Shown here piece by piece: positions 1-64,000 of a stretch of DNA of 64,000 bases. Below the pieces are notes generated by a model. That model ran no database searches. It was not told the origin of the DNA and was given only the letters and a program-made list of their open reading frames with translations. Numbering within the stretch: position 1 is the stretch's first letter; each line of letters starts with the position of its first letter. A program made the position numbers and the translations under genes. Location of the stretch: assembly GCF_023913775.1 (NCBI RefSeq), contig NZ_JAMXAX010000014.1, forward strand, positions 1-64,000. The letters are read 5' to 3'. This DNA comes from Acidovorax facilis (lineage in GTDB: Bacteria; Pseudomonadota; Gammaproteobacteria; Burkholderiales; Burkholderiaceae_C).

Positions 1-1
1 C

Positions 2-91
2 GCCAAGGCCCCGGCAGCGGCGCTGCCGCCCAAGGCCAGCAGCCCCAAACCTGCAGCGGACAACAACAACGACGACTGGGAGTCCTTCTGA
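2..91 (+). CDS. C-terminus of a methyl-accepting chemotaxis protein (partial)
   Basis: Only the last 29 codons lie in the window; the gene enters from the left edge. The readable tail is rich in Ala, Pro and Lys, passes through three Asn residues and ends in DDWESF followed by TGA. A flexible linker ending in an x-W-x-x-F pentapeptide is the usual C-terminus of chemoreceptors that tether CheR/CheB (NWETF in E. coli Tar/Tsr). The complete receptor at 26747-28531 ends in a similar EWENF. The chemoreceptor identity is inferred from the tail alone. The gene converges on ftsZ. Confidence 0.5.
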   Translation, partial: AKAPAAALPPKASSPKPAADNNNDDWESF

Positions 92-146
92 CCCCAAGGA
101 CCTGAAGCAGCACAAGCACAGCGCAAGCAAACCTCGCTGCAAAAAA

Positions 147-182
147 AGAAGCCCCGCCAGCTTGTGCTGGCAGGGCTTCTTG
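147..182. terminator. Bidirectional rho-independent terminator between the receptor gene and ftsZ
   Basis: A run of A is followed by a long inverted repeat, AAGAAGCCC-CGCCAGC, a TTGT loop, then GCTGGC-AGGGCTTCTT. The stem is flanked by A-rich and T-rich sequence on the two sides, so it can terminate both the rightward receptor gene and the leftward dcw transcript ending at ftsZ. Confidence 0.8.
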
Positions 183-213
183 TCTTGCGGCCCATGGAAG
201 AGCCTGTTGTCGA

Positions 214-1455
214 TCAGTCGGCTTGCTTGCGCAGGAAGGCCGGGATCTCCAGGTCATCCATGCCACCCGAGGACAGCGCGTCCACACGGGCCGCAGCCTG
301 GGTGCGGTTGGTGCGCCACACGCTGGGCACCGACATGCTGCCGTAGTCGGCTTGCGCGCTGCCCGTGTGGCCGCCTTGCACACCCACAGCCCCCCCCAGC
401 GTTCCCACACCGGCCATGGGCATCTGGTAGGCCATATTGTCCGTACCCGTGCGCAGGCCACCTTGCACCACCGAGATGGGCTGGCGGCGTGCGTTGGCAC
501 GCGACAGGCCTGTGGCCACCACGGTCACGCGGATCTCGTCGCCCAGGGTTTCGTCGTAGGCAGCGCCGAAGATCACATGAGCGTCGGTCGATGCGTAGGC
601 ATTGATGGTGTTCATGGCCTGGCGCGACTCGGACAGCTTGAGGCTGCCCTTGCTCGCGGTGACCAGCACCAGCACGCCCTTGGCTCCCGACAGGTCGATG
701 CCTTCGAGCAGCGGGCAGGCAATGGCCTGCTCGGCAGCGATGCGGGCGCGGTCGGGGCCGCTGGCAGTGGCAGTGCCCATCATGGCCTTGCCGGGCTCGC
801 CCATCACGGTGCGCACGTCTTCGAAGTCCACGTTCACCTGGCCGTACTCGTTGATGATTTCAGCGATACCGCCCACGGCGTTCTTGAGCACATCGTTGGC
901 GTGTGCAAAGGCTTCGTCCTGGGTGATGTCATCGCCCAGCACATCGAGCAGCTTTTCGTTGAGCACCACGATCAGCGAATCCACATTGGCTTCCAGCTCG
1001 GCCAGGCCTTCGTCGGCGTTCTTCATGCGGCGGCCACCTTCCCAGTCGAAAGGCTTGGTCACCACACCCACGGTCAGAATACCCATCTCCTTGGCGATGC
1101 GCGCGATCACCGGGGCAGCCCCCGTGCCCGTGCCGCCGCCCATGCCGGCCGTGATGAACAGCATGTGCGCGCCCTGGATGGCGTCGCGGATGTCTTCAAC
1201 TGCCGCTTCGGCTGCATCGCGCGCCTTTTCAGGCTTGCCGCCTGCCCCCAGACCACTGCCACCCAGCTGGATGACACGGTGGGCCGAACTGCGCGTGAGC
1301 GCCTGCGCGTCGGTATTGGCGCTGACAAACTCCACGCCCTGCACGCTGCGGGAAATCATGTGCTCGACGGCATTGCTGCCGCCACCGCCCACACCGATCA
1401 CCTTGATCTGGGTGCCCTGGTTGAATTCTTCGGCTTCGATCATTTCGATGGTCAT
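214..1455 (-). CDS. ftsZ: Cell division GTPase FtsZ
   Basis: FtsZ is the bacterial tubulin homologue that polymerises into the cytokinetic Z ring. The 413-residue product carries the nucleotide-binding N-terminus with a VGGGGSNAV segment, the tubulin signature GGGTGTG at about residues 107-113, and the conserved C-terminal peptide DDLEIPAFLRK, which binds FtsA and other membrane anchors. A longer in-frame reading upstream exists, but the ATG at 1453-1455 is preceded by AGGAG at proper distance and begins with the family-typical acidic N-terminus. It is the last gene of the dcw cluster. It is separated from ftsA by 235 bp that contain part of a dispersed repeat and possibly an ftsZ-specific promoter that I could not define. 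Confidence 0.97.
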   Translation of the reverse strand: MTIEMIEAEEFNQGTQIKVIGVGGGGSNAVEHMISRSVQGVEFVSANTDAQALTRSSAHRVIQLGGSGLGAGGKPEKARDAAEAAVEDIRDAIQGAHMLFITAGMGGGTGTGAAPVIARIAKEMGILTVGVVTKPFDWEGGRRMKNADEGLAELEANVDSLIVVLNEKLLDVLGDDITQDEAFAHANDVLKNAVGGIAEIINEYGQVNVDFEDVRTVMGEPGKAMMGTATASGPDRARIAAEQAIACPLLEGIDLSGAKGVLVLVTASKGSLKLSESRQAMNTINAYASTDAHVIFGAAYDETLGDEIRVTVVATGLSRANARRQPISVVQGGLRTGTDNMAYQMPMAGVGTLGGAVGVQGGHTGSAQADYGSMSVPSVWRTNRTQAAARVDALSSGGMDDLEIPAFLRKQAD

Positions 1456-1574
1456 CTTGGAGCTCCTGTTTCTAAATTCGTAGGCAATTGCCATATGGGG
1501 AAGGGGGTACTGGTGGCTGGAGAACGAGGCGGTCCTGTACATCGCCATCGCTCTCGCGCAGTGCCGTGCGGGCT

Positions 1575-1675
1575 ACCACGGGCTAACCACAAGGCCCCCA
1601 CGCTTGCCACTGCGTGTGCTGCGCTGCCCCCCAAGGGGGCCTTCGCGCCTTGAGGCGGCCCGGCGGCGCTCATTC
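1575..1675. repeat. Degenerate copy of an intergenic GC-rich repeat (family R)
   Basis: The ftsA-ftsZ gap contains a CCCCC/GGGGG palindromic core flanked by CAGCGC and CCTTCGCGCC, resembling the three better copies at 39328-39416, 44918-44998 and 45875-45959. It may fold as a stem-loop in the ftsA-ftsZ message. The match is partial, so membership of the family is tentative. Confidence 0.4.
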
Positions 1676-1690
1676 CTGGGTATTTCATGG

Positions 1691-2920
1691 TCAAAAATTC
1701 CCCACGATGAAATCTTTGAAACGGCCGAACGCCGTCTTCATGGACCCGCTCTTTTGCGCCACCTTGAAGCCGCGCAAACGGGCCAGCCGGGCCTCTTCGA
1801 GAAGGCCCATGACGGTAGCAGCACGGGGCTGGGCCACCATGTCAGACAACGCGCTGGAATACTTGGGAATGCCTCGGCGCACGGGCTTGAGGAAGATGTC
1901 TTCGCCCAGCTCGATCATGCCGGGCATCACCGAGCTGCCGCCTGTGAGCACGATGCCCGACGACAGCACTTCTTCATAGCCCGACTCGCGCACTACCTGC
2001 TGCACGAGCGAGAAAATTTCTTCCACCCGCGGCTCGATCACACCGGCCAGCGCCTGCTTGCTCAGCATGCGCGGGCTGCGGTCGCCCAGGCCCGGCACTT
2101 CCACCTGCGCCTCGGGGTCGGCCAGCAGTTGTTTGGCGTAACCGCTTTCCACCTTGATGTCTTCAGCATCTTTGGTGGGCGTGCGCAGCGCCATGGCGAT
2201 GTCGCTGGTGATGAGGTCGCCCGCAATCGGAATCACTGCCGTGTGGCGGATCGCGCCGCCGGTGAAGATGGCAACATCCGTCGTGCCCGCGCCGATGTCC
2301 ACCACCACCACACCCAGCTCGCGCTCATCGTCGGTCAGCACGGCCTGGCTGCTAGCCAGCGGGTTCAGCATGAGCTGCTCGACCTCCAGGCCGCAACGGC
2401 GTACGCACTTGATGATGTTTTCGGCCGCGCTCTGCGCACCGGTCACGATGTGGATCTTGGCCTCCAGGCGGATGCCGCTCATGCCGATGGGCTCTTTCAC
2501 ATCCTGCCCGTCGATCACAAACTCTTGCGGCTCCACCAGCAGCAGGCGCTGGTCGCTGCTGATGTTGATGGCCTTGGCCGTCTCGACCACGCGCGCCACG
2601 TCGGCCGAGGTGACTTCCTTGTCCTTCACGGCCACCATGCCGCTGGAGTTGAGCCCCCGGATATGGCTGCCGGTGATGCCGGTGTACACACGCTGGATCT
2701 TGCAGTCGGCCATCAGCTCGGCCTCTTTCAGGGCCTGCTGGATGCTTTGCACGGTAGCGTCGATGTTCACCACCACGCCGCGCTTGAGGCCATTGCTCGG
2801 GGCCACGCCCAAGCCTGCAAGCTTGAGCTCGCCATTGGGCAGGACCTCGGCCACCACGGCCATGACCTTGGCGGTGCCGATATCCAGCCCCACCACAACG
2901 TCTTTGTATTCTCTTGCCAT
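1691..2920 (-). CDS. ftsA: Cell division protein FtsA
   Basis: FtsA is an actin-like ATPase that anchors FtsZ polymers to the inner membrane and recruits late division proteins. The 409-residue product starts MAREYKDVVVGLDIGTAKV, where the DIGT segment is the phosphate-1 loop of the actin fold. It contains the phosphate-2 motif in VVVDIGAGTTD and ends in an amphipathic helix (FGRFKDFIVGNF) typical of the FtsA membrane-targeting sequence. The start at 2918-2920 is chosen over an in-frame upstream codon because family members begin close to this Met. It lies between ftsQ (107-bp gap) and ftsZ. Confidence 0.97.
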   Translation of the reverse strand: MAREYKDVVVGLDIGTAKVMAVVAEVLPNGELKLAGLGVAPSNGLKRGVVVNIDATVQSIQQALKEAELMADCKIQRVYTGITGSHIRGLNSSGMVAVKDKEVTSADVARVVETAKAINISSDQRLLLVEPQEFVIDGQDVKEPIGMSGIRLEAKIHIVTGAQSAAENIIKCVRRCGLEVEQLMLNPLASSQAVLTDDERELGVVVVDIGAGTTDVAIFTGGAIRHTAVIPIAGDLITSDIAMALRTPTKDAEDIKVESGYAKQLLADPEAQVEVPGLGDRSPRMLSKQALAGVIEPRVEEIFSLVQQVVRESGYEEVLSSGIVLTGGSSVMPGMIELGEDIFLKPVRRGIPKYSSALSDMVAQPRAATVMGLLEEARLARLRGFKVAQKSGSMKTAFGRFKDFIVGNF

Positions 2921-3027
2921 ATCAGTCTCTGCCCTTCTCTGTTCTGTCCCGCCGCCCCACGGCCCCATTCACGAACCCACCTGCGTCCCGCTCCACATAC
3001 CAGCGCTGTTGCTGTTGCTGCATGCCA

Positions 3028-3843
3028 TTACCTCCTGCGCACGGCACTGGCCGAAGCAGCCGCCGCTGCGGCATCGGTCACCACCGTGGTCACACCGCGC
3101 ATGCGCAGGGCGTAGCCCCCGGCATGCCGCAGGTCGGCGGACTCCAGGGCATCCACGCGCCGCCCGTACTGCGCAGCCACCTGTGTCAGGGTGCGCGTGA
3201 AGCGTTGCGTGCGCTGCACCACCTCCTGCGGTGTGCCGCCGCCCAGCTCCACCACGGCGTCGCTGTCCAGCGTGGCCCGCCAACCGCCCCGCCCCGTCAG
3301 CTCCAGCGTTTCCACCTCCAGCCCGAGCGGTTTGAACACCGGCTGCAGCAGGCCAAACATCTGCAGCACCTCGGGGGAGCTGCCCGCAGGTCCCAGCAGG
3401 CGCGGCAGGCCGTCCTGTTCCACATCACCCACGTTGGCCTCGAACACTTCGCCCTGGCTGTTGACCAGCGCAGAGCCGGTGTCCGGCCCCCAGTACGCCA
3501 CTGCGTCATGCTCCTGCAGTTCCACGCGCAGGCTGCCGGGGTACACCCGCCGCACCTGGGCGCGGCGCACCCAGGGCACTTGCTCGAAGGCCTCGCGCGC
3601 GGCACGCAAATCCACCGTGAAGAAATTGCCCACCAGGTGCGGCGCGACATTGGCCCGCAAGGTCACCGCGTTGTTGTGCACCAGCTCGCCCTGCACCACG
3701 ATGCGCGCAATCGCAAAGCCCGGGTAGCGCAGCACCCACCAGGCCCCCGCCGCCAGCACAAGCAGGACGCAGCCCACGAACAAGACCGATGCGGTCAGGT
3801 TCATGAGCTTGACGTCCAGCGGTGCGGGCAACGTTTGGGTCAT
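3028..3843 (-). CDS. ftsQ: Cell division protein FtsQ
   Basis: FtsQ is a bitopic inner-membrane protein that links early and late divisome proteins through its periplasmic domain. The 271-residue product has a short cytoplasmic N-terminus and one membrane span at about residues 17-40 (LTASVLFVGCVLLVLAAGAW). A POTRA-like segment follows, with FAIARIVVQGELVHNN and the FTVDLRAAREAFEQVPWV region typical of the family. The C-terminus is an Ala-rich stretch. Its start overlaps the ddl stop by one base (TGATG), which indicates translational coupling. Confidence 0.93.
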   Translation of the reverse strand: MTQTLPAPLDVKLMNLTASVLFVGCVLLVLAAGAWWVLRYPGFAIARIVVQGELVHNNAVTLRANVAPHLVGNFFTVDLRAAREAFEQVPWVRRAQVRRVYPGSLRVELQEHDAVAYWGPDTGSALVNSQGEVFEANVGDVEQDGLPRLLGPAGSSPEVLQMFGLLQPVFKPLGLEVETLELTGRGGWRATLDSDAVVELGGGTPQEVVQRTQRFTRTLTQVAAQYGRRVDALESADLRHAGGYALRMRGVTTVVTDAAAAAASASAVRRR

Positions 3844-4832
3844 CAGTCGGCCTTCGACCTTGTCGGTGTGTCCAAGGCGGCATCGGCCAGGATGCGCAGG
3901 CACAGCTCTTCGTAGCTGATGCCCGAAGCCCGTGCGGACATCGGCACCAGCGAATGCCCGGTCATGCCGGGGGACGTGTTCATCTCCAGCAGGAAGGGCT
4001 TGCGGTCACTGGCGCGGATCATCAGGTCGGCACGGCCCCAGCCCCGGCAGCCCAGGGTGCGGTAAGCCTCCAGCACGATGCGCTGGATCTCGCGCTCCTC
4101 GGCTTCGGGCAGGCCGCTCGGGCACTGGTACTTCACGTCGTCGGTGAAATACTTGTTCTGGTAGTCGTAGGCGCCATCGGGTGCCACGATGCGGATCACT
4201 GGCAGCGCACGGGCACTGGCGCCCTGGCCCAGCACGGGGCAGGTCACTTCTTCGCCTTCGATGAACTCTTCGCACAACACATCGGGGTCGTACTGGGCAG
4301 ACAGCTGCACGGCCTCCTGCATGTCCGAGTAGCCACGCACCTTGGTCACGCCGATGGAGGAGCCTTCGCGCGGCGGCTTCACGATGAGGGGCAGGCCCAG
4401 CTCATCGGGCACGGTGCGCACCACCTCGCGCTGCTGGCGGTCGGGCGCCAGCCACACGTAGCGTGGTGTGGGCAGGCCCTCGGCCAGCCACACGCGCTTG
4501 GTCATGACCTTGTCCATGGCGATGGCCGAGGCCATCACGCCCGGACCGGTGTACGGGATGCGCAGCAGCTCCAGCGCGCCCTGCACCGTGCCGTCTTCAC
4601 CATGGCGGCCGTGCAGCGCGATGAAGCAGCGTGCATAGCCGTCGCGCTTCAGGTCGCCCAGCGCGTTCTGCGCGGGGTCGAAGGCATGGGCATCCACCCC
4701 GCGCGAACGCAGCGCCTGCAGCACCCCGCTGCCAGACATCAGCGAGACCTCGCGCTCGGCCGAGTCACCGCCCATCAGTACGGCAACCTTGCCCAGGGAT
4801 TTCACATCAAAATTGGAATCAAAAACGGTCAT
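3843..4832 (-). CDS. ddl: D-alanine--D-alanine ligase
   Basis: Ddl joins two D-Ala molecules with ATP to give the dipeptide that MurF adds to the cell-wall precursor. The 329-residue cytoplasmic protein has the ATP-grasp layout: N-terminal [14 protein letters not shown], the substrate motif [12 protein letters not shown], the REGSSIGV loop and the C-terminal [10 protein letters not shown] segment. Its length matches DdlB. The ATG lies in a 4-base overlap with murC. A copy of the dispersed repeat (family A) covers this junction. Confidence 0.96.
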
Positions 4833-6262
4833 AGCGCGCTCCCTTCAAGCGCTGAAAGCTCACTATTTTGTAGCATCTCCACCACCTTGCCAGGTACGGC
4901 GCCAATCGACCCTGCGCCCATGCACATCACCACGTCGCCGTCCTTCGCGTTGTCGGCAATGGCTTGCGGCAGGTCGGCCACGTTGTCGATGAACACCGGC
5001 TCCACGCGGCCCGCCACGCGCAGCGCACGGGCCAGCGATCGACCATCGGCGGCCACTACAGGCGCCTCCCCAGCGGCATACACCTCGGTGAGCAGCACGG
5101 CATCGGCGTTGCCGATGACCTTCACAAAATCCTCGAAGCAATCGCGCGTGCGGCTGTAGCGGTGCGGCTGGAAAGCCAGCACCAGGCGGCGCCCCGGGAA
5201 GGCACCCCGTGCGGCAGCCAAGGTGGCCGCCATTTCCACCGGGTGGTGGCCGTAGTCGTCGATCACGGTGAACTGGCCGCCGTCCTTGGCGGGCAGGTCG
5301 CCATAACGCTGGAAGCGCCGGCCCACGCCCTTGAAGCCGGCCAGCGCACGCTGTACGGCTTCGTCCGGAATGTTCAGCTCCACGGCCACGGCAATGGCCG
5401 ACAGCGCGTTGAGCACGTTGTGCTCGCCCGCGAGGTTGAGCACGATCTCCATGTCGGGCAGCGTGACGCCGTTGCGCCGCTGCACGGTAAAGCGCATCTG
5501 GCCCGCCTCGGCCCGCACGTTGATGGCGCGCACCTGCGCGTCTTCCGAGAAGCCGTAGCTGGTGATGGGGCAGGTCACGCTTTGCAGGATGTCGCGCACG
5601 GCGGGGCTGTCCACACACAGGATCGCCGTGCCGTAGAACGGCATGCGGTGCAGAAAATCGACAAACGCGCCCTTGAGCCGGCCGAAGTCGTGGCCGTAGG
5701 TCTCCATGTGGTCGGCGTCGATGTTGGTCACCACGGCCATCACGGGCAGCAGGTTCAGGAACGATGCGTCGGACTCGTCGGCCTCGACCACGATGTAGTC
5801 GCCGCTGCCCAGCTTGGCGTTGGCGCCTGCGCTGTTGAGCTTGCCGCCGATCACAAAGGTCGGGTCCAGGCCCGCCTCGGCCAGCACGCTGGTCACCAGG
5901 CTGGTGGTGGTCGTCTTGCCGTGCGTGCCTGCAATGGCGATGCCCTGCTTCAGGCGCATCAGCTCGGCCAGCATCAGCGCGCGGGGCACCACGGGAATTT
6001 TTTTCTCGCGCGCGGCCAGCACCTCGGGGTTGTCGGGCGTGACGGCGGTGGAGGTGACCACCGCATCGGCACCATCAATGTGCGCAGCCGCATGGCCCAG
6101 GCAGGTCTTGATGCCCAGCCCCTCCAGGCGGCGCAGCGTGGCGCTGTCGGCCAGGTCCGAGCCCGAGATGCGGTAGCCCAGGTTGAACAGCACCTCGGCG
6201 ATGCCGCTCATGCCCGCGCCGCCCAGGCCCACAAAATGGATATGGCGAATCGCGTGTTTCAT
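4829..6262 (-). CDS. murC: UDP-N-acetylmuramate--L-alanine ligase MurC
   Basis: MurC adds L-Ala to UDP-MurNAc, the first amino-acid step of peptidoglycan precursor synthesis. The 477-residue protein opens with [17 protein letters not shown] (UDP-binding domain), has the ATP loop GTHGKTTTT near residue 115 and the [10 protein letters not shown] motif of MurC. The last 15 or so residues ([14 protein letters not shown]) are encoded by a copy of the dispersed palindromic repeat, so the natural C-terminus appears to have been rewritten by the insertion. It is coupled to both neighbours by short overlaps. Confidence 0.97.
4830..4877. repeat. Dispersed palindromic repeat, family A, copy 1 (murC end/ddl start)
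   Basis: The pattern AGCGC-N8-AAGCGCT-N3-AGCT followed by TTTTG-TAGCA matches the better copies at 19920 and 62336. It overlaps the murC 3' end and the ddl start codon and supplies the MurC C-terminal residues. Confidence 0.65.
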
Positions 6263-7323
6263 GCCAACTCCTCGCAGGCAGTCACCACTTCGCGGGTGGC
6301 GTTGATTTTTTGCATGTTTTTGGCCTTCAGCGCAATATCTACAAGCGCAGGGCGCTCCAATTTCAATAGCATTTGCGACAGCCCTTCGGGCGTCAGGTCG
6401 CGCTGCTGCACCAGCCAGCCGCCACCGGCATCCACGAGGAACCTGGCATTGGTGGTCTGGTGGTCGTCCACCGCCGACGGGAACGGCACAAACAAGGCAG
6501 CAGCGCCCACGGCAGCGATCTCGGTGACCGTGCTCGCGCCAGAGCGGCAGACGACGATGTCGGCCGCCGCAAACGCGCTGGCGGTGTCATCGATGAAGGG
6601 CGTGCACTCCGCCTCGACCCCTGCAGCCGCATAGTTGGCCCGCAGGGCGTCGATCTGCGTGGCGCCGCTCTGGTGAATCACCTGCGGGCGCTGGTCGGCA
6701 GGCATCAGGGCAATAGCCTTTGGCACGATCTCGTTGAGTGCGCGCGCCCCCAGGCTGCCACCCACCACCAGCAGGCGCAGCGGACCGGTGCGCCCCGCAA
6801 ACCGCTCGGCCGGGCCGGGCTGCTGCGTGAACGGCGTGCGCAGGGGGTTGCCCACCCACTGGCCTTGTTTGAACACGTTGGGGAAGGCGGTAAACACCCG
6901 GTCGGCCACACCGGCCAGCACCTTGTTGGCCATGCCCGCCACCGAGTTCTGCTCGTGCAGCACCAGCGGCTTGCCTGCCAGCACCCCCATCATGCCGCCC
7001 GGAAAGGTGATGTAGCCGCCCAGGCCCACCACCACATCGGGCTTGACGCGCCGCACCACCTGCAGGGCTTGCCAGAACGCACGCAGCAGGCGCAGCGGCA
7101 GCAGGGCCAGCGTCACGATGCCTTTGCCGCGCACGCCCGAGAAGTCAATCAGTTCGAGGGCGAAACCGTGCGTGGGCACGATGCGCGACTCCATGCTGCC
7201 GGGCGCGCCCAGCCAGTGCACACGCCAGCCACGCGTGCGCAGCTCTTCGGCCACCGCAAGGCCCGGAAAGATGTGGCCGCCGGTGCCACCGGCCATGATC
7301 AGAGCAGTTTTCTGCGCGCTCAT
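6259..7323 (-). CDS. murG: UDP-GlcNAc:lipid I N-acetylglucosaminyltransferase MurG
   Basis: MurG transfers GlcNAc to lipid I on the inner face of the membrane to form lipid II. The 354-residue protein starts [21 protein letters not shown], with the Gly-rich GGTGGH loop of GT28 enzymes, and contains HEQNSVAG and the [11 protein letters not shown] acceptor/donor region. The ATG at 7321-7323 begins immediately before the conserved loop; 47 additional in-frame codons upstream look non-coding. Near the C-terminus the segment [17 protein letters not shown] is encoded by a family A repeat. The stop overlaps the murC start by 4 bases. Confidence 0.96.
6315..6373. repeat. Dispersed palindromic repeat, family A, copy 2 (inside murG)
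   Basis: TGGCCTTCAGCGC, eight bases, AAGCGC, then a degenerate right end TTTCAATAGCAT. It lies in the murG coding sequence about 20 codons from the stop and keeps the frame open. Confidence 0.55.
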
Positions 7324-7391
7324 ACGCGGCCCCCTCTCATGAGGCACTGCGTGCCTGGCATTGCTTGCGCAATGCACAGCCCGTTTTGGTG

Positions 7392-7436
7392 AAACAAACT
7401 TCTCATACGCGGCCTCCGCGCATGAGAAGCTTGTTT
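7392..7436 (-). promoter_or_regulatory. Strong hairpin spanning the ftsW stop codon, upstream of murG
   Basis: The arms AAACAA-x-CTTCTCAT-x-CGCGG and CCGCG-x-ATGAGAAG-x-TTGTTT form 19 base pairs broken by two A-C mismatches, with a 3-base loop. The hairpin contains the last ftsW codons and stop. It has no T-run, so it is not a classical terminator. It may be an RNA processing or stability site in the dcw message, or the remnant of a small duplication, because the murG start region shares the flank CATACGCGGCC. The role is not known. Confidence 0.5.
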
Positions 7437-8677
7437 TCATAATCCACCCGCAATACCACCGCAAGCGCCACCAGGTTCATCAAAATCGCAGACCCCCCAA
7501 AGCTCATCAACGGCAGCGTGAGCCCCTTGGTGGGCAACGCGCCCAGGTTCACGCCCATGTTGATGAAGGCCTGAAAGCCGATCCAGATCGCCACGCCCTG
7601 CGCTACCAGCCCAGCGAATACGCGGTCCAGGGCAATCGCTTGGCGGCCGATGTGCATGATGCGGCGCGTCATCCACAAGAACAGCACGATGAGCGTGACC
7701 ACGCCCACCAGGCCAAACTCCTCGCCGATCACGGCGAGCAAAAAGTCGGTGTGCGCTTCGGGCAGCCAGTGCAGCTTTTCCACGCTGCCGCCCAGGCCCA
7801 CACCAAAAATCTCGCCGCGCCCGATGGCGATGAGCGAGTGCGAGAGCTGGTAGCCCTTGCCCAGAGCGTGCTCCTCGCTGAAGGGGTCGAGGTAGGCAAA
7901 CACGCGTTCGCGGCGCCAAGGCGAGCTGGCGATCATCACGCCAAAAGCCGCCACCAGCACCCCGGCGATGAGAAAGAACATGCGGGCGTTGACGCCCCCC
8001 AGGAACAGAATGCCCATGGCGATGACCGCCACCACCATGAACGCACCCATGTCGGGTTCGGCCAGCAGCAGCACGCCCACAATGCCCACGGCAGCGCCCA
8101 TGGGCAGCACGGCGCGGAAAAACCGCTCCTTCACTTCCATCTTGCGCACCATGTAGTCGGCCGCATAGATGAGCACGGCAAACTTGGCCACTTCAGAGGG
8201 CTGAAAGCCAATGGGTCCGATGGACAACCAGCGCCGCGCACCGTTGACGACCTTGCCCACGCCGGGGATCAGTACCGCGATCAGCAGCAGCAACGCGACC
8301 ACGAACAACCACGGCGCCGCACGCTCCCACAGCGCCATCGGCACCTGGAAGGCCAGCAAGGCCACCACAAACCCGATCACCAGATACATCGCGTGGCGGG
8401 TCAGAAAATGGGTGGAGGCATAGTTGGCAAAACGCGGGTTGTCCGGCATGGCAATCGAGGCCGAATACACCATCACCAGCCCCCAGGCCAGCAGCGCGAC
8501 CACCACCCACAGCAGGGCCTGGTCGAAACCCAGCACGCTGGCCGGCGTGCTCGACGACTGGCGGTACTCCGTGCCACCCACGCGCACCGGCAATACGTCG
8601 GCCGCCTTGCCGGGCAGGCCGCCAAACCAGCCGGTCACCCGCTGCAGCAATGTGGAATTGCGCACATCGGCCGTCAT
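7403..8677 (-). CDS. ftsW: SEDS peptidoglycan glycosyltransferase FtsW
   Basis: FtsW is the septal SEDS-family polymerase that works with the transpeptidase FtsI. The 424-residue protein has a roughly 60-residue cytoplasmic N-terminus followed by about ten membrane spans. The SEDS signature is seen in [13 protein letters not shown], in the [20 protein letters not shown] loop and in the C-terminal [10 protein letters not shown] motif. The ATG overlaps the murD stop by 4 bases. The last codons lie within a strong hairpin that precedes murG. Confidence 0.95.
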
Positions 8678-10710
8678 GCCATGCCCTCCAGGGATTGCCC
8701 GGCATCGTCTGCCAGCGTGCGCACCGCGTCGCAGAAGACCTGTGCGCGGTGTTCGTAGTCCTTGAACATGTCAAAGCTGGCGCAGGCGGGCGACATCAGC
8801 ACGGCATCGCCCGCATGGGCCCGCTGCGTGGCCAGAGCCACAGCCTGAGGCAATGTCTCGGCATCCAGCAGTACCACGCCGCAGTCCTGCAGCGCAGCGC
8901 GGATCTGCGGCGCATCGCGCCCGATGAGCACCGCAGCGCGCGCATAGCGCGACACCGGCGCTGCGAGCGGCGAGAAGTCCTGCCCCTTGCCTTCGCCACC
9001 CAGGATGACCACGATGCGGCGCTCTGCGCCCAGGCCCGTAAGGGCCGCCACCGTGGCACCCACGTTGGTGCCCTTGCTGTCGTCAAAGTACTCAATGCCG
9101 TTGATGATGGCCACGGGCTCCACACGGTGCGGCTCACCCCGGTATTCGCGCAGCCCGTACAGCAGCGGGGCCAAGGTGCAGCCTGCGGCCGAGGCCAGGG
9201 CCAGCGCAGCCAGCGCGTTCACCGCGTTGTGGCGACCCCGGATGCGCAGCGCATCGGCGGGCATCAGGCGCTGGATGTGCAGGTCTTCCGCCACTTCGTT
9301 GCGGCCGCGCTTGCGGGTTTCATCCGCGTCCATCGCGCGTACCAGCCAGGGCATGCCGCTCACGACCTCAATGCCAAAGTCGCCGGGACGCCGGGGCATG
9401 TCGGCGCCAAAGGTCAGGTGCTCACGCATCAGGGGCTTTTGCAGCTTGACCTTCACCGGAGGCGGCAGCATCTGCATCACGGCCACGTCTTCGCGGTTCA
9501 AAATCATGAGCCCCGTCTGGCCAAAGATGCGCGCCTTGGCCGCCGCGTAGGCCGCCATGTCACCGTGCCAGTCCAGGTGGTCCTGCGTGATGTTGAGCAC
9601 GGTCGCCGCAGTGGGCTCAAAGTTGGTCACACCATCGAGCTGGAAGCTTGATAGCTCCAGCACCCACACCTCGGGCAACGTGCCGGCGTCGATGTGGCCC
9701 GCCAGGGTATCGAGCAACGTGGGGCCGATGTTGCCAGCCACGGCCACGCTCTTGCCCGAACGCTCCACGAGCTGGCCCGTGAGCGATGTGACCGTGGTTT
9801 TGCCGTTGGTACCGGTGATCGCCAGCACCGCCGGTGCGTAGCCATGGGATGCCCGCAGCGCGTTCAGCGCCATGGAATACAAACTTAGTTCGCCCCCAGC
9901 GCTTATTCCACAAGCACTAGCAGCTATCAAAACAGGAGCTATTGCCTCAGGACTCAAACCGGGAGAGCGGTAGACCGCGTTCAGGCCTCGGCCTTCCACC
10001 AGGCTGGCATCAAAGGCACCGGCGACAAAACGCACCTGGGGCAGCTCCTGCTGCAGCAGGGGCAGCTGTGGCGGCGCAGCGCGGGTGTCGGCCACGGTGA
10101 CTTCGGCCCCGCAGCGCACGCACCAGCGGGCCATGGCCAGGCCCGAGGCGCCCAGTCCCAGGATGAGGATGTTATGCCCTTGCAGCAGTTGGGCCATGGC
10201 TTCGCGCGGCGCGACCTGCGGCTCGGCCTCTGCGCCGGATGCACCCGGGGCGTCAACGTCTTCAACGTCGACACTGTGCTCGACGGGCGCGGCCTCGGGC
10301 GCCGATACGTCGGCAAAGATCTGCGCCACGAAATCGGCGGCAGCCTTGGCAGCCGAGATGGCGGGCACGGCTTCAGGGTCCCAGGTATGGCCCTTGGCGG
10401 GTGCGTTCCCGGCCGCAGGGGTCACGTCCGGCGCTGCCATTTCAGGCGGCACTGCGGCGACGGGTTCGCCAGCTTTGGACAACGGCTCAGCCGCAATGCC
10501 CACGCTGGGCTGCTGCGCATCGGTGTTCAGCGCCTCGGTATCGGTATCGGTATCGGTATCGACAGTTTCCGTGGGGTCCGGTGCAAAAAAGTCGTCACCG
10601 GCGGGCGCGTTCACGTCGGCGTCCGCGCCCGGCCCTGCCAACGGCCGCGCGGCATCGGGCGCCCCGGGTTCGGCGGGCGTGGGGCGGATGAGAGGCTCGT
10701 CAGCGTTCAT
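8674..10710 (-). CDS. murD: UDP-N-acetylmuramoyl-L-alanine--D-glutamate ligase MurD with a long N-terminal extension
   Basis: MurD adds D-Glu to UDP-MurNAc-L-Ala. The catalytic part starts near residue 172 ([19 protein letters not shown]) and has the ATP loop ITGTNGKTT and the [12 protein letters not shown] motif. The whole product is 678 residues, well above the usual 440-500. The first ~170 residues are a low-complexity Ala/Pro/Asp/Glu-rich segment containing DTDTDTDT at 51-58, encoded by four copies of a GATACC hexamer. The ATG at 10708-10710 overlaps the mraY stop (ATGA), so the extension is part of the coupled reading frame. A family A repeat encodes an extra [18 protein letters not shown] segment in the catalytic domain. 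Confidence 0.93.
9881..9945. repeat. Dispersed palindromic repeat, family A, copy 3 (inside murD)
   Basis: AGCGCTTATTCCACAAGC followed by ACTAGCAGCTATCAAAACAG closely matches the intergenic copies. The element lies within murD and is translated in frame from the opposite strand. Confidence 0.85.
10535..10561. repeat. Hexanucleotide tandem repeat in murD
   Basis: Four perfect copies of TCGGTA (GATACC-type on the coding strand) encode alternating Asp-Thr in the N-terminal extension of MurD. Because the unit is 6 bp, changes in copy number would lengthen or shorten the protein without a frameshift. Confidence 0.9.
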
Positions 10711-11885
10711 CGCAGTTTTAAGGTGGACAGGCCGATGAGGCACAGCAGCATGGTGATGATCCAGAAGCGCACGACCACCTGCGTTTCCTTCCAGCCGCTC
10801 TTTTCAAAGTGGTGGTGCAGGGGCGCCATCTTGAGCAGGCGGCGGCCTTCTCCGTAGCGCTTCTTGGTGAACTTGAACCAGGTCACCTGCAGCATCACCG
10901 ACAGTGCTTCAACCACAAAGATGCCGCCCATGATGGCCAGCACGATTTCCTGCCGCACGATGATGGCGATGGTGCCCAGCGCAGCACCCAGCGCCAGCGC
11001 GCCCACGTCGCCCATGAACACCTGGGCTGGATGCGCGTTGAACCACAGGAAGGCAAGGCCCGCCCCCGCCATGGCGGCGCAGAAGATCAAGAGTTCGCCC
11101 GCGCCTGGAATGTGCGGGAAGAACAGGTACTTGGAGTACACCGAGCTGCCCGTGACATAGGCAAACACGCCCAGTGCCGAACCCACCATCACCACCGGCA
11201 TGATGGCCAGGCCGTCCAGGCCGTCGGTCAGGTTCACTGCATTGCTGGAGCCGACGATGACGAGGTAGGTCAGGATCACGAAGCCCAGCACGCCCAGCGG
11301 GTAGCTGATCTCCTTGAAGAACGGCAGCTGCAAGCCTGCCTTGGGCGGCAGGTCCAGCGAGAAGCCCGACTGCACCCAGCCCACGAACAGCTCCCACACC
11401 TTGGCGTTGGAGCTTTCGGAAATGCTGAACACCAGGTAGAGCGCAGCAACCAAGCCGATCACCGACTGCCAGAAATACTTCTCGCGCGAGCGCATGCCTT
11501 CGGGGTCCTTGTTGACCACCTTGCGCCAGTCGTCCACCCAGCCGATGGCGCCAAAACCCAGCGTGACGATGAGCACGATCCACACAAAGCGGTTGGACAG
11601 GTCGAACCACAACAGCGTGGAAATCGCAATCGACAGCAGGATCAGCACGCCACCCATCGTGGGCGTTCCGCTCTTGGACAGGTGCGTCTGCATGGCATAG
11701 CCCCGGATGGGCTGGCCGATCTTGAGCGAGGTGAGCACACGGATCACCTTGGGGCCCGCGATCAGGCCGATGAGCAGCGCCGTCATGGCGGCCATCACCG
11801 CGCGGAACGTGAGGTACTGGAACACGCGGAAAAAGCCGAACTCGGGCGACAGACCCTGCAGCCATTGCGACAACATCAGCAGCAT
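10707..11885 (-). CDS. mraY: Phospho-N-acetylmuramoyl-pentapeptide transferase MraY
   Basis: MraY transfers phospho-MurNAc-pentapeptide to undecaprenyl phosphate, making lipid I in the inner membrane. The 392-residue protein shows about ten hydrophobic spans and the family motifs: [19 protein letters not shown] (the Asp-Asp metal/substrate site), [10 protein letters not shown] and [12 protein letters not shown]. It sits in the expected place between murF and murD. A 51-bp gap separates it from murF, the largest within this part of the operon. Confidence 0.97.
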
Positions 11886-11936
11886 GTGGCCTCCCCCGCT
11901 TGCACGGCCTTGGGTGCCGCCACCACACGGGTGACT

Positions 11937-13400
11937 TCAGAGTGTTGCGCCATGGTGTCCCTCCAGTGCCCGGTTCTGCTTTTGTTGTTGTTCTTGCGGC
12001 TGCGCTGCGGCGGCTGCAGTGGCGGCAATCGCCTCCACCACCTGTTCCATCTTCATGAATCTCGATCCCTTGACCAGCACACTGCCCACGGTGGACAGGG
12101 CATCGCGCACTGCCACCAGCAGCGCACTCATATCGTTGAAATGCCGGGCACCTCCATAGGCCGTGGCGGCGTGCACCGACTGCGCGCCCAGCGCGAACAG
12201 CAGGGGGATGCCTGCCGCACGCGCATGGGCACCGGCCTCGGCGTGGAACTGCGGGCCCTGGTCGCCCACCTCGCCCATGTCGCCCAGCACCAGCAGTTGC
12301 GGGCCGGGCAGCTCGGCCAGCACGTCGATGGCGGCACGCATGGAGTCGGGGTTGGCGTTGTAGGTGTCGTCCACCACGGTGATGTCGCGGCCCGCGCAGT
12401 GCACGCTGAAAGCGCGCGAGCGGCCCTTGACGGGCACAAAGTCATTCAGCCCTTGGGCGATGGCGGCCAGGGGCGCCCCCGCCGCCAGCGTGCAGGCAGC
12501 GGCTGCCAGTGCGTTGGTCACGTTGTGGCGCCCCGCAATGTGCAGGAGGGTGGCCACTTCGCCTTGTGGCGTGGCCAGTGTGACGGCCCAAGCGCCCTGG
12601 CCCCACGCAGCCTGCGTGCAGGCCACATCGCCACCGTCGCCAAAAGTGACAACGCGGCGCCCTGCCACCAGCGAGCGCCAGAGGCCCGTGTAGGCATCCT
12701 CCGCAGGGAACACTGCCACACCGTCGGCAGGCAGGCTGGCGAACACCGAGCCGTTCTCGCGGGCCACGGCTTCCACCGTGTGCATGAACTCCAGGTGCTC
12801 ACGCTGCGCGTTGTTGACCAGCGCCACCGTGGGCTGCGCCATGGCGGCCAGCGTGGCGATCTCGCCCGGGTGGTTCATGCCCATTTCGATCACGGCGGCG
12901 GCGTGGCTGGCCCGCAGGCGCAGAAGCATCAGCGGCACGCCGATGTCGTTGTTGAAATTGCCCTGCGTGGCAAAGGCAGCCTCACCCTTCCAGGCGCGCA
13001 GGATGGACGCAATCATCTGCGTCACCGTGGTTTTGCCGTTGCTGCCCGTCACGCCAACCAACGGAAGGCTGAACTGCGCCCGCCACGCTGCAGCCAGCGC
13101 GCCCAGCGCTGCCAGGCTGTCCGGCACCTCGATGCCGGGCAAGCCTGCGGCGGCAAGGCCGCCATGGGCGATGGCAGCGGCGGCGCCACCAGCGCGGGCG
13201 TCGGGCAAGAACGCATTGGCGTCAAACCGCTCGCCCTTGAGCGCCACAAACAGGTCCCCCGCCTGCAGCGTGCGCGTGTCGGTGTGCACGCGTGCGAGCG
13301 GCGTGGCGCCATCGCCCACCAGGCGGGCGGCGGGAATGCGCGGCTGAAGCAGCGCAAAAGCCTGCGCCAGGGTCATCATCACCCCAGGGGTGGCGGTCAT
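11937..13400 (-). CDS. murF: UDP-MurNAc-tripeptide--D-Ala-D-Ala ligase MurF
   Basis: MurF adds the D-Ala-D-Ala dipeptide made by Ddl to complete the pentapeptide precursor. The 487-residue product has the N-terminal HTDTRTLQAGDLFVALKG substrate domain, the ATP loop GVTGSNGKTTVTQM and the VVDDTYNANPDSM motif. The ATG at 13398-13400 overlaps the murE stop (ATGA); the open frame upstream is antisense or off-frame murE sequence. The C-terminus carries an Ala-rich and Gln-rich tail of about 30 residues that is longer than in many homologues. Confidence 0.96.
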   Translation of the reverse strand: MTATPGVMMTLAQAFALLQPRIPAARLVGDGATPLARVHTDTRTLQAGDLFVALKGERFDANAFLPDARAGGAAAAIAHGGLAAAGLPGIEVPDSLAALGALAAAWRAQFSLPLVGVTGSNGKTTVTQMIASILRAWKGEAAFATQGNFNNDIGVPLMLLRLRASHAAAVIEMGMNHPGEIATLAAMAQPTVALVNNAQREHLEFMHTVEAVARENGSVFASLPADGVAVFPAEDAYTGLWRSLVAGRRVVTFGDGGDVACTQAAWGQGAWAVTLATPQGEVATLLHIAGRHNVTNALAAAACTLAAGAPLAAIAQGLNDFVPVKGRSRAFSVHCAGRDITVVDDTYNANPDSMRAAIDVLAELPGPQLLVLGDMGEVGDQGPQFHAEAGAHARAAGIPLLFALGAQSVHAATAYGGARHFNDMSALLVAVRDALSTVGSVLVKGSRFMKMEQVVEAIAATAAAAAQPQEQQQKQNRALEGHHGATL

Positions 13401-14902
13401 GGACGGGCTCCTCGGGCCTGCAGCGCGGTCTGCGCATGGGCCATGTCGGAGAACGGCAGGCGCACACCGGCCGTCTCCTGGGTGTCTTCGTGGCCCTTGC
13501 CGGCGATCAGCACCACATCGGCGGGCGCTGCCTCGGCAATGGCCAGCGCAATAGCGGCGGCGCGGTCGGGCTCGGCGCGCACGGTGTTGCCAGCAATGGT
13601 GCCTTGCAGAATCTGGTGCAGGATGGCCGCAGGGTCTTCGCTGCGCGGGTTGTCGCTGGTCACCACCACCCGGTCGGCATGGTGCTGCGCCACCGCGCCC
13701 ATCAGCGGGCGCTTGCCTGCGTCGCGGTCGCCGCCACAGCCAAAAACGCACCAGAGCTGGCCGCCGCGCTCCTGCGCGATCGGGCGAAGGGCTTGCAACG
13801 CCTTGTCCAGCGCATCGGGCGTATGGGCATAGTCCACGGCCACAAGGGGTTGGCCAGGGTGGTGGATCTGCTCCATGCGGCCCGGCACCGGGGAAAGCTG
13901 GGCGCAGGCATACAGCGCGTGCTGCAGCGGCACGCCCAGCGCGCGCAGCCCGGCCAGCACGCCCAGCAGGTTGGAGACGTTGTACTGCCCGATCACGCGG
14001 GTCTGCAGCACATGCGTGTGCACACCTTCGGCCACGGTGAAGCGCAGCCCGCCTTCGCCCATGCTGATGTCGCGCGCCGCCAGACGGGCGGGGCCGGTGA
14101 TGGACACACTCCACAGGTCCAGCAGCCGGTCTGCCAACGTGGCATGCAGCTCGGCGCCGCGTGCATCGTCGATGTTGACCACCGCAGCCTGCAGGCCCGG
14201 CCAGTCAAAGAGCACGCTCTTGGCCTGCCAGTAGGCCGCCATGCCGGGGTGGTAGTCCAGATGGTCCTGCGTGAAGTTGGTGAACAAGGCAACACGGATG
14301 CGCGTGCCTGCCATGCGGTGCTCGGCCAGGCCGATGGAAGAGGCCTCAATGGCGCAGGCCGTGCGGCCCGCATCGGCGAACTGCTGGAACGCGCGCTGCA
14401 AGCGCACCGGGTCGGGGGTGGTCATGCCCGTGCTGGTGAGTGCAGGCGGCGTTCCCATGCCCAAAGTGCCTACCAGCGCGCATCCACCTTGCGCAATAAG
14501 CTCATTTTTTGATAGCACATTGAGGGCTTCGGCCAGCCACCAGCTGGTGCTGGTCTTGCCGTTGGTGCCCGTCACTGCCAGCACGTCCAGGCGCTGCGTG
14601 GGCTGGTCGAACCAGTCGGCCGCAATCAGGCCGGTGGCGACCTTCAGGCCATGGAGTGCTGCCACGGGCAACCCTTGCAGCGCAAAGGCCTCGACACCCT
14701 CGTGCTCCACCAGGCAGGCCACGGCGCCGCGCGACAAGGCGTCTCCGATGTGGGCGCGGCCGTCGGTAGCAGCACCGGGCCAGGCAATGAAACCGTCGCC
14801 GGGGCGGATCTGGCGGCTGTCCGTCTGCAGGGTGCCTGTCACGCGATCGCGCAGCCAGGCCACGGCATCGTGCACCGATTGGAGCAAAGGCACCGTCGTC
14901 AT
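13397..14902 (-). CDS. murE: UDP-MurNAc-L-Ala-D-Glu--2,6-diaminopimelate ligase MurE
   Basis: MurE adds the third residue of the stem peptide. The 501-residue protein has the TDSRQIRPGDGFIAWPG N-terminal domain, the ATP loop TGTNGKTSTS near residue 115 and the C-terminal TSDNPRSEDP motif. The DNPR tetrapeptide is the established marker for meso-diaminopimelate specificity, as expected for a Gram-negative organism. A partial family A repeat encodes LSKNELIAQGG between the ATP loop and the VGTLG segment. It is coupled to ftsI and murF by 4-base overlaps. Confidence 0.97.
   Translation of the reverse strand: MTTVPLLQSVHDAVAWLRDRVTGTLQTDSRQIRPGDGFIAWPGAATDGRAHIGDALSRGAVACLVEHEGVEAFALQGLPVAALHGLKVATGLIAADWFDQPTQRLDVLAVTGTNGKTSTSWWLAEALNVLSKNELIAQGGCALVGTLGMGTPPALTSTGMTTPDPVRLQRAFQQFADAGRTACAIEASSIGLAEHRMAGTRIRVALFTNFTQDHLDYHPGMAAYWQAKSVLFDWPGLQAAVVNIDDARGAELHATLADRLLDLWSVSITGPARLAARDISMGEGGLRFTVAEGVHTHVLQTRVIGQYNVSNLLGVLAGLRALGVPLQHALYACAQLSPVPGRMEQIHHPGQPLVAVDYAHTPDALDKALQALRPIAQERGGQLWCVFGCGGDRDAGKRPLMGAVAQHHADRVVVTSDNPRSEDPAAILHQILQGTIAGNTVRAEPDRAAAIALAIAEAAPADVVLIAGKGHEDTQETAGVRLPFSDMAHAQTALQARGARP
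14484..14519. repeat. Dispersed palindromic repeat, family A, copy 4 (right half, inside murE)
   Basis: Only the right half is recognisable: GCGC-AAT-AAGCTCATTTTTTGATAGCA. It matches the AGCTATTTTTTTGATAGC end of the family and is translated in the murE frame. Confidence 0.5.
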
Positions 14903-16644
14903 AGCGACTCCTCCACCGCGTTGGCCACGATCTGTGGCTTGACCGCCATGTCGGGCTGCACGCCCATCATGCGCAGCGTCTGCTGCACGACTTCGCTGAA
15001 CACCGGTGCAGCCACGGCACCGCCGTAGAACACGCCATTGCTGGGCTCGTCAATCATCACGGCCACGATGATGCGGGGCTTGTCGATGGGCGCCATGCCG
15101 GTGAACCACGCGCGGTACTTGCCCGAGGCGTAGCTCTTGCCCACCTGCTTGCGCGCCGTGCCCGACTTGCCGCCCACCGAGTAGCCCACGGTCTGGGCCT
15201 TCTGGCCGGTGCCACCAGGGCCTGCAGCCATCTGCAGCATCTTGCGCACCTGGTCGGCCGTGCGCTCTGAGAACACAGGCACGCCCACGGCGGGTTCAGC
15301 AGTCTTGAGCATCGTGGCCGGAATCACGCGGCCACCGTTGGCAAACACCGTGTACGAGCGCGCCATCTGGAACAGGCTGGCCGACAGGCCGTAGCCATAC
15401 GACATGGTGGCCTGCTCCACCGGGCGCCAGGTCTTGTACGGGCGCAGACGACCCGTCACCACACCGGGGAAATGCAGTTGCGGCTTCTGGCCAAAACCAG
15501 CGGCTGAGAAGGTCTCCCACATTTCGCGTGCAGGCATCTGCATGGCCAGCTTGGTGGTGCCCACGTTGCTGGACTTCTGGATCACGCCTTCCACCGTCAG
15601 CACACCGTAGTTGTGCGTGTCGGAGATGGTGGAGCCGGTAATGTTGATGCGCCCTGGTGTGGTGTCCACGATGGTTTCGGGACGCACGCGGCCCGTCTCC
15701 AGTGCCAGGCCGATGGTGAAGGGCTTCATGGTCGAACCGGGCTCGAACACGTCGGTCAATGCGCGGTTGCGCAGCTGTTCGCCCGTGAGATTCTGGCGCC
15801 TGTCGGGCACGTAGCTCGGGTAGTTGGCCAGCGCCAGCAACTCGCCTGTGTGCGCATCAAGCACCACCACACTGCCCGCCTTGGCCTTGTGCGCGGCCAC
15901 CTGATCGCGCAGCTTCTGGTAGGCAAAGAACTGCACCTTGCTGTCGATGGACAGCTGCATGTCCTTGCCATCGACCGGCGGCACGGTTTCGCCCACGCTT
16001 TCGACCACGCGGCCCAATCGGTCCTTGATCACGCGGCGCGAACCGGGCTTGCCCGCGAGCTCCTTGTCGAACGCCAGTTCCATGCCTTCCTGGCCATGGT
16101 CTTCCACGTTGGTGAAGCCCACCACGTGCGCAGCGGCTTCACCCTCGGGGTACTGGCGTTTGTATTCCTTGCGCTGGTAGATGCCCTTGATGTCGAGCGC
16201 AGCAATCTGCTGGCCCACATCCCAGTCGAGCTGGCGCTTGATCCAGACAAAGGTCTTGTCTTCATCCGCCAGCTTTTTCTGCAGCTCGGCCTGCGGCATG
16301 TCGAGCAGTTTGGCCAGCTGCTTGAGCTTGGCGCGCACCTCGGGCTTGTCCTGGTCCACGTCTTCAGGGATCGCCCAGATGCTGGCCGCCGGCACGCTGG
16401 AGGCGAGGATCAATCCGTTGCGGTCCACAATCTTGCCGCGGTTGGCGGGCAGCTCCAGCGTGCGCGCAAAACGCACTTCGCCCTGGCGCTGAAAGAACGC
16501 GTTGCCAAACACCTGCACATAGGCAGCGCGCCCCGCCAGCCCCAGAAAGCCCAGAGCAATCATCGCCACGATGAACTTGCTGCGCCAGACCGGTGTCTTG
16601 CTGGCCAGCAGCGGGCTGGAGGTGTAGAGCACGCTGCGGCTCAT
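14899..16644 (-). CDS. ftsI: Septal peptidoglycan transpeptidase FtsI (PBP3)
   Basis: FtsI crosslinks septal peptidoglycan in the periplasm and pairs with FtsW. The 581-residue product has an N-terminal membrane anchor at about residues 23-43, the PBP dimer domain with RGKIVDRNG, and a transpeptidase domain. The latter has the catalytic Ser304 in EPGSTMK, SSN at 358-360 and KSGT at 493-496, all intact. It follows ftsL and overlaps murE by 4 bases. Confidence 0.97.
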   Translation of the reverse strand: MSRSVLYTSSPLLASKTPVWRSKFIVAMIALGFLGLAGRAAYVQVFGNAFFQRQGEVRFARTLELPANRGKIVDRNGLILASSVPAASIWAIPEDVDQDKPEVRAKLKQLAKLLDMPQAELQKKLADEDKTFVWIKRQLDWDVGQQIAALDIKGIYQRKEYKRQYPEGEAAAHVVGFTNVEDHGQEGMELAFDKELAGKPGSRRVIKDRLGRVVESVGETVPPVDGKDMQLSIDSKVQFFAYQKLRDQVAAHKAKAGSVVVLDAHTGELLALANYPSYVPDRRQNLTGEQLRNRALTDVFEPGSTMKPFTIGLALETGRVRPETIVDTTPGRINITGSTISDTHNYGVLTVEGVIQKSSNVGTTKLAMQMPAREMWETFSAAGFGQKPQLHFPGVVTGRLRPYKTWRPVEQATMSYGYGLSASLFQMARSYTVFANGGRVIPATMLKTAEPAVGVPVFSERTADQVRKMLQMAAGPGGTGQKAQTVGYSVGGKSGTARKQVGKSYASGKYRAWFTGMAPIDKPRIIVAVMIDEPSNGVFYGGAVAAPVFSEVVQQTLRMMGVQPDMAVKPQIVANAVEESL

Positions 16645-16961
16645 GGCTGCACCCCTGCCGGTTGCGATGCGGCCGCTGCAGCCGCCGCCGCAACGCCCTG
16701 TGGGTCAGACACATACTGCGTGATGGCGGGCGTGGCCGTGCGCATGTTCAGCTGGGCACGCGCGATCTTCTCCACCCGCAGCGGCGTGGCCTGGGCGCGC
16801 TTTTCCACCTGCAGGCGCTGGTGCTCGGTTTCCAGACGACGGGCCTCGGCCACAGCGCGGTCCAGCTCGGTGAACAGGCGGCGCGATTCATACTGGGTGT
16901 GCACCAGATAGATCGCGCTGGCCAGCACCGCCAGCAACAGGACCACGTTGAGCCTGGTCAT
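16641..16961 (-). CDS. ftsL: Cell division protein FtsL
   Basis: FtsL is a small bitopic protein that forms a complex with FtsB and FtsQ. The 106-residue product starts MTRLNVVLLLAVLASAIYLV, a single membrane span near the N-terminus, followed by a periplasmic coiled coil (LDRAVAEARRLETEHQRLQ). It ends in an Ala-rich tail. The start at 16959-16961 lies one base after the rsmH stop; the stop overlaps ftsI. Identification rests on position, size and topology, because FtsL sequences are poorly conserved. Confidence 0.9.
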   Translation of the reverse strand: MTRLNVVLLLAVLASAIYLVHTQYESRRLFTELDRAVAEARRLETEHQRLQVEKRAQATPLRVEKIARAQLNMRTATPAITQYVSDPQGVAAAAAAAASQPAGVQP

Positions 16962-16962
16962 G

Positions 16963-17889
16963 TCAGACGACCGCCGTGCGCTCGGCCACGCGCATGATGG
17001 CGCTGCGTGAGCGGGGGTTGGCGGCCACTTCGGCAGCACTGGGCTTGATGCGGTCCAGCGCGATGAGCTTCATGGCCTGCGGCGCGGCAAACGGCGCACG
17101 GCGGTCGTACACCTCCTTGGAGTGTTTGGCGATGAACTGTTTGACGATGCGGTCTTCGAGCGAATGAAAGCTGATGACTACCAGCCGCCCGCCCGGCTGC
17201 AGCACCGAGAGGCTGGCCTCTAGCGCCTGTTGCAGCTCTTCAAGCTCGGCGTTGATGAAAATCCGAAGAGCTTGAAATGTGCGCGTTGCAGGGTTCTGGC
17301 CCGCTTCGCGGGTTTTGACCGCGCCAGCCACGAGATCGGCAAGTTCTGCGGTGGTTGAAAGAGGACCCCGTTCTTCGCGCCGAGCAACAATCGCCTTTGC
17401 AATGGGGCCAGCAAACCGTTCTTCACCGTAGTCACGTATCACCTCCGCAATCTGACCAACTTCGGCCGTGGCCAACCAATCGGCCACGCTTTCGCCGCGC
17501 GTGGTATCCATGCGCATGTCCAGCGGGCCGTCAAAACGGAAACTGAAGCCCCGCTCGGGGCTGTCGATCTGGGGCGAGCTCACCCCCAGGTCCATCAGCA
17601 CGCCCGCAGCACTGGCGGGCGGCAGATCGGCCAGATGGCGGAAACCCTCGTGCCGAATGGAAAAACGCGCATCGGTGATGCGCGTTGCTTCGGCGATGGC
17701 TTCGGGGTCCTTGTCGAAGGCCACAAGGCGCCCCTGCGGCCCCAGCCGAAGGAGGATGAGGCGAGAGTGCCCACCGCGCCCAAAGGTCGCATCGACCCAG
17801 GTGCCCGCAGGCTCAGGGCTTGCGCCGCCCAAGAGAGAATCCACGGCCTCATTGAGCAGGACGGTGGTGTGTTGCAGGGGGGATGTCAC
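16963..17889 (-). CDS. rsmH: 16S rRNA (cytosine1402-N4)-methyltransferase RsmH
   Basis: RsmH (MraW) methylates the exocyclic amine of C1402 in the 16S decoding centre. The 308-residue product has the SAM-binding segment [15 protein letters not shown] and the [20 protein letters not shown] motif diagnostic of the family. It ends with the conserved NPRSRSA region. I chose the GTG at 17887-17889: it follows an AAGG ribosome site after the mraZ stop, and [15 protein letters not shown] is the usual N-terminus. The upstream in-frame ATG would run through mraZ. The central part (about 17240-17450) looks somewhat less GC-rich than its surroundings. Confidence 0.95.
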
Positions 17890-17897
17890 AGCGCGCC

Positions 17898-18326
17898 TTA
17901 GAAGGAAAAGTCCTTGAAGACATCCGGCATCTCGCCCTGCATGGCCTTGGCCTCCTGCTCGTCGTAGGTGGCCTTGTCCCAAAGTTCGAAATGGTTGCCC
18001 ATGCCCAGCAGCATGGTGTCTTTGGAGATACCGGCTGCTTCACGCAGCTCGGGCGAAACCAGCACGCGGCCCGTGGCGTCCATGTCCACATCCATGGCGT
18101 TGCCCAGAAAAATGCGCTTCCACCACTGGGCGGACATGGGCAGCTGGGCAATGCGCTCGCGGAACTTCTCCCACTCGGGGCGGGGAAACACCATCAGGCA
18201 GCCGTGCGGGTGTTTGGTGATGGTGAGCTGACCGGATGCCGTGGCCGCCAAGACGTCACGATGCCGGGTCGGCACAGACAGCCGACCCTTCGCATCGAGA
18301 CTCAGCGACGAGGCACCTTGAAACAC
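17898..18326 (-). CDS. mraZ: Transcriptional regulator MraZ
   Basis: MraZ is an AbrB/SpoVT-fold DNA-binding protein that represses its own dcw operon. The 142-residue product has two related half domains, [15 protein letters not shown] near the start and [15 protein letters not shown] in the middle. I chose the GTG at 18324-18326, giving the typical N-terminus (M/V)[15 protein letters not shown] longer reading from an ATG at 18386 would begin inside the operator repeats and is less likely. It is the first gene of the cluster, directly downstream of four AGTG repeats that fit its own binding site. Confidence 0.92.
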
Positions 18327-18383
18327 GGACAGATTTCCAATTCGGTTTTGCGCCTCGGGGGTCCGTGCAATGGACCTTGAGGG

Positions 18384-18420
18384 CACTTTTCACCACTTAA
18401 TTGCACTTTTTTGCACTGTA
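18384..18420 (-). promoter_or_regulatory. MraZ operator: four AGTG repeats at 10-bp spacing
   Basis: On the minus strand the sequence reads AGTGCAAAAA, AGTGCAATTA, AGTGGTGAAA, AGTGCCCTCA without interruption. The four AGTG units are therefore exactly one helical turn apart, as described for MraZ operators. A possible extended -10 (TGCTACAGT) abuts the first repeat, with a weak TTGTTC 16 bp further upstream, so bound MraZ would block RNA polymerase. The repeat spacing is plain to see; the promoter hexamers are tentative. Confidence 0.8.
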
Positions 18421-18536
18421 GCAGGAAAAGCACACCGAACAAGAGGGTGTCCAACAAACTTTTGTAATGAAATCAACGACTTAGACGCGACTTTGCAGAG
18501 ATTAAAAAGCCAAAAGTCGTTGAAAAATAAGCACTT

Positions 18537-18562
18537 AGAGAGGCCTATGAAAGTGACCTCTC
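18537..18562 (-). terminator. Possible terminator after hslU
   Basis: On the minus strand GAGAGG and CCTCTC enclose a 13-base loop just after the hslU stop, followed within about 15 bases by TTATTTTT. The stem is short and the T-rich part is displaced, so this is a weak candidate for separating hslVU from the dcw promoter. Confidence 0.3.
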
Positions 18563-18579
18563 AAGGCTTGACCGAGTGG

Positions 18580-19905
18580 TCACAGGATGTAGCGTGAAAG
18601 GTCCTCGTCCCGGCTCAGTGTCTGCAGGCGGGCGTCCACATAGGCAGCGTCAATGGTGATGGTCTGACCCGATAGGCGAGTCGCATCAAAACTCACCTCG
18701 TCCAGCAAGCGCTCCATCACCGTGGACAGGCGGCGTGCACCGATGTTCTCCGTGCGCTCGTTCACCTCAAAGGCGATGTGCGCCAGGCGCGTGATGCCCT
18801 CGGGTGCAAATTCGAGCGTGACGCCTTCGGTGGCCAGCAGGGCCTGGTACTGCTTGACCAGGGACGCATGGGTCTGCGTGAGGATGGCCTCAAAGTCCTT
18901 GACCGACAGCGACTCCAGCTCGACCCGGATGGGGAAGCGCCCCTGCAGCTCCGGAATCAGGTCGCTGGGTTTGGACAGGTGGAACGCCCCGGATGCGATG
19001 AACAGGATGTGGTCCGTCTTGATCATGCCGTACTTGGTGGACACCGTGGTGCCCTCCACCAGCGGCAGCAGGTCGCGCTGTACGCCCTGGTGCGACACGT
19101 CGGCACCACTGGTTTCCTGGCGCGCAGCCACCTTGTCGATCTCGTCGATGAAGACGATGCCGTTCTGCTCGGCATTGGCAACAGCGCGGGTCTTGATCTC
19201 TTCCTCGTTGACGAGCTTGCCCGCCTCTTCGTCGGTGATGAGCTTCAGGGCCTCGGCAATCTTGAGCTTGCGGGTCTTGCGCTTGTCCTGCCCCATCTGG
19301 CTGAACATGCCACGCAACTGCTCGGCCATTTCTTCCATGCCCTGGGGGCCCATGATTTCGAGTTGCGGGCGGCCTTCGGCGACATCGATCTCGATCTCCT
19401 TGTCGGCCAGCGCGCCTTCGCGCAGTTTCTTGCGAAAGACTTGGCGGGCCGTGTTGTCAGCCGCGGGCTCGGTGCCTGCGGCTGCACGGGCCGGGGGAAT
19501 CAGCACGTCCAGGATGCGCTCCTCGGCAGCATCTTCGGCGCGGGCGCGCACCTTTTTCATCTCGGATTCGCGCGTCTGCTTGACGGCCATCTCCGCCAGG
19601 TCGCGGATGATGGAATCCACGTCCTTGCCCACGTAGCCGACCTCGGTGAACTTGGTGGCCTCGACCTTGATGAAGGGCGCATCGGCCAGCTTGGCCAGGC
19701 GGCGCGCAATCTCGGTCTTGCCCACGCCGGTCGGGCCGATCATGAGGATGTTCTTGGGTGTGATCTCCTGGCGCAGGCTGCCTTCGACCTGCTGGCGGCG
19801 CCAGCGGTTGCGCAGCGCAATGGCCACGGCACGCTTGGCGCTGGCCTGGCCCACGATATGGTGGTCCAGCTCGGAGACGATTTCCTGGGGGGTCATGGAC
19901 GACAT
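18580..19905 (-). CDS. hslU: ATP-dependent protease ATPase subunit HslU
   Basis: HslU (ClpY) unfolds substrates for the HslV peptidase. The 441-residue protein has the Walker A motif [15 protein letters not shown] at about residues 57-71, a Walker B segment in [12 protein letters not shown] and the C-terminal sensor region [18 protein letters not shown]. The C-terminus SRYIL fits the tail that docks into HslV. I place the start at the ATG 19903-19905; an upstream TTG would add six residues. It lies 107 bp downstream of hslV, with a family A repeat in the gap. Confidence 0.96.
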
Positions 19906-19917
19906 GGCGAAAATTCC

Positions 19918-19980
19918 AGTCAAATTGGGCTCTAGCGCTTATCTATCAAGCGCTAGCAGCTATCAAAAACGTATCAAATG
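19918..19980. repeat. Dispersed palindromic repeat, family A, copy 5 (hslV-hslU gap)
   Basis: One of the best copies: CAAATTGGGCTCTAGCGCTT, ATCTATC, then AAGCGCTAGCAGCTATCAAA. AGCGCTT and AAGCGCT form the central palindrome. It occupies most of the gap and would be part of the hslVU transcript. Confidence 0.9.
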
Positions 19981-20012
19981 CGGTCAAGACCGCCCTGCAA
20001 AAAACACCCGAC

Positions 20013-20579
20013 CTACAAGGTCTCGATGGTGTGGTTCATGTTGGTGTAGATGCACAACTCGCCAGCAATCTCCAGCGACTTCTTGACGATGTCCTGCGCA
20101 GAGAGGTCGGTGTGGTTGAGCAACGCCTTGGCGGCCGAGTGCGCGTAGGCCCCGCCCGATCCAATGGCCACGATGCCCTGCTCGGGCTCCAGCACGTCGC
20201 CATTGCCGGTGATGATGAGCGAGGCCTCCAGATCGGCCACGGCGAGCATGGCTTCGAGGCGGCGCAGCACGCGGTCGGTGCGCCAGTCCTTGGTGAGTTC
20301 AATGGCTGCCCGCACCAGGTGGCCCTGGTGTTTTTCGAGCTTGGCTTCAAAGCGCTCAAACAGGGTGAAGGCATCGGCCGTGGCGCCCGCAAAACCGGCC
20401 AGCACCTTGCCGTGGTGCAGCTTGCGCACCTTGCGCGCCGTGCCCTTGACCACGATGTTGCCCAGGGTGACCTGGCCATCCCCGCCAATGGCCACTTGAA
20501 CGCCCTGGGGCGTCTGGCGGCGTACGCTCAGGATGGTGGTGCCGTGGAACACCGGATGGTTGTCGTTTGATGAGTCCAT
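20013..20579 (-). CDS. hslV: ATP-dependent protease peptidase subunit HslV
   Basis: HslV (ClpQ) is a proteasome-type threonine peptidase activated by HslU. The 188-residue product carries a 13-residue propeptide ending FHG, then the mature N-terminus TTILSVRR with the catalytic Thr at residue 14. [15 protein letters not shown] near the C-terminus is typical of the family. The propeptide is longer than the usual few residues. The ATG at 20577-20579 is preferred; further upstream codons look non-coding. Confidence 0.95.
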
Positions 20580-20760
20580 AGCTGCGGCAGTTGAGGGCAC
20601 GGGCGGCGCTTTCAAGGCGACGCCGAACGCTAACTGCCACGAGCAGCCACCGAATCTGTGGCCCTGCAGCCCACCCAAAAACTATGCAACGATCACGGCC
20701 CGCACCCAGCCGGCGCGCAAGGGTTGCTCCGCCGCACTGGTGGTGCGTCCCATGGAGGTA

Positions 20761-22524
20761 TCAGTTCTTTCGGGGTACCACCCAAGCGTGCTCGTTGATA
20801 CCGATCACGTTGAAGAAAATTGCCACCAGCCGCTGCAGGTTCTGGAACTGGATCACATGGCCGTGGCCCTGCTGCTCGGCCGCCCAGTTGAGCACCGAGC
20901 CCGCAGCCGCGAAGTCCACACGAATGAGCTTGTCGCAGACAATGGTCAGCGGCACACCCGGGCGCAGGAAGGCCTGGAAAGGCTCCAGCAATGGCGTGGC
21001 ATCACCATCGATATAGCCGCTGAGCTGCGCCACGGGGCCCGCCTCCAGCGGAGCGGGGGCGGACAACTCACCCAGGTCGGAGGCCATGAAGTCACTGTCG
21101 GCCGCCAGAGGCGCCGAGCCCGAAGACACACCCTCGTTGTCCGAATACCCGCAGCGCGGCGACGCCCACGACGGCGGTGAGACTTCGTAGGTGACGCAGT
21201 AATCCAGCGCCACCAGCTCGAACTCATCTGGCTTGCCCATGAGCCGCAGCGCCGCCATGCGCAGGCTCCACCACTCAGGGCTGGTAGAGCGGTCACCGGA
21301 CTGGGTTTTGGCATCCAGCAGGGCGTTGAGCTTTTCTACCCCGGAGAACACCAGTTGCACATCACGCTCGGCCCACTGGGTGAACTGGTCCACCAGCAAA
21401 GGCACGGCAGCGTCATCGATAGCGCCCAAGCGGGCCCAGGACAGGGTCCAGGGCGAGGCGGCGCGTGCCAGCGAGGCCTGGAGTGCGGCCACCGAAGACA
21501 CAGCCAGCGTAGGCGGCGCGTTCCAGCTGAAATCGCGGCGCACCGCGCCTGCCGGTGCGGCTGCAGCCGTTCCAGGCGCAGCCGCTGCGGCGGGCGGTGC
21601 CATGCCCAATTGCTCGGGCATGGAAAACCACAGCGGAGCGGAGCGGCTGTACTGGGCGGCGAAGTCGATGGCCAGGGTGTCAAACCGGTCGTGCTGGCCC
21701 GTTGCACGGTACAGGTCGAACAGTGTCATCCAGATTTCGAGCTGGTCGTCGGGCGCATCCTGCTGGTGCTGGGCCAGCACATCGAGCAGGCCGGACTCAG
21801 CCCCAGCGTGGTCGCCATTGGCAAACCGGATGGCAGCTTCTTCTAAATCGGGTTCGTGCACGAATTCCTCCGGTTCGGATGCGGGCGCTGGCGTTACCGC
21901 AGTAGCTGCCGCAAGGCTGAAGGACGCTTCGCCAGGACCTGCACCCGCGAGCATTTGCGCATCGGTGCCGCCAAACCGGCCAATGGCCATGCTGTCATCG
22001 GCAAACAGCGGCTGGACACCGGCCTTGTTTTCGAGGGGCGCTGGCAGGCTGCCGGGTGCCGTGGGCGCATACGCCCTTGCGCGGGCGGAATCAGAGGACG
22101 CAGCTGCGTCGGCAGCAACAGGCATGGCGCCGGGTTGCGTGGGAGCCTCTGCACCTTGCTTACTCTTCCACCACTGCTGCGACATCTGCGCTTCGATCTC
22201 GTCGATCTTCTTGAGCGTGACGGCCCGCTCGTCGGGCGATGCCATGCTGCTCTGAAAGAACGAGGGGCGCCCTGCGGCGTCTTCCACACGCTGGCCTTGC
22301 AGCACCTCGCGCTGACGCAGCTTGCGCAGCTGATCGAACTCGCGGCGCCGCACGAAGTCGTTGCGGCGCTTGCGCTCGATCATCTCCTTGAGCATCTGCT
22401 TGCTGTACTGGCTCTCCCGGTCGTCCTGGATGGAGTCCAGCTCGGTCCAGTTCACCGTCGGGTTCTTCACGAACCGAACCACCTTCGACAGCAGGCCTCC
22501 GGGGGTGGTTTCTTCCTTGCTCAT
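20761..22524 (-). CDS. Conserved hypothetical protein with C-terminal STAS-like domain
   Basis: The 587-residue protein is probably cytoplasmic. Residues 1-90 are charged and helical, with a NPTVNWTELDSIQDD start and a long KR-rich helix. The middle (about 120-330) is Ala/Pro-rich with a TPR-like stretch around EEAAIRFANGDHAGAESGLLDVLAQ. Two repeats resembling sulphate-transporter/anti-sigma antagonist (STAS) domains follow; the last (LTIVCDKLIRVDFAAAGSVLNWA to the end) is the clearest. It lies 42 bp after dksA and 181 bp before hslV, so it may be cotranscribed with dksA. I do not know a function; the STAS call rests on pattern resemblance. Confidence 0.75.
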   Translation of the reverse strand: MSKEETTPGGLLSKVVRFVKNPTVNWTELDSIQDDRESQYSKQMLKEMIERKRRNDFVRRREFDQLRKLRQREVLQGQRVEDAAGRPSFFQSSMASPDERAVTLKKIDEIEAQMSQQWWKSKQGAEAPTQPGAMPVAADAAASSDSARARAYAPTAPGSLPAPLENKAGVQPLFADDSMAIGRFGGTDAQMLAGAGPGEASFSLAAATAVTPAPASEPEEFVHEPDLEEAAIRFANGDHAGAESGLLDVLAQHQQDAPDDQLEIWMTLFDLYRATGQHDRFDTLAIDFAAQYSRSAPLWFSMPEQLGMAPPAAAAAPGTAAAAPAGAVRRDFSWNAPPTLAVSSVAALQASLARAASPWTLSWARLGAIDDAAVPLLVDQFTQWAERDVQLVFSGVEKLNALLDAKTQSGDRSTSPEWWSLRMAALRLMGKPDEFELVALDYCVTYEVSPPSWASPRCGYSDNEGVSSGSAPLAADSDFMASDLGELSAPAPLEAGPVAQLSGYIDGDATPLLEPFQAFLRPGVPLTIVCDKLIRVDFAAAGSVLNWAAEQQGHGHVIQFQNLQRLVAIFFNVIGINEHAWVVPRKN

Positions 22525-22566
22525 GGCTCAGGGTGCGCTTGGGGTTGATCAGGCCAGACGGCCCGG

Positions 22567-23364
22567 TCAATCACCAAACATCTTCTGCTTGAGTTCGCGG
22601 CGTTGTTGTGCTTCGAGGGACAACGTGGCAGTGGGACGGGCAATCAGGCGGCCCACACCAATGGGTTCGCCGGTTTCGTCGCAGTAGCCATAGTCACCTG
22701 CGTCGATGCGGGCAATGGACTGCTCGATCTTCTTGAGCAGCTTGCGCTCGCGGTCGCGGGTGCGCAGCTCCAGGGCATGTTCCTCTTCGATCGTGGCGCG
22801 GTCGGCCGGATCGGGCACCACCACGGTGTCTTCACGAAGGTGTTCGGTGGTTTCACCAGCGCTGTTGTGGATCTCCTGCTTGAGCTGCACCAGCTTCAGG
22901 CGGAAGAAGGCCATCTGCTTGTCGTTCATGTACTCGTCGTCAGGCATGGCCATGACTTCGGCATCGGTCAACTCAGCGGCGGACTTGGTTTTCCAGTTGT
23001 TCGCCAGCTTGGGGTCTTTTTTGGCAGCCGTATACGTAGGCTGTGCTTGCGCGGTCGTGGGCATGGTATGTAGATAACTGGCTTTGGCAGCGGTCGAAGC
23101 CACTGTCTGTGCCATGGATGGTACGGTCAATTGGGCCAATCGTGAAGAAGGCCGGGTTGTGCGCACGGGTACCTGCGAGCCTGCTTGCAGCACGGGTGCC
23201 GGAGCAGGAGCCGCCACGGCGGGGGGTGCGGCCACCTTGGGCGCCGCAGCAGCCTTGGCAGTGGCCTTCGCAGCAACTTTGGGTGCCGCTGGGGCGGCGG
23301 CGCTTTTCGCCGCGGCAGGGGTTGCCTTGGTGGCCCCCTTAGATTTGCTGGTGTCGGCTTTCAC
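22567..23364 (-). CDS. dksA: RNA polymerase-binding transcription factor DksA (cysteine-poor, N-terminally extended)
   Basis: DksA inserts a coiled coil into the RNA polymerase secondary channel and works with ppGpp. The last ~150 residues of this 265-residue product are canonical, including the coiled-coil region AFFRLKLVQLKQEIHN and the DPADRATIEEEHALELRTRDRE segment. The zinc-finger region reads YGYCDETGEPIGVGRL...LSLEAQ and has a single Cys, so the four-Cys zinc site is absent, as in zinc-independent DksA forms. The first ~110 residues are an Ala/Lys/Pro-rich extension, probably disordered. It lies 181 bp downstream of a COG0523 GTPase gene. The upstream gap contains a plausible -10 (TACAAT) near 23456. 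Confidence 0.95.
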   Translation of the reverse strand: MKADTSKSKGATKATPAAAKSAAAPAAPKVAAKATAKAAAAPKVAAPPAVAAPAPAPVLQAGSQVPVRTTRPSSRLAQLTVPSMAQTVASTAAKASYLHTMPTTAQAQPTYTAAKKDPKLANNWKTKSAAELTDAEVMAMPDDEYMNDKQMAFFRLKLVQLKQEIHNSAGETTEHLREDTVVVPDPADRATIEEEHALELRTRDRERKLLKKIEQSIARIDAGDYGYCDETGEPIGVGRLIARPTATLSLEAQQRRELKQKMFGD

Positions 23365-23545
23365 TTCCTGGTCTCCTCGCAGTACGGGCGGGCCCTAGCT
23401 GCATTCGCAGCCAAGGGCGGGTGGCAAGCCTTCCGGGGTTTTACCGGGGCGCGATTGTATCGACCTGGGCTGACGCAAACGAAAACGTTGCAGATACAAC
23501 ACAAACACGCCGTTCTCCCCTGGGCGGCACAGGCCCCGGTGAGGG

Positions 23546-24607
23546 TCAGACCAGGCTTTGTTCCAGCCCCTGCAGGAAGATGTCCTTGGGCAGGTCAATG
23601 CCAATAAAGACCATCTTGCTCGTGCGCGTCTCACCCTCGGCCCATTGGGGGCCCAGATCGCTTCCCATGAGCTGGTGCACCCCCTGGAAGATCACCTTGC
23701 GTTCAGTGCCCTTCATATTAAGCACACCTTTGTAGCGCAGCATGCGCGGGCCGTAAATATTCACGATGGCCCCCAGGAAGTCCTCCAGCTTGGCCGGGTC
23801 GAACGGCCGGTCGGAGCGGTAAACGAAGCTCTTCACATCGTCATCGTGGTGATGGTGATGGCCATGGCCGTGCTCATGCTGGTGCGAGGGGTGGCTGCAG
23901 TGCTCGCCATGTTCGTGGTCATGATCATGGTGGTCGTGCCCGTCCCCTTCTTCCTTCAGGAAGTCTGGGTCGATATCCAGCTTGGCATTGAGGTTGAAGC
24001 CGCGCAGGTCCAACACCTCCTTGAGCGGCACTTCGCCAAAATGCACGGCCTTGATGGGCGCGCGCGGGTTCATGTGCTTGAGGCGATGGATCAGCGCCTC
24101 GGTCTCGTCCTTGGACACCAGGTCGGTCTTGGACAGGAAGATCTGGTCCGCAAAACCCACCTGGCGGCGCGCTTCCTGGCGGTCATTGAGCTGCTGGGGT
24201 GCGTGCTTGGCGTCCACCAGGGTGATGATGGAGTCGATGAGGTAGGTCTCGGCGATTTCTTCGTCCATGAAGAAGGTCTGCGCCACCGGGCCGGGGTCGG
24301 CCACGCCGGTGGTCTCGATCACGATGCGGTCGAACTCGAGCAGGTTCTTGCGCTTCTTGGCGGCCAGTAGCTGCAGCGTCTCGCGCAGGTCTTCGCGGAT
24401 GGTGCAGCAGATGCAGCCGTTGCTCATCTGCACGATCTGCTCCTTGGACTCGGTCACGAGGATGTCGTTGTCGATGTTTTCTTCGCCGAATTCGTTCTCG
24501 ATCACGGCGATCTTCTGGCCATGGGCTTCGGAGAGCAGGCGCTTGAGCAGCGTGGTTTTGCCCGAGCCCAGGAAGCCGGTGAGGATAGTGACGGGGATCA
24601 GTGCCAT
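23546..24607 (-). CDS. CobW/COG0523-family metallochaperone GTPase
   Basis: COG0523 GTPases deliver metal ions, often zinc, to client proteins. The 353-residue protein has the Walker A loop GFLGSGKTTLL (residues 11-21) and the family metal-binding motif CICC at 65-68. A very His-rich segment follows at about 228-262 (HDHHDHDHEHGEH and HGHGHHHHHDDD), and then the CobW C-terminal domain. The start MALIPVTILTGF is chosen at 24605-24607. The His-rich loop suggests zinc or nickel binding. I found no convincing Zur box upstream, so the regulator is unknown. Confidence 0.92.
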   Translation of the reverse strand: MALIPVTILTGFLGSGKTTLLKRLLSEAHGQKIAVIENEFGEENIDNDILVTESKEQIVQMSNGCICCTIREDLRETLQLLAAKKRKNLLEFDRIVIETTGVADPGPVAQTFFMDEEIAETYLIDSIITLVDAKHAPQQLNDRQEARRQVGFADQIFLSKTDLVSKDETEALIHRLKHMNPRAPIKAVHFGEVPLKEVLDLRGFNLNAKLDIDPDFLKEEGDGHDHHDHDHEHGEHCSHPSHQHEHGHGHHHHHDDDVKSFVYRSDRPFDPAKLEDFLGAIVNIYGPRMLRYKGVLNMKGTERKVIFQGVHQLMGSDLGPQWAEGETRTSKMVFIGIDLPKDIFLQGLEQSLV

Positions 24608-24733
24608 AAATCTGTCTTTCAAGGGAATCAAATACATGCACTGCAGCCCGATGCTGCGGGCTGCAGGGCCCCGCACAGGGGGCGTTTTTTCAGTGTACCG
24701 AGGCTGTCAAGCCCCTGCCGGACGCCGCCGGGC

Positions 24734-25969
24734 TCACCCTTTGCGCATCACGACCAAGCCCTTGAGGTATTCCCCTTCCGGAAACTCCAGCGTCATGGGA
24801 TGGTCGGGCGCGCCGCCCAGGCGCTCCAGGATGTAGCCGTCCACGCCCGCATCCGCGCCCGCCGACGCCACGATCTTGTGGAACAGGTCGGCGCTGATGC
24901 CGCCCGAACACGAGAAGGTGAACAGTACCCCGCCCGGGGTCAGCAGTTGCAGCGCCAGCCGGTTGATGTCCTTGTAGGCCCGCGCGGCCCGCTCGGCGTG
25001 CGCAGCAGTGGGTGCGAACTTGGGCGGGTCGAGGATGATGGCGTCAAAACGCTGGCCCTCCTTGAGGAACTGGCGCAGTGAAGCGTTCACGTCGGCATCC
25101 ATAAAGCTCGCGCGGTTCGGGTCGAAGCCGTTGAGCGCCACGTGCGCACGGGCCCGCTCCAAGGCGGGACCGGACGAGTCGATGGACGTCACATGCCCAT
25201 CGGCCACGGTGCCTGCTGCACGCATGCCCGCCAGTGCCGCCACGCTGAAGCCGCCGGTGTAGCAAAAGCAGTTGAGCACATGCTTGAAACCCAGGCGCTG
25301 GGTGTAGTCAGCAAACCGCTGGCGGCTGTCGCGCTGGTCCAGATAGAAGCCGGTCTTGTGGCCCTCAGCGATGTTGAGCGTCAGACGCCACTGGTGTTCA
25401 CGGATCGTGAGTTCGAGCGGCGGCCCCTCGCCATCACCTGCCGCACCCGAGGGCCCGCCGCGCAGCCAGCCGGTGGCGGGCTCCAGGCCCTCCAGCGAAC
25501 GCACGCTGGCATCCGAGCGCTCGTAGAGCTTGGTCAGCCCCGTTTCGCGCAGCAGCGCATCGGCAATCACGCCCTTCCAGCGCTCGGTGCCTGCGCTGGT
25601 GAACTGCGCCACCAGCGTATCGCCATAGCGGTCCACGATGAGCCCCGGCAGACCGTCGGATTCGCCGTGCACCAGACGCACGCCATCACTTTGCACATCA
25701 AATCGGGCTCTGGCGATTATGGATCGGGCGCAAGAAGCTATAAAAAAAGGAGCATCAATGCGCTGTGCTTCGTCAAAGCTCCACACCCGTGCGCGGATGC
25801 GCGAGGTCGGACTGAAGGCGGCCCAAGCCAGGAACTGGCCTTCGTGCGACTCCACACGCACGGTCTCGCCGCTGTCGCCGCCGCCCTTGGCGATGGCCGA
25901 TTCGAAGATCCAGGGGTGGCGACGCAGGAGCGAGCGCTCTTTGCCAGGGCGAAGGCGAAGGGTTTTCAT
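24734..25969 (-). CDS. rlmI: Class I SAM-dependent rRNA methyltransferase, RlmI type
   Basis: The family includes RlmI, which makes m5C1962 in 23S rRNA. The 411-residue product has an N-terminal PUA domain (RLRPGKERSLLRRHPWIFESA) and the EE-domain segment GLPGLIVDRYGD. The Rossmann methyltransferase domain has VLNCFCYTGGFSVAAL, AIILDPPKFAPT as motif IV and FTFSCSGGI. The segment CARSIIARARFDVQSDG is encoded by a family A repeat. It is transcribed divergently from cheW. The exact target base is inferred from the family. Confidence 0.88.
   Translation of the reverse strand: MKTLRLRPGKERSLLRRHPWIFESAIAKGGGDSGETVRVESHEGQFLAWAAFSPTSRIRARVWSFDEAQRIDAPFFIASCARSIIARARFDVQSDGVRLVHGESDGLPGLIVDRYGDTLVAQFTSAGTERWKGVIADALLRETGLTKLYERSDASVRSLEGLEPATGWLRGGPSGAAGDGEGPPLELTIREHQWRLTLNIAEGHKTGFYLDQRDSRQRFADYTQRLGFKHVLNCFCYTGGFSVAALAGMRAAGTVADGHVTSIDSSGPALERARAHVALNGFDPNRASFMDADVNASLRQFLKEGQRFDAIILDPPKFAPTAAHAERAARAYKDINRLALQLLTPGGVLFTFSCSGGISADLFHKIVASAGADAGVDGYILERLGGAPDHPMTLEFPEGEYLKGLVVMRKG
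25697..25756. repeat. Dispersed palindromic repeat, family A, copy 6 (inside rlmI)
   Basis: ATCAAATCGGGCTCTGGCG-ATTATGGATC-GGGCGCAAGAAGCTATAAAAAA, a diverged copy with the conserved left TCAAAT..GGCTCT and right AGCTAT. It is translated within the rlmI frame. Confidence 0.6.
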
Positions 25970-26121
25970 GCCCCGGATTGTGCGGGCTCACCGCTGCCGT
26001 CCAACCATCATCCCTTGAAAAACAGCACGCGCTGCCCCTGCGATAAGCCCGCCCGTTTGCACAAAAGACCACCCACAGCGCTGGCGAGAAAGCATATTTA
26101 TCATTTTTTGGAATCATTTAT

Positions 26122-26151
26122 TTGACAAATTTGATTCATCTCTCATAAAAT
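26122..26151 (+). promoter_or_regulatory. Sigma-70 type promoter of cheW
   Basis: A perfect -35 hexamer TTGACA (26122-26127) and a -10 TAAAAT (26146-26151) are separated by 18 bases, 30 bp before the cheW ATG, in a conspicuously AT-rich stretch. TTTATCA motifs at 26097-26103 and 26168-26174 resemble half-sites of the palindrome at 30212-30250. Confidence 0.7.
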
Positions 26152-26181
26152 TCGCACAACTATCATTTTTATCAAACAAAC

Positions 26182-26697
26182 ATGTCAGCGAATCTTCACA
26201 CCCCATCCAGCCTGGGTTCTATCCCTGATGCAGCCCCAACGGTCTTGACCGATCTTCGTGAGTTCCTTGCATTCAAGATCGGCAACGAGGAGTACGGCGT
26301 AGACATCCTGCGGGTGCAGGAGATCCGTTCGTACGAAAAGCCCACCACCATCGCCAACGCCGCTGCCGACCTGAAGGGTGTGGTCAACCTGCGCGGCGTG
26401 ATCGTGCCCATCATCGACCTGCGCCTGAAACTGGGCTTGCCAGAGGCTCGCTATGACCATCTGACCGTGGTGATCGTGCTCAACATTGGTCAGCGCGTCG
26501 TGGGCGTTGTGGTGGATGGCGTGTCTGATGTGCTCACGCTGGAGAGAGAGCAATTGCGCCCTGTCCCCGCACTCGACATGGACGTGGATCGGGACCACCT
26601 GCTGGCCATCGGATCGGTCGATGACCGGATGCTCATCCTGCTCGACATCGAAAAGCTCTTGGCACCCTCGTTGCCATCGCCCCTCACCGTGCAATGA
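26182..26697 (+). CDS. cheW: Chemotaxis coupling protein CheW
   Basis: CheW bridges chemoreceptors and the CheA kinase in signalling arrays. The 171-residue protein is a single CheW domain with [21 protein letters not shown], the [13 protein letters not shown] motif and [11 protein letters not shown], matching canonical CheW length. It is followed after 49 bp by a chemoreceptor gene. No cheA is in the window, so the pair probably feeds the main or an auxiliary array encoded elsewhere. Base composition is lower in GC than the dcw region. Confidence 0.95.
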
Positions 26698-26746
26698 AAC
26701 GCTGTCGCATTGCCACGAAACACAAACACACCTACACGGAATCCCT

Positions 26747-28531
26747 ATGAACTTCTTCAGAGCATTCGGCATTGCGAAACGCCTGCACCTGCTGTCCTTC
26801 GCACTCATCAGTGGCCTGACCCTGGTCGCGCTTCTCGCATGGTTCAACCTCTCCGAGGTCACCGCCCAAACCCGAAAGGTCGCCACAGAGTCCGTTCCCC
26901 ACCAGTTGCGACTGGCAGCCATGGAACTCAACGTCACACGATCATCTCTCCAGTTGCGCCATGCGCTCCTGGTCAGAACACCCAGCGACCTGAAGGCCAC
27001 CTTGGCGGACGTTGCGGAGAAAAAGAAACTGATCGACACCGACCAGTTGGCACTGGAAAAAACTGCTGTCACCACCACCGAAAAGACTGAATACGCTGCA
27101 CTCGTTCAGGCGCTGGGCACGTTCTGGCAGATCGCAGGGCAAAACATCCAGTTGATTGAGCAAGGTAACAAGGAAGAAGGCTTCGACTTTCTGGTCGCCA
27201 AGACGATTCCTGCCCGCAACGTGGTGCTGGAGATGCTGAGCAAGCAAAAGCAACACCAAAACAGTTTGCTGAGCGAAAGCCTTCAAGAAATCGAAGTCGA
27301 CGCCAAACAGACCCTTTACAGCCTTGTGGCAGCCGTCGCGGCGATTGCAGCCGGTTTGATGGTGTTTTCCTGGTATGTCGGCAGCGTCCTTCAGCGCCGG
27401 GTTTCAGAAGCGCAAGTGATCGCAGCCCGCGTGCGCGATGGCGACCTGACCGGAGAGGTCATTGACAACGCCAACGATGAATTCAGCCCGCTGCTGCAAG
27501 CGCTCTCCGACATGCAGACATCGCTGACACAGGTTGTCTCGCAGGTACGCCAAGGCTCCGACAGCGTGGCCACTGCCAGCGCGGAGATATCGGCGGGCAA
27601 CAGCGATCTCTCGGCACGCACCGAAAACCAGGCCAGTGCACTGGAAGAAACCGCAGCATCGATGGAGGAGCTGAATTCGACGGTTCGCCAGAACGCCGAG
27701 AACGCCCGGCAAGCCAATCAGCTCGCGCAGAACGCGTCGAACGTGGCAAGCCAAGGCGGCGAAGTTGTCGCAGACGTGGTCCGCACGATGAAAGACATCA
27801 ACGACAGCTCCCGCAAGATCTCGGACATCATCGGTGTCATTGACGGCATCGCCTTCCAGACGAACATCCTGGCCCTGAACGCCGCCGTGGAGGCCGCCCG
27901 AGCGGGTGAACAAGGCCGTGGCTTTGCAGTGGTTGCGAGCGAGGTTCGCAACCTGGCAAGCCGATCCGCAGACGCCGCGCGCGAAATCAAAGTGTTGATC
28001 GGCGCCAGCGTGGAGCGGGTAGAAGCCGGCTCCGCCCTCGTGGACCGGGCAGGCCAGACCATGAGCGATGTGGTCTCGGCGATTGGCCGCGTTACCGACA
28101 TCATGGCGGAGATCAGCGCAGCCAGTTCCGAGCAGAGCCAGGGCGTGGACCAGGTGAACGAAGCCGTCACCCAGATGGACCAGGCCACCCAACAGAACGC
28201 GGCACTGGTGGAGGAAATGGCAGCAGCAGCCAGCAGCCTCAACACCCAGGCAGCGGAGCTGGTCAACGTGGTTTCCTCCTTCAAGATTTCGCCCTTGGCT
28301 TTGGAAGAGCGCCCTGCGTTGGTGCCCGCACAAGGAGCGCTCAGCACATCCACCACATACGCTTCACGGCCGCCGATGGCCCAGAAAGCCCCAAACCAGC
28401 GATCAGCGACCTCCGCCATCAAGGCGGCTGTCCGAAGTGTCGCAATGGCGAAATCGGGCGTGGCGCATCTGCCTTCGGCAAAACTCGTGACTGCCGCTCC
28501 ACATGCAGAGAAAGAGTGGGAAAACTTCTAG
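26747..28531 (+). CDS. Methyl-accepting chemotaxis protein
   Basis: This is a membrane chemoreceptor of 594 residues. It has a first membrane span at about 13-33, a periplasmic four-helix-bundle type sensor domain (about 35-188) and a second span at 190-214. A HAMP domain follows, then a signalling domain with the invariant hairpin tip region [19 protein letters not shown]. The C-terminus ends EWENF, a CheR-tethering pentapeptide. I start at the ATG 26747 after the cheW stop; the longer upstream frame overlaps cheW and is not coding. The ligand cannot be told from the sequence. Confidence 0.95.
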
Positions 28532-28562
28532 GAACCCGCCGGACTTGGAAAACGTCGGCTGC

Positions 28563-28586
28563 AAGTTGCCCCCCCAGGGGCAACTT
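28563..28586 (+). other. Hairpin downstream of the receptor gene
   Basis: Perfect 10-bp arms AAGTTGCCCC and GGGGCAACTT with a 4-base loop lie 32 bp after the receptor stop. There is no T-run, so this may be a stability element ahead of the terminator at 28657-28685. Confidence 0.45.
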
Positions 28587-28656
28587 TCGCTATCGACACT
28601 CCAAGCCCGACAGCCTCAAGGCCAGACGCCAGGCGTCAGCTGTTGAAGTCCCCTTG

Positions 28657-28685
28657 GAATCACCACCTTCGGGTGGTTTTTCTAT
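28657..28685 (+). terminator. Rho-independent terminator for cheW-MCP
   Basis: AATCACCACC-TTCG-GGTGGTTTTT forms a tight stem with a UUCG tetraloop and a T-run, the classic form. It ends the cheW-receptor transcript before the convergent REC-HPt gene. Confidence 0.85.
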
Positions 28686-28750
28686 TATTCAGAAGCTGTG
28701 AAATGATCCACGTGCCGGCAATAGGCTGCCGTTTGCGAGATGCAAAGAAT

Positions 28751-29488
28751 TCAACTTTCGCCTTGAACAGAAACCACACGCAGCACCTGCTGCCGCAACT
28801 GTCGCCATCCCTGTTGCATAAGGTCAGAATGGCCCCCTGCAGCCCACTCCTCGGTGCTTCGCGCACACTGGGCAGCTGGCGCCTCACCCAGCATCGTCAA
28901 CACTGACTTGAGGTTGTGCGCCACGCGCCGCAGCGCCTGTGCATCTTGCGCCGCCACGGCCAGATCGCCTTCATTCACATCTTGGGAAAACCGGGCCAGG
29001 CATGCCTGTCGATACGCTTCGTAAAGCGCTCGATTGCCACCAAAAAACTCGGCCACGGGATCTGCTCTCACCAGGGGGGCAGCGGCCAGAGCGGCGGACT
29101 CCTCCCCGCTGGGGCTGGCCAGCGCCTCAGAGACACAAGCCATGAGGGAGCCCACCGAGGCGGGCTTGTGCAGAACGCGCCAGACGTTGAGCGACTCCAG
29201 CCTGCGCTGCGTGGCTGGATCGATTCCACCACTGAACACCACGGTGCGGCAGGCCGCGCCCTGTGGCGAAAGAGGTGTCTGCATCCAAACCAGTAGATCA
29301 AGGCCGGAGCCGTCGGGCAGGGTCAGATCCGTGAGGACCAGCTGTGCCACTTCAGTTGTCAGCGCCTGCTTCGCCTCGGCGAACGTGGCGCATTGCACCA
29401 GATTCACGCCGAGGGGATCGAGCGCCATCTGGACAAACCGGCGCACTGACGGATCGTCCTCCACCAACAGCACGCGCGGCTGCGTCAC
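28751..29488 (-). CDS. Response regulator with C-terminal HPt domain
   Basis: The 245-residue protein combines a receiver domain (residues 1-125) with a histidine phosphotransfer domain. The receiver has LLVEDDPSVRR at the N-terminus, the phospho-acceptor Asp in VLTDLTLPDGSG and the conserved Lys in VLHKPAS. The HPt motif RVAHNLKSVLTMLG supplies the phospho-His. There is no output domain, so it is best read as a phosphorelay shuttle or sink. Its gene starts 8 bp after the HTH-REC gene stop and is surely cotranscribed with it. Likely partners are the two kinases and the stand-alone receiver encoded divergently at 30281-36503. Confidence 0.88.
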   Translation of the reverse strand: MTQPRVLLVEDDPSVRRFVQMALDPLGVNLVQCATFAEAKQALTTEVAQLVLTDLTLPDGSGLDLLVWMQTPLSPQGAACRTVVFSGGIDPATQRRLESLNVWRVLHKPASVGSLMACVSEALASPSGEESAALAAAPLVRADPVAEFFGGNRALYEAYRQACLARFSQDVNEGDLAVAAQDAQALRRVAHNLKSVLTMLGEAPAAQCARSTEEWAAGGHSDLMQQGWRQLRQQVLRVVSVQGES

Positions 29489-29496
29489 GACGGCGC

Positions 29497-30204
29497 TCAG
29501 GCCTTCTCGGCCATAGGACGCAGGAACCCCGCCAGCAACGCAGGCAGCTCCTGCACCAAGCGGGGCTTGTGCACCACAGGCAGCCCGGCCAGCGCAAAGG
29601 CGTAGGGACTGCGCTGCTCTTCGTCGAGCGAGGTCACAACGATCAGACGGCTGCGCTGGAACTGGGGATGCGAGCGCAGACGGGAAATCAACGTCGCACC
29701 ATCAATGCCAGGAAGAAGGATGTCCACAATCAGCACATCCGGCTGCAGTTCGCCCGCCATCGCCAAGCCAACGATGCCGTCGTCTGCCACATGCAGTTCC
29801 ACTTGCGGGAAATCGTGCGCCATCAACAGCTTCACCAGGGTCTGGAAATGTGCGGAATCCTCAATCAGCAACACCCGTTGGCCGTGTGTACCCGCTGGTT
29901 CGCGAGAAGCGCTGGCCTGCTCCGCGCGCCTGGGAGCTGCTTTGACAATCCCATCGTCTGACGCTACCACCGCACCAGACACGGCAACTTCTGCAACCGG
30001 TACAGCGGGCTGGCCCTGCCGCTGGGCCAGCCAGCGCTCGACCGATGCCTTCGCGATGCGCCGATGACCTCCTGGTGTTTTCCAGGCCTCCAGCTCACCC
30101 CGGTCCACCATCAGCTGAACAGAACGAACCGCCATACCCAGCACCCGCGCCACATCACGGGTACTGCAATCCACCGGCAGCGAAGAGAGAAGACTGAGTT
30201 CCAT
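29497..30204 (-). CDS. HTH-REC transcription regulator (excisionase/MerR-like HTH fused to a receiver)
   Basis: The 235-residue protein has a DNA-binding domain at the N-terminus and a receiver at the C-terminus, the reverse of common response regulators. The HTH region reads STRDVARVLGMAVRSVQ and ends with the wing TPGGHRRI, typical of MerR/excisionase-like folds. A low-complexity linker leads to a receiver with VLLIEDSAHFQ, the acceptor Asp in LIVDILLPGIDG and the Lys in VVHKPR. The start is uncertain: ATG at 30204 or GTG at 30222, the latter inside the palindrome. It faces the divergent signalling operon across 76 bp and probably controls both. Confidence 0.85.
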   Translation of the reverse strand: MELSLLSSLPVDCSTRDVARVLGMAVRSVQLMVDRGELEAWKTPGGHRRIAKASVERWLAQRQGQPAVPVAEVAVSGAVVASDDGIVKAAPRRAEQASASREPAGTHGQRVLLIEDSAHFQTLVKLLMAHDFPQVELHVADDGIVGLAMAGELQPDVLIVDILLPGIDGATLISRLRSHPQFQRSRLIVVTSLDEEQRSPYAFALAGLPVVHKPRLVQELPALLAGFLRPMAEKA

Positions 30205-30211
30205 AGTGGCG

Positions 30212-30250
30212 AATTTTATCACTTCGAAAAATCACTTTTGTGATAAAATT
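30212..30250. promoter_or_regulatory. Palindromic operator and back-to-back promoters between the divergent signalling operons
   Basis: Perfect 11-bp arms AATTTTATCAC and GTGATAAAATT are separated by 17 bp. A second inner palindrome ATCAC-TTTT-GTGAT (30231-30244) shares the right arm. Each outer arm carries an extended -10 (TGATAAAAT), one reading left toward the HTH-REC gene and one reading right toward the receiver gene, so a single bound regulator could control both operons. The arms are visible; binding by the adjacent HTH-REC protein is inference. Confidence 0.7.
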
Positions 30251-30280
30251 GATAAAACCAGTTACAGCAAGTGCCCAACC

Positions 30281-30667
30281 ATGAACAAACGCATTCTGAT
30301 CATCGAAGACCATGCGGATATCCGCCGACTGATCCGCATGACCCTGGAGTTCGAAGACCACGACATCCATGAAGCCGTCAACGCCGACGAGGGCCTGGAG
30401 GCCGTGAGAACGCTGCGCCCCCAGTTACTGTTGCTGGACATCATGATGCCCGGAAGCATGGACGGACTCGATCTGTGCCGCCTTGTCAAAAGCGACCCAT
30501 CGCTGGGCAAACCCTGGGTGGTGCTGCTGACGGCTCGCGGGCAAAGCCAGGATATCGAGGCGGGGATGATGGCCGGGGCCGACGCCTATCTGCTCAAGCC
30601 CTTCAGCCCCCTCAAACTGATCGAAACCATCAACCACCTGGGCACAACCCCCGGCGAGGCGCCATGA
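30281..30667 (+). CDS. Stand-alone receiver-domain response regulator
   Basis: This 128-residue CheY-like protein consists only of a receiver domain. RILIIEDHADIRR supplies the acidic pocket, Asp53 in LLLLDIMMPG is the phospho-acceptor, and Lys in YLLKPFSP completes the site. There is no output domain. Its stop overlaps the start of the HD-GYP gene (ATGA), so the two are made together; the pair may act as a split RpfG-type regulator in which phosphorylation controls cyclic-di-GMP hydrolysis. It is the first gene of the 30281-36503 operon. Confidence 0.92.
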   Translation: MNKRILIIEDHADIRRLIRMTLEFEDHDIHEAVNADEGLEAVRTLRPQLLLLDIMMPGSMDGLDLCRLVKSDPSLGKPWVVLLTARGQSQDIEAGMMAGADAYLLKPFSPLKLIETINHLGTTPGEAP

Positions 30668-31431
30668 ACATGGTTGCAGCTGCACGCGAAAATACCCAGT
30701 TCAGCCCTGCGGCGGCCGACCAGATGGAGAAGATCGTCTTCGATCTGGGGCGCATGTACCAGGAACGCAACGAGGCGTTGCAGGAAGTGGCCCGCGCCCA
30801 CCATGAGGCACTGTTTCTGCTGTCCATGGCGGCGGAATACAAAGACGATGACACAGGCATCCACATCGTGCGCATCGGATTCCTGGCCGAGGCCCTGGCA
30901 CTTTTTCTGGGCGAGTCCAAGGACTACGCCCTGATGCTGCGCAAGGCGGCCCCCATGCATGACATTGGCAAGATCGGCATTCCTGACGACGTGCTGAAGA
31001 AACCTGGTGCCTTCACGCCTCAGGAGCGCATGATCATGAACCGGCACCCTGCCATCGGGGCAGACATCCTGGGAAAATCGCGCATCGCGCTGTTCCAGGT
31101 GGCCGCCGAAATTGCGCTTGCACACCATGAACGCTGGGATGGCAAGGGTTACCCGAACCAGTTGGCAGGCCAAGCCATCCCCCTGTCGGGGCGCATTGTG
31201 ACCATCGTGGACTTCTACGACGCCCTGACCATGGACCGCGTCTACCGCCCGGCCTTCAGCCACGAAAAAGCGCTGGAGATGCTCCTGGCAGAACGAGGCA
31301 AAGCCTTCGACCCGGATATCGTGGACTGCTTCCTGCGCAACAGCGCCGCCATTTCGGCCTTGCGTGAGCAAGTCACGGTCGGACGCATGACCTTCGCCGA
31401 CCTGATCAACCGCAAGCAGGAGGCACCATGA
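30664..31431 (+). CDS. HD-GYP domain cyclic-di-GMP phosphodiesterase
   Basis: The 255-residue protein has an HD-GYP domain with the catalytic pair His99-Asp100 in HDIGKIGIPD, HHERWDGKGYP (GYP at 162-164) and the downstream VDFYDALTMDRVYR segment. All metal and substrate motifs expected of an active enzyme are present. An N-terminal helix of about 40 residues precedes it, but there is no fused receiver; that function is supplied by the overlapping upstream gene. The ATG at 30664 lies in the 4-base overlap. Confidence 0.92.
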   Translation: MNMVAAARENTQFSPAAADQMEKIVFDLGRMYQERNEALQEVARAHHEALFLLSMAAEYKDDDTGIHIVRIGFLAEALALFLGESKDYALMLRKAAPMHDIGKIGIPDDVLKKPGAFTPQERMIMNRHPAIGADILGKSRIALFQVAAEIALAHHERWDGKGYPNQLAGQAIPLSGRIVTIVDFYDALTMDRVYRPAFSHEKALEMLLAERGKAFDPDIVDCFLRNSAAISALREQVTVGRMTFADLINRKQEAP

Positions 31432-32231
31432 TCTTCCGTACATACCGAGTGCAGGCTGCGGTGCTCATGCTCCTGGCTACCGCTCTGGCCTCCTGGGGCG
31501 CCACAGCAGGTGAGGTTCAGGACCGCGTTCAGGCCCGGGGTGAAGTCAGGGTCTGTATCTGGCCCGCGTACCAGCGCATCTCGTTTCGGGACCCGCGCTC
31601 CGGCCAGCTCAGCGGCCTGGACATCGATCTGGCTACGGCACTGGCGTCTGATCTGCGCGTCAAGCTGCGATTCGTGGACTCCTCCTTTGTCACCTTGGTG
31701 CAGGACCTGCAGGCAGGCACATGCGATGTAGCGATGTTCGGCATCGCCATGCTGCCGCAGCGCATGGAGCAACTCCAGTTCTCCACACCCTATTTGCAAA
31801 GCGATATCTATGCCGTAACCACACGCACCAGCCGCATCGTGCGGCAGTGGAGTGACATCGACCAACCCGGCGTGCAGGTAGGCGTGCAGGCTGGAACGTT
31901 CATGGAGCCCGTCATGCGGCAACGCCTCAAGCATGCAGGTCTCGTCTCCATCCACCTGCCACAGACGCGCGAACGCGAGCTCATTGCGGGCCGCGTGGAC
32001 GTCTTCATGACCGATTACCCCTACGGTCGCGCACTGATCGAAAGCACGGAATGGGCCGCACTGGTGGCGCCCCCCAAGCCGTTCTATACGCTCCCCTACG
32101 CCCATGCCAGCAAACCGGGCGACGTCGAATGGCGAGCCGTGCTCAACGCTTTTGTCGCCCGGATTCGGCAGGACGGCCGCCTGGAAACGGCGGCACGGCG
32201 CCACGGACTCGAAAGCATCCTCCTGAACTGA
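31428..32231 (+). CDS. Periplasmic solute-binding protein, amino-acid (family 3) type
   Basis: The 267-residue product begins with a signal peptide (hydrophobic core VLMLLATALASWGATAG) and shows the bacterial family 3 fold: RGEVRVCIWPAYQRISF, LSGLDIDLATALASDL, GTCDVAMFGIAMLPQR and VGVQAGTF. No ABC permease or ATPase is nearby. Instead it overlaps the HD-GYP gene and precedes two histidine kinases by 10 bp, which suggests a sensory binding protein presenting a ligand to a kinase. The ligand is unknown. Confidence 0.88.
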   Translation: MIFRTYRVQAAVLMLLATALASWGATAGEVQDRVQARGEVRVCIWPAYQRISFRDPRSGQLSGLDIDLATALASDLRVKLRFVDSSFVTLVQDLQAGTCDVAMFGIAMLPQRMEQLQFSTPYLQSDIYAVTTRTSRIVRQWSDIDQPGVQVGVQAGTFMEPVMRQRLKHAGLVSIHLPQTRERELIAGRVDVFMTDYPYGRALIESTEWAALVAPPKPFYTLPYAHASKPGDVEWRAVLNAFVARIRQDGRLETAARRHGLESILLN

Positions 32232-32241
32232 TGCCCCTGCC

Positions 32242-34737
32242 ATGAAACGATCCATTCCCTTTGCCAAGCTCAGCCTGCTGGAAGTAGCCAGCAGCAGGGC
32301 GCTCTTCGGGGGCACACTTCTCATGCTGGCCGTAATCGTCGGCACCGCATCGCTGATGTGGCTGGAGTTCCGCCGCACAGAAGCTCAGGACCGCAAGCAG
32401 CTCGAATTACTGGCCAGCGTCATGGAGTCGCACGCCAGCCAGGTTTTCGACAACACCAAGCTCGCCCTCGACAGCCTTGCGAAAAGCCTGACCACCGAGA
32501 ACCACACTCCCGCGCAGCTCGAAGCACAGCAGTCTTACCGCTTGCAAGGCCTGCCTTTTCTGCGCAGCATCGCCATCGTCAGCTCCGAAGGGCTGGTGCT
32601 GGCCTCCACGACCGCCTCGGACCGGGGTGGCCGGGTGGATCTGCAGCGCCTGCCTCCTTCACCAGCGACCGATGAGCGGGTGGTCATTGGAGCCTGGGTG
32701 CATGGCCGCACACTCACCCAAGATATGCGCAATGCAACCGTGCCAGCTGGCCTTGGCTACATTCCGATGGTGCGCCTGGTTCGCCTGCCATCGAACGCTG
32801 TGGTGACGTTGGTGGCACAGATCAATCCCGACGCCCTGGCCACCTACCAGCGGCAGTTGATGGAGGCAGGCCACCCTGGCACACAGGTCATGCTGGCATT
32901 GGACAACGGGACCTTGCTCACCCAGGTGGGCAACGACACCCTGAATCTTGGAAGCAGCCTGGGCACCCACCCTTTGTTCCAGGGTTTGCTGCCAGCGCAC
33001 AAAGGAACCTACGGCCCGCTGCAAACCTTTCAGGCGCGCAGCCTGGGCGCCTGGCGCAGCTCCAATAGCCAGCCTCTGGTGGCATTTGTAGAGCAACCCT
33101 ATGAAGCCACGACCCAGCAGTGGCTGGACGCAATGCGAGGACCGCTGCTGTTCATGGGGGTGGCCTTGGCGCTGATAGGACTTCTCACGCATGCGTCCTG
33201 GCGCAATGCCCGCGCAAAAGAAGTTGCGCAACGTGAACGCGATGAGGCCCAGCAAGAAACCGCACGGCGCGAACAAGAGCTGTCCGTCCTGTTCCGAAGT
33301 GTTCAGGAGCTGATCTTCCGCACCGATGCCCAAGGGACCATCCGGTTCGTCAATCCCCGCTGGCATGCCATTACCAACCAGCCCGCTGAAATGGCCCGAG
33401 GCCAGCGTCTGCGGGACGTCGTCCACCCCGAGTGCCGCGATGGCGTGGATGCCCTGTTCGACGCCACCCAGCCCCCGGGCGTGCGCATGGCGCAGGTCCG
33501 CCTCACGGGACCCGCAGGAGAAACGCGCGCGCTGGACATCTCGGTGGTTCCGCTGCGTGACCGGTCGGGTCAGTTGCGCGGCTTTGCGGGCAGCGCGGTG
33601 GATGTGACAGCCCTGCTGGCCGCCCAGCAAAGCCTGCAAGAGCAGTTGGCCCTCACAAGCCAGGTGCTCGAATGCAACCCGTTGCCCATCTGCATGACCG
33701 ACACCGAAGGACGTCTTCTCTCGGTCAACCAGGCCTGGGAAAGTTTCATGGGGCTGTCGCGCAAAAGCGTCCTGGGGATGCGCAACATCGACTTTCTGCC
33801 CAAGCAGGAGGCGCAGGCGTACTGCGCACACCAAGAACAACTGTTGCGCGAGGGCGGTCGTGTCCGCTACGAAGAGCGCATGCGCCGACTCGATGGCAGC
33901 TTCCGGGATGTGCAGGTCACCAAGGTGCTCGTCACCACCAACGGCAAGCAGCCCATCGGTATCCTGACCGCCAAGATGGACATCACGGAATTCCGGGCCG
34001 CGCGCGATCTGGCCGAAGAGGCGTCGCGCTCCAAGTCGGAATTTGTGGCCAACATCAGCCACGAGTTGCGCACGCCCCTGCAATCCATCCTGGGCTTCTC
34101 CGAACTCGGACTGGCGCGGGGCCGCCATCAATCCAAGCTGGCGTCCATGTTCAGCGACATCCACGACGCGGGCCAGCGCATGCTGGTGCTCGTCAATGAC
34201 CTGCTCGACATCGCAAAGATCGAGAGCACGGTTGGAGCCTTCCAATTCGAGCGCGCCGACGTGCGCGATCTCATCGAGGAAGTGGCGGCAGAGATGGCGT
34301 TGCTGCTGGACCGCAAACGCCTGGGCCTGGGCTTGCGACTGGGCCGCATGCCTTTGATCGCCAAAGTGGATCCATCGCGCTTTCAGCAAGTGGTACGCAA
34401 TGTCTTGAGCAACGCCATCAAGTTCTCGCCCGAAGACAGCATCATCGACATCACCGCCGGAGTCTCGGACGACCACAGCATCCACATCCAGGTGCGCGAC
34501 CAAGGCCCGGGCATTCCTCCCGCAGAGCTGGAGACCGTGTTCCAGGCATTCGTGCAATCGAGCAAGACGCGCGATGGCTCAGGCGGAACGGGCCTGGGCC
34601 TGGCCATTTGCCGCAAGATTGTCGAAGCGCATGGGGGGCGCATCCATGCCACCAACGGGCCCGACGGCGGTACCATCTTCCATATCATGCTGCTCACCGC
34701 AGGCTACACGGACACGATGCCAGCCCCGCTCACATGA
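32242..34737 (+). CDS. Membrane sensor histidine kinase with Cache-like and two PAS domains
   Basis: The 831-residue protein has a membrane span at about 24-44, a periplasmic region of about 250 residues resembling a dCache sensor, and a second span at about 296-314. A coiled coil and two PAS domains follow (beginning near ELSVLFRSVQELIFRTDAQG and LECNPLPICMTDTEG), then a HisKA domain with His607 in NISHELRTP and a HATPase domain with VLSNAIKF, DQGPGIPP and GGTGLGLAIC. There is no fused receiver, so phosphate must go to separate proteins; the neighbouring receiver, HTH-REC and REC-HPt proteins are the obvious candidates. The stop overlaps the next kinase gene (ATGA). Confidence 0.93.
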   Translation: MKRSIPFAKLSLLEVASSRALFGGTLLMLAVIVGTASLMWLEFRRTEAQDRKQLELLASVMESHASQVFDNTKLALDSLAKSLTTENHTPAQLEAQQSYRLQGLPFLRSIAIVSSEGLVLASTTASDRGGRVDLQRLPPSPATDERVVIGAWVHGRTLTQDMRNATVPAGLGYIPMVRLVRLPSNAVVTLVAQINPDALATYQRQLMEAGHPGTQVMLALDNGTLLTQVGNDTLNLGSSLGTHPLFQGLLPAHKGTYGPLQTFQARSLGAWRSSNSQPLVAFVEQPYEATTQQWLDAMRGPLLFMGVALALIGLLTHASWRNARAKEVAQRERDEAQQETARREQELSVLFRSVQELIFRTDAQGTIRFVNPRWHAITNQPAEMARGQRLRDVVHPECRDGVDALFDATQPPGVRMAQVRLTGPAGETRALDISVVPLRDRSGQLRGFAGSAVDVTALLAAQQSLQEQLALTSQVLECNPLPICMTDTEGRLLSVNQAWESFMGLSRKSVLGMRNIDFLPKQEAQAYCAHQEQLLREGGRVRYEERMRRLDGSFRDVQVTKVLVTTNGKQPIGILTAKMDITEFRAARDLAEEASRSKSEFVANISHELRTPLQSILGFSELGLARGRHQSKLASMFSDIHDAGQRMLVLVNDLLDIAKIESTVGAFQFERADVRDLIEEVAAEMALLLDRKRLGLGLRLGRMPLIAKVDPSRFQQVVRNVLSNAIKFSPEDSIIDITAGVSDDHSIHIQVRDQGPGIPPAELETVFQAFVQSSKTRDGSGGTGLGLAICRKIVEAHGGRIHATNGPDGGTIFHIMLLTAGYTDTMPAPLT

Positions 34738-36503
34738 ACAGGAAGCCCAGCAAGCCCCAATCCTCCGACTGGCGTAGCAGCCCGGCGCTGATGTACTTTG
34801 TGGTGGCCTGCGTTTTCAGCGCTGTAGTGCTGCTGGGTGCCTGGGCCACCATGGCCGCCATGCTGCGCTGGCAGTGGAAAGAAACCCTGGACGCCGAGAT
34901 GCGCCAGAACACCAACACCGCCCTGGCACTGAAGGAGCACACGCTGCGCATCCTGGACACGGTGGACCAGGCCATGTGGCGTTTGCAGCATACCGCCGAA
35001 GACGGACCACTCAACGGCGAGGACCTGGCAACCATCGCCAATGAAACCGGCATGGTGCCGCACATCCTGACGCAGTTGTCCTTCGTGGGCCCCGATGGCC
35101 GCTTTCAGGGCAGCAACCTAGACCCCGACGGCTCGCGCAGCAACCATGTGAGCCTGATGGACCGCGACCATATCCGGGTGCACTTGCTGCCCGCCGAAGC
35201 GGCCCCGCCCAGCTCTGGCATGCTGCACAACGGCCTTTTCATCAGCAAGTCCCTGCTGGGCAAGGTGTCGGGGGTATCGACCATCCAGCTCTCACGCAAA
35301 GTCACGGCCGCGGATGGGCGCGTCCTGGGGGTGGTGGTGGCGTCACTCAATCCACGCCATTTCGCCGACGTGTACCGAGGCGTGCAACTGGGCAGCGACG
35401 GCGGTGTGGGACTTGCGGGGCTTGACGGAGTGATCCGTGTGCGCGTGTTGGGAGGTGTCAGCACAGAGGTTGGGATGCAACTGCCCGCGCCCCTCCTGCA
35501 AGCACTGCGCAGCCAGGACAGCGGGGCCATGTTGTCGCCATCGTCCGACGCCAGACTGCGCATTATTGGTTTCAGCCGTGTCGGAAGTTACCCGCTTGCC
35601 GTACTCAGCGGCACCTCAGAAGAACACTCTTTCGCCCGCTGGCGCACCACACGCGACACGATCCTGTGGTTGACGGCACTGTTGAGCCTGGCGGTTGTGG
35701 CCTTTGTCGCCGTATTTCTGGGAAGCATTCGCAGGCTGGCGGTCAGCCACGCGGCACTGACCCGCAGCGAGGCCGAAGCACAACGCGCCAACCAGGCCAA
35801 AAGCGAATTCCTGGCCGCCATGTCGCACGAGCTGCGTACTCCGCTGACGAGCATCCGCGGCTTTGCCGAACTTATGGAGCTGCGCAGCAACGATCCACAG
35901 ACCCGGGAGCAATCGAGCCTTATCCGCCAGGGCGCAGAACACCTGAACGCTCTGCTGACGGAAATCCTCGACCTGGCGCGGATTGAAGCGGGTGCCATGC
36001 CAGCGCACCCCGAGCCCGTGGAACTGCCCGGTCTGCTGCACGATGTGATTGAGCTTTTCCGCGTCAGTGCCGTGGCCAAATCGCTGGCACTCACGGCGAC
36101 CACGGCCGCCAATGTCCCGAACGCCCTGGTAACCGACCGCCTCAAGCTCAAGCAAATCCTGAACAATCTCTTGTCCAATGCCATCAAATTCACCCCATCG
36201 GGCACCGTGTGCCTGGCCGTGGATACCAGCGCAGACGGTCACCACGTGCAGTTCCATGTCACAGACACGGGCCCAGGTATCCCGGAAAACCTGCACGAGG
36301 TCATTTTCGAAAAGTTCAGCCAGGGCCACGCCCGCGTCAGCTACCAACACGGGGGCACCGGACTGGGGCTGTCGCTGTCTCGTGCGCTTGCCCAACTGCT
36401 GGGCGGCACGTTAACCGTCAGGTCCCGGGTGGGCGAGGGCTCCACATTTACGCTGTCGCTGCCGCTGCAAATTCCGCCGAAAGCCGCCCCGCCCTTCGCA
36501 TAA
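34734..36503 (+). CDS. Membrane sensor histidine kinase
   Basis: The 589-residue protein has a span at about 20-42, a periplasmic Cache-like domain (about 43-300) and a second span at about 306-326 (ILWLTALLSLAVVAFVAVFL). A HisKA domain with His365 in AAMSHELRTP and a HATPase domain with LLSNAIKF, DTGPGIPE and GGTGLGLSLS follow. No PAS and no receiver are present. It is the last gene of the coupled operon that starts at 30281. Two kinases of related design sharing one operon suggest integration of two signals. Confidence 0.93.
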   Translation: MNRKPSKPQSSDWRSSPALMYFVVACVFSAVVLLGAWATMAAMLRWQWKETLDAEMRQNTNTALALKEHTLRILDTVDQAMWRLQHTAEDGPLNGEDLATIANETGMVPHILTQLSFVGPDGRFQGSNLDPDGSRSNHVSLMDRDHIRVHLLPAEAAPPSSGMLHNGLFISKSLLGKVSGVSTIQLSRKVTAADGRVLGVVVASLNPRHFADVYRGVQLGSDGGVGLAGLDGVIRVRVLGGVSTEVGMQLPAPLLQALRSQDSGAMLSPSSDARLRIIGFSRVGSYPLAVLSGTSEEHSFARWRTTRDTILWLTALLSLAVVAFVAVFLGSIRRLAVSHAALTRSEAEAQRANQAKSEFLAAMSHELRTPLTSIRGFAELMELRSNDPQTREQSSLIRQGAEHLNALLTEILDLARIEAGAMPAHPEPVELPGLLHDVIELFRVSAVAKSLALTATTAANVPNALVTDRLKLKQILNNLLSNAIKFTPSGTVCLAVDTSADGHHVQFHVTDTGPGIPENLHEVIFEKFSQGHARVSYQHGGTGLGLSLSRALAQLLGGTLTVRSRVGEGSTFTLSLPLQIPPKAAPPFA

Positions 36504-36515
36504 GCCGCATTGCTT

Positions 36516-36549
36516 ACCACTGCGGGGCCGATACACCGCAGTGGTTTAT
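36516..36549. terminator. Bidirectional terminator between the kinase operon and the IPTL-CTERM gene
   Basis: The perfect 10-bp stem ACCACTGCGG / CCGCAGTGGT has a 10-base loop and is followed by TTTATT. It lies 13 bp after the kinase stop and faces the end of the convergent surface-protein gene. Confidence 0.75.
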
Positions 36550-36559
36550 TGGTTATGCA

Positions 36560-38240
36560 TCAGCGGCGACGGCGTGCAAAGGCCGTGGTGAAACAGCCCA
36601 TCAGTATCGACAAAATGATCATCCCCCACTGGGACAGCGTAGGAATGGGTGATGCAAACCCGATCTGGCTTGCCGGCGAACACACTTCCAGGCCCGGCGT
36701 GGCCCCGGTAGCGGCCACTGGCGTCACACAGAAAAACAGGAAGTTGCCCACATCGCCTGCCACCGGGGTATACCCCATCGTTGTGGCGACATTCGTTCCT
36801 GCCGCCACGCTGTTGCTGGGGCTGCGCACCCAGCGGAAGGTGGATGCACCCTGCACGTCTGCATTGGCGTCCGTGTAGGTGTAGTTGCCTGTGGCGGGTT
36901 GCCCAATGGTCGGCACGCCCGCAACGGACACGGACAGGGCCACGGGGGGGCACCTGCGCAACCACCGAGATTTGCACCGTCGCATCGTCACAAAGAGCCG
37001 CGTTCGGAGCAGGCAGGCACACCCGGTAGGTGAATGTGTCGGTCCCGCTAAAGCCAGCATTCGGCGTGTAGGTGTAAGCACCCGTCGCGCTGTTCAGATT
37101 CAGGGTGCCGTTGGCGGTGCTCGCGAGCACCGCGTACGTGGAACCCACCGGGGCAGAATCATTGCCCGTCACCGAAGCATTGAACGGCACCCCTTGGGTG
37201 GCGGGGCCTGCATTGTCATCTACCGCATTCGGGCCGACGGTCACTGTGACCGTAGCGGGGACGCAGGTTGCCTGATCAGGTGCTGGCTTGCACTGTTGAT
37301 AGGTGAACGTATCCTGGCCTGAAAAACCAGGTTGCGGCGTGTAGGTGTAGGCCCCCGTGGATGGATCGAGCACCACAGAGCCGTTGGCGGGTGTCGCAAC
37401 CACGGCAAAAGTGGAGCCAGCCACGGTCGTGTCGTTGGTGGCCACATTGCCCGGCACAGGGGTGTTGAACGGGGTGGTGGCCGTGTCGTCCACAGCGCCG
37501 ATGGCTCCAGGCGGCAAGGTCACCGTCACGGTTCCAACATCCACCCAGGTGCCTGGCACCGTGGCTGCATCGGTCACGGCCAGGTTGTCCAGCTCGAAGC
37601 CCCCTCCTCCAGCGTGGCGGACAACGATGGTCCTGAAATTGACGCTGGCCCCCCGCAGCAACAGGTTGATGTAGCCATAGGGCTCTCCTGTATTGCGACC
37701 CGCAGGCGGATTGGGGTTGCCAAAGTAGTCCGCCTTGGCGTACGAATTGCCGTCGATCGCCGTGATGTTGCCGCCCCCACCCAGCAGCGTTGTCAGCGAG
37801 TTCGTCGTGAACTGCGCCAACAAGGTGTTGGTGTCGTCATAGAACTCGATGGTGTTGCCGGCATTCCCCGCCGACCACCAGAATCCAACGTACTTCCGGT
37901 CGCCAATCAGGGTGATGGTGACCTGGTTGCCGTTTCCTATTGCAAGGTAGTTCCCTGTCCCATCTGCGCCACCGTACTGGTCCGCTGCAGTGCGGTTGAC
38001 ACCCCCGGTGGCACCAGTCCAAGCCCCGATGGCAAAACTCCCCGTCGCACCAATTGCCCCCGCTGCACCCGAGAAGGTTTCAACAATGGCGCCCGATCGC
38101 GTCGTGTTCTGTTCGCCGGGCGGTGAAAGGTATACGTCCAGAGTCTGAGCGCCAGCGTTGAAGCCACTCAGCAAAGAAGCCGCGCCAATCAGCACTGCAG
38201 ACAAGGTCGGGGGACGCAGCAGAGAACCAGAGAAGCGCAT
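36560..38240 (-). pseudogene. Secreted Ig-like repeat protein with IPTL-CTERM anchor, interrupted by a +1 frameshift at a C7 tract
   Basis: The first frame has a signal peptide (MRFSGSLLRPP..., cleavage near NAGAQ), a lectin/PEP-CTERM-like N-terminal domain and two tandem ~88-residue Ig/cadherin-like repeats sharing GAYTYTPxxGFSGxDTFTY. It then loses the family sequence at a run of seven C (36944-36950, G on the plus strand). The second frame continues with PPVALSVSVAG, a third repeat-like domain and the C-terminal IPTLSQWGMIILSILMG plus RRRR, the IPTL-CTERM sorting signal. Removing one C joins the two frames. It may be a phase-variable gene, a decayed gene or a sequencing error. If intact, the product would be an outer-surface protein of about 560 residues. 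Confidence 0.85.
36944..36950. repeat. Homopolymeric G7/C7 tract at the frameshift
   Basis: Seven consecutive G on the plus strand. With six, the reading frame of the IPTL-CTERM gene is continuous; with seven, it shifts by one. This is the exact point where one frame loses and the other gains the protein-family pattern. Confidence 0.85.
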
Positions 38241-38537
38241 AGATCGGGACAGGCTCAAAAGTGTGGCCGCGATCATAGGAGGGCTGTTACGCAAAGCGAC
38301 AAGCGCCACCGAAATGCAACATTTGTTGACAATCTGCTACCTGCGGCGGCCGCAAGCTCCAGAGTGACTCCCTCTGAATGCGGGGTCAGCAGCCCCGTCC
38401 CTCACGCCTCCAGCGAGCTCAACCCCATGCTTGCATGCGACCAATCAAGGCGAAAGTGAAGCGTTTCCCGAGTCGCGGACGTGGCCACGATGCCTCTCAG
38501 CGCCCACCGCACAACGCGGTTCAGCGCTCACGCCGAA
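38241..38537. other. Intergenic stretch without recognised features
   Basis: The 297 bp separate the start of the IPTL-CTERM gene from the end of lepB. I see no gene, RNA or convincing terminator. A TTGACA on the plus strand near 38332 has no matching -10. Confidence 0.5.
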
Positions 38538-39209
38538 TCAAAGCGCGTGACCGAAACGCCCCAGGCGCGGGGCCCAGTTGGCAAGGATGTCGGCCGACAC
38601 CAGCACCCGGCGCGCCTGGCCGATGAGCAAGTGGCGCGGCACAAACCCGATGTAGCGTGAGTCGGCGCTGTTGTCGCGGTTGTCGCCCAGCACCAGGTAT
38701 TCGCCCTCGGGCACCGTCACCGGGCCGAAGCTGCGGTGCGCGGTCACGCCCTGCAGCCACTGCACACGGCGCTCGTGGCCCTGCAGGTGCTCCGTCCAGC
38801 GGGTGGCGGGCACCTGGGCGCCCCATTCCAGCAGGGTTTCGGTCACCGCCTCGGGCGCGTCATAGCGCGCCGCCTCGCCGTTGAGGTACAGCACCTCGTC
38901 GCGCATTTCCACAGTGTCGCCGGGCAACGCCGCAATGCGCTTGATGAGCCGCGTGCCATCGCGCGGCGACGAGAAGGTGACCACATCGCCCCGCGCGGGC
39001 TCGCCCAGGCGGACGAGCACCACATCGGTCAGCGGCAGCTTCAGATCGTAGGCCAGGCGGTTGACAAAAACGACGTCGCCTTCGAGCAGCGTGGGCCGCA
39101 TGGACCCCGAAGGAATCGGATTCCAGTCCGCCACCGCCGTGCGAAAGATGCCGAAGCACAGCAGCAACACAATGAACCCACGGTTCGATTTGATCCATTT
39201 CAGCAGCAT
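38538..39209 (-). CDS. lepB: Signal peptidase I
   Basis: LepB removes signal peptides from exported proteins on the periplasmic face of the inner membrane. The 223-residue S26 enzyme has one N-terminal span (about 11-27), the catalytic Ser36 in PSGSMRPT, the general base Lys90 in RLIKRIAALPGD and the GDNRDNSADSR box. The ATG at 39207-39209 follows GGAG at good distance; the longer upstream frame is rejected. It is not next to lepA or rnc as in many betaproteobacteria, so it may be a second signal peptidase. Confidence 0.92.
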   Translation of the reverse strand: MLLKWIKSNRGFIVLLLCFGIFRTAVADWNPIPSGSMRPTLLEGDVVFVNRLAYDLKLPLTDVVLVRLGEPARGDVVTFSSPRDGTRLIKRIAALPGDTVEMRDEVLYLNGEAARYDAPEAVTETLLEWGAQVPATRWTEHLQGHERRVQWLQGVTAHRSFGPVTVPEGEYLVLGDNRDNSADSRYIGFVPRHLLIGQARRVLVSADILANWAPRLGRFGHAL

Positions 39210-39327
39210 GACGACAACTCCAAGTAGCTTCAAAGCAAGCGCTCTGCTCGGATGCGCCCTGTTGCAACTTGGTTCCGTGAGACAGGCCATTGCGGATCTC
39301 CCCCAACGCTTGCTTTGAGCGCAGCCA

Positions 39328-39416
39328 ATTCCAGTGCACCCGTGGAACCGGCTTTGCCGGGCCACCAGGTGCGTCCCCCTTGGGGGAAGCAGCGCAGCCG
39401 CTCAGGGGGGCTTTTT
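39328..39416 (-). repeat. Family R intergenic repeat, copy 1 (xerC-lepB gap)
   Basis: On the minus strand: CCCCCCTGAGCGGCTGCGC, a CCCCC-AAGG-GGGAC core, then GGCCCGGCAAAGCCGGTTCC and ACGGGTGCACTGG. The copies at 44918 and 45875 share the same order of blocks. It lies just after the xerC stop and could act as a terminator-like structure. Confidence 0.8.
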
Positions 39417-39419
39417 TCT

Positions 39420-40379
39420 AGCCCGAGGATGCGCCGCGTCATACACCTTGGCCAGGTGCTGAAAATCAAGGCGCGTGTAGACCTGCGTGGTCGTGATGTT
39501 GGCGTGGCCCAGCAGCTCCTGCACCGCACGCAGGTCGCCGCTGCTTTGCAGCAGGTGGCTGGCAAATGAGTGGCGCAGCATGTGCGGGTGCACCGGCGTG
39601 GTCAAACCCGCCTGCTGGCTGCGCTGGCGCAGGCGCAACCAGATCGACTGTGCCGTGAGCCGCTTGCCGCGCTGGCCGACGAACAGTGCCGTATCCAGCC
39701 GCGCCGATCCTTCACCGCCGAAGGGAGTGGCCCGCAGTAGCAGCCAAGCCTGCAGCGCTGCGGTGGCCGCGCGCCCTACGGGCACGCTGCGGCGCTTGCT
39801 GCCCTTGCCGAACACATGGGCCTCACCCGCTTGCAGATCGACCCAGCCCCGGCCCTGGCGCTGGGTGTCGGCATTGGGGATGGCGTCGAGCCCCGCGAGT
39901 TCACCCACGCGCAGGCCGCAGCCGTAGAGCAGCTCGACCATCGCAGCATCGCGCGCCTCCAGCCAGGGGTCGGCGCCGGTGTTGTCGAATTCGGCCAGCC
40001 GGACGGCATCGTCCACGCCCAGCGCCTTGGGCAGTGGCTTGGGCGCCTTGGGGCCGCGCACGTCCTGCACCGGGTTGTGCGGAATCAGCCCCTGCCGCCC
40101 AGCCCAGATGAAAAAGCCGCGCCAGCCCGAGAGGATGAGCGCAATGCCGCGCCCGCTGCGCCCGCCGCTGTGCATCTGCGCGACAAAACGGCGGATGTGT
40201 GCGGTCTGCAGCTGCAGCAGCGGCACGCTGACCGCCGCCGCAAACTGCGCGAGCTTTTCAAGGTCCAGCGCGTAGAGCGTGAGCGTGCGCGCTGCCAGCC
40301 GCTTTTCGACGCGCACGTGCTCCAGGTAGCGCAGGACGTGGGGGTCGAGCGTGGTGGGCGCAGTGGGCGTGTCAGACAT
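39420..40379 (-). CDS. xerC: Tyrosine recombinase XerC
   Basis: XerC with XerD resolves chromosome dimers at dif. The ~320-residue protein has the N-terminal SAM-like core-binding domain (HVLRYLEHVRVEKRLAARTL) and the catalytic set of tyrosine recombinases: Arg in YGCGLRVGEL, Lys in GKGSKRRSVP, HMLRHSFASH, the GHANI histidine and the nucleophile Tyr in TTTQVYTRLD. The xerC-DUF484-dapF order is conserved in proteobacteria, which supports XerC over a phage integrase. The C-terminal coding end lies at or just left of 39420, because the frame runs on through a short basic tail to a stop near 39402. Confidence 0.93.
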
Positions 40380-40424
40380 GGTGACCGTGGCTGAGCCGCC
40401 GCAGAGTGACCGCTGGCCGTCTGG

Positions 40425-41114
40425 CTACTTCAGACGAAGCAATGCGGCGCTGGCGAGTTCTGCCATGCGCGACAGAAATTCGGTGCCCATCGTGGCATCA
40501 AAACGCTGCGGGTCTTGCGAGCCCAGCACCAGCAGGCCAAAGGCGGGCGTGGCGCTGTCGATGGCGCCTGCGCGCAGCGGCAGCAGGGCCAGCGACTGGG
40601 CGGGCTCGCCCGCCTCGTTGGCCAGCCAGGCGGCGGGCTCGAAACCCAGGTTGGGGCCGCAGAACGGCATGGTGAGCGACGAGGCGAACGCGCGAGCGTC
40701 TTCGCTGGCGCCCTGGGTGAAGTCGGCGTCGATGTACGGCGCAGCCACCTCCCACACGCGGACCGCCGCCTGGGGCACGTCGAAAAGGGTGCGCACACCA
40801 TCCACCACAGCCTGGGGCAGGTCGAACGGGTCGCGCACCTGCAGCAGGCTGCCGGTCCATTGGTGGACCTTGTTGGCAATGGCAGCGTTTTCGGTGCTGT
40901 TACGCACCATTTCCATGATGCGCTGCTCCAGGCCCTTGATCTTCTCTCGCAGCATTTCAGCCTGTCGCTCCTGCAAGCTCACGGCGCGCGCGCCGTGGGG
41001 GCTGGTGATCTGCACGCTGGCCAGCACCTCGGCATGGCGTTCGAAAAAGCCCGGCGTGTTGGTGAGGAACTGGGCGATGTCGTCTTCGGTGATCGGTGGG
41101 ATGTGGGACGTCAT
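40425..41114 (-). CDS. DUF484 family protein
   Basis: The 229-residue cytoplasmic protein begins [27 protein letters not shown], the signature of DUF484, followed by a coiled coil with [13 protein letters not shown] and a GAF-like C-terminal domain. The function is unknown. The gene lies between dapF (4-base overlap) and xerC, the widespread dapF-DUF484-xerC arrangement, so it is probably cotranscribed with both. Confidence 0.92.
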
Positions 41115-41992
41115 AGGAGGGTGTCAGGAATGTCGATCTGGCCTTCGAACACCGTGGTGGCGGGGCCTGTCATGAAAACGGAATCGGTGTCGGCACCGCT
41201 CCAGGCGATGGTGAGGCGGCCGCCGCGCGTGTCCACATGCACCTCGTTATCGAGCAGGCCGAGGCGGATGCCGGCCGACACGGCGGCGCAGGCGCCCGTG
41301 CCGCAGGCCAGGGTTTCGCCAGCGCCGCGCTCGAACACGCGCAGCCGCACATGGGTGCGGTCCACGATCTGCAAAAAGCCTGCATTCACGCGCTGCGGAA
41401 AACGCGCGTGGCGCTCGATCAAAGGGCCCGCTTCGGCGACGGGGGCGGTGTCCACGTTGTCCACCAGTTGTACGGCGTGGGGGTTGCCCATGGAGACCAC
41501 CGCTATCAAAACAGTAGCCACTAGCGCTTTATCATCCAGCGCTAGAGGCCATTTTTGCCCTGACCCTTGCTCTACAGGGCTCAGGCCGCTGGCATCGAAC
41601 GGTACCTGCGCGGGATCGAACTGCGGGCGGCCCATGTCCACGGTGACACGGCCATCGGGCGTGAGACGGGGGGCAATCACGCCGCTTTGGGTCTGCACCC
41701 GCAGGGTGTCTTTGCCCGACAGGCCTTTGTCGTGCACAAAGCGCGCAAAGCAGCGGGCGCCGTTGCCACACTGCTCCACCTCTCCGCCATCGGCGTTGTG
41801 GATCACGTATTCGAAGTCGATACCGTCAGCGGGCGAAGGACGCACGGTGAGGATCTGGTCGGCCCCCACGCCGAAGTGGCGGTCGGCCAGAAAACGGTAT
41901 TGGGCGGTGCTGAGCCCCAGGCGGCCCTGGGTTTCGTCGAGCACCACGAAATCGTTGCCCGCGCCCTGCATTTTGGTGAAGCGAATCTGCAT
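41111..41992 (-). CDS. dapF: Diaminopimelate epimerase
   Basis: DapF converts LL- to meso-diaminopimelate for lysine and for MurE. The 293-residue protein has [13 protein letters not shown] at the N-terminus, the first catalytic Cys in [11 protein letters not shown] and the second in [11 protein letters not shown]. The start at 41990-41992 is family-typical; an upstream in-frame ATG would add 18 residues. A complete family A repeat is translated in the middle as [17 protein letters not shown], directly before the conserved MGNPHAV motif, so the enzyme carries an inserted peptide of about 20 residues. Confidence 0.95.
41501..41558. repeat. Dispersed palindromic repeat, family A, copy 7 (inside dapF)
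   Basis: In reverse orientation: AAAAATGGCCTCTAGCGCT, GGATGAT, AAAGCGCTAGTGGCTACTG, TTTTGATAGC. Both conserved ends and the AGCGCT palindrome are present. It is read through in the dapF frame. Confidence 0.85.
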
Positions 41993-42108
41993 CCGCCAGA
42001 TTATCGTCGGTGGGCCTCCAATAACCTCAGGCAGCGCCGGTTTCACGGCCCCATTAGGCTTGCGCTCTTTGGGCGCCGCTCTGGCCGCCTCCCGCCAAGG
42101 ACTCTTTG

Positions 42109-42813
42109 ATGCCCGATCTTTCCGCCTTCGCCATCACCCACAAATGGCCCGCCCAGCACCCCGACCGCCTCCAGCTGTATTCGCTGCCCACGCCCAACGG
42201 CGTGAAGGTGTCGATTGCGCTCGAAGAGCTGGGCCTGCCGTATGAACCCCACCTGGTGAGCTTTGACACCAACGACCAGACTTCGCCCGAGTTCCTGTCG
42301 CTCAACCCCAACAACAAGATCCCCGCCATCCTCGACCCGAATGGCCCGGGTGGCGAGCCGCTGGCGCTGTTCGAATCCGGCGCCATCCTGTTGTACCTGG
42401 CCGAGAAAACCGGCCAGCTGATCCCGCAGGAGGCCGCTGCGCGCTACGAAACCATCCAGTGGGTGATGTGGCAGATGGGCGGCCTGGGCCCGATGTTCGG
42501 CCAGCTCGGCTTCTTCCACAAGTTTGCGGGCAAGGACTATGAAGACAAGCGCCCGCGCGACCGCTATGTGGCCGAATCCAAACGCCTGCTGGGCGTGCTG
42601 AACCAGCGCCTGGCAGGCCGCCAGTGGGTGATGGGCGACCAGTACACCATTGCCGACATCGCCATCCTGCCCTGGGTGCGCAACCTGATTGGTTTCTACG
42701 GCGCGGGCGACCTGGTGGAGTTTGGCCAGTTCACCGACGTGCAGCGCGTGCTGGACGTGTTTGTGGCACGCCCTGCGGTGGTCAGGGGTCTGGCAATTCC
42801 GGCACGCGGCTGA
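42109..42813 (+). CDS. Glutathione S-transferase family protein, YfcG/nu-class like
   Basis: The 234-residue cytoplasmic protein has an N-terminal thioredoxin-like domain with [22 protein letters not shown] and the glutathione-binding [12 protein letters not shown] and [15 protein letters not shown] segments. An all-helical C-terminal domain follows, with [10 protein letters not shown] and [12 protein letters not shown]. This matches YfcG/YghU-type enzymes with disulfide reductase activity. The ATG at 42109 follows AAGGA. It is transcribed divergently from dapF. The natural substrate is unknown. Confidence 0.92.
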
Positions 42814-42939
42814 GCGAGGAGATGGTGCGCGCTGGCGCTTTCTTTCTCGCCCGCCCTTGATATTGATCATGCCGGCCAGCCCGCCGCACGGCCGCCGCGC
42901 ACCTACGATGGACCTCCTTAAAAAAACAGGGAGTACCTC

Positions 42940-43137
42940 ATGGGATTAACCGTCAACGTTCTGGACGATCTGGGCGCGCACAACCTTCAGGCAGCTGCCC
43001 AGGCGGCACTGCAGGAGACCAACGCCATCGCATTGATCGAGCTGCTGGAGATGCTGTGGAGCTGCGACGTGGAAGGCGCCAACGCCGTCATTGATGCGGT
43101 GCTGCTGCGCCTGCAGCAGCTGCGGGCGTTGCGCTGA
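42940..43137 (+). CDS. Small hypothetical protein (65 aa)
   Basis: A short ORF with a strong AGGGAG ribosome site 6 bases before its ATG. The product is an acidic to neutral helical protein (LQAAAQAALQETNAIALIELLEML and IDAVLLRLQQLRALR) without signal peptide, membrane span or Cys motif beyond one Cys. I do not recognise it. The good ribosome site and codon use argue that it is translated. It lies alone between the GST and Nudix/MBL genes. Confidence 0.65.
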   Translation: MGLTVNVLDDLGAHNLQAAAQAALQETNAIALIELLEMLWSCDVEGANAVIDAVLLRLQQLRALR

Positions 43138-43232
43138 GTGGTCAAACCCAGCACACCCGCCGTAGTACGGCCCATGGGCCGTACCGAAGTGGGACGTGTG
43201 CACACGGCGCGCCTCCCCTCGATAATGGCCCG

Positions 43233-44915
43233 ATGCCCCGCACCAGCCAACAACTGCACCCCTACCGCGAACCTGTAGCCACCCGCCTGGCCGCCACTGT
43301 GCTGCTGCTGCGCGATGCACCCGTCAATGCGGGAGGCATCGAAGTCCTCATGACCCGGCGCTCCGACAAGGCCAGCTTTGCACCGGGTGCCTATGTGTTC
43401 CCGGGCGGGGGCATCGATGCGCTGGATGCGCAATCGCACACCGCCGCCGACCGCCGCCCCACCCAAAGCGACCTGCACCTCACCCAGGCCATCGCCGCCA
43501 TCCGTGAGAGTTTTGAAGAACTGGGTGTGCTGCTGGCCCGCCATGCCGACGGCCCCCGCAAGGGGTTGATGGCCGATGCGCAGGACATCGCCGCCATCGA
43601 CCGCCACCAGCCCTTTGTGGCGCAATGCACCGCGCGCGGCCTGCGGCTGGCGGCCGACAGCGTTTTCATGCTGGCCCACTGGATCACCGACCGCGACCTG
43701 CCGCGCCGCTTCGACGTGCCATTTCTCGTCGCCCGCATGCCCGAGGGCCAGGAGCCTGTGGCTGACGAGGCCGAGCAGTTCGAGCCCGTCTGGGTGCGCC
43801 CGGCCGATGCGCTGGCACGGCATGAGGCGGGGCAGTTCTTCATGATCTTTCCGACCATCCGCACACTGCAGCGGCTGGCCACGTTTGCCACCACCCAGGC
43901 CGTGTTTGATGCACTGGCCCACGAGCTGCCCCTGTGGACCAGCTGCCCGCGCGCGGGCACGCTGGCGGGCAAGGAAGCGCGGTACATGGAAAGCGACATG
44001 CCCTACGGCGAGCTGGCCCTGGTGTGCCCCGACGGCCAGATCGTGCACCCGCTGGACTGGCAAACCGAGCGCCCCGTGCCGCTGCTGCGCAACGTACACC
44101 GGTTGACCGCCCCCAACCCCGGCGTGATGACCGGCCCCGGCACCAACAGCTACCTGGTGGGCGACCCCGCCACGGGCTACATCGCCATCGACCCCGGCCC
44201 GGCAGACCCCGAACACCTGGACAAGCTCTGGCGCGCGGCGGGCGGTGACATCCGCATGATCGTGTGCACCCATTCGCACCCCGACCACTCGCCGGGCGCC
44301 GCGCCGCTGCAGGCACTGTGTGTGCAGGCGGGCAAAGCCCGGCCCCCCATCCTGGGCCTGCCCTCGGCGCCCACCGCGCGCACGGCCAGCACATTCACAC
44401 CCGACAGATCGCTACAAAATAATGAGCTACTCGCGCTTGATGGACAAGCGCCAGAGGGCAATATTACCCATACTTTGCAGGTGATCCACACCCCGGGCCA
44501 CGCCGCCAACCACCTGTGCCTGCTGCTGGTGGAAGACGCCCTGCTCTTCAGCGGCGACCATATCCTGAACGGCAGCACCACGGTGGTGGACCCACCTGAC
44601 GGCAACATGGCCGACTACCTCGATTCGCTGGACAAGCTCGACGCCGTGTGCGCCGAGCATGGCGTGGAGTTCATCCTGCCTGCGCACGGTTATGTTCTGG
44701 GCAATGCCCGTGGCGCCATCGCCAAGCTCAAGTCCCACCGCCTGGCACGCGAGGCCAAGGTGCTGGCCGCCATGCAGGCGCTGCCCCAGGGCAGCATGGA
44801 AGACTGGGTGCGGCACGCCTACGCCGACGTGCCGCCGCGCATGTGGCCCGTTGCGCAGCGCTCGCTCCTGGCGCATGTGGAGCGCATTCGAGCACAACAG
44901 CCCGGGAACAATTGA
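43233..44915 (+). CDS. Nudix hydrolase fused to a metallo-beta-lactamase-fold hydrolase
   Basis: The 560-residue protein joins two enzymes. Residues 15-280 are a Nudix domain of the NUDT19/CoA-pyrophosphatase type, with the start of the Nudix box in FPGGGIDALDA and its end in RESFEELGVLLA, interrupted by an insertion. Residues 285-555 are a metallo-beta-lactamase domain with THSHPDHSPGA, IHTPGHAANH, LFSGDHIL and a final PAHG motif, as in LACTB2-like hydrolases. A family A repeat encodes LQNNELLALDGQAPEGN in the second domain. Both active sites look intact. The physiological substrate is not known; coupled breakdown of a CoA derivative is possible. Confidence 0.88.
   Translation: MPRTSQQLHPYREPVATRLAATVLLLRDAPVNAGGIEVLMTRRSDKASFAPGAYVFPGGGIDALDAQSHTAADRRPTQSDLHLTQAIAAIRESFEELGVLLARHADGPRKGLMADAQDIAAIDRHQPFVAQCTARGLRLAADSVFMLAHWITDRDLPRRFDVPFLVARMPEGQEPVADEAEQFEPVWVRPADALARHEAGQFFMIFPTIRTLQRLATFATTQAVFDALAHELPLWTSCPRAGTLAGKEARYMESDMPYGELALVCPDGQIVHPLDWQTERPVPLLRNVHRLTAPNPGVMTGPGTNSYLVGDPATGYIAIDPGPADPEHLDKLWRAAGGDIRMIVCTHSHPDHSPGAAPLQALCVQAGKARPPILGLPSAPTARTASTFTPDRSLQNNELLALDGQAPEGNITHTLQVIHTPGHAANHLCLLLVEDALLFSGDHILNGSTTVVDPPDGNMADYLDSLDKLDAVCAEHGVEFILPAHGYVLGNARGAIAKLKSHRLAREAKVLAAMQALPQGSMEDWVRHAYADVPPRMWPVAQRSLLAHVERIRAQQPGNN
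44410..44472. repeat. Dispersed palindromic repeat, family A, copy 8 (inside the Nudix/MBL gene)
   Basis: Reverse orientation: AATATTGCCCTCTGGCGCTT, GTCCATC, AAGCGCGAGTAGCTCATTAT, TTTGTAGC. It is translated as LQNNELLALDGQAPEGN, close to the murC C-terminal [12 protein letters not shown] encoded by copy 1. Confidence 0.8.
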
Positions 44916-44917
44916 TG

Positions 44918-44998
44918 CCCCCTGAGTCGCTACGCGCCTTCCCCCTCAGGGGGACGCCACCAGTGGCCCGGCAAAGCCGGTTCCACCAAGGCACTGGC
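44918..44998 (+). repeat. Family R intergenic repeat, copy 2
   Basis: CCCCCTGAGTCGCTACGCGCC, CCCCCTCAGGGGGAC, then GTGGCCCGGCAAAGCCGGTT and CCACCAAGGCACTGG. It starts three bases after the Nudix/MBL stop; the CCCCCT/AGGGGG and CCGGC/GCCGG palindromes would form stems in the transcript. Confidence 0.85.
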
Positions 44999-45087
44999 AT
45001 GCGGCAGCACCCGTATTGAAGGCACCGCCGACAATCACGCATTTGTCCCTTCGATTCCCATAGGCGAATGCCTACCTTCCTCACCCC

Positions 45088-45873
45088 ATGACCGACAAGA
45101 ACCCCGACCCCTCCCACATCCGCCTGGCCAAGCGTGTGGCCGACCAACTGAACTGCTCGCGCAGCACGGCCGAGCAGTTCGTCGAAGGCGGCTTTGTGAG
45201 CGTGGACGGCCAGGTGGTGGAAGCCCCCGGCGCACGCGTGCGCCCCGACCAAGCCGTGACGGTGGCGCCAGACGCCAGCCTGCTGGAGTTGACCCCGGTG
45301 ACCTTGCTGCTACATAAGCCAGTGGGGTTTGAAGCGGGCCTGGGTCTGCCCGCCGGGCAGGCGGCCCATGCCAGCCGCAGCCAGGGCGCCACTGCGGCCA
45401 CCACCCTGCTGGGCCCGGCATCCCACCTGCCTGAGGACGCCTCAGGCATCCGTGTGCTGCAGCGCCACTTCAAGCAGCTGGAATGTTTCACCCCGCTGCC
45501 CACCGAGGCCAGTGGCTTGGTGGTCTACACGCAGGACAAGCGCATCGCGCGCAAGCTGGCGGAAGACATCGAGTCGCTGGAGCAGGAGTGCATCGTGGAG
45601 GTGAAAGGCGACATTGCACCGAACGGGCTGCAGCGCCTGTGCCACGGCCTCTCGTTCAACGGCCGCCCGCTGCCGCCCATCAAGGTGAGCTGGCAAAACG
45701 AGACCAAGCTGCGCTTTGCCCTCAAGGGCATCCGCCCCGGCCAGATCCCGGCCATGTGCGAGGCCGTGGGCCTGGCCGTGGTGGCCTTGAAGCGCATCCG
45801 CATCGGCCGCGTGCCGCTGGCGAAGGTGCCTGAAGGGCAGTGGCGGTATTTGCAGCCTTGGGAGAAGTTCTGA
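45088..45873 (+). CDS. RluF/RsuA-like pseudouridine synthase homologue with a degenerate active site
   Basis: The 261-residue product has an N-terminal S4 RNA-binding domain (IRLAKRVADQLNCSRSTAEQ to about residue 60) and a pseudouridine-synthase-like domain starting LLLHKPVGFEAG. The catalytic GRLD motif is replaced: the aligned stretch reads FTPLPTEASGLVVYT (134-148), so the catalytic Asp is missing. The conserved NRQIRRM motif reads PGQIPAM (217-223). It ends like RluF (GEWRxL, here GQWRYLQP). It may bind RNA without making pseudouridine. A family R repeat follows the stop. Confidence 0.82.
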   Translation: MTDKNPDPSHIRLAKRVADQLNCSRSTAEQFVEGGFVSVDGQVVEAPGARVRPDQAVTVAPDASLLELTPVTLLLHKPVGFEAGLGLPAGQAAHASRSQGATAATTLLGPASHLPEDASGIRVLQRHFKQLECFTPLPTEASGLVVYTQDKRIARKLAEDIESLEQECIVEVKGDIAPNGLQRLCHGLSFNGRPLPPIKVSWQNETKLRFALKGIRPGQIPAMCEAVGLAVVALKRIRIGRVPLAKVPEGQWRYLQPWEKF

Positions 45874-45874
45874 C

Positions 45875-45959
45875 TCCCCCTGAGTCGCCTTCGGCGCCAT
45901 CCCCCTGAGGGGGACCCACCCGGTGGCCTGGCAAAGCCAGTTCCACGGGTGCGCTGGTG
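45875..45959 (+). repeat. Family R intergenic repeat, copy 3
   Basis: CCCCCTGAGTCGCCTTCGGCGCC, CCCCCTGAGGGGGAC, then GGTGGCCTGGCAAAGCCAGT and TCCACGGGTGCGCTGG. It begins two bases after the RluF-like stop and is colinear with copies 1 and 2. Confidence 0.85.
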
Positions 45960-46013
45960 ATGACGCGCCAGCTGCTGACAACAGAGCCGGCAGAGACATC
46001 GCTGCACCAGTCA

Positions 46014-46075
46014 GCTACTAAAAATATAGCTACTCACGCTTGATGGAAAAGCGCCAGAGGCCAATTTGGCATAAA
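46014..46075. repeat. Dispersed palindromic repeat, family A, copy 9 (upstream of the DUF898 gene)
   Basis: Reverse orientation: CCAAATTGGCCTCTGGCGCT, TTTCCATC, AAGCGTGAGTAGCTATATTT, TTAGTAGC. It is intergenic and directly follows a family R copy, leaving only about 50 bp for the promoter of the next gene. Confidence 0.8.
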
Positions 46076-46126
46076 TTTTTCTTCCACTGACCGCTGCTAC
46101 ACTGCGCGGCAAACAGGAGGGAGTTC

Positions 46127-47395
46127 ATGAGCCAAGTTTCATCAGACAGAGACAGCGCTGCGGGGCCGATGTCTACGTTCATGCCGCAGAACATCGATGC
46201 ACACCCGATGGAGTTCACGGGCAGCGGGGGCGAATACTTTCGGGTGTGGATCGTCAACGTGCTGCTGTCCATCGTCACGCTGGGCATCTACACCCCCTGG
46301 GCCCGGCGCCGCACGGCGCAGTACTTCTACAGCCACACGCTGGTGGCGGGCAGCCCGCTCGAATTCACTGCGCAGCAGCGCAAGATGGTGATGGGCTTCG
46401 TGCTGCTGATGCTCATCACCCTGGCCTACAACATCGCGGCCAACACGGGGCAGGATGCTGCCGTGGGCGTCTTGCTGCTGACGGGCGCCGTGCTCTCGCC
46501 GCTGATCTGGGGCAGTGCCATGCGCTTTCGGCTGGGCGCCACGCGCTGGCGCGGCCTGCGCCTGCAGTTCACCGCCCACTGGAAAGAGGTCTACCTCGCG
46601 AGCTGGCCCCTGTTTGCGCTGGCATTGGTGTGGTTTGGCGTGTTTTTTGGCATGCAGATCCTCTCGCCCGAACTGGCCGACGTCTTGCAGGAGGTGGAGG
46701 ACGAAGCCGCCAACCCCAAGATGCCTTCGTTCACCCCGGCCATGGGCGCCCTGCTGCTGCTGGGCCTGGTGCTGACCGTGCTGTGCTTCATCCGCCTGGA
46801 ATACAACTACAAGAGCCTGCTGGTGCTCAAGGCCCAGGTAGGCGCCGAAAAAGGCCGCTGGAAGCCGGTGTACATGGATTTCGTCAAGGTGTGGCTGGCC
46901 ACGGTAGCCGTTTTCGTGCTGACCGTGGTGGGGTTCTCGGTGTTGATTGGCGTGCTGGCGGGCAGCTCCATCGCCCTGTTCGCCGGTCAGAGCAGCCGCA
47001 TGGGCCTGTGGATGATTCTGGTGATCATCGTGTCCATCATCGCGGGCATCTTCATGCTGATCTTGGCTTCGGCCCCCGCCCGCGCCTACCGGGAGGCGCG
47101 CATGTTCCAGCTCATGTGGAACAACATCGGCGTGAGCCATGTGGCACGGTTCAAGTGCCATCTCAAGAGCAGCAGCTACGTGGGGCTGCGCATCAAGAAC
47201 ATGCTGCTCACCCTGCTCACGCTCGGCCTCTACCGCCCGTTTGCGCGGGTGAGTGAATACCGCATGAAATGCGAATCCGTCACCCTGCACGTCAAGGGCG
47301 GCGTGGAACAGGTGGCGGGCGCCATGGTGCGCCAGCAACAGGGCGGCCTGGGCGATGCGCTGGCCGATGCGGCTGGCCTGGACCTCATCGGTTGA
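46127..47395 (+). CDS. DUF898 (YjgN family) inner-membrane protein
   Basis: The 422-residue protein has about seven hydrophobic spans and two copies of the DUF898 hallmark: FRVWIVNVLLSIVTLGIYTPWARRRTAQYFY near residues 37-67 and GLRIKNMLLTLLTLGLYRPFARVSEYRMK near the C-terminus. The function of YjgN proteins is unknown. The start ATG follows GGAGGGAG. It ends two bases before the M48 peptidase start, and the DUF898-M48 pairing suggests a shared membrane-linked task. Confidence 0.9.
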   Translation: MSQVSSDRDSAAGPMSTFMPQNIDAHPMEFTGSGGEYFRVWIVNVLLSIVTLGIYTPWARRRTAQYFYSHTLVAGSPLEFTAQQRKMVMGFVLLMLITLAYNIAANTGQDAAVGVLLLTGAVLSPLIWGSAMRFRLGATRWRGLRLQFTAHWKEVYLASWPLFALALVWFGVFFGMQILSPELADVLQEVEDEAANPKMPSFTPAMGALLLLGLVLTVLCFIRLEYNYKSLLVLKAQVGAEKGRWKPVYMDFVKVWLATVAVFVLTVVGFSVLIGVLAGSSIALFAGQSSRMGLWMILVIIVSIIAGIFMLILASAPARAYREARMFQLMWNNIGVSHVARFKCHLKSSSYVGLRIKNMLLTLLTLGLYRPFARVSEYRMKCESVTLHVKGGVEQVAGAMVRQQQGGLGDALADAAGLDLIG

Positions 47396-47397
47396 GC

Positions 47398-48630
47398 ATG
47401 CCCGCCCCCGTGAACACAGACCTGCTCCAAGGACGCTGGTTCGACGGCCAGAGCAGCAGAGCCCGCCCCGTGATGGTGAGCCTGCGGCCCACGCCGCAGG
47501 GCCCGTCGCTGGTGCTCCACCCGCTCTCTCAGCCGGGCGCCGAGCCGGTCGTGTTCGCCTGGAAGGACGTGGGCTGGCCAGAGGCCTGGAACGAACACAA
47601 GCCCCAGCCCCGGGTGGTCGTGGACCTGCGGGACCACGGCAGCCTGGAGATCGATGCCGTGAGCGACTGGCGTGCCGCCCTCGCAGCCGCTGGCGAACGC
47701 CCCGGCCTGGCCCAGCGCATGCAGACCCGCTGGCCCGTGCTGCTGGGTGTGACAGCCGCCGCCGTCATCGGCCTCACGCTGTTCTACCGCTATGGCACGC
47801 CCTGGGCAGCCACACAGCTCACCCGCTTTGTGCCCCTGGGCTGGGAAACCAGCGTGGCCGAGAACGTGCTCAAGCAGATGGACGACGGCACCTTGAAGCC
47901 CAGCAAGCTCCCCAAGGAGCGGCAGGAGCAGCTCAAGGCCCGCTTTGACGCCCTGGTGCAGCAGACGCCCACAACCATGCACCGCTACCCCGACTACCGT
48001 CCGCCGCTGTCGCTGGAGTTCCGATCAGGCATGGGCGCCAATGCGTTTGCCCTGCCCGGCGGCAAGATCGTGATGACCGACGGCATCGTGAAAACAGCCA
48101 CCGACCAGGGCCTGCCCGACGACGCCCTGGTGGGCGTGCTGGCCCACGAGATCGGCCATGTGGTGTACCGCCACACCACGCGCATGGTGGTGGAACAAGG
48201 CGTGCTCAACATGGGCCTGGGCCTGGCGCTCGGGGACGTGTCGACGGTGGTGTCCACAGGCGCATCGGTGCTCACCGGCCTGGCCTACAGCCGCAGCCAC
48301 GAACGCGAAGCTGACTGCTACGCCATCGCCCTCATGAACCACACGGCCCTGCCCACGGCGCCCATGGGCAAGCTGCTGCTGGCCATTGCCCACGACGAAG
48401 AGGAAGAAGAAGAAAACAAGAAGAAAGAACAAGAGAAAGCAGGCCAGGACAAGACGGCTGCACCCAAGGCAGACCCCGGCGCCAGCAGCCCCGAACGCGC
48501 GCGCCAGCGCAAGACGGCAGAAGAGATGGCCTCGCATCCCGTGTGGTCGCTGCTCAGCAGCCACCCCGACACCGTGGCGCGAGCCAGCGAGCTGGAAAAG
48601 GGGCATGCGCCCCATTGCACGAAAAACTGA
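47398..48630 (+). CDS. M48 family metallopeptidase
   Basis: The 410-residue product has an N-terminal domain of about 90 residues (LLQGRWFDGQSSRARPV), a membrane span at about 115-132 and an M48 peptidase domain. The latter has the zinc motif HEIGH, the glutamate ligand in RSHEREADCYA, and NAFALPGGKIVMTDG as in BepA/HtpX-like enzymes. A highly charged segment (EEEEEENKKKEQEK) follows. The active site probably faces the periplasm. The ATG lies two bases after the DUF898 stop, so the pair is one operon. Confidence 0.9.
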   Translation: MPAPVNTDLLQGRWFDGQSSRARPVMVSLRPTPQGPSLVLHPLSQPGAEPVVFAWKDVGWPEAWNEHKPQPRVVVDLRDHGSLEIDAVSDWRAALAAAGERPGLAQRMQTRWPVLLGVTAAAVIGLTLFYRYGTPWAATQLTRFVPLGWETSVAENVLKQMDDGTLKPSKLPKERQEQLKARFDALVQQTPTTMHRYPDYRPPLSLEFRSGMGANAFALPGGKIVMTDGIVKTATDQGLPDDALVGVLAHEIGHVVYRHTTRMVVEQGVLNMGLGLALGDVSTVVSTGASVLTGLAYSRSHEREADCYAIALMNHTALPTAPMGKLLLAIAHDEEEEEENKKKEQEKAGQDKTAAPKADPGASSPERARQRKTAEEMASHPVWSLLSSHPDTVARASELEKGHAPHCTKN

Positions 48631-48742
48631 GCCAGCCCCCGCCCCTTGCTGGGCAAGGCCGGCTTATTCCCGCCATCGGCAGAGCTTGAGGCGCGAAGGG
48701 CCTGGGAACCGCGGTGGGGAAACCGGGGATGGGAAATAAAGT

Positions 48743-49082
48743 GTGAAGCGCGCCGATAAGCCGGATTCTGTGCACCACGGTTGCCCGCAGTGTGACCGCC
48801 ATTAATCTGGGCCGGGTGTCGCCACCACGGCTCGGTGCTACCTACCCGCCAACTCTGCGGAACCACATCAACGTTGGCCTACTTGGTATTGCTGCGCGTA
48901 GAGATTGCCCGTTTCACCCCCGGTGGTTTGCCTTGCGGCACTCCCCCGGGACTCGTCTCTGTTGCTCTGATCCTCACCTCACGGTGGGCAGCCGTTAGCT
49001 GCTACGCTGTCCTGTGCAGTCCGGACGTTCCTCCAGTGCCTGGTTTCCCAGATTGCACCAGCGGCGGTCTGGCGCGCTTCAC
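48743..49082 (-). ncRNA. rnpB: RNase P RNA, bacterial type A
   Basis: RNase P RNA is the catalytic subunit that matures tRNA 5' ends. The minus strand starts GTGAAGCGCGCC and ends GGCGCGCTTCAC, which pair as helix P1. Inside are the conserved GAGGAACGTCCGGACTGCAC (CR I) and CAGGACAG segments, the CAATACCAAGTAGGC region, GGGTGAAACGGGC, and the 3' CAGAATCCGGCTTATCG block. The ~340-nt length fits. A GATAAT -10 (49090-49095 on the minus strand) lies 7 bases before the 5' end. Confidence 0.95.
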
Positions 49083-49414
49083 GCTGTCGATTATCGCATC
49101 GCCCCGGGCCACAGCGCACTGCGCACTGCGCTGCGCCATCCGCCAGCTGCACCTGTCTCAAAAATCCACTTAGTGCGCCTCGGTAGGCGGGTGGCCACTT
49201 GTCGACTTGCCTGAGTCGCTTTCCGGCTTTGCATGCATAAACGGTAAGCAGCCATTGAAAACGGGGCCTAGATCGTGACAGGCCGCGCAATGACTACTTA
49301 CAGGATGAAACCAGAAACACTGTCTCACTGGTAATCACACATATGGCGCCACGGGTTCTCAATGGGCACACTGGCCCCGCACCGTTTACCACAGCAACAT
49401 CAGGAGGAATGCCG
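49083..49414. other. Intergenic region between rnpB and the amidase gene
   Basis: About 330 bp with the rnpB promoter (-10 GATAAT at 49090-49095, minus strand) at the left. The rest shows a drop in GC content. I see no ORF with a ribosome site and no structured RNA. A promoter for the amidase should lie near its right end, but no convincing -35/-10 pair is visible. Confidence 0.5.
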
Positions 49415-50080
49415 ATGAACGTGACTGCAACGACCCATGCGGGAGGAGTTCCGGGTGGCCACGGGGTCAATGAAGATTTGATCATCAAGGACGGCTTTAT
49501 CGTCGACCCACGCGTAGTCGATAAGCGCGTTGCGGCACTGGAACACGGCGCCATGACCAGGGTCGATGCCATCGTGCTGCACCAAACCGACAGCAGCACC
49601 ATGAATCTAGAACACGCCAAGACCGACGGGATCGGCGCGCACTTCTACATCGAAAAAGACGGCACCATTTACCAAACTGCGCGACTGGACCAGAGCGTCT
49701 ACAGCGTCGGAAAAATCCGCTCCCGATGCGATGACAGCCGAACCTGCAGCAAAGAAGAGAAAACGGCGATCGACACGCTCATGAACTCGTCTGCAAGCTA
49801 CGGCGCCAAAGTCAAAGCGCTCAACACCCGGGAGCAGGCCAAGGCCTACCCCGATCGATATCCCACCAACGGTGACTCCGTGGCCATTGAAGTGGTAGCC
49901 AAGTTCGACCCGAAGACAAAACTGTTCGAACGTCCCACGGCAGAGCAGACGGAATCGCTGAAATGGCTGACGCAGGCATTGGGTAGCCACTACGGGCTGG
50001 ACTTGCAAACGGACGTTTACCGTCACTCCGACATCTCTTACAAACAGGCCGATGAGGCCAAGAGCCTGGTGTTCCAATGA
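49415..50080 (+). CDS. PGRP/Amidase_2-type N-acetylmuramoyl-L-alanine amidase, candidate secreted effector
   Basis: Amidase_2 enzymes cut the bond between MurNAc and the stem peptide. The 221-residue product has candidate zinc ligands His56 in IVLHQTD and His204 in YRHSDIS with Asp213, plus GAHFYIEKDGTIYQ and SVAIEVV, all typical of the fold. It has no signal peptide, so it would need a dedicated route such as type VI secretion to reach peptidoglycan. The start at 49415 is set by a perfect AGGAGG 7 bases upstream. It overlaps by 4 bases a small exported protein, the usual layout of an effector/immunity pair. GC content is below that of its neighbours, which suggests horizontal acquisition. 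A phage-type endolysin is the main alternative. Confidence 0.8.
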   Translation: MNVTATTHAGGVPGGHGVNEDLIIKDGFIVDPRVVDKRVAALEHGAMTRVDAIVLHQTDSSTMNLEHAKTDGIGAHFYIEKDGTIYQTARLDQSVYSVGKIRSRCDDSRTCSKEEKTAIDTLMNSSASYGAKVKALNTREQAKAYPDRYPTNGDSVAIEVVAKFDPKTKLFERPTAEQTESLKWLTQALGSHYGLDLQTDVYRHSDISYKQADEAKSLVFQ

Positions 50081-50424
50081 GGGTGGCGCTGATCACCCTC
50101 TTGTCTTGTTGGGTCTGCGCGTCCGCAGTGGCACAGCCATCCAACCTTCATTGGGTACAGAGTTTCGCCGTCAAAGAAGGCACACGTAACCGCTGCGAAG
50201 CACCGCGCTTCAGTGAAGCCGAATTAAGGGCGTACTTTCTGCACGAAGCCAAGCGCGTCCCGGAAGAAGGGTTCGCGCAACGTGACTGGTCTGGCTGCTA
50301 CGCGGAAGGGTTCGCAGTAAACGCTCGGGGCGAACGCCAACTTCACTGGCAGCTCGACCTGCTGGGAACAGGAATCATCACCTGGACGGATGGCCAGACT
50401 CACCATTTCGCGCGCGAGCAGTGA
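50077..50424 (+). CDS. Small exported protein, candidate immunity protein of the amidase
   Basis: The 115-residue product has a clear signal peptide (MRVALITLLSCWVCASA, cleavage before VAQ) and a mature part of about 96 residues with two Cys (in RNRCEAPRF and WSGCYAEGF) that could form a disulfide in the periplasm. I do not recognise a family. Its ATG lies inside the amidase stop (ATGA), so the two proteins are made together in fixed ratio. A periplasmic partner for a peptidoglycan amidase is what an immunity protein would look like; the role is inference. Confidence 0.7.
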   Translation: MRVALITLLSCWVCASAVAQPSNLHWVQSFAVKEGTRNRCEAPRFSEAELRAYFLHEAKRVPEEGFAQRDWSGCYAEGFAVNARGERQLHWQLDLLGTGIITWTDGQTHHFAREQ

Positions 50425-50536
50425 GACGCTTCCCGCATCACCGCCCTGCTGCGCGGCTGGGCGCTGCCCCGCCAGCCATCGTAGGGCGGCCGCCGAGGCT
50501 TGCGCGGCAAACACCGCGCGGGACCACGCGCTGTGT

Positions 50537-52195
50537 CTAATGGCGTCGTCCCAACCATGACGGGAACGACGCCGAAGTCAACCGCTCCCAGTCCAGCCCA
50601 AACCGCGCTAGGTACTTGCGCAGCCGATCCGCATCATTGACCACCGTGCGCTGCGTGCGCGAGACTTGGAACAGCAGGCGCCCTGCGTCGGAAAGGGTGC
50701 GAGCTTGGCTGCACACCTGCAGCACGGCCGCCAGTTGCAGCCGATCGAACAGGTCCATGGCTTCCACCGTTTCTTCGCCCAGCAGGGCCGCAAGATCGTC
50801 GCGGCCCAACGCGCCGGGCGTAGACGCCAAACCGTTGCGCGCATCGCTGGCGGGCTGCCACAGCCAGCGCAGGCGGGCCATTTCGGCCTCGACCAGGGGC
50901 AGGCCAATGCGGCCGCTGTCGGCCAGCGTGGCCAGGCGCGTGACACTGGCGGAGAGGTCGCGGAAGTTGCCGGTCCACAGCGCCTCGGGCGACTGGGCAT
51001 AGCGCAGGTAAGCCACGCGCGCCTCGTTGGAAAAGCGCACGCTGCGTCCCAGCTCGGCACCTGCGCGGGCCAGCTGGTGGTCCACGTTGGGCTCAATGTC
51101 TTCAGGCCGCTGCGCCAGGCCCGGCAGCACATAGCTCCAGAGGTTGATGCGCGCATACAGGTCTTCGCGAAAGCGCCCGGCCGCCACCTCGGTGCGCAGG
51201 TCGCGGTTGGTGCCGGCGATCAGCTCGAAGTCGCTGGCCACCTCGCGGTCGCTGCCCATGGGGTAGAAGCGTTTTTCTTCCACGGCCTTGAGCAGCATGG
51301 CCTGCTCGTCCAGGCCCAGTTCGCCGATCTCGTCGAGGAACAACACACCCTTGTGTGCCGTGCGCAGCAGGCCTGCGCGGTCGGCTGCCGCGCCAGTGAA
51401 GGCGCCCTTCTTGTGGCCGAACAGTGTGGATGCTGCACCGTCGCCATGCAGCGTGGCGCAGTTCACTTCCACGAACTCGCCTTCGACCTGGTGGCGTGAC
51501 TTTTTCAGCTCAAACATGCGTCGCGCCAAATGCGACTTGCCCGCGCCCGTCGGCCCGGTGAACAGGATGGGCGCACGCGAGCGCACCGCCACGCGCTCCA
51601 CCTCGTCGATCAGCGCGTTGAAGCGTGCATTGCGCGTGGCAATGCCGCTTTTGAGGAACTGCACCGCGTCCTGCTGCTCGGCGCCAAAACGCTGGGCGAT
51701 CACGTCGTAGCGCGACAGGTCCAGGTCAATCAGCGCATAGCTGCCCGGGTTGCCCATTTTCTGGCGCTTGGGCGGTGAGGTTTGCACCAGCACGCCCGGA
51801 ATGCGGCGCGACTCCACCAGCAAAAACAGGCAGATCTGCGCCACGTGGGTGCCCGTGGTGATGTGCGTCCAGTACTCCTCGCGCTCGGTGTCAAAGCGGT
51901 AGCCCCGCGCCCAATCAAAGAGCTTGGCATACACCTCGCCAAAGTCCCAGGGGTCGGCAATGGGCAGGGGTACCAGGTTCACCGTGGTCTCGGGGGACGC
52001 GATCACCATGTCCACGCGCACCTGTTGCGCCAAGTCCTGGTGGGGCGGCGTGTAGAGAAGCTCCAGCCGCTCGATCACCACGTCCTCATGCTGCACCAGC
52101 GATACGGTGGGGCGCCACTTCTCCCAACGCCCCGCGCCCCGGCCGGAATCGAGCTGGGTGCCCAGGAAACCTATCACGACTTTGTTTTTGCGCAT
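50537..52195 (-). CDS. rtcR: RNA repair operon activator RtcR
   Basis: RtcR is a sigma-54 activator whose N-terminal CARF domain senses RNA ends from damaged tRNA and then switches on rtcBA. The 552-residue protein has the RtcR-specific N-terminus VVIGFLGTQLDSG and the LVQTSPPKRQ region, followed by an AAA+ domain. The latter has Walker A FTGPTGAGKSHLA, the sigma-54 contact loop GAFTGA (about 264-269), Walker B VLFLDEIGE and the arginine-finger region. The C-terminus lacks an obvious long HTH. It is divergent from the slipin-rtcB-rtcA operon, facing a sigma-54 promoter. Confidence 0.95.
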   Translation of the reverse strand: MRKNKVVIGFLGTQLDSGRGAGRWEKWRPTVSLVQHEDVVIERLELLYTPPHQDLAQQVRVDMVIASPETTVNLVPLPIADPWDFGEVYAKLFDWARGYRFDTEREEYWTHITTGTHVAQICLFLLVESRRIPGVLVQTSPPKRQKMGNPGSYALIDLDLSRYDVIAQRFGAEQQDAVQFLKSGIATRNARFNALIDEVERVAVRSRAPILFTGPTGAGKSHLARRMFELKKSRHQVEGEFVEVNCATLHGDGAASTLFGHKKGAFTGAAADRAGLLRTAHKGVLFLDEIGELGLDEQAMLLKAVEEKRFYPMGSDREVASDFELIAGTNRDLRTEVAAGRFREDLYARINLWSYVLPGLAQRPEDIEPNVDHQLARAGAELGRSVRFSNEARVAYLRYAQSPEALWTGNFRDLSASVTRLATLADSGRIGLPLVEAEMARLRWLWQPASDARNGLASTPGALGRDDLAALLGEETVEAMDLFDRLQLAAVLQVCSQARTLSDAGRLLFQVSRTQRTVVNDADRLRKYLARFGLDWERLTSASFPSWLGRRH

Positions 52196-52267
52196 TCTAT
52201 TTATCTATTTAGCTAGCTTTAATTCTAGTTATCTCAAATTCGTCTAAGAAGTAAAAAATCTGACGGA

Positions 52268-52306
52268 TGAATTTCTCCATACAAATCAAAGACTTGAAGA
52301 AATTCA
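52268..52306 (+). promoter_or_regulatory. Possible RtcR upstream activating sequence
   Basis: An inverted repeat TGAATTTC and GAAATTCA separated by 23 bp lies just upstream of the sigma-54 promoter in an AT-rich stretch. Position and symmetry fit an enhancer for RtcR, but I have no independent evidence of binding. Confidence 0.4.
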
Positions 52307-52322
52307 ACCGACAAAACTCAGG

Positions 52323-52339
52323 TTGGCACACATCTGGCA
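52323..52339 (+). promoter_or_regulatory. Sigma-54 promoter of the rtc operon
   Basis: TTGGCACA-CATC-TGGCA matches the -24/-12 consensus TTGGCACG-N4-TTGCA, with the invariant GG and GC spaced correctly. It reads away from rtcR toward the structured RNA region and slipin-rtcB-rtcA. RtcR is a sigma-54 activator, so promoter and regulator agree. Confidence 0.85.
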
Positions 52340-52352
52340 ATAGATAAGACAT

Positions 52353-52474
52353 CCAGCGCAAGCGGTGACCGCTCACAGGCCGGGGTTAGGACCACCGTTC
52401 GCCCCGCCGGTGCAGGGAATCCGGGCTCTCAAGGCCTTGTCGATTCCCCGCATGCCGCACGCCGCAAACGCTGG
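52353..52474 (+). ncRNA. Structured 5' RNA domain of the rtc transcript
   Basis: This segment starts within about 15 bases of the expected transcription start and is closed by a long-range stem, CCAGCG (52353-52358) with CGCTGG (52469-52474). Inside are a hairpin AGCGG-TGA-CCGCT, a CGGGG/CCCCG pairing and a perfect GGGAATC/GATTCCC stem. No convincing ORF is present. It directly precedes two tRNA-like modules, and together they probably form one non-coding RNA or a long structured leader of the slipin-rtcB mRNA. Confidence 0.6.
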
Positions 52475-52479
52475 GTAGA

Positions 52480-52537
52480 GGCAAGGTCGTGGTGACGCCT
52501 CGCAAGAGGACGTGCCGGGTTCGACTCCCGGCTTGCC
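52480..52537 (+). ncRNA. tRNA mimic 1 (no anticodon loop)
   Basis: The 58 nt fold as a miniature tRNA. It has a 6-bp acceptor stem GGCAAG/CTTGCC, a mini D-arm CGT-GGTG-ACG, an anticodon-arm equivalent CCTC-GCAA-GAGG capped by a GNRA tetraloop, and a 5-nt variable loop. A perfect T-arm CCGGG-TTCGACT-CCCGG with the universal TTC completes it. No 7-nt anticodon loop exists, so it cannot decode. No CCA is encoded. Confidence 0.8.
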
Positions 52538-52539
52538 AA

Positions 52540-52610
52540 CAACTGGTAGCTCAGTCTGGTAGAGCCCCGCCGAAAGGCGGTTGTCGCAGGTTCGATTCCT
52601 GCCCACGGCC
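52540..52610 (+). ncRNA. tRNA mimic 2 (GAAA tetraloop in place of the anticodon)
   Basis: U8-A9 are followed by a canonical D-arm GCTC-AGTCTGGTA-GAGC with the conserved GG, then CCGCC-GAAA-GGCGG where the anticodon arm should be. A 5-nt variable loop TTGTC and a perfect T-arm GCAGG-TTCGATT-CCTGC follow. The acceptor stem has only about three pairs (TGG/CCA). D- and T-arm conservation with loss of anticodon and acceptor marks it as a tRNA mimic, comparable to the tRNA-like module of bacterial Y RNA (YrlA). Confidence 0.8.
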
Positions 52611-52699
52611 GCAAGGCCAACACTTGGAAGTAACGGTCGAAAGACCACCCGCCGAACGCGGGGAGTTGTCCCAGGGTTGCGCTTCCTTTGGACGCAACC
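52607..52699 (+). other. Series of tight hairpins after the tRNA mimics
   Basis: Four consecutive stems can be drawn: GGCC-GCAA-GGCC (52607-52618), GGTC-GAAA-GACC (52635-52646), CCCGC-CGAAC-GCGGG (52648-52662) and GGTTGCG/CGCAACC (52675-52699). Two carry GNRA tetraloops. From here to the slipin gene at 52907 I see no ORF, terminator or further clear structure. Repeated GNRA capping supports a functional RNA rather than chance GC-rich pairing. Confidence 0.6.
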
Positions 52700-52906
52700 G
52701 CAAGGCAAGACCCCGTCAGCCGGTGGCGGTTTGTGCCAGCACCCGGCACAGCCCGCGCCCGCAGCCAGCCACGCTGCCGCCGTGCTTGCAGGGCAGCAAC
52801 CACGGCGCACTGCAGGGCCCTGGCTGTGCCCCCTGGCACCCCGCCATTGCTGTAACGGCACCCTGATTGCAATGACAACGATGTAACGAAAACGAGGAGA
52901 AGAAAA

Positions 52907-54049
52907 ATGATGAAGCTGATCCAACGAGTGACCGTGAAGAAAAACGAACGCGCCCTGCTGCTGCGCAACGGCAGCTTTGACCGCGTGCTCCAAAGCGGTA
53001 CCTACTGGCTGTTTGCGGGCATGGACCAGCTGCGCGTAGAGACCTTCGCCCTCGAACAACCCGCCTTCACCCACGGCCTGGCCGACTACCTGATGGCGCA
53101 GGAGCCTGCCGTGGTGGCTGCCGAATTCGTGCAGGTGAACCTGTCGGAGCAGCAAGTGGGCCTGCGCAGCGAAAACGGCGTGCTGGTCGAGGTGCTGCCC
53201 CCTGGCACCCGCCGCCTTTATTGGAAAGGCCTGGTGGAGGTGAGTGTGCAGGTGATCGACCTGGAGGCGGGCCCCGAACTGCCCGCCGCCCTGGTGGCGC
53301 GCCTCACGCACACACAACTGCGCCAGCGCAGCGTGACCGGATTGACCGGCGTGCTGCAGGTGCAGGTGCCTGAGGGCCAGTGCGCATTGCTCACCATCGA
53401 CGGCAAAGTGGACCGGCTGCTGCCTGCAGGCGCCTACGCGTTCTGGAAGTACGGCCGCACCATCGCCGTGGAGCTGGTGGACCTGCGCCTGCAAGCCGTG
53501 GAGGTATCGGGCCAGGACATCATGACCCGCGACAAGGTGAGCCTGCGGTTGAATCTGTCGGCCACCTTCCGCTACACCGATGTGCTGCGCGCCTTTGCCC
53601 AGTTGCAAAAGCCTGCCGAACACCTGTACCGCGAGTTGCAGTTTGCGCTGCGCGCCGCCGTGGGCACCCGCACGCTCGATGAGCTGCTGGAGAACAAGAC
53701 GGTGATCGACGACGTGGTGACCGCGCACATGGCTACCAAGCTCATGCCTTTTGGCATGGTGATGGAAAGCGTGGGCGTGAAGGACATCGTGCTGCCTGGC
53801 GAGATGAAGACCATCCTGACCCAGGTAGTGCAGGCGGAAAAACAGGCCCAGGCCAACGTGATCCGCCGCCGCGAAGAAACCGCCGCTACGCGCTCGCTGC
53901 TCAACACGGCGAAGGTGATGGAGGACAACCCTGTTGCCCTGCGCATGAAGGAGCTGGAGACGCTGGAACGGGTGGCTGAACGCATCGACAAGATATCGGT
54001 GTTTGGTGGACTGGACCAGGTGCTCAATGGCCTGGTGAAGATGCGTTGA
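52907..54049 (+). CDS. Slipin (SPFH/band 7) family protein of the rtc operon
   Basis: The 380-residue protein has two band 7-like halves: residues 1-130 (KKNERALLLRNGSFDRVLQSG) and the SPFH core at about 155-330 (VPEGQCALLTIDGKVDRLLPAG, SGQDIMTRDKVSLRLNLSATFRY, ENKTVIDDVVTAHM, VGVKDIVLPGEMK). A coiled coil with VQAEKQAQANVIRRREET follows. No membrane span is evident, unlike many slipins. A strong GAGGAG site precedes the ATG. Slipins recur in RtcR-controlled operons, but their role in RNA repair is unknown. Confidence 0.9.
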   Translation: MMKLIQRVTVKKNERALLLRNGSFDRVLQSGTYWLFAGMDQLRVETFALEQPAFTHGLADYLMAQEPAVVAAEFVQVNLSEQQVGLRSENGVLVEVLPPGTRRLYWKGLVEVSVQVIDLEAGPELPAALVARLTHTQLRQRSVTGLTGVLQVQVPEGQCALLTIDGKVDRLLPAGAYAFWKYGRTIAVELVDLRLQAVEVSGQDIMTRDKVSLRLNLSATFRYTDVLRAFAQLQKPAEHLYRELQFALRAAVGTRTLDELLENKTVIDDVVTAHMATKLMPFGMVMESVGVKDIVLPGEMKTILTQVVQAEKQAQANVIRRREETAATRSLLNTAKVMEDNPVALRMKELETLERVAERIDKISVFGGLDQVLNGLVKMR

Positions 54050-54076
54050 GCAGCCATAGACAAAGAGAAGATCGTG

Positions 54077-54820
54077 ATGAAAGCAAAGAAACTGACTGCG
54101 CGTGAAAGGCGCCTGAGCCGGGAAACCATCTCAGTGAGTTGCGAGTCCGTAGGGCTGGACTCGGCGGTGTACCACGCAGCATTGCGCTACCTTTTCGACC
54201 GCCCCGTGCCAGAAAAAGGCGGGCAAGAGTGGTACTGGGATATCGACGAGCCCGAGTTCGAAGCCACGCCACGGCAATGGACGCACATCCAGACCGTGCT
54301 GTTCGCCAACGCAGGAAACGATCTGGCGCCGTACAGCGACGATCAGGTCGGAATGGGTCTGAACCATGTGATGAGCAACAACGCGGGCGACATCCCGCAC
54401 ATGGTGAACGACCCGACCGTGCCGCTGGACGACGCGATGCGCATGGTGCGGGCCTTGCCCACCCTGTGGCGCGACTGCCTCGGCCCGCGCCTGAGCACTG
54501 CCGAGCAGAGCACGATCGGGAGCAGAAGCGACCGCCTCTACTTCGTGAGCTACATGTGGTTTGACGTATGGCCCACGTTCTGGAACGCCAAGCACATCCC
54601 CGAGTGGCGCGATGCGATATGGCAGGTGTTCTGCGAGATGCTGGCTATGCCCTGGCGCGAAGCGCAGATATCGGCTTTGCACGGGATCGGCCATGAGGGC
54701 AACCGCCTGAACCGGCACCAGGAATTGCAGGCACACATGGATGCTTTCATCCGCCAGGTGAAGAACGACGACGAACTGAAAAACTATGCCCAAGCCGCAG
54801 CGCGTGGAATGGTTCAATGA
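54077..54820 (+). CDS. Hypothetical protein of the rtc operon
   Basis: The 247-residue soluble protein is rich in Trp and His (WYWDIDEPEFEATPRQW, YMWFDVWPTFWNAKHIPEWRD, LHGIGHEGNRLNRHQ) and shows no signal peptide, membrane span or motif I recognise. The HGIGHEGN segment could bind metal, but that is speculative. I start at the ATG 54077, 6 bases after AGAGAAG, rather than the adjacent GTG. It lies between slipin (27-bp gap) and rtcB (22-bp gap), so it is cotranscribed and likely takes part in the RNA-damage response. Confidence 0.8.
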   Translation: MKAKKLTARERRLSRETISVSCESVGLDSAVYHAALRYLFDRPVPEKGGQEWYWDIDEPEFEATPRQWTHIQTVLFANAGNDLAPYSDDQVGMGLNHVMSNNAGDIPHMVNDPTVPLDDAMRMVRALPTLWRDCLGPRLSTAEQSTIGSRSDRLYFVSYMWFDVWPTFWNAKHIPEWRDAIWQVFCEMLAMPWREAQISALHGIGHEGNRLNRHQELQAHMDAFIRQVKNDDELKNYAQAAARGMVQ

Positions 54821-54842
54821 ACAACAAAGACGAAAGAACAAT

Positions 54843-56066
54843 ATGAACAACAACTACGAACAATACGAAGTCCCCAATGGCGTCCCCGTGAAGATGTGGA
54901 CCAACGGCGTTCCCGTGGAAGAAGAAGCCCGTAACCAGCTGCGCAACATTGCGCGCCTGCCCATCGTGTTCAAGCACGTGGCGGTGATGCCCGACGTGCA
55001 CCTGGGGATCGGCGCGACCATCGGCTCGGTGGTGCCCACCCTCAAGGCCATCATCCCCGCTGCGGTGGGGGTGGACCTGGGGTGCGGAATGATGGCGTGC
55101 AAGACCACGCTGACGGCCAGCGACCTGCCCGACAACCTGTCCGGCGTGCGCGCCGCCATCGAACGCGCGGTGCCGGTGGGGATGACGCCCAAACGCATGG
55201 GCCGCGATAAAGGCAGCTGGGACACCCCGCCCGCCGAGACCGACCGCGCCTGGGCCGGTCTGGTGGATGAGTTCGAGGAAATTTGCGAGGCGCACCCGCG
55301 CATCAAGAACACCAACAACTACAAGCACCTGGGGACGCTGGGAACGGGTAACCACTTCATCGAGATCTGCCTGGACGAACACCAGTCCGTGTGGGTGATG
55401 CTGCACTCCGGCTCGCGTGGGGTGGGTAACGCCATCGGAACCCACTTCATCGAGCTGGCCAAGAAGGACGCCGAGATGAACCAGCGCAACCTGCCGGACA
55501 AGGACCTGGCCTACTTCGAGGAAGGCGCGCAGTATTTCGGTGACTATGTGAAGGCCGTGGGGTGGGCGCAGAAATTTGCTGCCGCCAACCGCGAGGTGAT
55601 GATGGGCCGCGTGATTGCCGCGCTGCGCACCGTGATCACCAAGCCTTTCGAAACGCATGTGGAAGCAGTGAACTGCCACCACAACTACGTGCAGCGCGAG
55701 ACGCACTTCGGGCAAGAGGTGTTTGTGACCCGCAAGGGCGCAGTGAGTGCCGAACAAGGCAAGCTGGGGATCATCCCGGGGAGCATGGGGGCCAAGAGCT
55801 TCATCGTGCGCGGAAAAGGCAACCCCGAGAGCTTCAACAGCTGCAGCCACGGGGCGGGCCGCACCATGAGCCGCACCAAGGCGAAGAAGATGTTCACCAT
55901 CGAAGACCAGATCAAGGCGACCGAGGGCGTGGAATGCCGTAAGGATGCCGACGTGATCGATGAGATTCCGATGGCGTACAAGGACATCGATGCGGTTATG
56001 GCGGCGCAGCAGGACCTGGTGGAGGTGGTGTACACGCTCAAGCAAGTTGTTTGCGTGAAGGGGTGA
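54843..56066 (+). CDS. rtcB: RNA-splicing ligase RtcB
   Basis: RtcB joins 2',3'-cyclic-phosphate and 5'-OH RNA ends using GTP and Mn2+. The 407-residue protein has the metal and active-site motifs MPDVHLGIGATIGS (about 49-62), GVDLGCGMMACKT with Cys81, GTGNHFIEI, HSGSRGVGN and SHGAGRTMSR. His336 is the residue guanylated in catalysis (His337 in E. coli). Length and N-terminus match the E. coli-type enzyme. The ATG at 54843 is preferred over an in-frame upstream start overlapping the previous gene. Confidence 0.97.
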   Translation: MNNNYEQYEVPNGVPVKMWTNGVPVEEEARNQLRNIARLPIVFKHVAVMPDVHLGIGATIGSVVPTLKAIIPAAVGVDLGCGMMACKTTLTASDLPDNLSGVRAAIERAVPVGMTPKRMGRDKGSWDTPPAETDRAWAGLVDEFEEICEAHPRIKNTNNYKHLGTLGTGNHFIEICLDEHQSVWVMLHSGSRGVGNAIGTHFIELAKKDAEMNQRNLPDKDLAYFEEGAQYFGDYVKAVGWAQKFAAANREVMMGRVIAALRTVITKPFETHVEAVNCHHNYVQRETHFGQEVFVTRKGAVSAEQGKLGIIPGSMGAKSFIVRGKGNPESFNSCSHGAGRTMSRTKAKKMFTIEDQIKATEGVECRKDADVIDEIPMAYKDIDAVMAAQQDLVEVVYTLKQVVCVKG

Positions 56067-56069
56067 TAT

Positions 56070-56792
56070 ATGACTGAACAGGAAATTCAGACAAGATATT
56101 CCGTGCACTTTTGCGAGTTAGACGCGCAGATAGTCCGGCTAGAAGCGGTTCTTCGCGAACACTCATTCCTCTCGGGGAAGATGCAGCACGTTGTCGTGCA
56201 CGCCCTTGTGTTGCGATTGATAGAGCTTGCGCGCAGCTGCGGGATCTTGTCCAAGACCGGGATGGCTGCAGCAAGTGCATCCCTGAACCGCCAATGTTTG
56301 GAGATAGGTTTCAAGCTAAAGGCCATCTGTAGTGGCAACGCTACTGCTGAGGACTTCATGACTCAAGAAATCATCTCTCGTGCGAAATCACGTCGGTGGG
56401 TGCTGCAGAACGCTGCAGCGCTTGAAGCACTAGGACCAGAATTGTCCAAGAGCCTCGCCAAAGAGGCCGACGAAGCGGTCCGCTTGGAAGAAACAAAAGG
56501 CCTCAAGGAGATCAAGCCGTACGAATGGGCTGCACGCGCTGAAGAAATAGAGGTGTACCTGTTTGCATACTCAACACTCTCAGATTTCATTCACTGCGGG
56601 CCAGCGTCTTTAGGCCATATCTTCGATGTCAAACAGGATGGTCAGGTGTTTATGCAAACGGGACCTTCTGACTATCTTATTGAACATGTGATTGAAGGCG
56701 CCTGCCATTGCCTCGCCTCGTCAAGCAACGCTATCCAAGCCATGTTCGCCAAAAACGCGGACGCACAGATCCCCCCATGCACAGCGCCTTGA
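56070..56792 (+). CDS. Hypothetical protein inserted between rtcB and rtcA (DUF5677-like)
   Basis: The 240-residue helical protein (VVHALVLRLIELARSCGILSK, SLNRQCLEIGFKLKAI, SDFIHCGPASLG) resembles the DUF5677 group by pattern; this is a tentative recognition. Its coding sequence is visibly poorer in GC and uses different codons from rtcB and rtcA, which points to acquisition from another source. It starts 3 bases after the rtcB stop and its end overlaps rtcA by 16 bases, so it is fully integrated in the operon. The function is unknown. Confidence 0.75.
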   Translation: MTEQEIQTRYSVHFCELDAQIVRLEAVLREHSFLSGKMQHVVVHALVLRLIELARSCGILSKTGMAAASASLNRQCLEIGFKLKAICSGNATAEDFMTQEIISRAKSRRWVLQNAAALEALGPELSKSLAKEADEAVRLEETKGLKEIKPYEWAARAEEIEVYLFAYSTLSDFIHCGPASLGHIFDVKQDGQVFMQTGPSDYLIEHVIEGACHCLASSSNAIQAMFAKNADAQIPPCTAP

Positions 56793-57877
56793 CGAATACC
56801 AGCCTGCATCCCCTCACCCTCGACGGCTCCACCGGCGAAGGCGGCGGCCAGATCCTGCGCACCGGCCTGGCCCTTGCCATGGTCACTGGCCGGCCGCTGC
56901 ACATCACCCGCATCCGCGCCGGGCGCCCCAAACCCGGCCTGATGCGTCAGCACCTGGCCTGCGTGCAGGCGGCGGTGGCTGTGTGTGGCGGACAGGCCGA
57001 GGGAGCCGAGCTGGGGTCGCAAACCCTGTTGTTTACACCCGGTGCCGTGCGCGCCGGCGACTACCGCTTTCAGATCGCCACGGCGGGCAGTTGCCTGCTG
57101 GTGCTGCAGACCGTGCTGCCGGCGTTGATGCTGGCCGATGGCGAAAGCCGCGTGCAGCTCTCGGGCGGCACGCACAACCCGATGGCGCCGCCGTTTGACT
57201 TTCTGGAGCGGGCGTTTGCACCGCTGGTGCGGCGGCTGGGCGTGGGCCTGGATCTGCAACTGCAGCGGCGCGGCTTCTACCCCGCCGGGGGTGGCGAGCT
57301 GCTGGCGCACATCACGCCCGCAGCGCTGCCGTTGACGCCCGTGGATGTGCTGGAGCGCGGCCCGCTGCAAGACGCGTGGGGCGAGGCACTGGTGCCGGGT
57401 CTGGCGCGCAACATTGCCACGCGGGAGCTGGACGCGCTGGGCCAGCGCATGGGCTGGACCTTTGAATCCGGCCGACTGCGCCAGCCCCCTACGCGCCAGA
57501 ACGAAGGCCCGGGCAACGCGTTGATCGCCACGCTGGAGTACGAGCACATCACCGAGGTGTTCTGCCAGCTGGGCGAGCGCGGCCTGTCGGCCGAGCAGGT
57601 TGCCAAGCGGCTGGTGGATGAGGTGCGCGACTACCAGCGCAGCGCGGGTGCCCTGGGCCCGCACCTGGCCGACCAGTGGATGCTGCCGCTGGCCCTGGCG
57701 GTGTGGCGCAGCGGGCGGGCCGCGCGCTATACCTGTACCGAGGTGACGCAGCACACTGCGACCAACGCACAGACGATTGCGCGGGGGCTGCCGGTGCGGG
57801 TGCAGATCACGCCAGTGGACAAAGCCATGCTGGTGGAGATCAGCCCGCTGCTGCAAGCCGGTCTGTATCGGCTTTGA
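56777..57877 (+). CDS. rtcA: RNA 3'-terminal phosphate cyclase RtcA
   Basis: RtcA converts RNA 3'-phosphates to 2',3'-cyclic phosphates with ATP. The 366-residue product has the family start LDGSTGEGGGQILRTGLALA, the RAGRPKPGLMRQHL segment, GGGTH-type and YPAGGGEL motifs, and His326 in TQHTATNAQT as the likely AMP-accepting residue. The ATG at 56777 overlaps the upstream unknown gene by 16 bases. It is the last gene of the rtc operon. Confidence 0.95.
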   Translation: MHSALTNTSLHPLTLDGSTGEGGGQILRTGLALAMVTGRPLHITRIRAGRPKPGLMRQHLACVQAAVAVCGGQAEGAELGSQTLLFTPGAVRAGDYRFQIATAGSCLLVLQTVLPALMLADGESRVQLSGGTHNPMAPPFDFLERAFAPLVRRLGVGLDLQLQRRGFYPAGGGELLAHITPAALPLTPVDVLERGPLQDAWGEALVPGLARNIATRELDALGQRMGWTFESGRLRQPPTRQNEGPGNALIATLEYEHITEVFCQLGERGLSAEQVAKRLVDEVRDYQRSAGALGPHLADQWMLPLALAVWRSGRAARYTCTEVTQHTATNAQTIARGLPVRVQITPVDKAMLVEISPLLQAGLYRL

Positions 57878-57975
57878 GAGATACCTTGGGTATATCCATA
57901 TCACCCAGGCAGTAGAACAACTGGTTCAGAATGCGCGGGGTAACGCAGTGCCAGCCCGTGAAACCCATTCACCCG

Positions 57976-58021
57976 GAGCCTGTCGTAGGGCCCGGCCTCA
58001 CGCCCCGGCTTCGACAGGCTC
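57976..58021. repeat. GAGCCTGTCG/CGACAGGCTC inverted repeat, possible rtc operon terminator
   Basis: Perfect 10-bp arms separated by 26 bp contain further pairing (GGGCC/GGCTT-type) and are followed by AGTCCGAACGGTTTTTTA. The sequence around CTTCGACAGGCTCAG is a widespread intergenic repeat in Burkholderiales. It lies about 100 bp after the rtcA stop and may end that transcript. Confidence 0.65.
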
Positions 58022-58090
58022 AGTCCGAACGGTTTTTTATGAACAACGGGCGTTGCACAAACCCCTTCTTCGCCACTCACAGGAGACGCC

Positions 58091-59008
<918 letters not shown>

Positions 59009-59043
59009 GCGCCGCTGCCGCCAGAGCAGCACTTTGCAGAACG

Positions 59044-59072
59044 AAATGGGGCTATCAGGCCCCATTTTTTTC
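59044..59072 (+). terminator. Rho-independent terminator of cysK
   Basis: AATGGGGC-TATCAG-GCCCCATTTTTTT forms an 8-bp stem with a 6-base loop and a run of seven T, about 36 bases after the cysK stop. Confidence 0.9.
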
Positions 59073-59226
59073 GTCCCCAGCAGCACAAAACCACGGCCAG
59101 CCGTCCTACAGCGGCAAGGCAGTGCAGCCCAAACAATCGAGTCATCCCTCGGCCTGCCCCTAGTGGCCATTGCGCACACCGCGGCGGCTTCGCGGGGGAC
59201 CCACTCCAAAGATTGTTTGACTGCCC

Positions 59227-60000
59227 ATGGCTACCACCGCCGCTACCGATCCCCAGCCCATCGCGTTCAAGGTGCTCACCGTGAACGTGCACAAGGGCTT
59301 TACCACCTTCAACCGGCGTTTCATGCTGCATGAGCTGCGGGATGCCGTGCGGGATGTGGCAGCCGATCTGGTGTTTCTGCAGGAGGTGCTGGGCACGCAC
59401 AACCGCCATGCCAGCCGATTCGCCAACTTTCCGCAGGTGCCGCACTACGAGTTTCTGGCGGACACCATCTGGTCGCAATACGCCTACGGGCGCAACGCGG
59501 TGTATGACAACGGCGACCACGGCAATGCGCTGTTGTCCAAGTTTCCGATCACGCACTACGAGAACCACGATATCTCCATCAGCGGGCCCGAGCGGCGCGG
59601 CATGCTGCATTGCGTGTTGCAGCCACCGGGCCACCACGTGCCGGTGCATGCGGTCTGTGTGCACCTGGGCCTGCAGGAATCCCATCGACAGCGGCAGTTG
59701 CTGCGTGTGTGCGATCTGCTGCGCAGCTTCCCAGCCAACGAGCCCGTGGTGCTGGCGGGGGATTTCAACGACTGGCGCAACCGTGCGCACGACATCCTGC
59801 ACCGCGAAGCGGGCCTGCAAGAGGTGTTTGTGCAGGCCTTTGGCCGTGCGGTGCGCACGTTTCCAGCCTCTATGCCGCTGCTGGCGCTGGATCGCATCTA
59901 CGTGCGCAACGCCGCTGTGCATGCGCCGCTGTCACTGCCCAAAAAACCCTGGGACAAGCTCTCGGACCATGCGCCTTTGGCGGCGGAGATCCTGCTATGA
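59227..60000 (+). CDS. Endonuclease/exonuclease/phosphatase family protein, YbhP-like
   Basis: The 257-residue protein has the EEP fold: VLTVNVHKGF at the start, FLQEVLGTHN with the metal-binding Glu, VHLGLQESHRQRQ, VLAGDFNDWRN and the terminal SDHAPLAAEI. In E. coli the homologue YbhP precedes the cardiolipin synthase ClsB (YbhO) and is needed with it; the same order is seen here, with a 4-base overlap into clsB. The substrate is probably a phospholipid or phosphodiester, by context. Confidence 0.88.
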   Translation: MATTAATDPQPIAFKVLTVNVHKGFTTFNRRFMLHELRDAVRDVAADLVFLQEVLGTHNRHASRFANFPQVPHYEFLADTIWSQYAYGRNAVYDNGDHGNALLSKFPITHYENHDISISGPERRGMLHCVLQPPGHHVPVHAVCVHLGLQESHRQRQLLRVCDLLRSFPANEPVVLAGDFNDWRNRAHDILHREAGLQEVFVQAFGRAVRTFPASMPLLALDRIYVRNAAVHAPLSLPKKPWDKLSDHAPLAAEILL

Positions 60001-61235
60001 AACGCCCTGCTTTCCGCCTGCCCCGCTCATCCCGCTGGGTTCCGGGCAATCACTTCGAGTTGCTGGAAAACGGCGAGGAGTTCTTCCCGCGTGTGTTCAA
60101 CGCCATTGCCCAGGCCCGGCGCGAGGTGATGCTGGAAACCTTCATCCTGTTCGAGGACAAGATCGGGCAGGAACTGCATGCAGCCCTGCTGGCCGCAGCG
60201 CAGCGCGGGGTAGAGGTGCATGTGCTGGTGGACGGGTTTGGCTCGCCCGATCTGTCGGACCAGTTTGTGGGCAGCCTGGTGGATGTAGGTGTGCGCTTTC
60301 GCGTTTTTGACCCGGGCCGTCGCTTCCTCGGGCAGCGGCTGAACGTGCTGCGCCGCATGCACCGCAAGATCGTGGTGGTGGACGGCCAGCTGGGTTTCAT
60401 CGGCGGCATCAACTATTCAGCCGACCACATGGCCGACTTCGGCCCCGAGGCCAAGCAGGACTATGCCGTGCAGGTGCGCGGCCCGGTCGTGGCGCAGATG
60501 CACCGCTTCACGCGCGAAGCGGTGCTGGACCGCAGCGCGCACCAACGCCCCCACGCCACAGACATTACCGGCCGCCCCCACGCAGGCACAGCCAACGCCA
60601 TGTTTGTGACGCGCGACAACCAGCAGCACACCAACGACATCGAGCGCCAGTACCGCGTGGCCCTGCGTGCCGCGCGCAGCCGGGTGGTGATTGCCAACGC
60701 CTACTTCTTCCCGGGCTACCGGTTCATCCGCGAGATGCGGCGTGCCGCCAAGCGGGGCGTCGATGTGCGGCTGATCCTGCAAGGCCAGCCCGACATGCCC
60801 ATCGTGAAGACGGCAGCCAGCCTGCTGTACGACCACCTGCAACGCGCGGGCGTGCGGGTGTACGAATACTGCGACCGCCCGCTGCACGGCAAGGTGGCGC
60901 TGGTGGATGAGGACTGGTCCACCGTGGGCTCCAGCAACCTCGACCCGTTGAGCCTGTCGCTGAACCTGGAGGCCAACGTGATCATCCAGGACCGCGACTT
61001 CAACGCCCACCTGCACCGCCGCCTGTCGCACCTGATGGACACCAGTTGCAAGCAGATCGAAGCTGCAGCGCCCAGCCATTGGAATGGACTGCGTCTGCTG
61101 CGCAGCTATGCGGTGTACCACCTGATGCGCTGGTTCCCGGCGTGGGCGGGCTGGCTGCCCCACCATGAGCCCACGATCACGCTGGCCAGCCCGGGCACGT
61201 CGTCGGCCGAGCCCGCCAGCAGCGCGGCCACCTGA
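59997..61235 (+). CDS. clsB: Cardiolipin synthase B
   Basis: ClsB is a phospholipase D superfamily enzyme that makes cardiolipin at the inner membrane. The 412-residue protein carries two HKD motifs, HRKIVVVDGQLGFIGG and HGKVALVDEDWSTVGSSN, both complete. It starts in the ATGA overlap with the YbhP-like gene; longer upstream readings are shadows of that gene. The next gene starts 21 bp downstream and encodes a YbhN-type membrane protein, reproducing the ybhP-ybhO-ybhN arrangement of E. coli. Confidence 0.93.
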   Translation: MKRPAFRLPRSSRWVPGNHFELLENGEEFFPRVFNAIAQARREVMLETFILFEDKIGQELHAALLAAAQRGVEVHVLVDGFGSPDLSDQFVGSLVDVGVRFRVFDPGRRFLGQRLNVLRRMHRKIVVVDGQLGFIGGINYSADHMADFGPEAKQDYAVQVRGPVVAQMHRFTREAVLDRSAHQRPHATDITGRPHAGTANAMFVTRDNQQHTNDIERQYRVALRAARSRVVIANAYFFPGYRFIREMRRAAKRGVDVRLILQGQPDMPIVKTAASLLYDHLQRAGVRVYEYCDRPLHGKVALVDEDWSTVGSSNLDPLSLSLNLEANVIIQDRDFNAHLHRRLSHLMDTSCKQIEAAAPSHWNGLRLLRSYAVYHLMRWFPAWAGWLPHHEPTITLASPGTSSAEPASSAAT

Positions 61236-61256
61236 CGGCGCCCCGGAGCCCCCGCC

Positions 61257-62336
61257 ATGGCCACCCCCACATTGCTCGCAAACACCCAGACGGGCACCGC
61301 CGACGCCATGGCATCACCTGCCCCCAGCAGCAGCACCAGTAGCAGCAGCCCACGCGGTTGGCGCCACTGGCCGGAGCAGGCCTGGTGGCCGTGGGTCACC
61401 CGGGGGTTCGCCGCCGCTTTTTTTGCGGTGGTGGCTGGGCTGATCTTTCGGCAGGGGCGCACCGTGGACTGGCCCGCCGTGCTGCAGGCGCTGCGCGACC
61501 TGCCCACCACCGCACTGGCCGTGGGCGGTGCGCTGGCGCTGCTGAGCCACTTCACCTACGGCAGCTTTGACTGGGTGGGCCGCCACTGCAGCGGCCACCG
61601 CTTGACGCGCACCACCACGCTGGCCATCGCCATGACGAGCTACCCGTTCACGCTCAACCTGGGCTCGCTGATTGGCGGTGTGGGCGTGCGCTACCGGCTG
61701 TACGCACGGCGTGGCGTGGACCCCGGCACCATCGGTCAGGTGGTGGGCACCAGCATCGTGACGAACTGGGTGGGCTACCTGTTGCTGGCGGGCGTGCTGG
61801 CGTGGACATGGCAGCCGCCTGCGTTGGCCGGGTGGGCTGTAGAGTCCTGGCAGTGGCGTCTTGGCGGCACCGTGCTGGGTTGTCTCCCGTTGGCCTATGT
61901 GGCTGTGTGCGCATTGCGCAGCGGGCGGGCGCTAACGTTGCGAGGACACGAATTTCCGCTGCCGCACTGGCCCGTGGCGCTGTGGCAAGTGACCGTGTCG
62001 GCCGCCAACTGGATGCTGATGGGCGCCGCGCTGTGGACGGTGCTGCAACACCAGGTGAGCTACCCCGCCGCGCTGGCCACCGTGTTGCTGGGGGCGGTGG
62101 CCGGGCTGGTGCTGCGCGTGCCTGCGGGCCTGGGTGTGCTGGAGGCCGTGGGCGTGGCGCTGCTGGCCTCCCAGGCGCTGGGGCAGGAAGAAGTGCTGGC
62201 GGCCCTGCTGGCCTACCGCGCGCTGTATTACTTTGGGCCACTGGTGCTCGCGGCCGTGGCGTTGGGCGTGGCAGAGCTGCGCTGGCGCCGGCAGGCCAAC
62301 CTGGGCGCTGAAAGCTCCGCAGAGCAGAAAATATGA
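61257..62336 (+). CDS. YbhN-like (UPF0104/LPG synthase-type) inner-membrane protein
   Basis: The 359-residue protein has a Ser-rich N-terminus of about 45 residues and then about eight membrane spans. Residues such as LNLGSLIGGVGVRYRLYARRG and RVPAGLGVLEAVGVALLA are typical of the membrane domain of lysylphosphatidylglycerol synthase/YbhN proteins. Recent work links YbhN/UPF0104-type proteins to lipid or glycolipid handling, but the exact role is unsettled. Its location after clsB supports a phospholipid function. Confidence 0.88.
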   Translation: MATPTLLANTQTGTADAMASPAPSSSTSSSSPRGWRHWPEQAWWPWVTRGFAAAFFAVVAGLIFRQGRTVDWPAVLQALRDLPTTALAVGGALALLSHFTYGSFDWVGRHCSGHRLTRTTTLAIAMTSYPFTLNLGSLIGGVGVRYRLYARRGVDPGTIGQVVGTSIVTNWVGYLLLAGVLAWTWQPPALAGWAVESWQWRLGGTVLGCLPLAYVAVCALRSGRALTLRGHEFPLPHWPVALWQVTVSAANWMLMGAALWTVLQHQVSYPAALATVLLGAVAGLVLRVPAGLGVLEAVGVALLASQALGQEEVLAALLAYRALYYFGPLVLAAVALGVAELRWRRQANLGAESSAEQKI

Positions 62337-62393
62337 TTCAAATATGCCCCTAGCGCTTATCCATAAAGCGCTAGCAGCTATTAATTTGATAGT
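62336..62393. repeat. Dispersed palindromic repeat, family A, copy 10 (after the YbhN-like gene)
   Basis: CAAATATGCCCCTAGCGCTT, ATCCATA, AAGCGCTAGCAGCTATTAAT, TTGATAGT: a near-consensus copy beginning right at the stop codon of the preceding gene. Confidence 0.9.
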
Positions 62394-62512
62394 ATTTTGG
62401 CAACCTGCTCCACGCAACGTTCCTCCCCGGGATTCCCTCCGCAGCGCACACCCCGTATCATCGCGGCCCCACGCCATTGCAACCCGCCCGATCGACACGG
62501 GCCCGCAAGAAC

Positions 62513-64000
62513 ATGATCCGACTCTCCGAAATCCGGCTGCCCTTCACCGTGGCCGAAGCCCCCGAGGCGCCCCTGCGCGCCGCTGCCACCCAAATCCTGG
62601 GCCTGGCGGACACCGACATCGCCCACCTGCACGTCTTCAAGCGCAGCTTTGATGCGCGCAAGGCCGACCTGCTGGCGGTCTACATCGTGGACATCACCCT
62701 CGCGCAGCCCGCGCGCGAAGCCGCCCTCCTGGCCCAGTTTGCGGGCAACCCGCACATCCAGCCCACGCCCGACATGGCCTGGCACCCTGTGGGCCAGGCC
62801 CCGGCAGACCTGCCCCTGCGCCCCGTGGTGGTGGGCTTTGGCCCCTGCGGCATCTTTGCGGCCCTGGTGCTGGCGCAGATGGGCTTCAAGCCCATCGTGC
62901 TGGAGCGCGGCAAGACCGTGCGCGAGCGCACCAAAGACACCTGGGGCCTGTGGCGCAAGCGCGAGCTGCATGCCGAAAGCAACGTGCAATTTGGCGAAGG
63001 CGGCGCCGGCACTTTCAGCGACGGCAAGCTCTACAGCCAGATCAAGGACCCGCGCCACCTGGGCCGCAAAGTGATGAACGAGTTCGTCAAAGCCGGTGCG
63101 CCCGAAGAGATTTTGTACGTCGCCCACCCGCACATCGGCACCTTCAAGCTGGTGAAGGTGGTGGAGAACCTGCGCGAGCAGATCATTGCGCTGGGTGGCG
63201 AGATCCGCTTTGAGCAGCGCGTGACGGACGTGATCATCGAAGGCACCGGTGAAGCCCGCCACCTGCGCGGCCTGAAGGTGCTGAACCAGGCCACAGGCGA
63301 GACCACCGAGCTGCGTGCCGACCACGTGGTGATGGCGCTGGGCCACAGCTCGCGCGACACCTTTGCCATGCTGTACCAGCGCGGCGTGGCCATGGAGGCC
63401 AAGCCGTTTTCCATCGGCTTTCGCATCGAGCACCCACAGGGCGTGATCGACCGCGCCCGCTGGGGTCGCCACGCGGGCCACCCGCTGCTGGGCGCTGCCG
63501 ACTACAAGCTGGTGCACCACGCCGCCAACGGGCGCGCGGTGTACAGCTTCTGCATGTGCCCCGGTGGCACCGTGGTGGCCGCTACCAGCGAGCCCAACCG
63601 CGTGGTGACCAACGGCATGAGCCAGTATTCGCGCAACGAGCGCAATGCCAACGCGGGCATGGTGGTGGGCATCGACCCACGCGACTACCCGCAGGAGGCG
63701 CAGGCGTTTGAAACCCACCTGGGCCAGACCTATGGCGTGGAAGCCCTGCCCGCCGGGCAGTTCCACCCGCTGTCGGGCAGCGTGCTGCAGCGCCAGCTCG
63801 AATCCAATGCCTTTGTGCTGGGCGGGCGTGACTACAGTGCGCCAGGCCAGCTGGTGGGCGAGTTCATTAGTGGCAAGCCTTCGACCCAGCTGGGCAGCGT
63901 GGAGCCCTCGTACAAGCCCGGCGTGGCCCTGGGCGACCTGCACGCCGCCTTGCCCGGCTACGCCATCGAGGCGCTGCGCGAGGCGCTGCCCGTGTTCGGC
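62513..64000 (+). CDS. FAD-dependent dehydrogenase, COG2509 type (partial, runs off the window)
   Basis: The frame is open from the ATG at 62513 to the window edge, at least 496 codons. An N-terminal domain of about 90 residues (MIRLSEIRLPFTVAEAPE) precedes the FAD-binding VVVGFGPCGIFAALVLAQMG with its dinucleotide motif and Glu in VLERG. QFGEGGAGTFSDGKLYSQI, VMALGHSSRDTF and YSFCMCPGGTVVAATSE, all conserved in COG2509, follow. The biochemical role is unknown. Only the C-terminal end is missing here. Confidence 0.9.
   Translation, partial: MIRLSEIRLPFTVAEAPEAPLRAAATQILGLADTDIAHLHVFKRSFDARKADLLAVYIVDITLAQPAREAALLAQFAGNPHIQPTPDMAWHPVGQAPADLPLRPVVVGFGPCGIFAALVLAQMGFKPIVLERGKTVRERTKDTWGLWRKRELHAESNVQFGEGGAGTFSDGKLYSQIKDPRHLGRKVMNEFVKAGAPEEILYVAHPHIGTFKLVKVVENLREQIIALGGEIRFEQRVTDVIIEGTGEARHLRGLKVLNQATGETTELRADHVVMALGHSSRDTFAMLYQRGVAMEAKPFSIGFRIEHPQGVIDRARWGRHAGHPLLGAADYKLVHHAANGRAVYSFCMCPGGTVVAATSEPNRVVTNGMSQYSRNERNANAGMVVGIDPRDYPQEAQAFETHLGQTYGVEALPAGQFHPLSGSVLQRQLESNAFVLGGRDYSAPGQLVGEFISGKPSTQLGSVEPSYKPGVALGDLHAALPGYAIEALREALPVFG

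Follow-up and report, generated by a model that had tools for sequence, protein, structure and literature searches.

RNA-repair operons are reported by Burroughs and Aravind 2016 to include the scaffold cofactors Rot/TROVE and SPFH/Band-7 together with cognate non-coding RNAs, the latter reportedly being Y RNAs and a 'novel tRNA-like molecule'. The RNA described here lies in a 64,000-nucleotide stretch of Acidovorax facilis DNA (the window) from a 6.42-Mb genome, and we take it to be probably that SPFH-linked tRNA-like molecule: like the one reported in 2016, it is non-coding, resembles tRNA and adjoins an SPFH gene within an operon that contains RtcB. Relative to the 2016 report, the tandem arrangement of the tRNA-like modules, the 5′ three-way junction and the 3′ domain are possibly new, as are possibly the loss of the modules in some Pseudomonas, a branch of loci that lacks rtcR and carries HNH and tRNA genes, and the occurrence of Ro60 and YrlA in the same operon slot in one genome of the genus. 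A literature search that covered mostly open-access work returned no published description of this RNA.

Excerpts of PMC7790460 state that the rtc operon responds to damaged tRNAs and suggest that YrlA may competitively inhibit a nuclease, and an excerpt of PMC13086221 places an SPFH gene within the rtc locus of P. aeruginosa PA14. Like YrlA with Ro60 (Rsr), the slipin-linked RNA mimics the tRNA elbow and belongs to an operon of the RtcR type, where it has a scaffold protein and RtcB as neighbours; unlike YrlA, it has a slipin as its putative partner, keeps its arms in ordinary tandem order and has large extra domains. It also resembles GOLLD, for which excerpts of PMC5966550, PMC9569102 and PMC12286853 report tRNA arrays with HNH and, among them, nanocages, in being large and structured and in occurring close to tRNA arrays and HNH endonucleases. 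However, its gene company is different, and the GOLLD Rfam model gave no match either in positions 50000-57000 of the window or at seven related loci, of which four have tRNA genes and lack rtcR. In the TrcR regulon of Anabaena, according to excerpts of PMC10272220, a stress-induced 26-tRNA operon, HNH endonucleases, the slipin alr0740 and rtcB answer to one repressor. The rtcR-less loci described below comprise the same set of parts, although in Anabaena the genes are scattered and the regulator is another, and this match of parts suggests that such loci may serve a general response, whether to damaged tRNAs or to translation stress.

The genes of the operon and the parts of the RNA have the following positions in the window.

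50537-52195, minus strand: rtcR, divergent sigma-54 activator (PF06956, E=5.5e-81; Sigma54_activat, E=4.4e-49)
52324-52339, plus strand: sigma-54 promoter TGGCAC-N5-TGGCA, sequence TGGCACACATCTGGCA; aligns in 26/26 genus rows with small changes
52345-52483, plus strand: 5′ domain, three-way junction and two hairpin arms (extent of the match to model R2, 85.5 bits, the window being among the training rows)
52480-52537, plus strand: tRNA-like module 1, with 6-bp acceptor, 3-bp D hairpin, GCAA-capped arm and T-arm with TTCGACT
52544-52605, plus strand: tRNA-like module 2, with 3-bp acceptor stub, full D-arm, GAAA-capped arm and T-arm with TTCGATT
52607-52618, plus strand: GGCC-GCAA-GGCC hairpin, with a double change at one pair in 9 rows
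52635-52646, plus strand: GGTC-GAAA-GACC hairpin, near-invariant in the genus
52647-52859, plus strand: 3′ domain, starting ACCCGCCG and ending GCTGTAACGGC, with strong sequence conservation
52907-54049, plus strand: slipin (SPFH/Band 7; PF01145, E=1.3e-30)
54074-54820, plus strand: 248-aa protein with no Pfam match
54843-56066, plus strand: RtcB RNA ligase (PF01139, E=2.7e-129, scored on the longer frame 54786-56066; start hand-picked)
56070-56792, plus strand: DUF5677 protein (PF18928, E=5.2e-18)
56708-57877, plus strand: RtcA cyclase (PF01137, E=2.9e-75; open frame, the true start may be further in)

Between the sigma-54 site and the slipin gene lies a structured RNA of about 510 nt (about 52350-52859), and the analysis confirmed it as a real, conserved non-coding RNA of patchy spread. 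The original prediction had seen dense RNA structure and no credible ORF in this gap, and both observations held. Inside the RNA, 159 of 180 indels relative to the window are not multiples of three, on which ground a protein-coding reading of the gap was rejected, and the fold is more stable than all 100 shuffles (z = -3.86), with covariation in the 5′ domain and most module arms. In the genus, a DNA search found the RNA region in 26 of 47 genomes, its own included, and the slipin in 25, the same genomes except one (G030) whose contig stops inside the RNA; thus all 25 slipin-bearing genomes carry the RNA. The 26-row genus alignment (A2), which runs from the promoter to GCTGTAACGGC, contains long conserved stretches, and its RNAalifold consensus has 137 pairs, 33 of them with at least one double change. 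Aligning related rtcR-slipin gaps, which had been proposed as a check, revealed compensatory changes in the modules (20 genus rows) and in the 5′ domain (31 loci).

Transcription is expected to start near 52350, judging from the sigma-54 promoter. The placement of this promoter ahead of the RNA was upheld, since the site is kept in 26/26 genus rows and tracks the presence of rtcR: when loci with more than 900 nt upstream of slipin were scanned with a loose pattern, a sigma-54-like site occurred within 950 nt upstream of slipin in 50/51 loci with rtcR versus 0/27 without. A sigma-70 scan of 52200-54200 found no site.

Across 81 slipin loci (80 relatives and the window), the 5′ three-way-junction domain is the most constant part of the RNA. 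Model R2 finds it in 77 of them, 31 of which trained the model, and misses L095 and three loci with less than 400 nt upstream (L069, L103 and L114). The closed 5′ domain of the original prediction, with its closing stem at 52352-52357/52470-52475, is borne out as a three-way junction by covariation in an alignment of 31 diverse loci (A6): 94.0% of cells are paired versus 80.5% after shuffling, 15 of 23 pairs have changed on both sides, and the covariation score of 0.425 (0.178 shuffled), for a structure derived from the same alignment, is reached by 0/500 shuffles. The outermost pair is broken in 9/31 loci, and the motifs CACAGG, CCGGUGC and GCAUGCCGC mark the domain without all being invariant. 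The 3′ domain exhibits little covariation because its sequence is very conserved. Four successive GNRA tetraloops (GCAA, GAAA, GCAA, GAAA) stand in a row at 52502-52642, one in each module and one in each of the two hairpins that follow, and tertiary docking by this row is possible.

The tandem modules were found to be largely as predicted: both are supported, module 1 at 52480-52537, although module 2 spans strictly 52544-52605 and not 52540-52610. The T-arms with TTCGANT noticed in both (TTCGACT and TTCGATT) also form in energy folding, and the D-arm of module 2, full by sequence, forms when this module is folded singly. The Rfam tRNA model (RF00005) scores 35.9 bits on module 2, above its cut-off of 29, whereas a full tRNA cloverleaf (7-bp acceptor, 7-nt anticodon loop) does not fit the 3-bp acceptor and GAAA loop; ARAGORN called no tRNA anywhere in the window. 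Covariation was assessed for 37 hand-drawn pairs in 20 genus rows (A4); six rows, including the window, were excluded, as MAFFT had misplaced their module-1 arm, which is longer. In this set 98.3% of cells are paired versus 90.2% in shuffled alignments, slid pairings reach at most 45.4%, and 14 of the 37 pairs have changed on both sides. The covariation score was reached by 0/500 shuffles; the count of further pair types is unexceptional, being matched by 55/500. Double changes fall in module 1 on the acceptor (1/6 pairs), D hairpin (2/3), arm (3/6) and T-stem (1/5), and in module 2 on the arm (5/5) and T-stem (2/5), its acceptor and D-stem being invariant in these rows.

Model R1, built on the tandem modules, has a match in the 800 nt before slipin in 75/81 loci, 74 of which could be parsed (L069 could not; the parse demands a D-arm of set form). 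The exceptions are two contig ends (L103 and L114), three Pseudomonas loci (L104, L108 and L112) and L091 (12.6 bits). In the three Pseudomonas loci the 5′ domain and slipin are kept and the modules are absent, so tRNA mimicry is not always needed. Over the 74 parsed loci the T-loop TTCGANT is present in 73 for module 2 and in 66 for module 1 (in four of the remaining module-1 copies the script found no T-arm), with 64-78 nt from T-arm to T-arm. The three pairs of the module-2 acceptor stub are kept in 68, 71 and 68 loci, versus 37, 35 and 6 when slid by one; pair 1 is G-C in 42 and A-U in 24, and pair 3 is U-A in 31, G-C in 26 and C-G in 9. A fourth pair occurs in 42/74 versus 43 when slid, and there is no stem further out.

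Energy folding of the whole RNA or of the tandem alone gives both T-arms and the module-2 arm; it gives no acceptors, no module-1 D hairpin and no module-2 D-arm. Folded singly, module 1 forms 5/6 acceptor pairs and the T-arm, its D hairpin being absent, and module 2 forms every stem. In the RNAalifold consensus for the entire RNA, the 5′ half of module 1 (columns 162-174) is instead base-paired to the 3′ domain (451-462). As these alternative pairs have zero double changes and the module-1 D hairpin they would break does have them, we took the modules as drawn, the module-1 acceptor being their least certain part. The features of a tRNA elbow, T-arms and the GG of the D-loop, are present by sequence and covariation, and the D- and T-loops would presumably make the elbow contact.

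GNRA loops (GCAA or GAAA) cap both module arms in 26/26 genus rows by eye, as had been described for the window, where these tetraloops replace the anticodon loop. The absence of an anticodon loop is nevertheless no essential feature of the RNA, as module 2 has a 5-bp stem and a 7-nt loop of varying sequence in 33/74 loci, and a quick slipin tree implies at least six (hand list) or nine (length rule) changes of arm type. The 7-nt group retains some of the anticodon-loop pattern of tRNAs, with U33 kept in 28/33 and a purine at 37 in 22/33. Four Pseudomonas loci have module-2 loops of 3 or 4 nt (TTCG in L109), and several module-1 copies appear by eye to have no anticodon arm altogether. A conserved elbow with a variable anticodon end argues for elbow recognition rather than escape from anticodon nucleases.

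With R2, the RNA was found family-wide in 34/399 genomes and 14/141 genera, and class-wide, under stricter filters, in 1/369 genomes, its own, so that it is either patchy or drifting beyond the model. Searching with the RNA model independently of slipin, we observed that slipin adjoins the RNA in 29 of the 30 loci examined out of 35 family matches. The one without slipin (L133, about 1500-1634) has a broken HNH gene and a 5′ domain with no R1 or slipin match in the examined stretch, and looks like a decayed copy.

These 30 loci fall into two architectures, with rtcR upstream in 13 and HNH in 17 and never both within the stretch. The 80 related loci, analysed by tblastn, comprise 50 with divergent rtcR, of which one (L067) also has HNH, and 30 without rtcR in the stretch (two being contig ends), of which 21 have HNH. 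One or more ordinary tRNA genes occur upstream in 22/26 rtcR-less loci versus 2/50 rtcR loci, with up to 19 in L097 when a module call at 3678 is excluded. Same-strand arrays of tRNA genes with many anticodons precede the RNA at L060 (106-2813), L062 (1723-2878), L083 (354-1631), L097 (609-2868) and others, and such arrays at rtcR-less loci are possibly a supply of replacement tRNAs. A search for RtcR domains covered 22 genomes, 20 of them with an rtcR-less locus, and 19 of these 20 gave no match to the domain. RtcB was found in 74/80 loci and RtcA in 29/50 with rtcR versus 2/30 without, in each case over a stretch of limited length. An initial view, in which a tRNA-array locus had acquired rtcR, was rejected, as the slipin tree, a quick one with midpoint root and less than 80% support on 27/78 inner branches, instead nests the HNH type among rtcR types.

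Two loci connect the slipin-linked RNA with Ro60. The first, in Albitalea terrae (L067), carries tRNA genes, HNH, rtcR, the slipin-linked RNA and slipin, then Ro60 (vWA_Ro60 71.2 bits; TROVE 24.0, cut-off 23) and YrlA before RtcB, and is the sole locus of the 80 with a match to its Ro60. This Ro60 as query against the 47 genus genomes gave one match, at C1:60364-61914 with 72% identity, in a genome (G044) in which the genus-wide searches for slipin and for the RNA found neither. There the locus (L145) reads rtcR, sigma-54 site, Ro60, three YrlA matches, 248-aa protein, RtcB and RtcA, the site TGGCACACCCATTGCG lying by eye about 50 nt before Ro60. The tandem YrlA matches at 5346-5721 score 70.1, 59.1 and 38.4 bits, one of them above the cut-off of 69; slipin has no match at this locus, and R2 matches do not exceed 12.4 bits there. 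From their sharing of one operon slot we infer that the slipin-RNA and Ro60-YrlA pairs do the same kind of job, the swap resting on one genus genome (G044) plus L067 with both pairs; as both occur in L067, the pairs are not strict alternatives.

Taking the computed structure, conservation, slipin linkage and promoter of the RNA together with its replacement by Ro60/YrlA in one genus genome, we give an even chance to its being a slipin-cognate scaffold RNA that mimics the tRNA elbow, as the counterpart of YrlA-Ro60. RtcR would sense damaged tRNA and open the sigma-54 promoter, from which the RNA (about 510 nt) would be made first, with slipin and rtcB/rtcA coming after it. The 5′ three-way junction, and probably also the 3′ domain, would dock on a membrane-scaffolding slipin oligomer, and the tandem modules would present tRNA elbows (D-loop/T-loop) by which factors for tRNA handling or repair are recruited or positioned, much as YrlA may act with Ro60 but with a different protein. 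The RNA should then be stable, bind slipin and gather repair factors at the membrane. The earlier idea of a ligand or scaffold for RtcR or RtcB survives in its scaffold part, but slipin is the better-supported partner (25/25 genomes, 29/30 loci). We propose more tentatively, as a possibility that we still rather doubt, a distinct class of large proteobacterial RNA with a slipin-partnering 5′ junction and losable tRNA mimics, in a tRNA-damage recovery unit of two branches: RtcR, RtcB and often RtcA for repair, and tRNA arrays, as possible replacements, plus RtcB. If the slipin-scaffold reading is true, RNA-repair operons can swap Ro60-YrlA for slipin and this RNA, and the scaffold idea is directly testable on an RNA that now has a defined extent, structure and search models; the analysis also joins tRNA repair, tRNA-gene arrays and membrane scaffolds.

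Since the RNA lies in cis to slipin, upstream on the same strand and with no terminator-like site on the plus strand in the RNA-slipin interval, the linkage alone would also fit a leader controlling slipin, in which a factor is contested between the mimics and real or damaged tRNAs, and slipin/rtcB translation or read-through is set thereby, a T-box-like logic reversed. We consider such a leader unlikely: at loci where the GCTGTAACGGC end motif was located, its distance to the slipin match varies over 33-167 nt, Ro60 in L145 is driven by the same type of promoter with a leader of less than 60 nt by eye, and about 510 nt with separate domains is in our judgement large for a leader switch. Another role for the modules would be as RNase P and 3′ tRNA-processing sites that excise the RNA from a polycistronic transcript, as mascRNA does in MALAT1. 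An acceptor stacked on the T-arm is possible in module 1, the mascRNA Rfam model matches weakly (22.6 bits, below the cut-off of 42.5), and the RNA of rtcR-less loci follows tRNA genes, which need processing; the acceptor of module 2, however, has just 3-4 bp and three Pseudomonas loci without modules keep slipin, making excision as the main function quite improbable, while RNase P excision is compatible with the slipin-partner reading as a maturation step. That the RNA is instead an RtcR ligand feeding back on its own operon is highly improbable. Its position as the presumed first product of the RtcR promoter and the response of RtcR to damaged tRNA (in excerpts of PMC7790460) speak for it, but the role, already part of the original prediction, loses weight through the presence of the RNA at loci without rtcR (17/30 in the examined stretch) and in genomes without it (19/20 searched genomes with an rtcR-less locus).

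Replacement of the anticodon loop, by GNRA in the genus and by 3- or 4-nt loops in four Pseudomonas loci, would suit a decoy or competitive inhibitor for anticodon nucleases, and excerpts of PMC7790460 propose a role of this kind for YrlA; yet the absence of the loop is not conserved, given the 33/74 loci with a 7-nt module-2 loop and the armless module-1 copies, and we regard a decoy as very unlikely. The last alternative, a divergent Y RNA of the YrlA family, draws on the tRNA-elbow mimicry and operon that YrlA shares with this RNA, on a YrlA (RF02553) match of 34.7 bits that spans T-arm 1 and D-arm 2, and on reciprocal weak R1 matches, which reach 15.4 bits and fall on the YrlA stretch of L145 or next to it. 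That score is half of the gathering score of 69, however, and the absence of Ro60 noted for the window extends to its whole genome, with 0 matches to the TROVE profile or the Ro60 protein query, and to all 26 RNA-bearing genus genomes. The TROVE profile (PF05731) had 0 matches in the 47 genus genomes and missed the Ro60 of G044, so its silence is weak evidence and the protein search is the better test. Furthermore, L067 bears the slipin-linked RNA and a separate, above-cut-off YrlA (81.1 bits), and in L031-L033 CCA and UGG are by eye one base apart, making the permuted YrlA hairpin impossible. The kinship with Y RNAs that had been suggested is accordingly barely credible.

Some smaller observations concern the operons themselves. 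The DUF5677 gene sits between rtcB and rtcA in the window and has no tblastn match at 1e-8 in the 80 related slipin loci, and the 248-aa protein has relatives in slipin-type and Ro60-type operons, L145 being an example of the latter. L067 (57-8501) also bears a YrlB-like RNA, and in L145 an RNase P RNA gene (9251-9570, 213.5 bits) lies directly downstream of rtcR.
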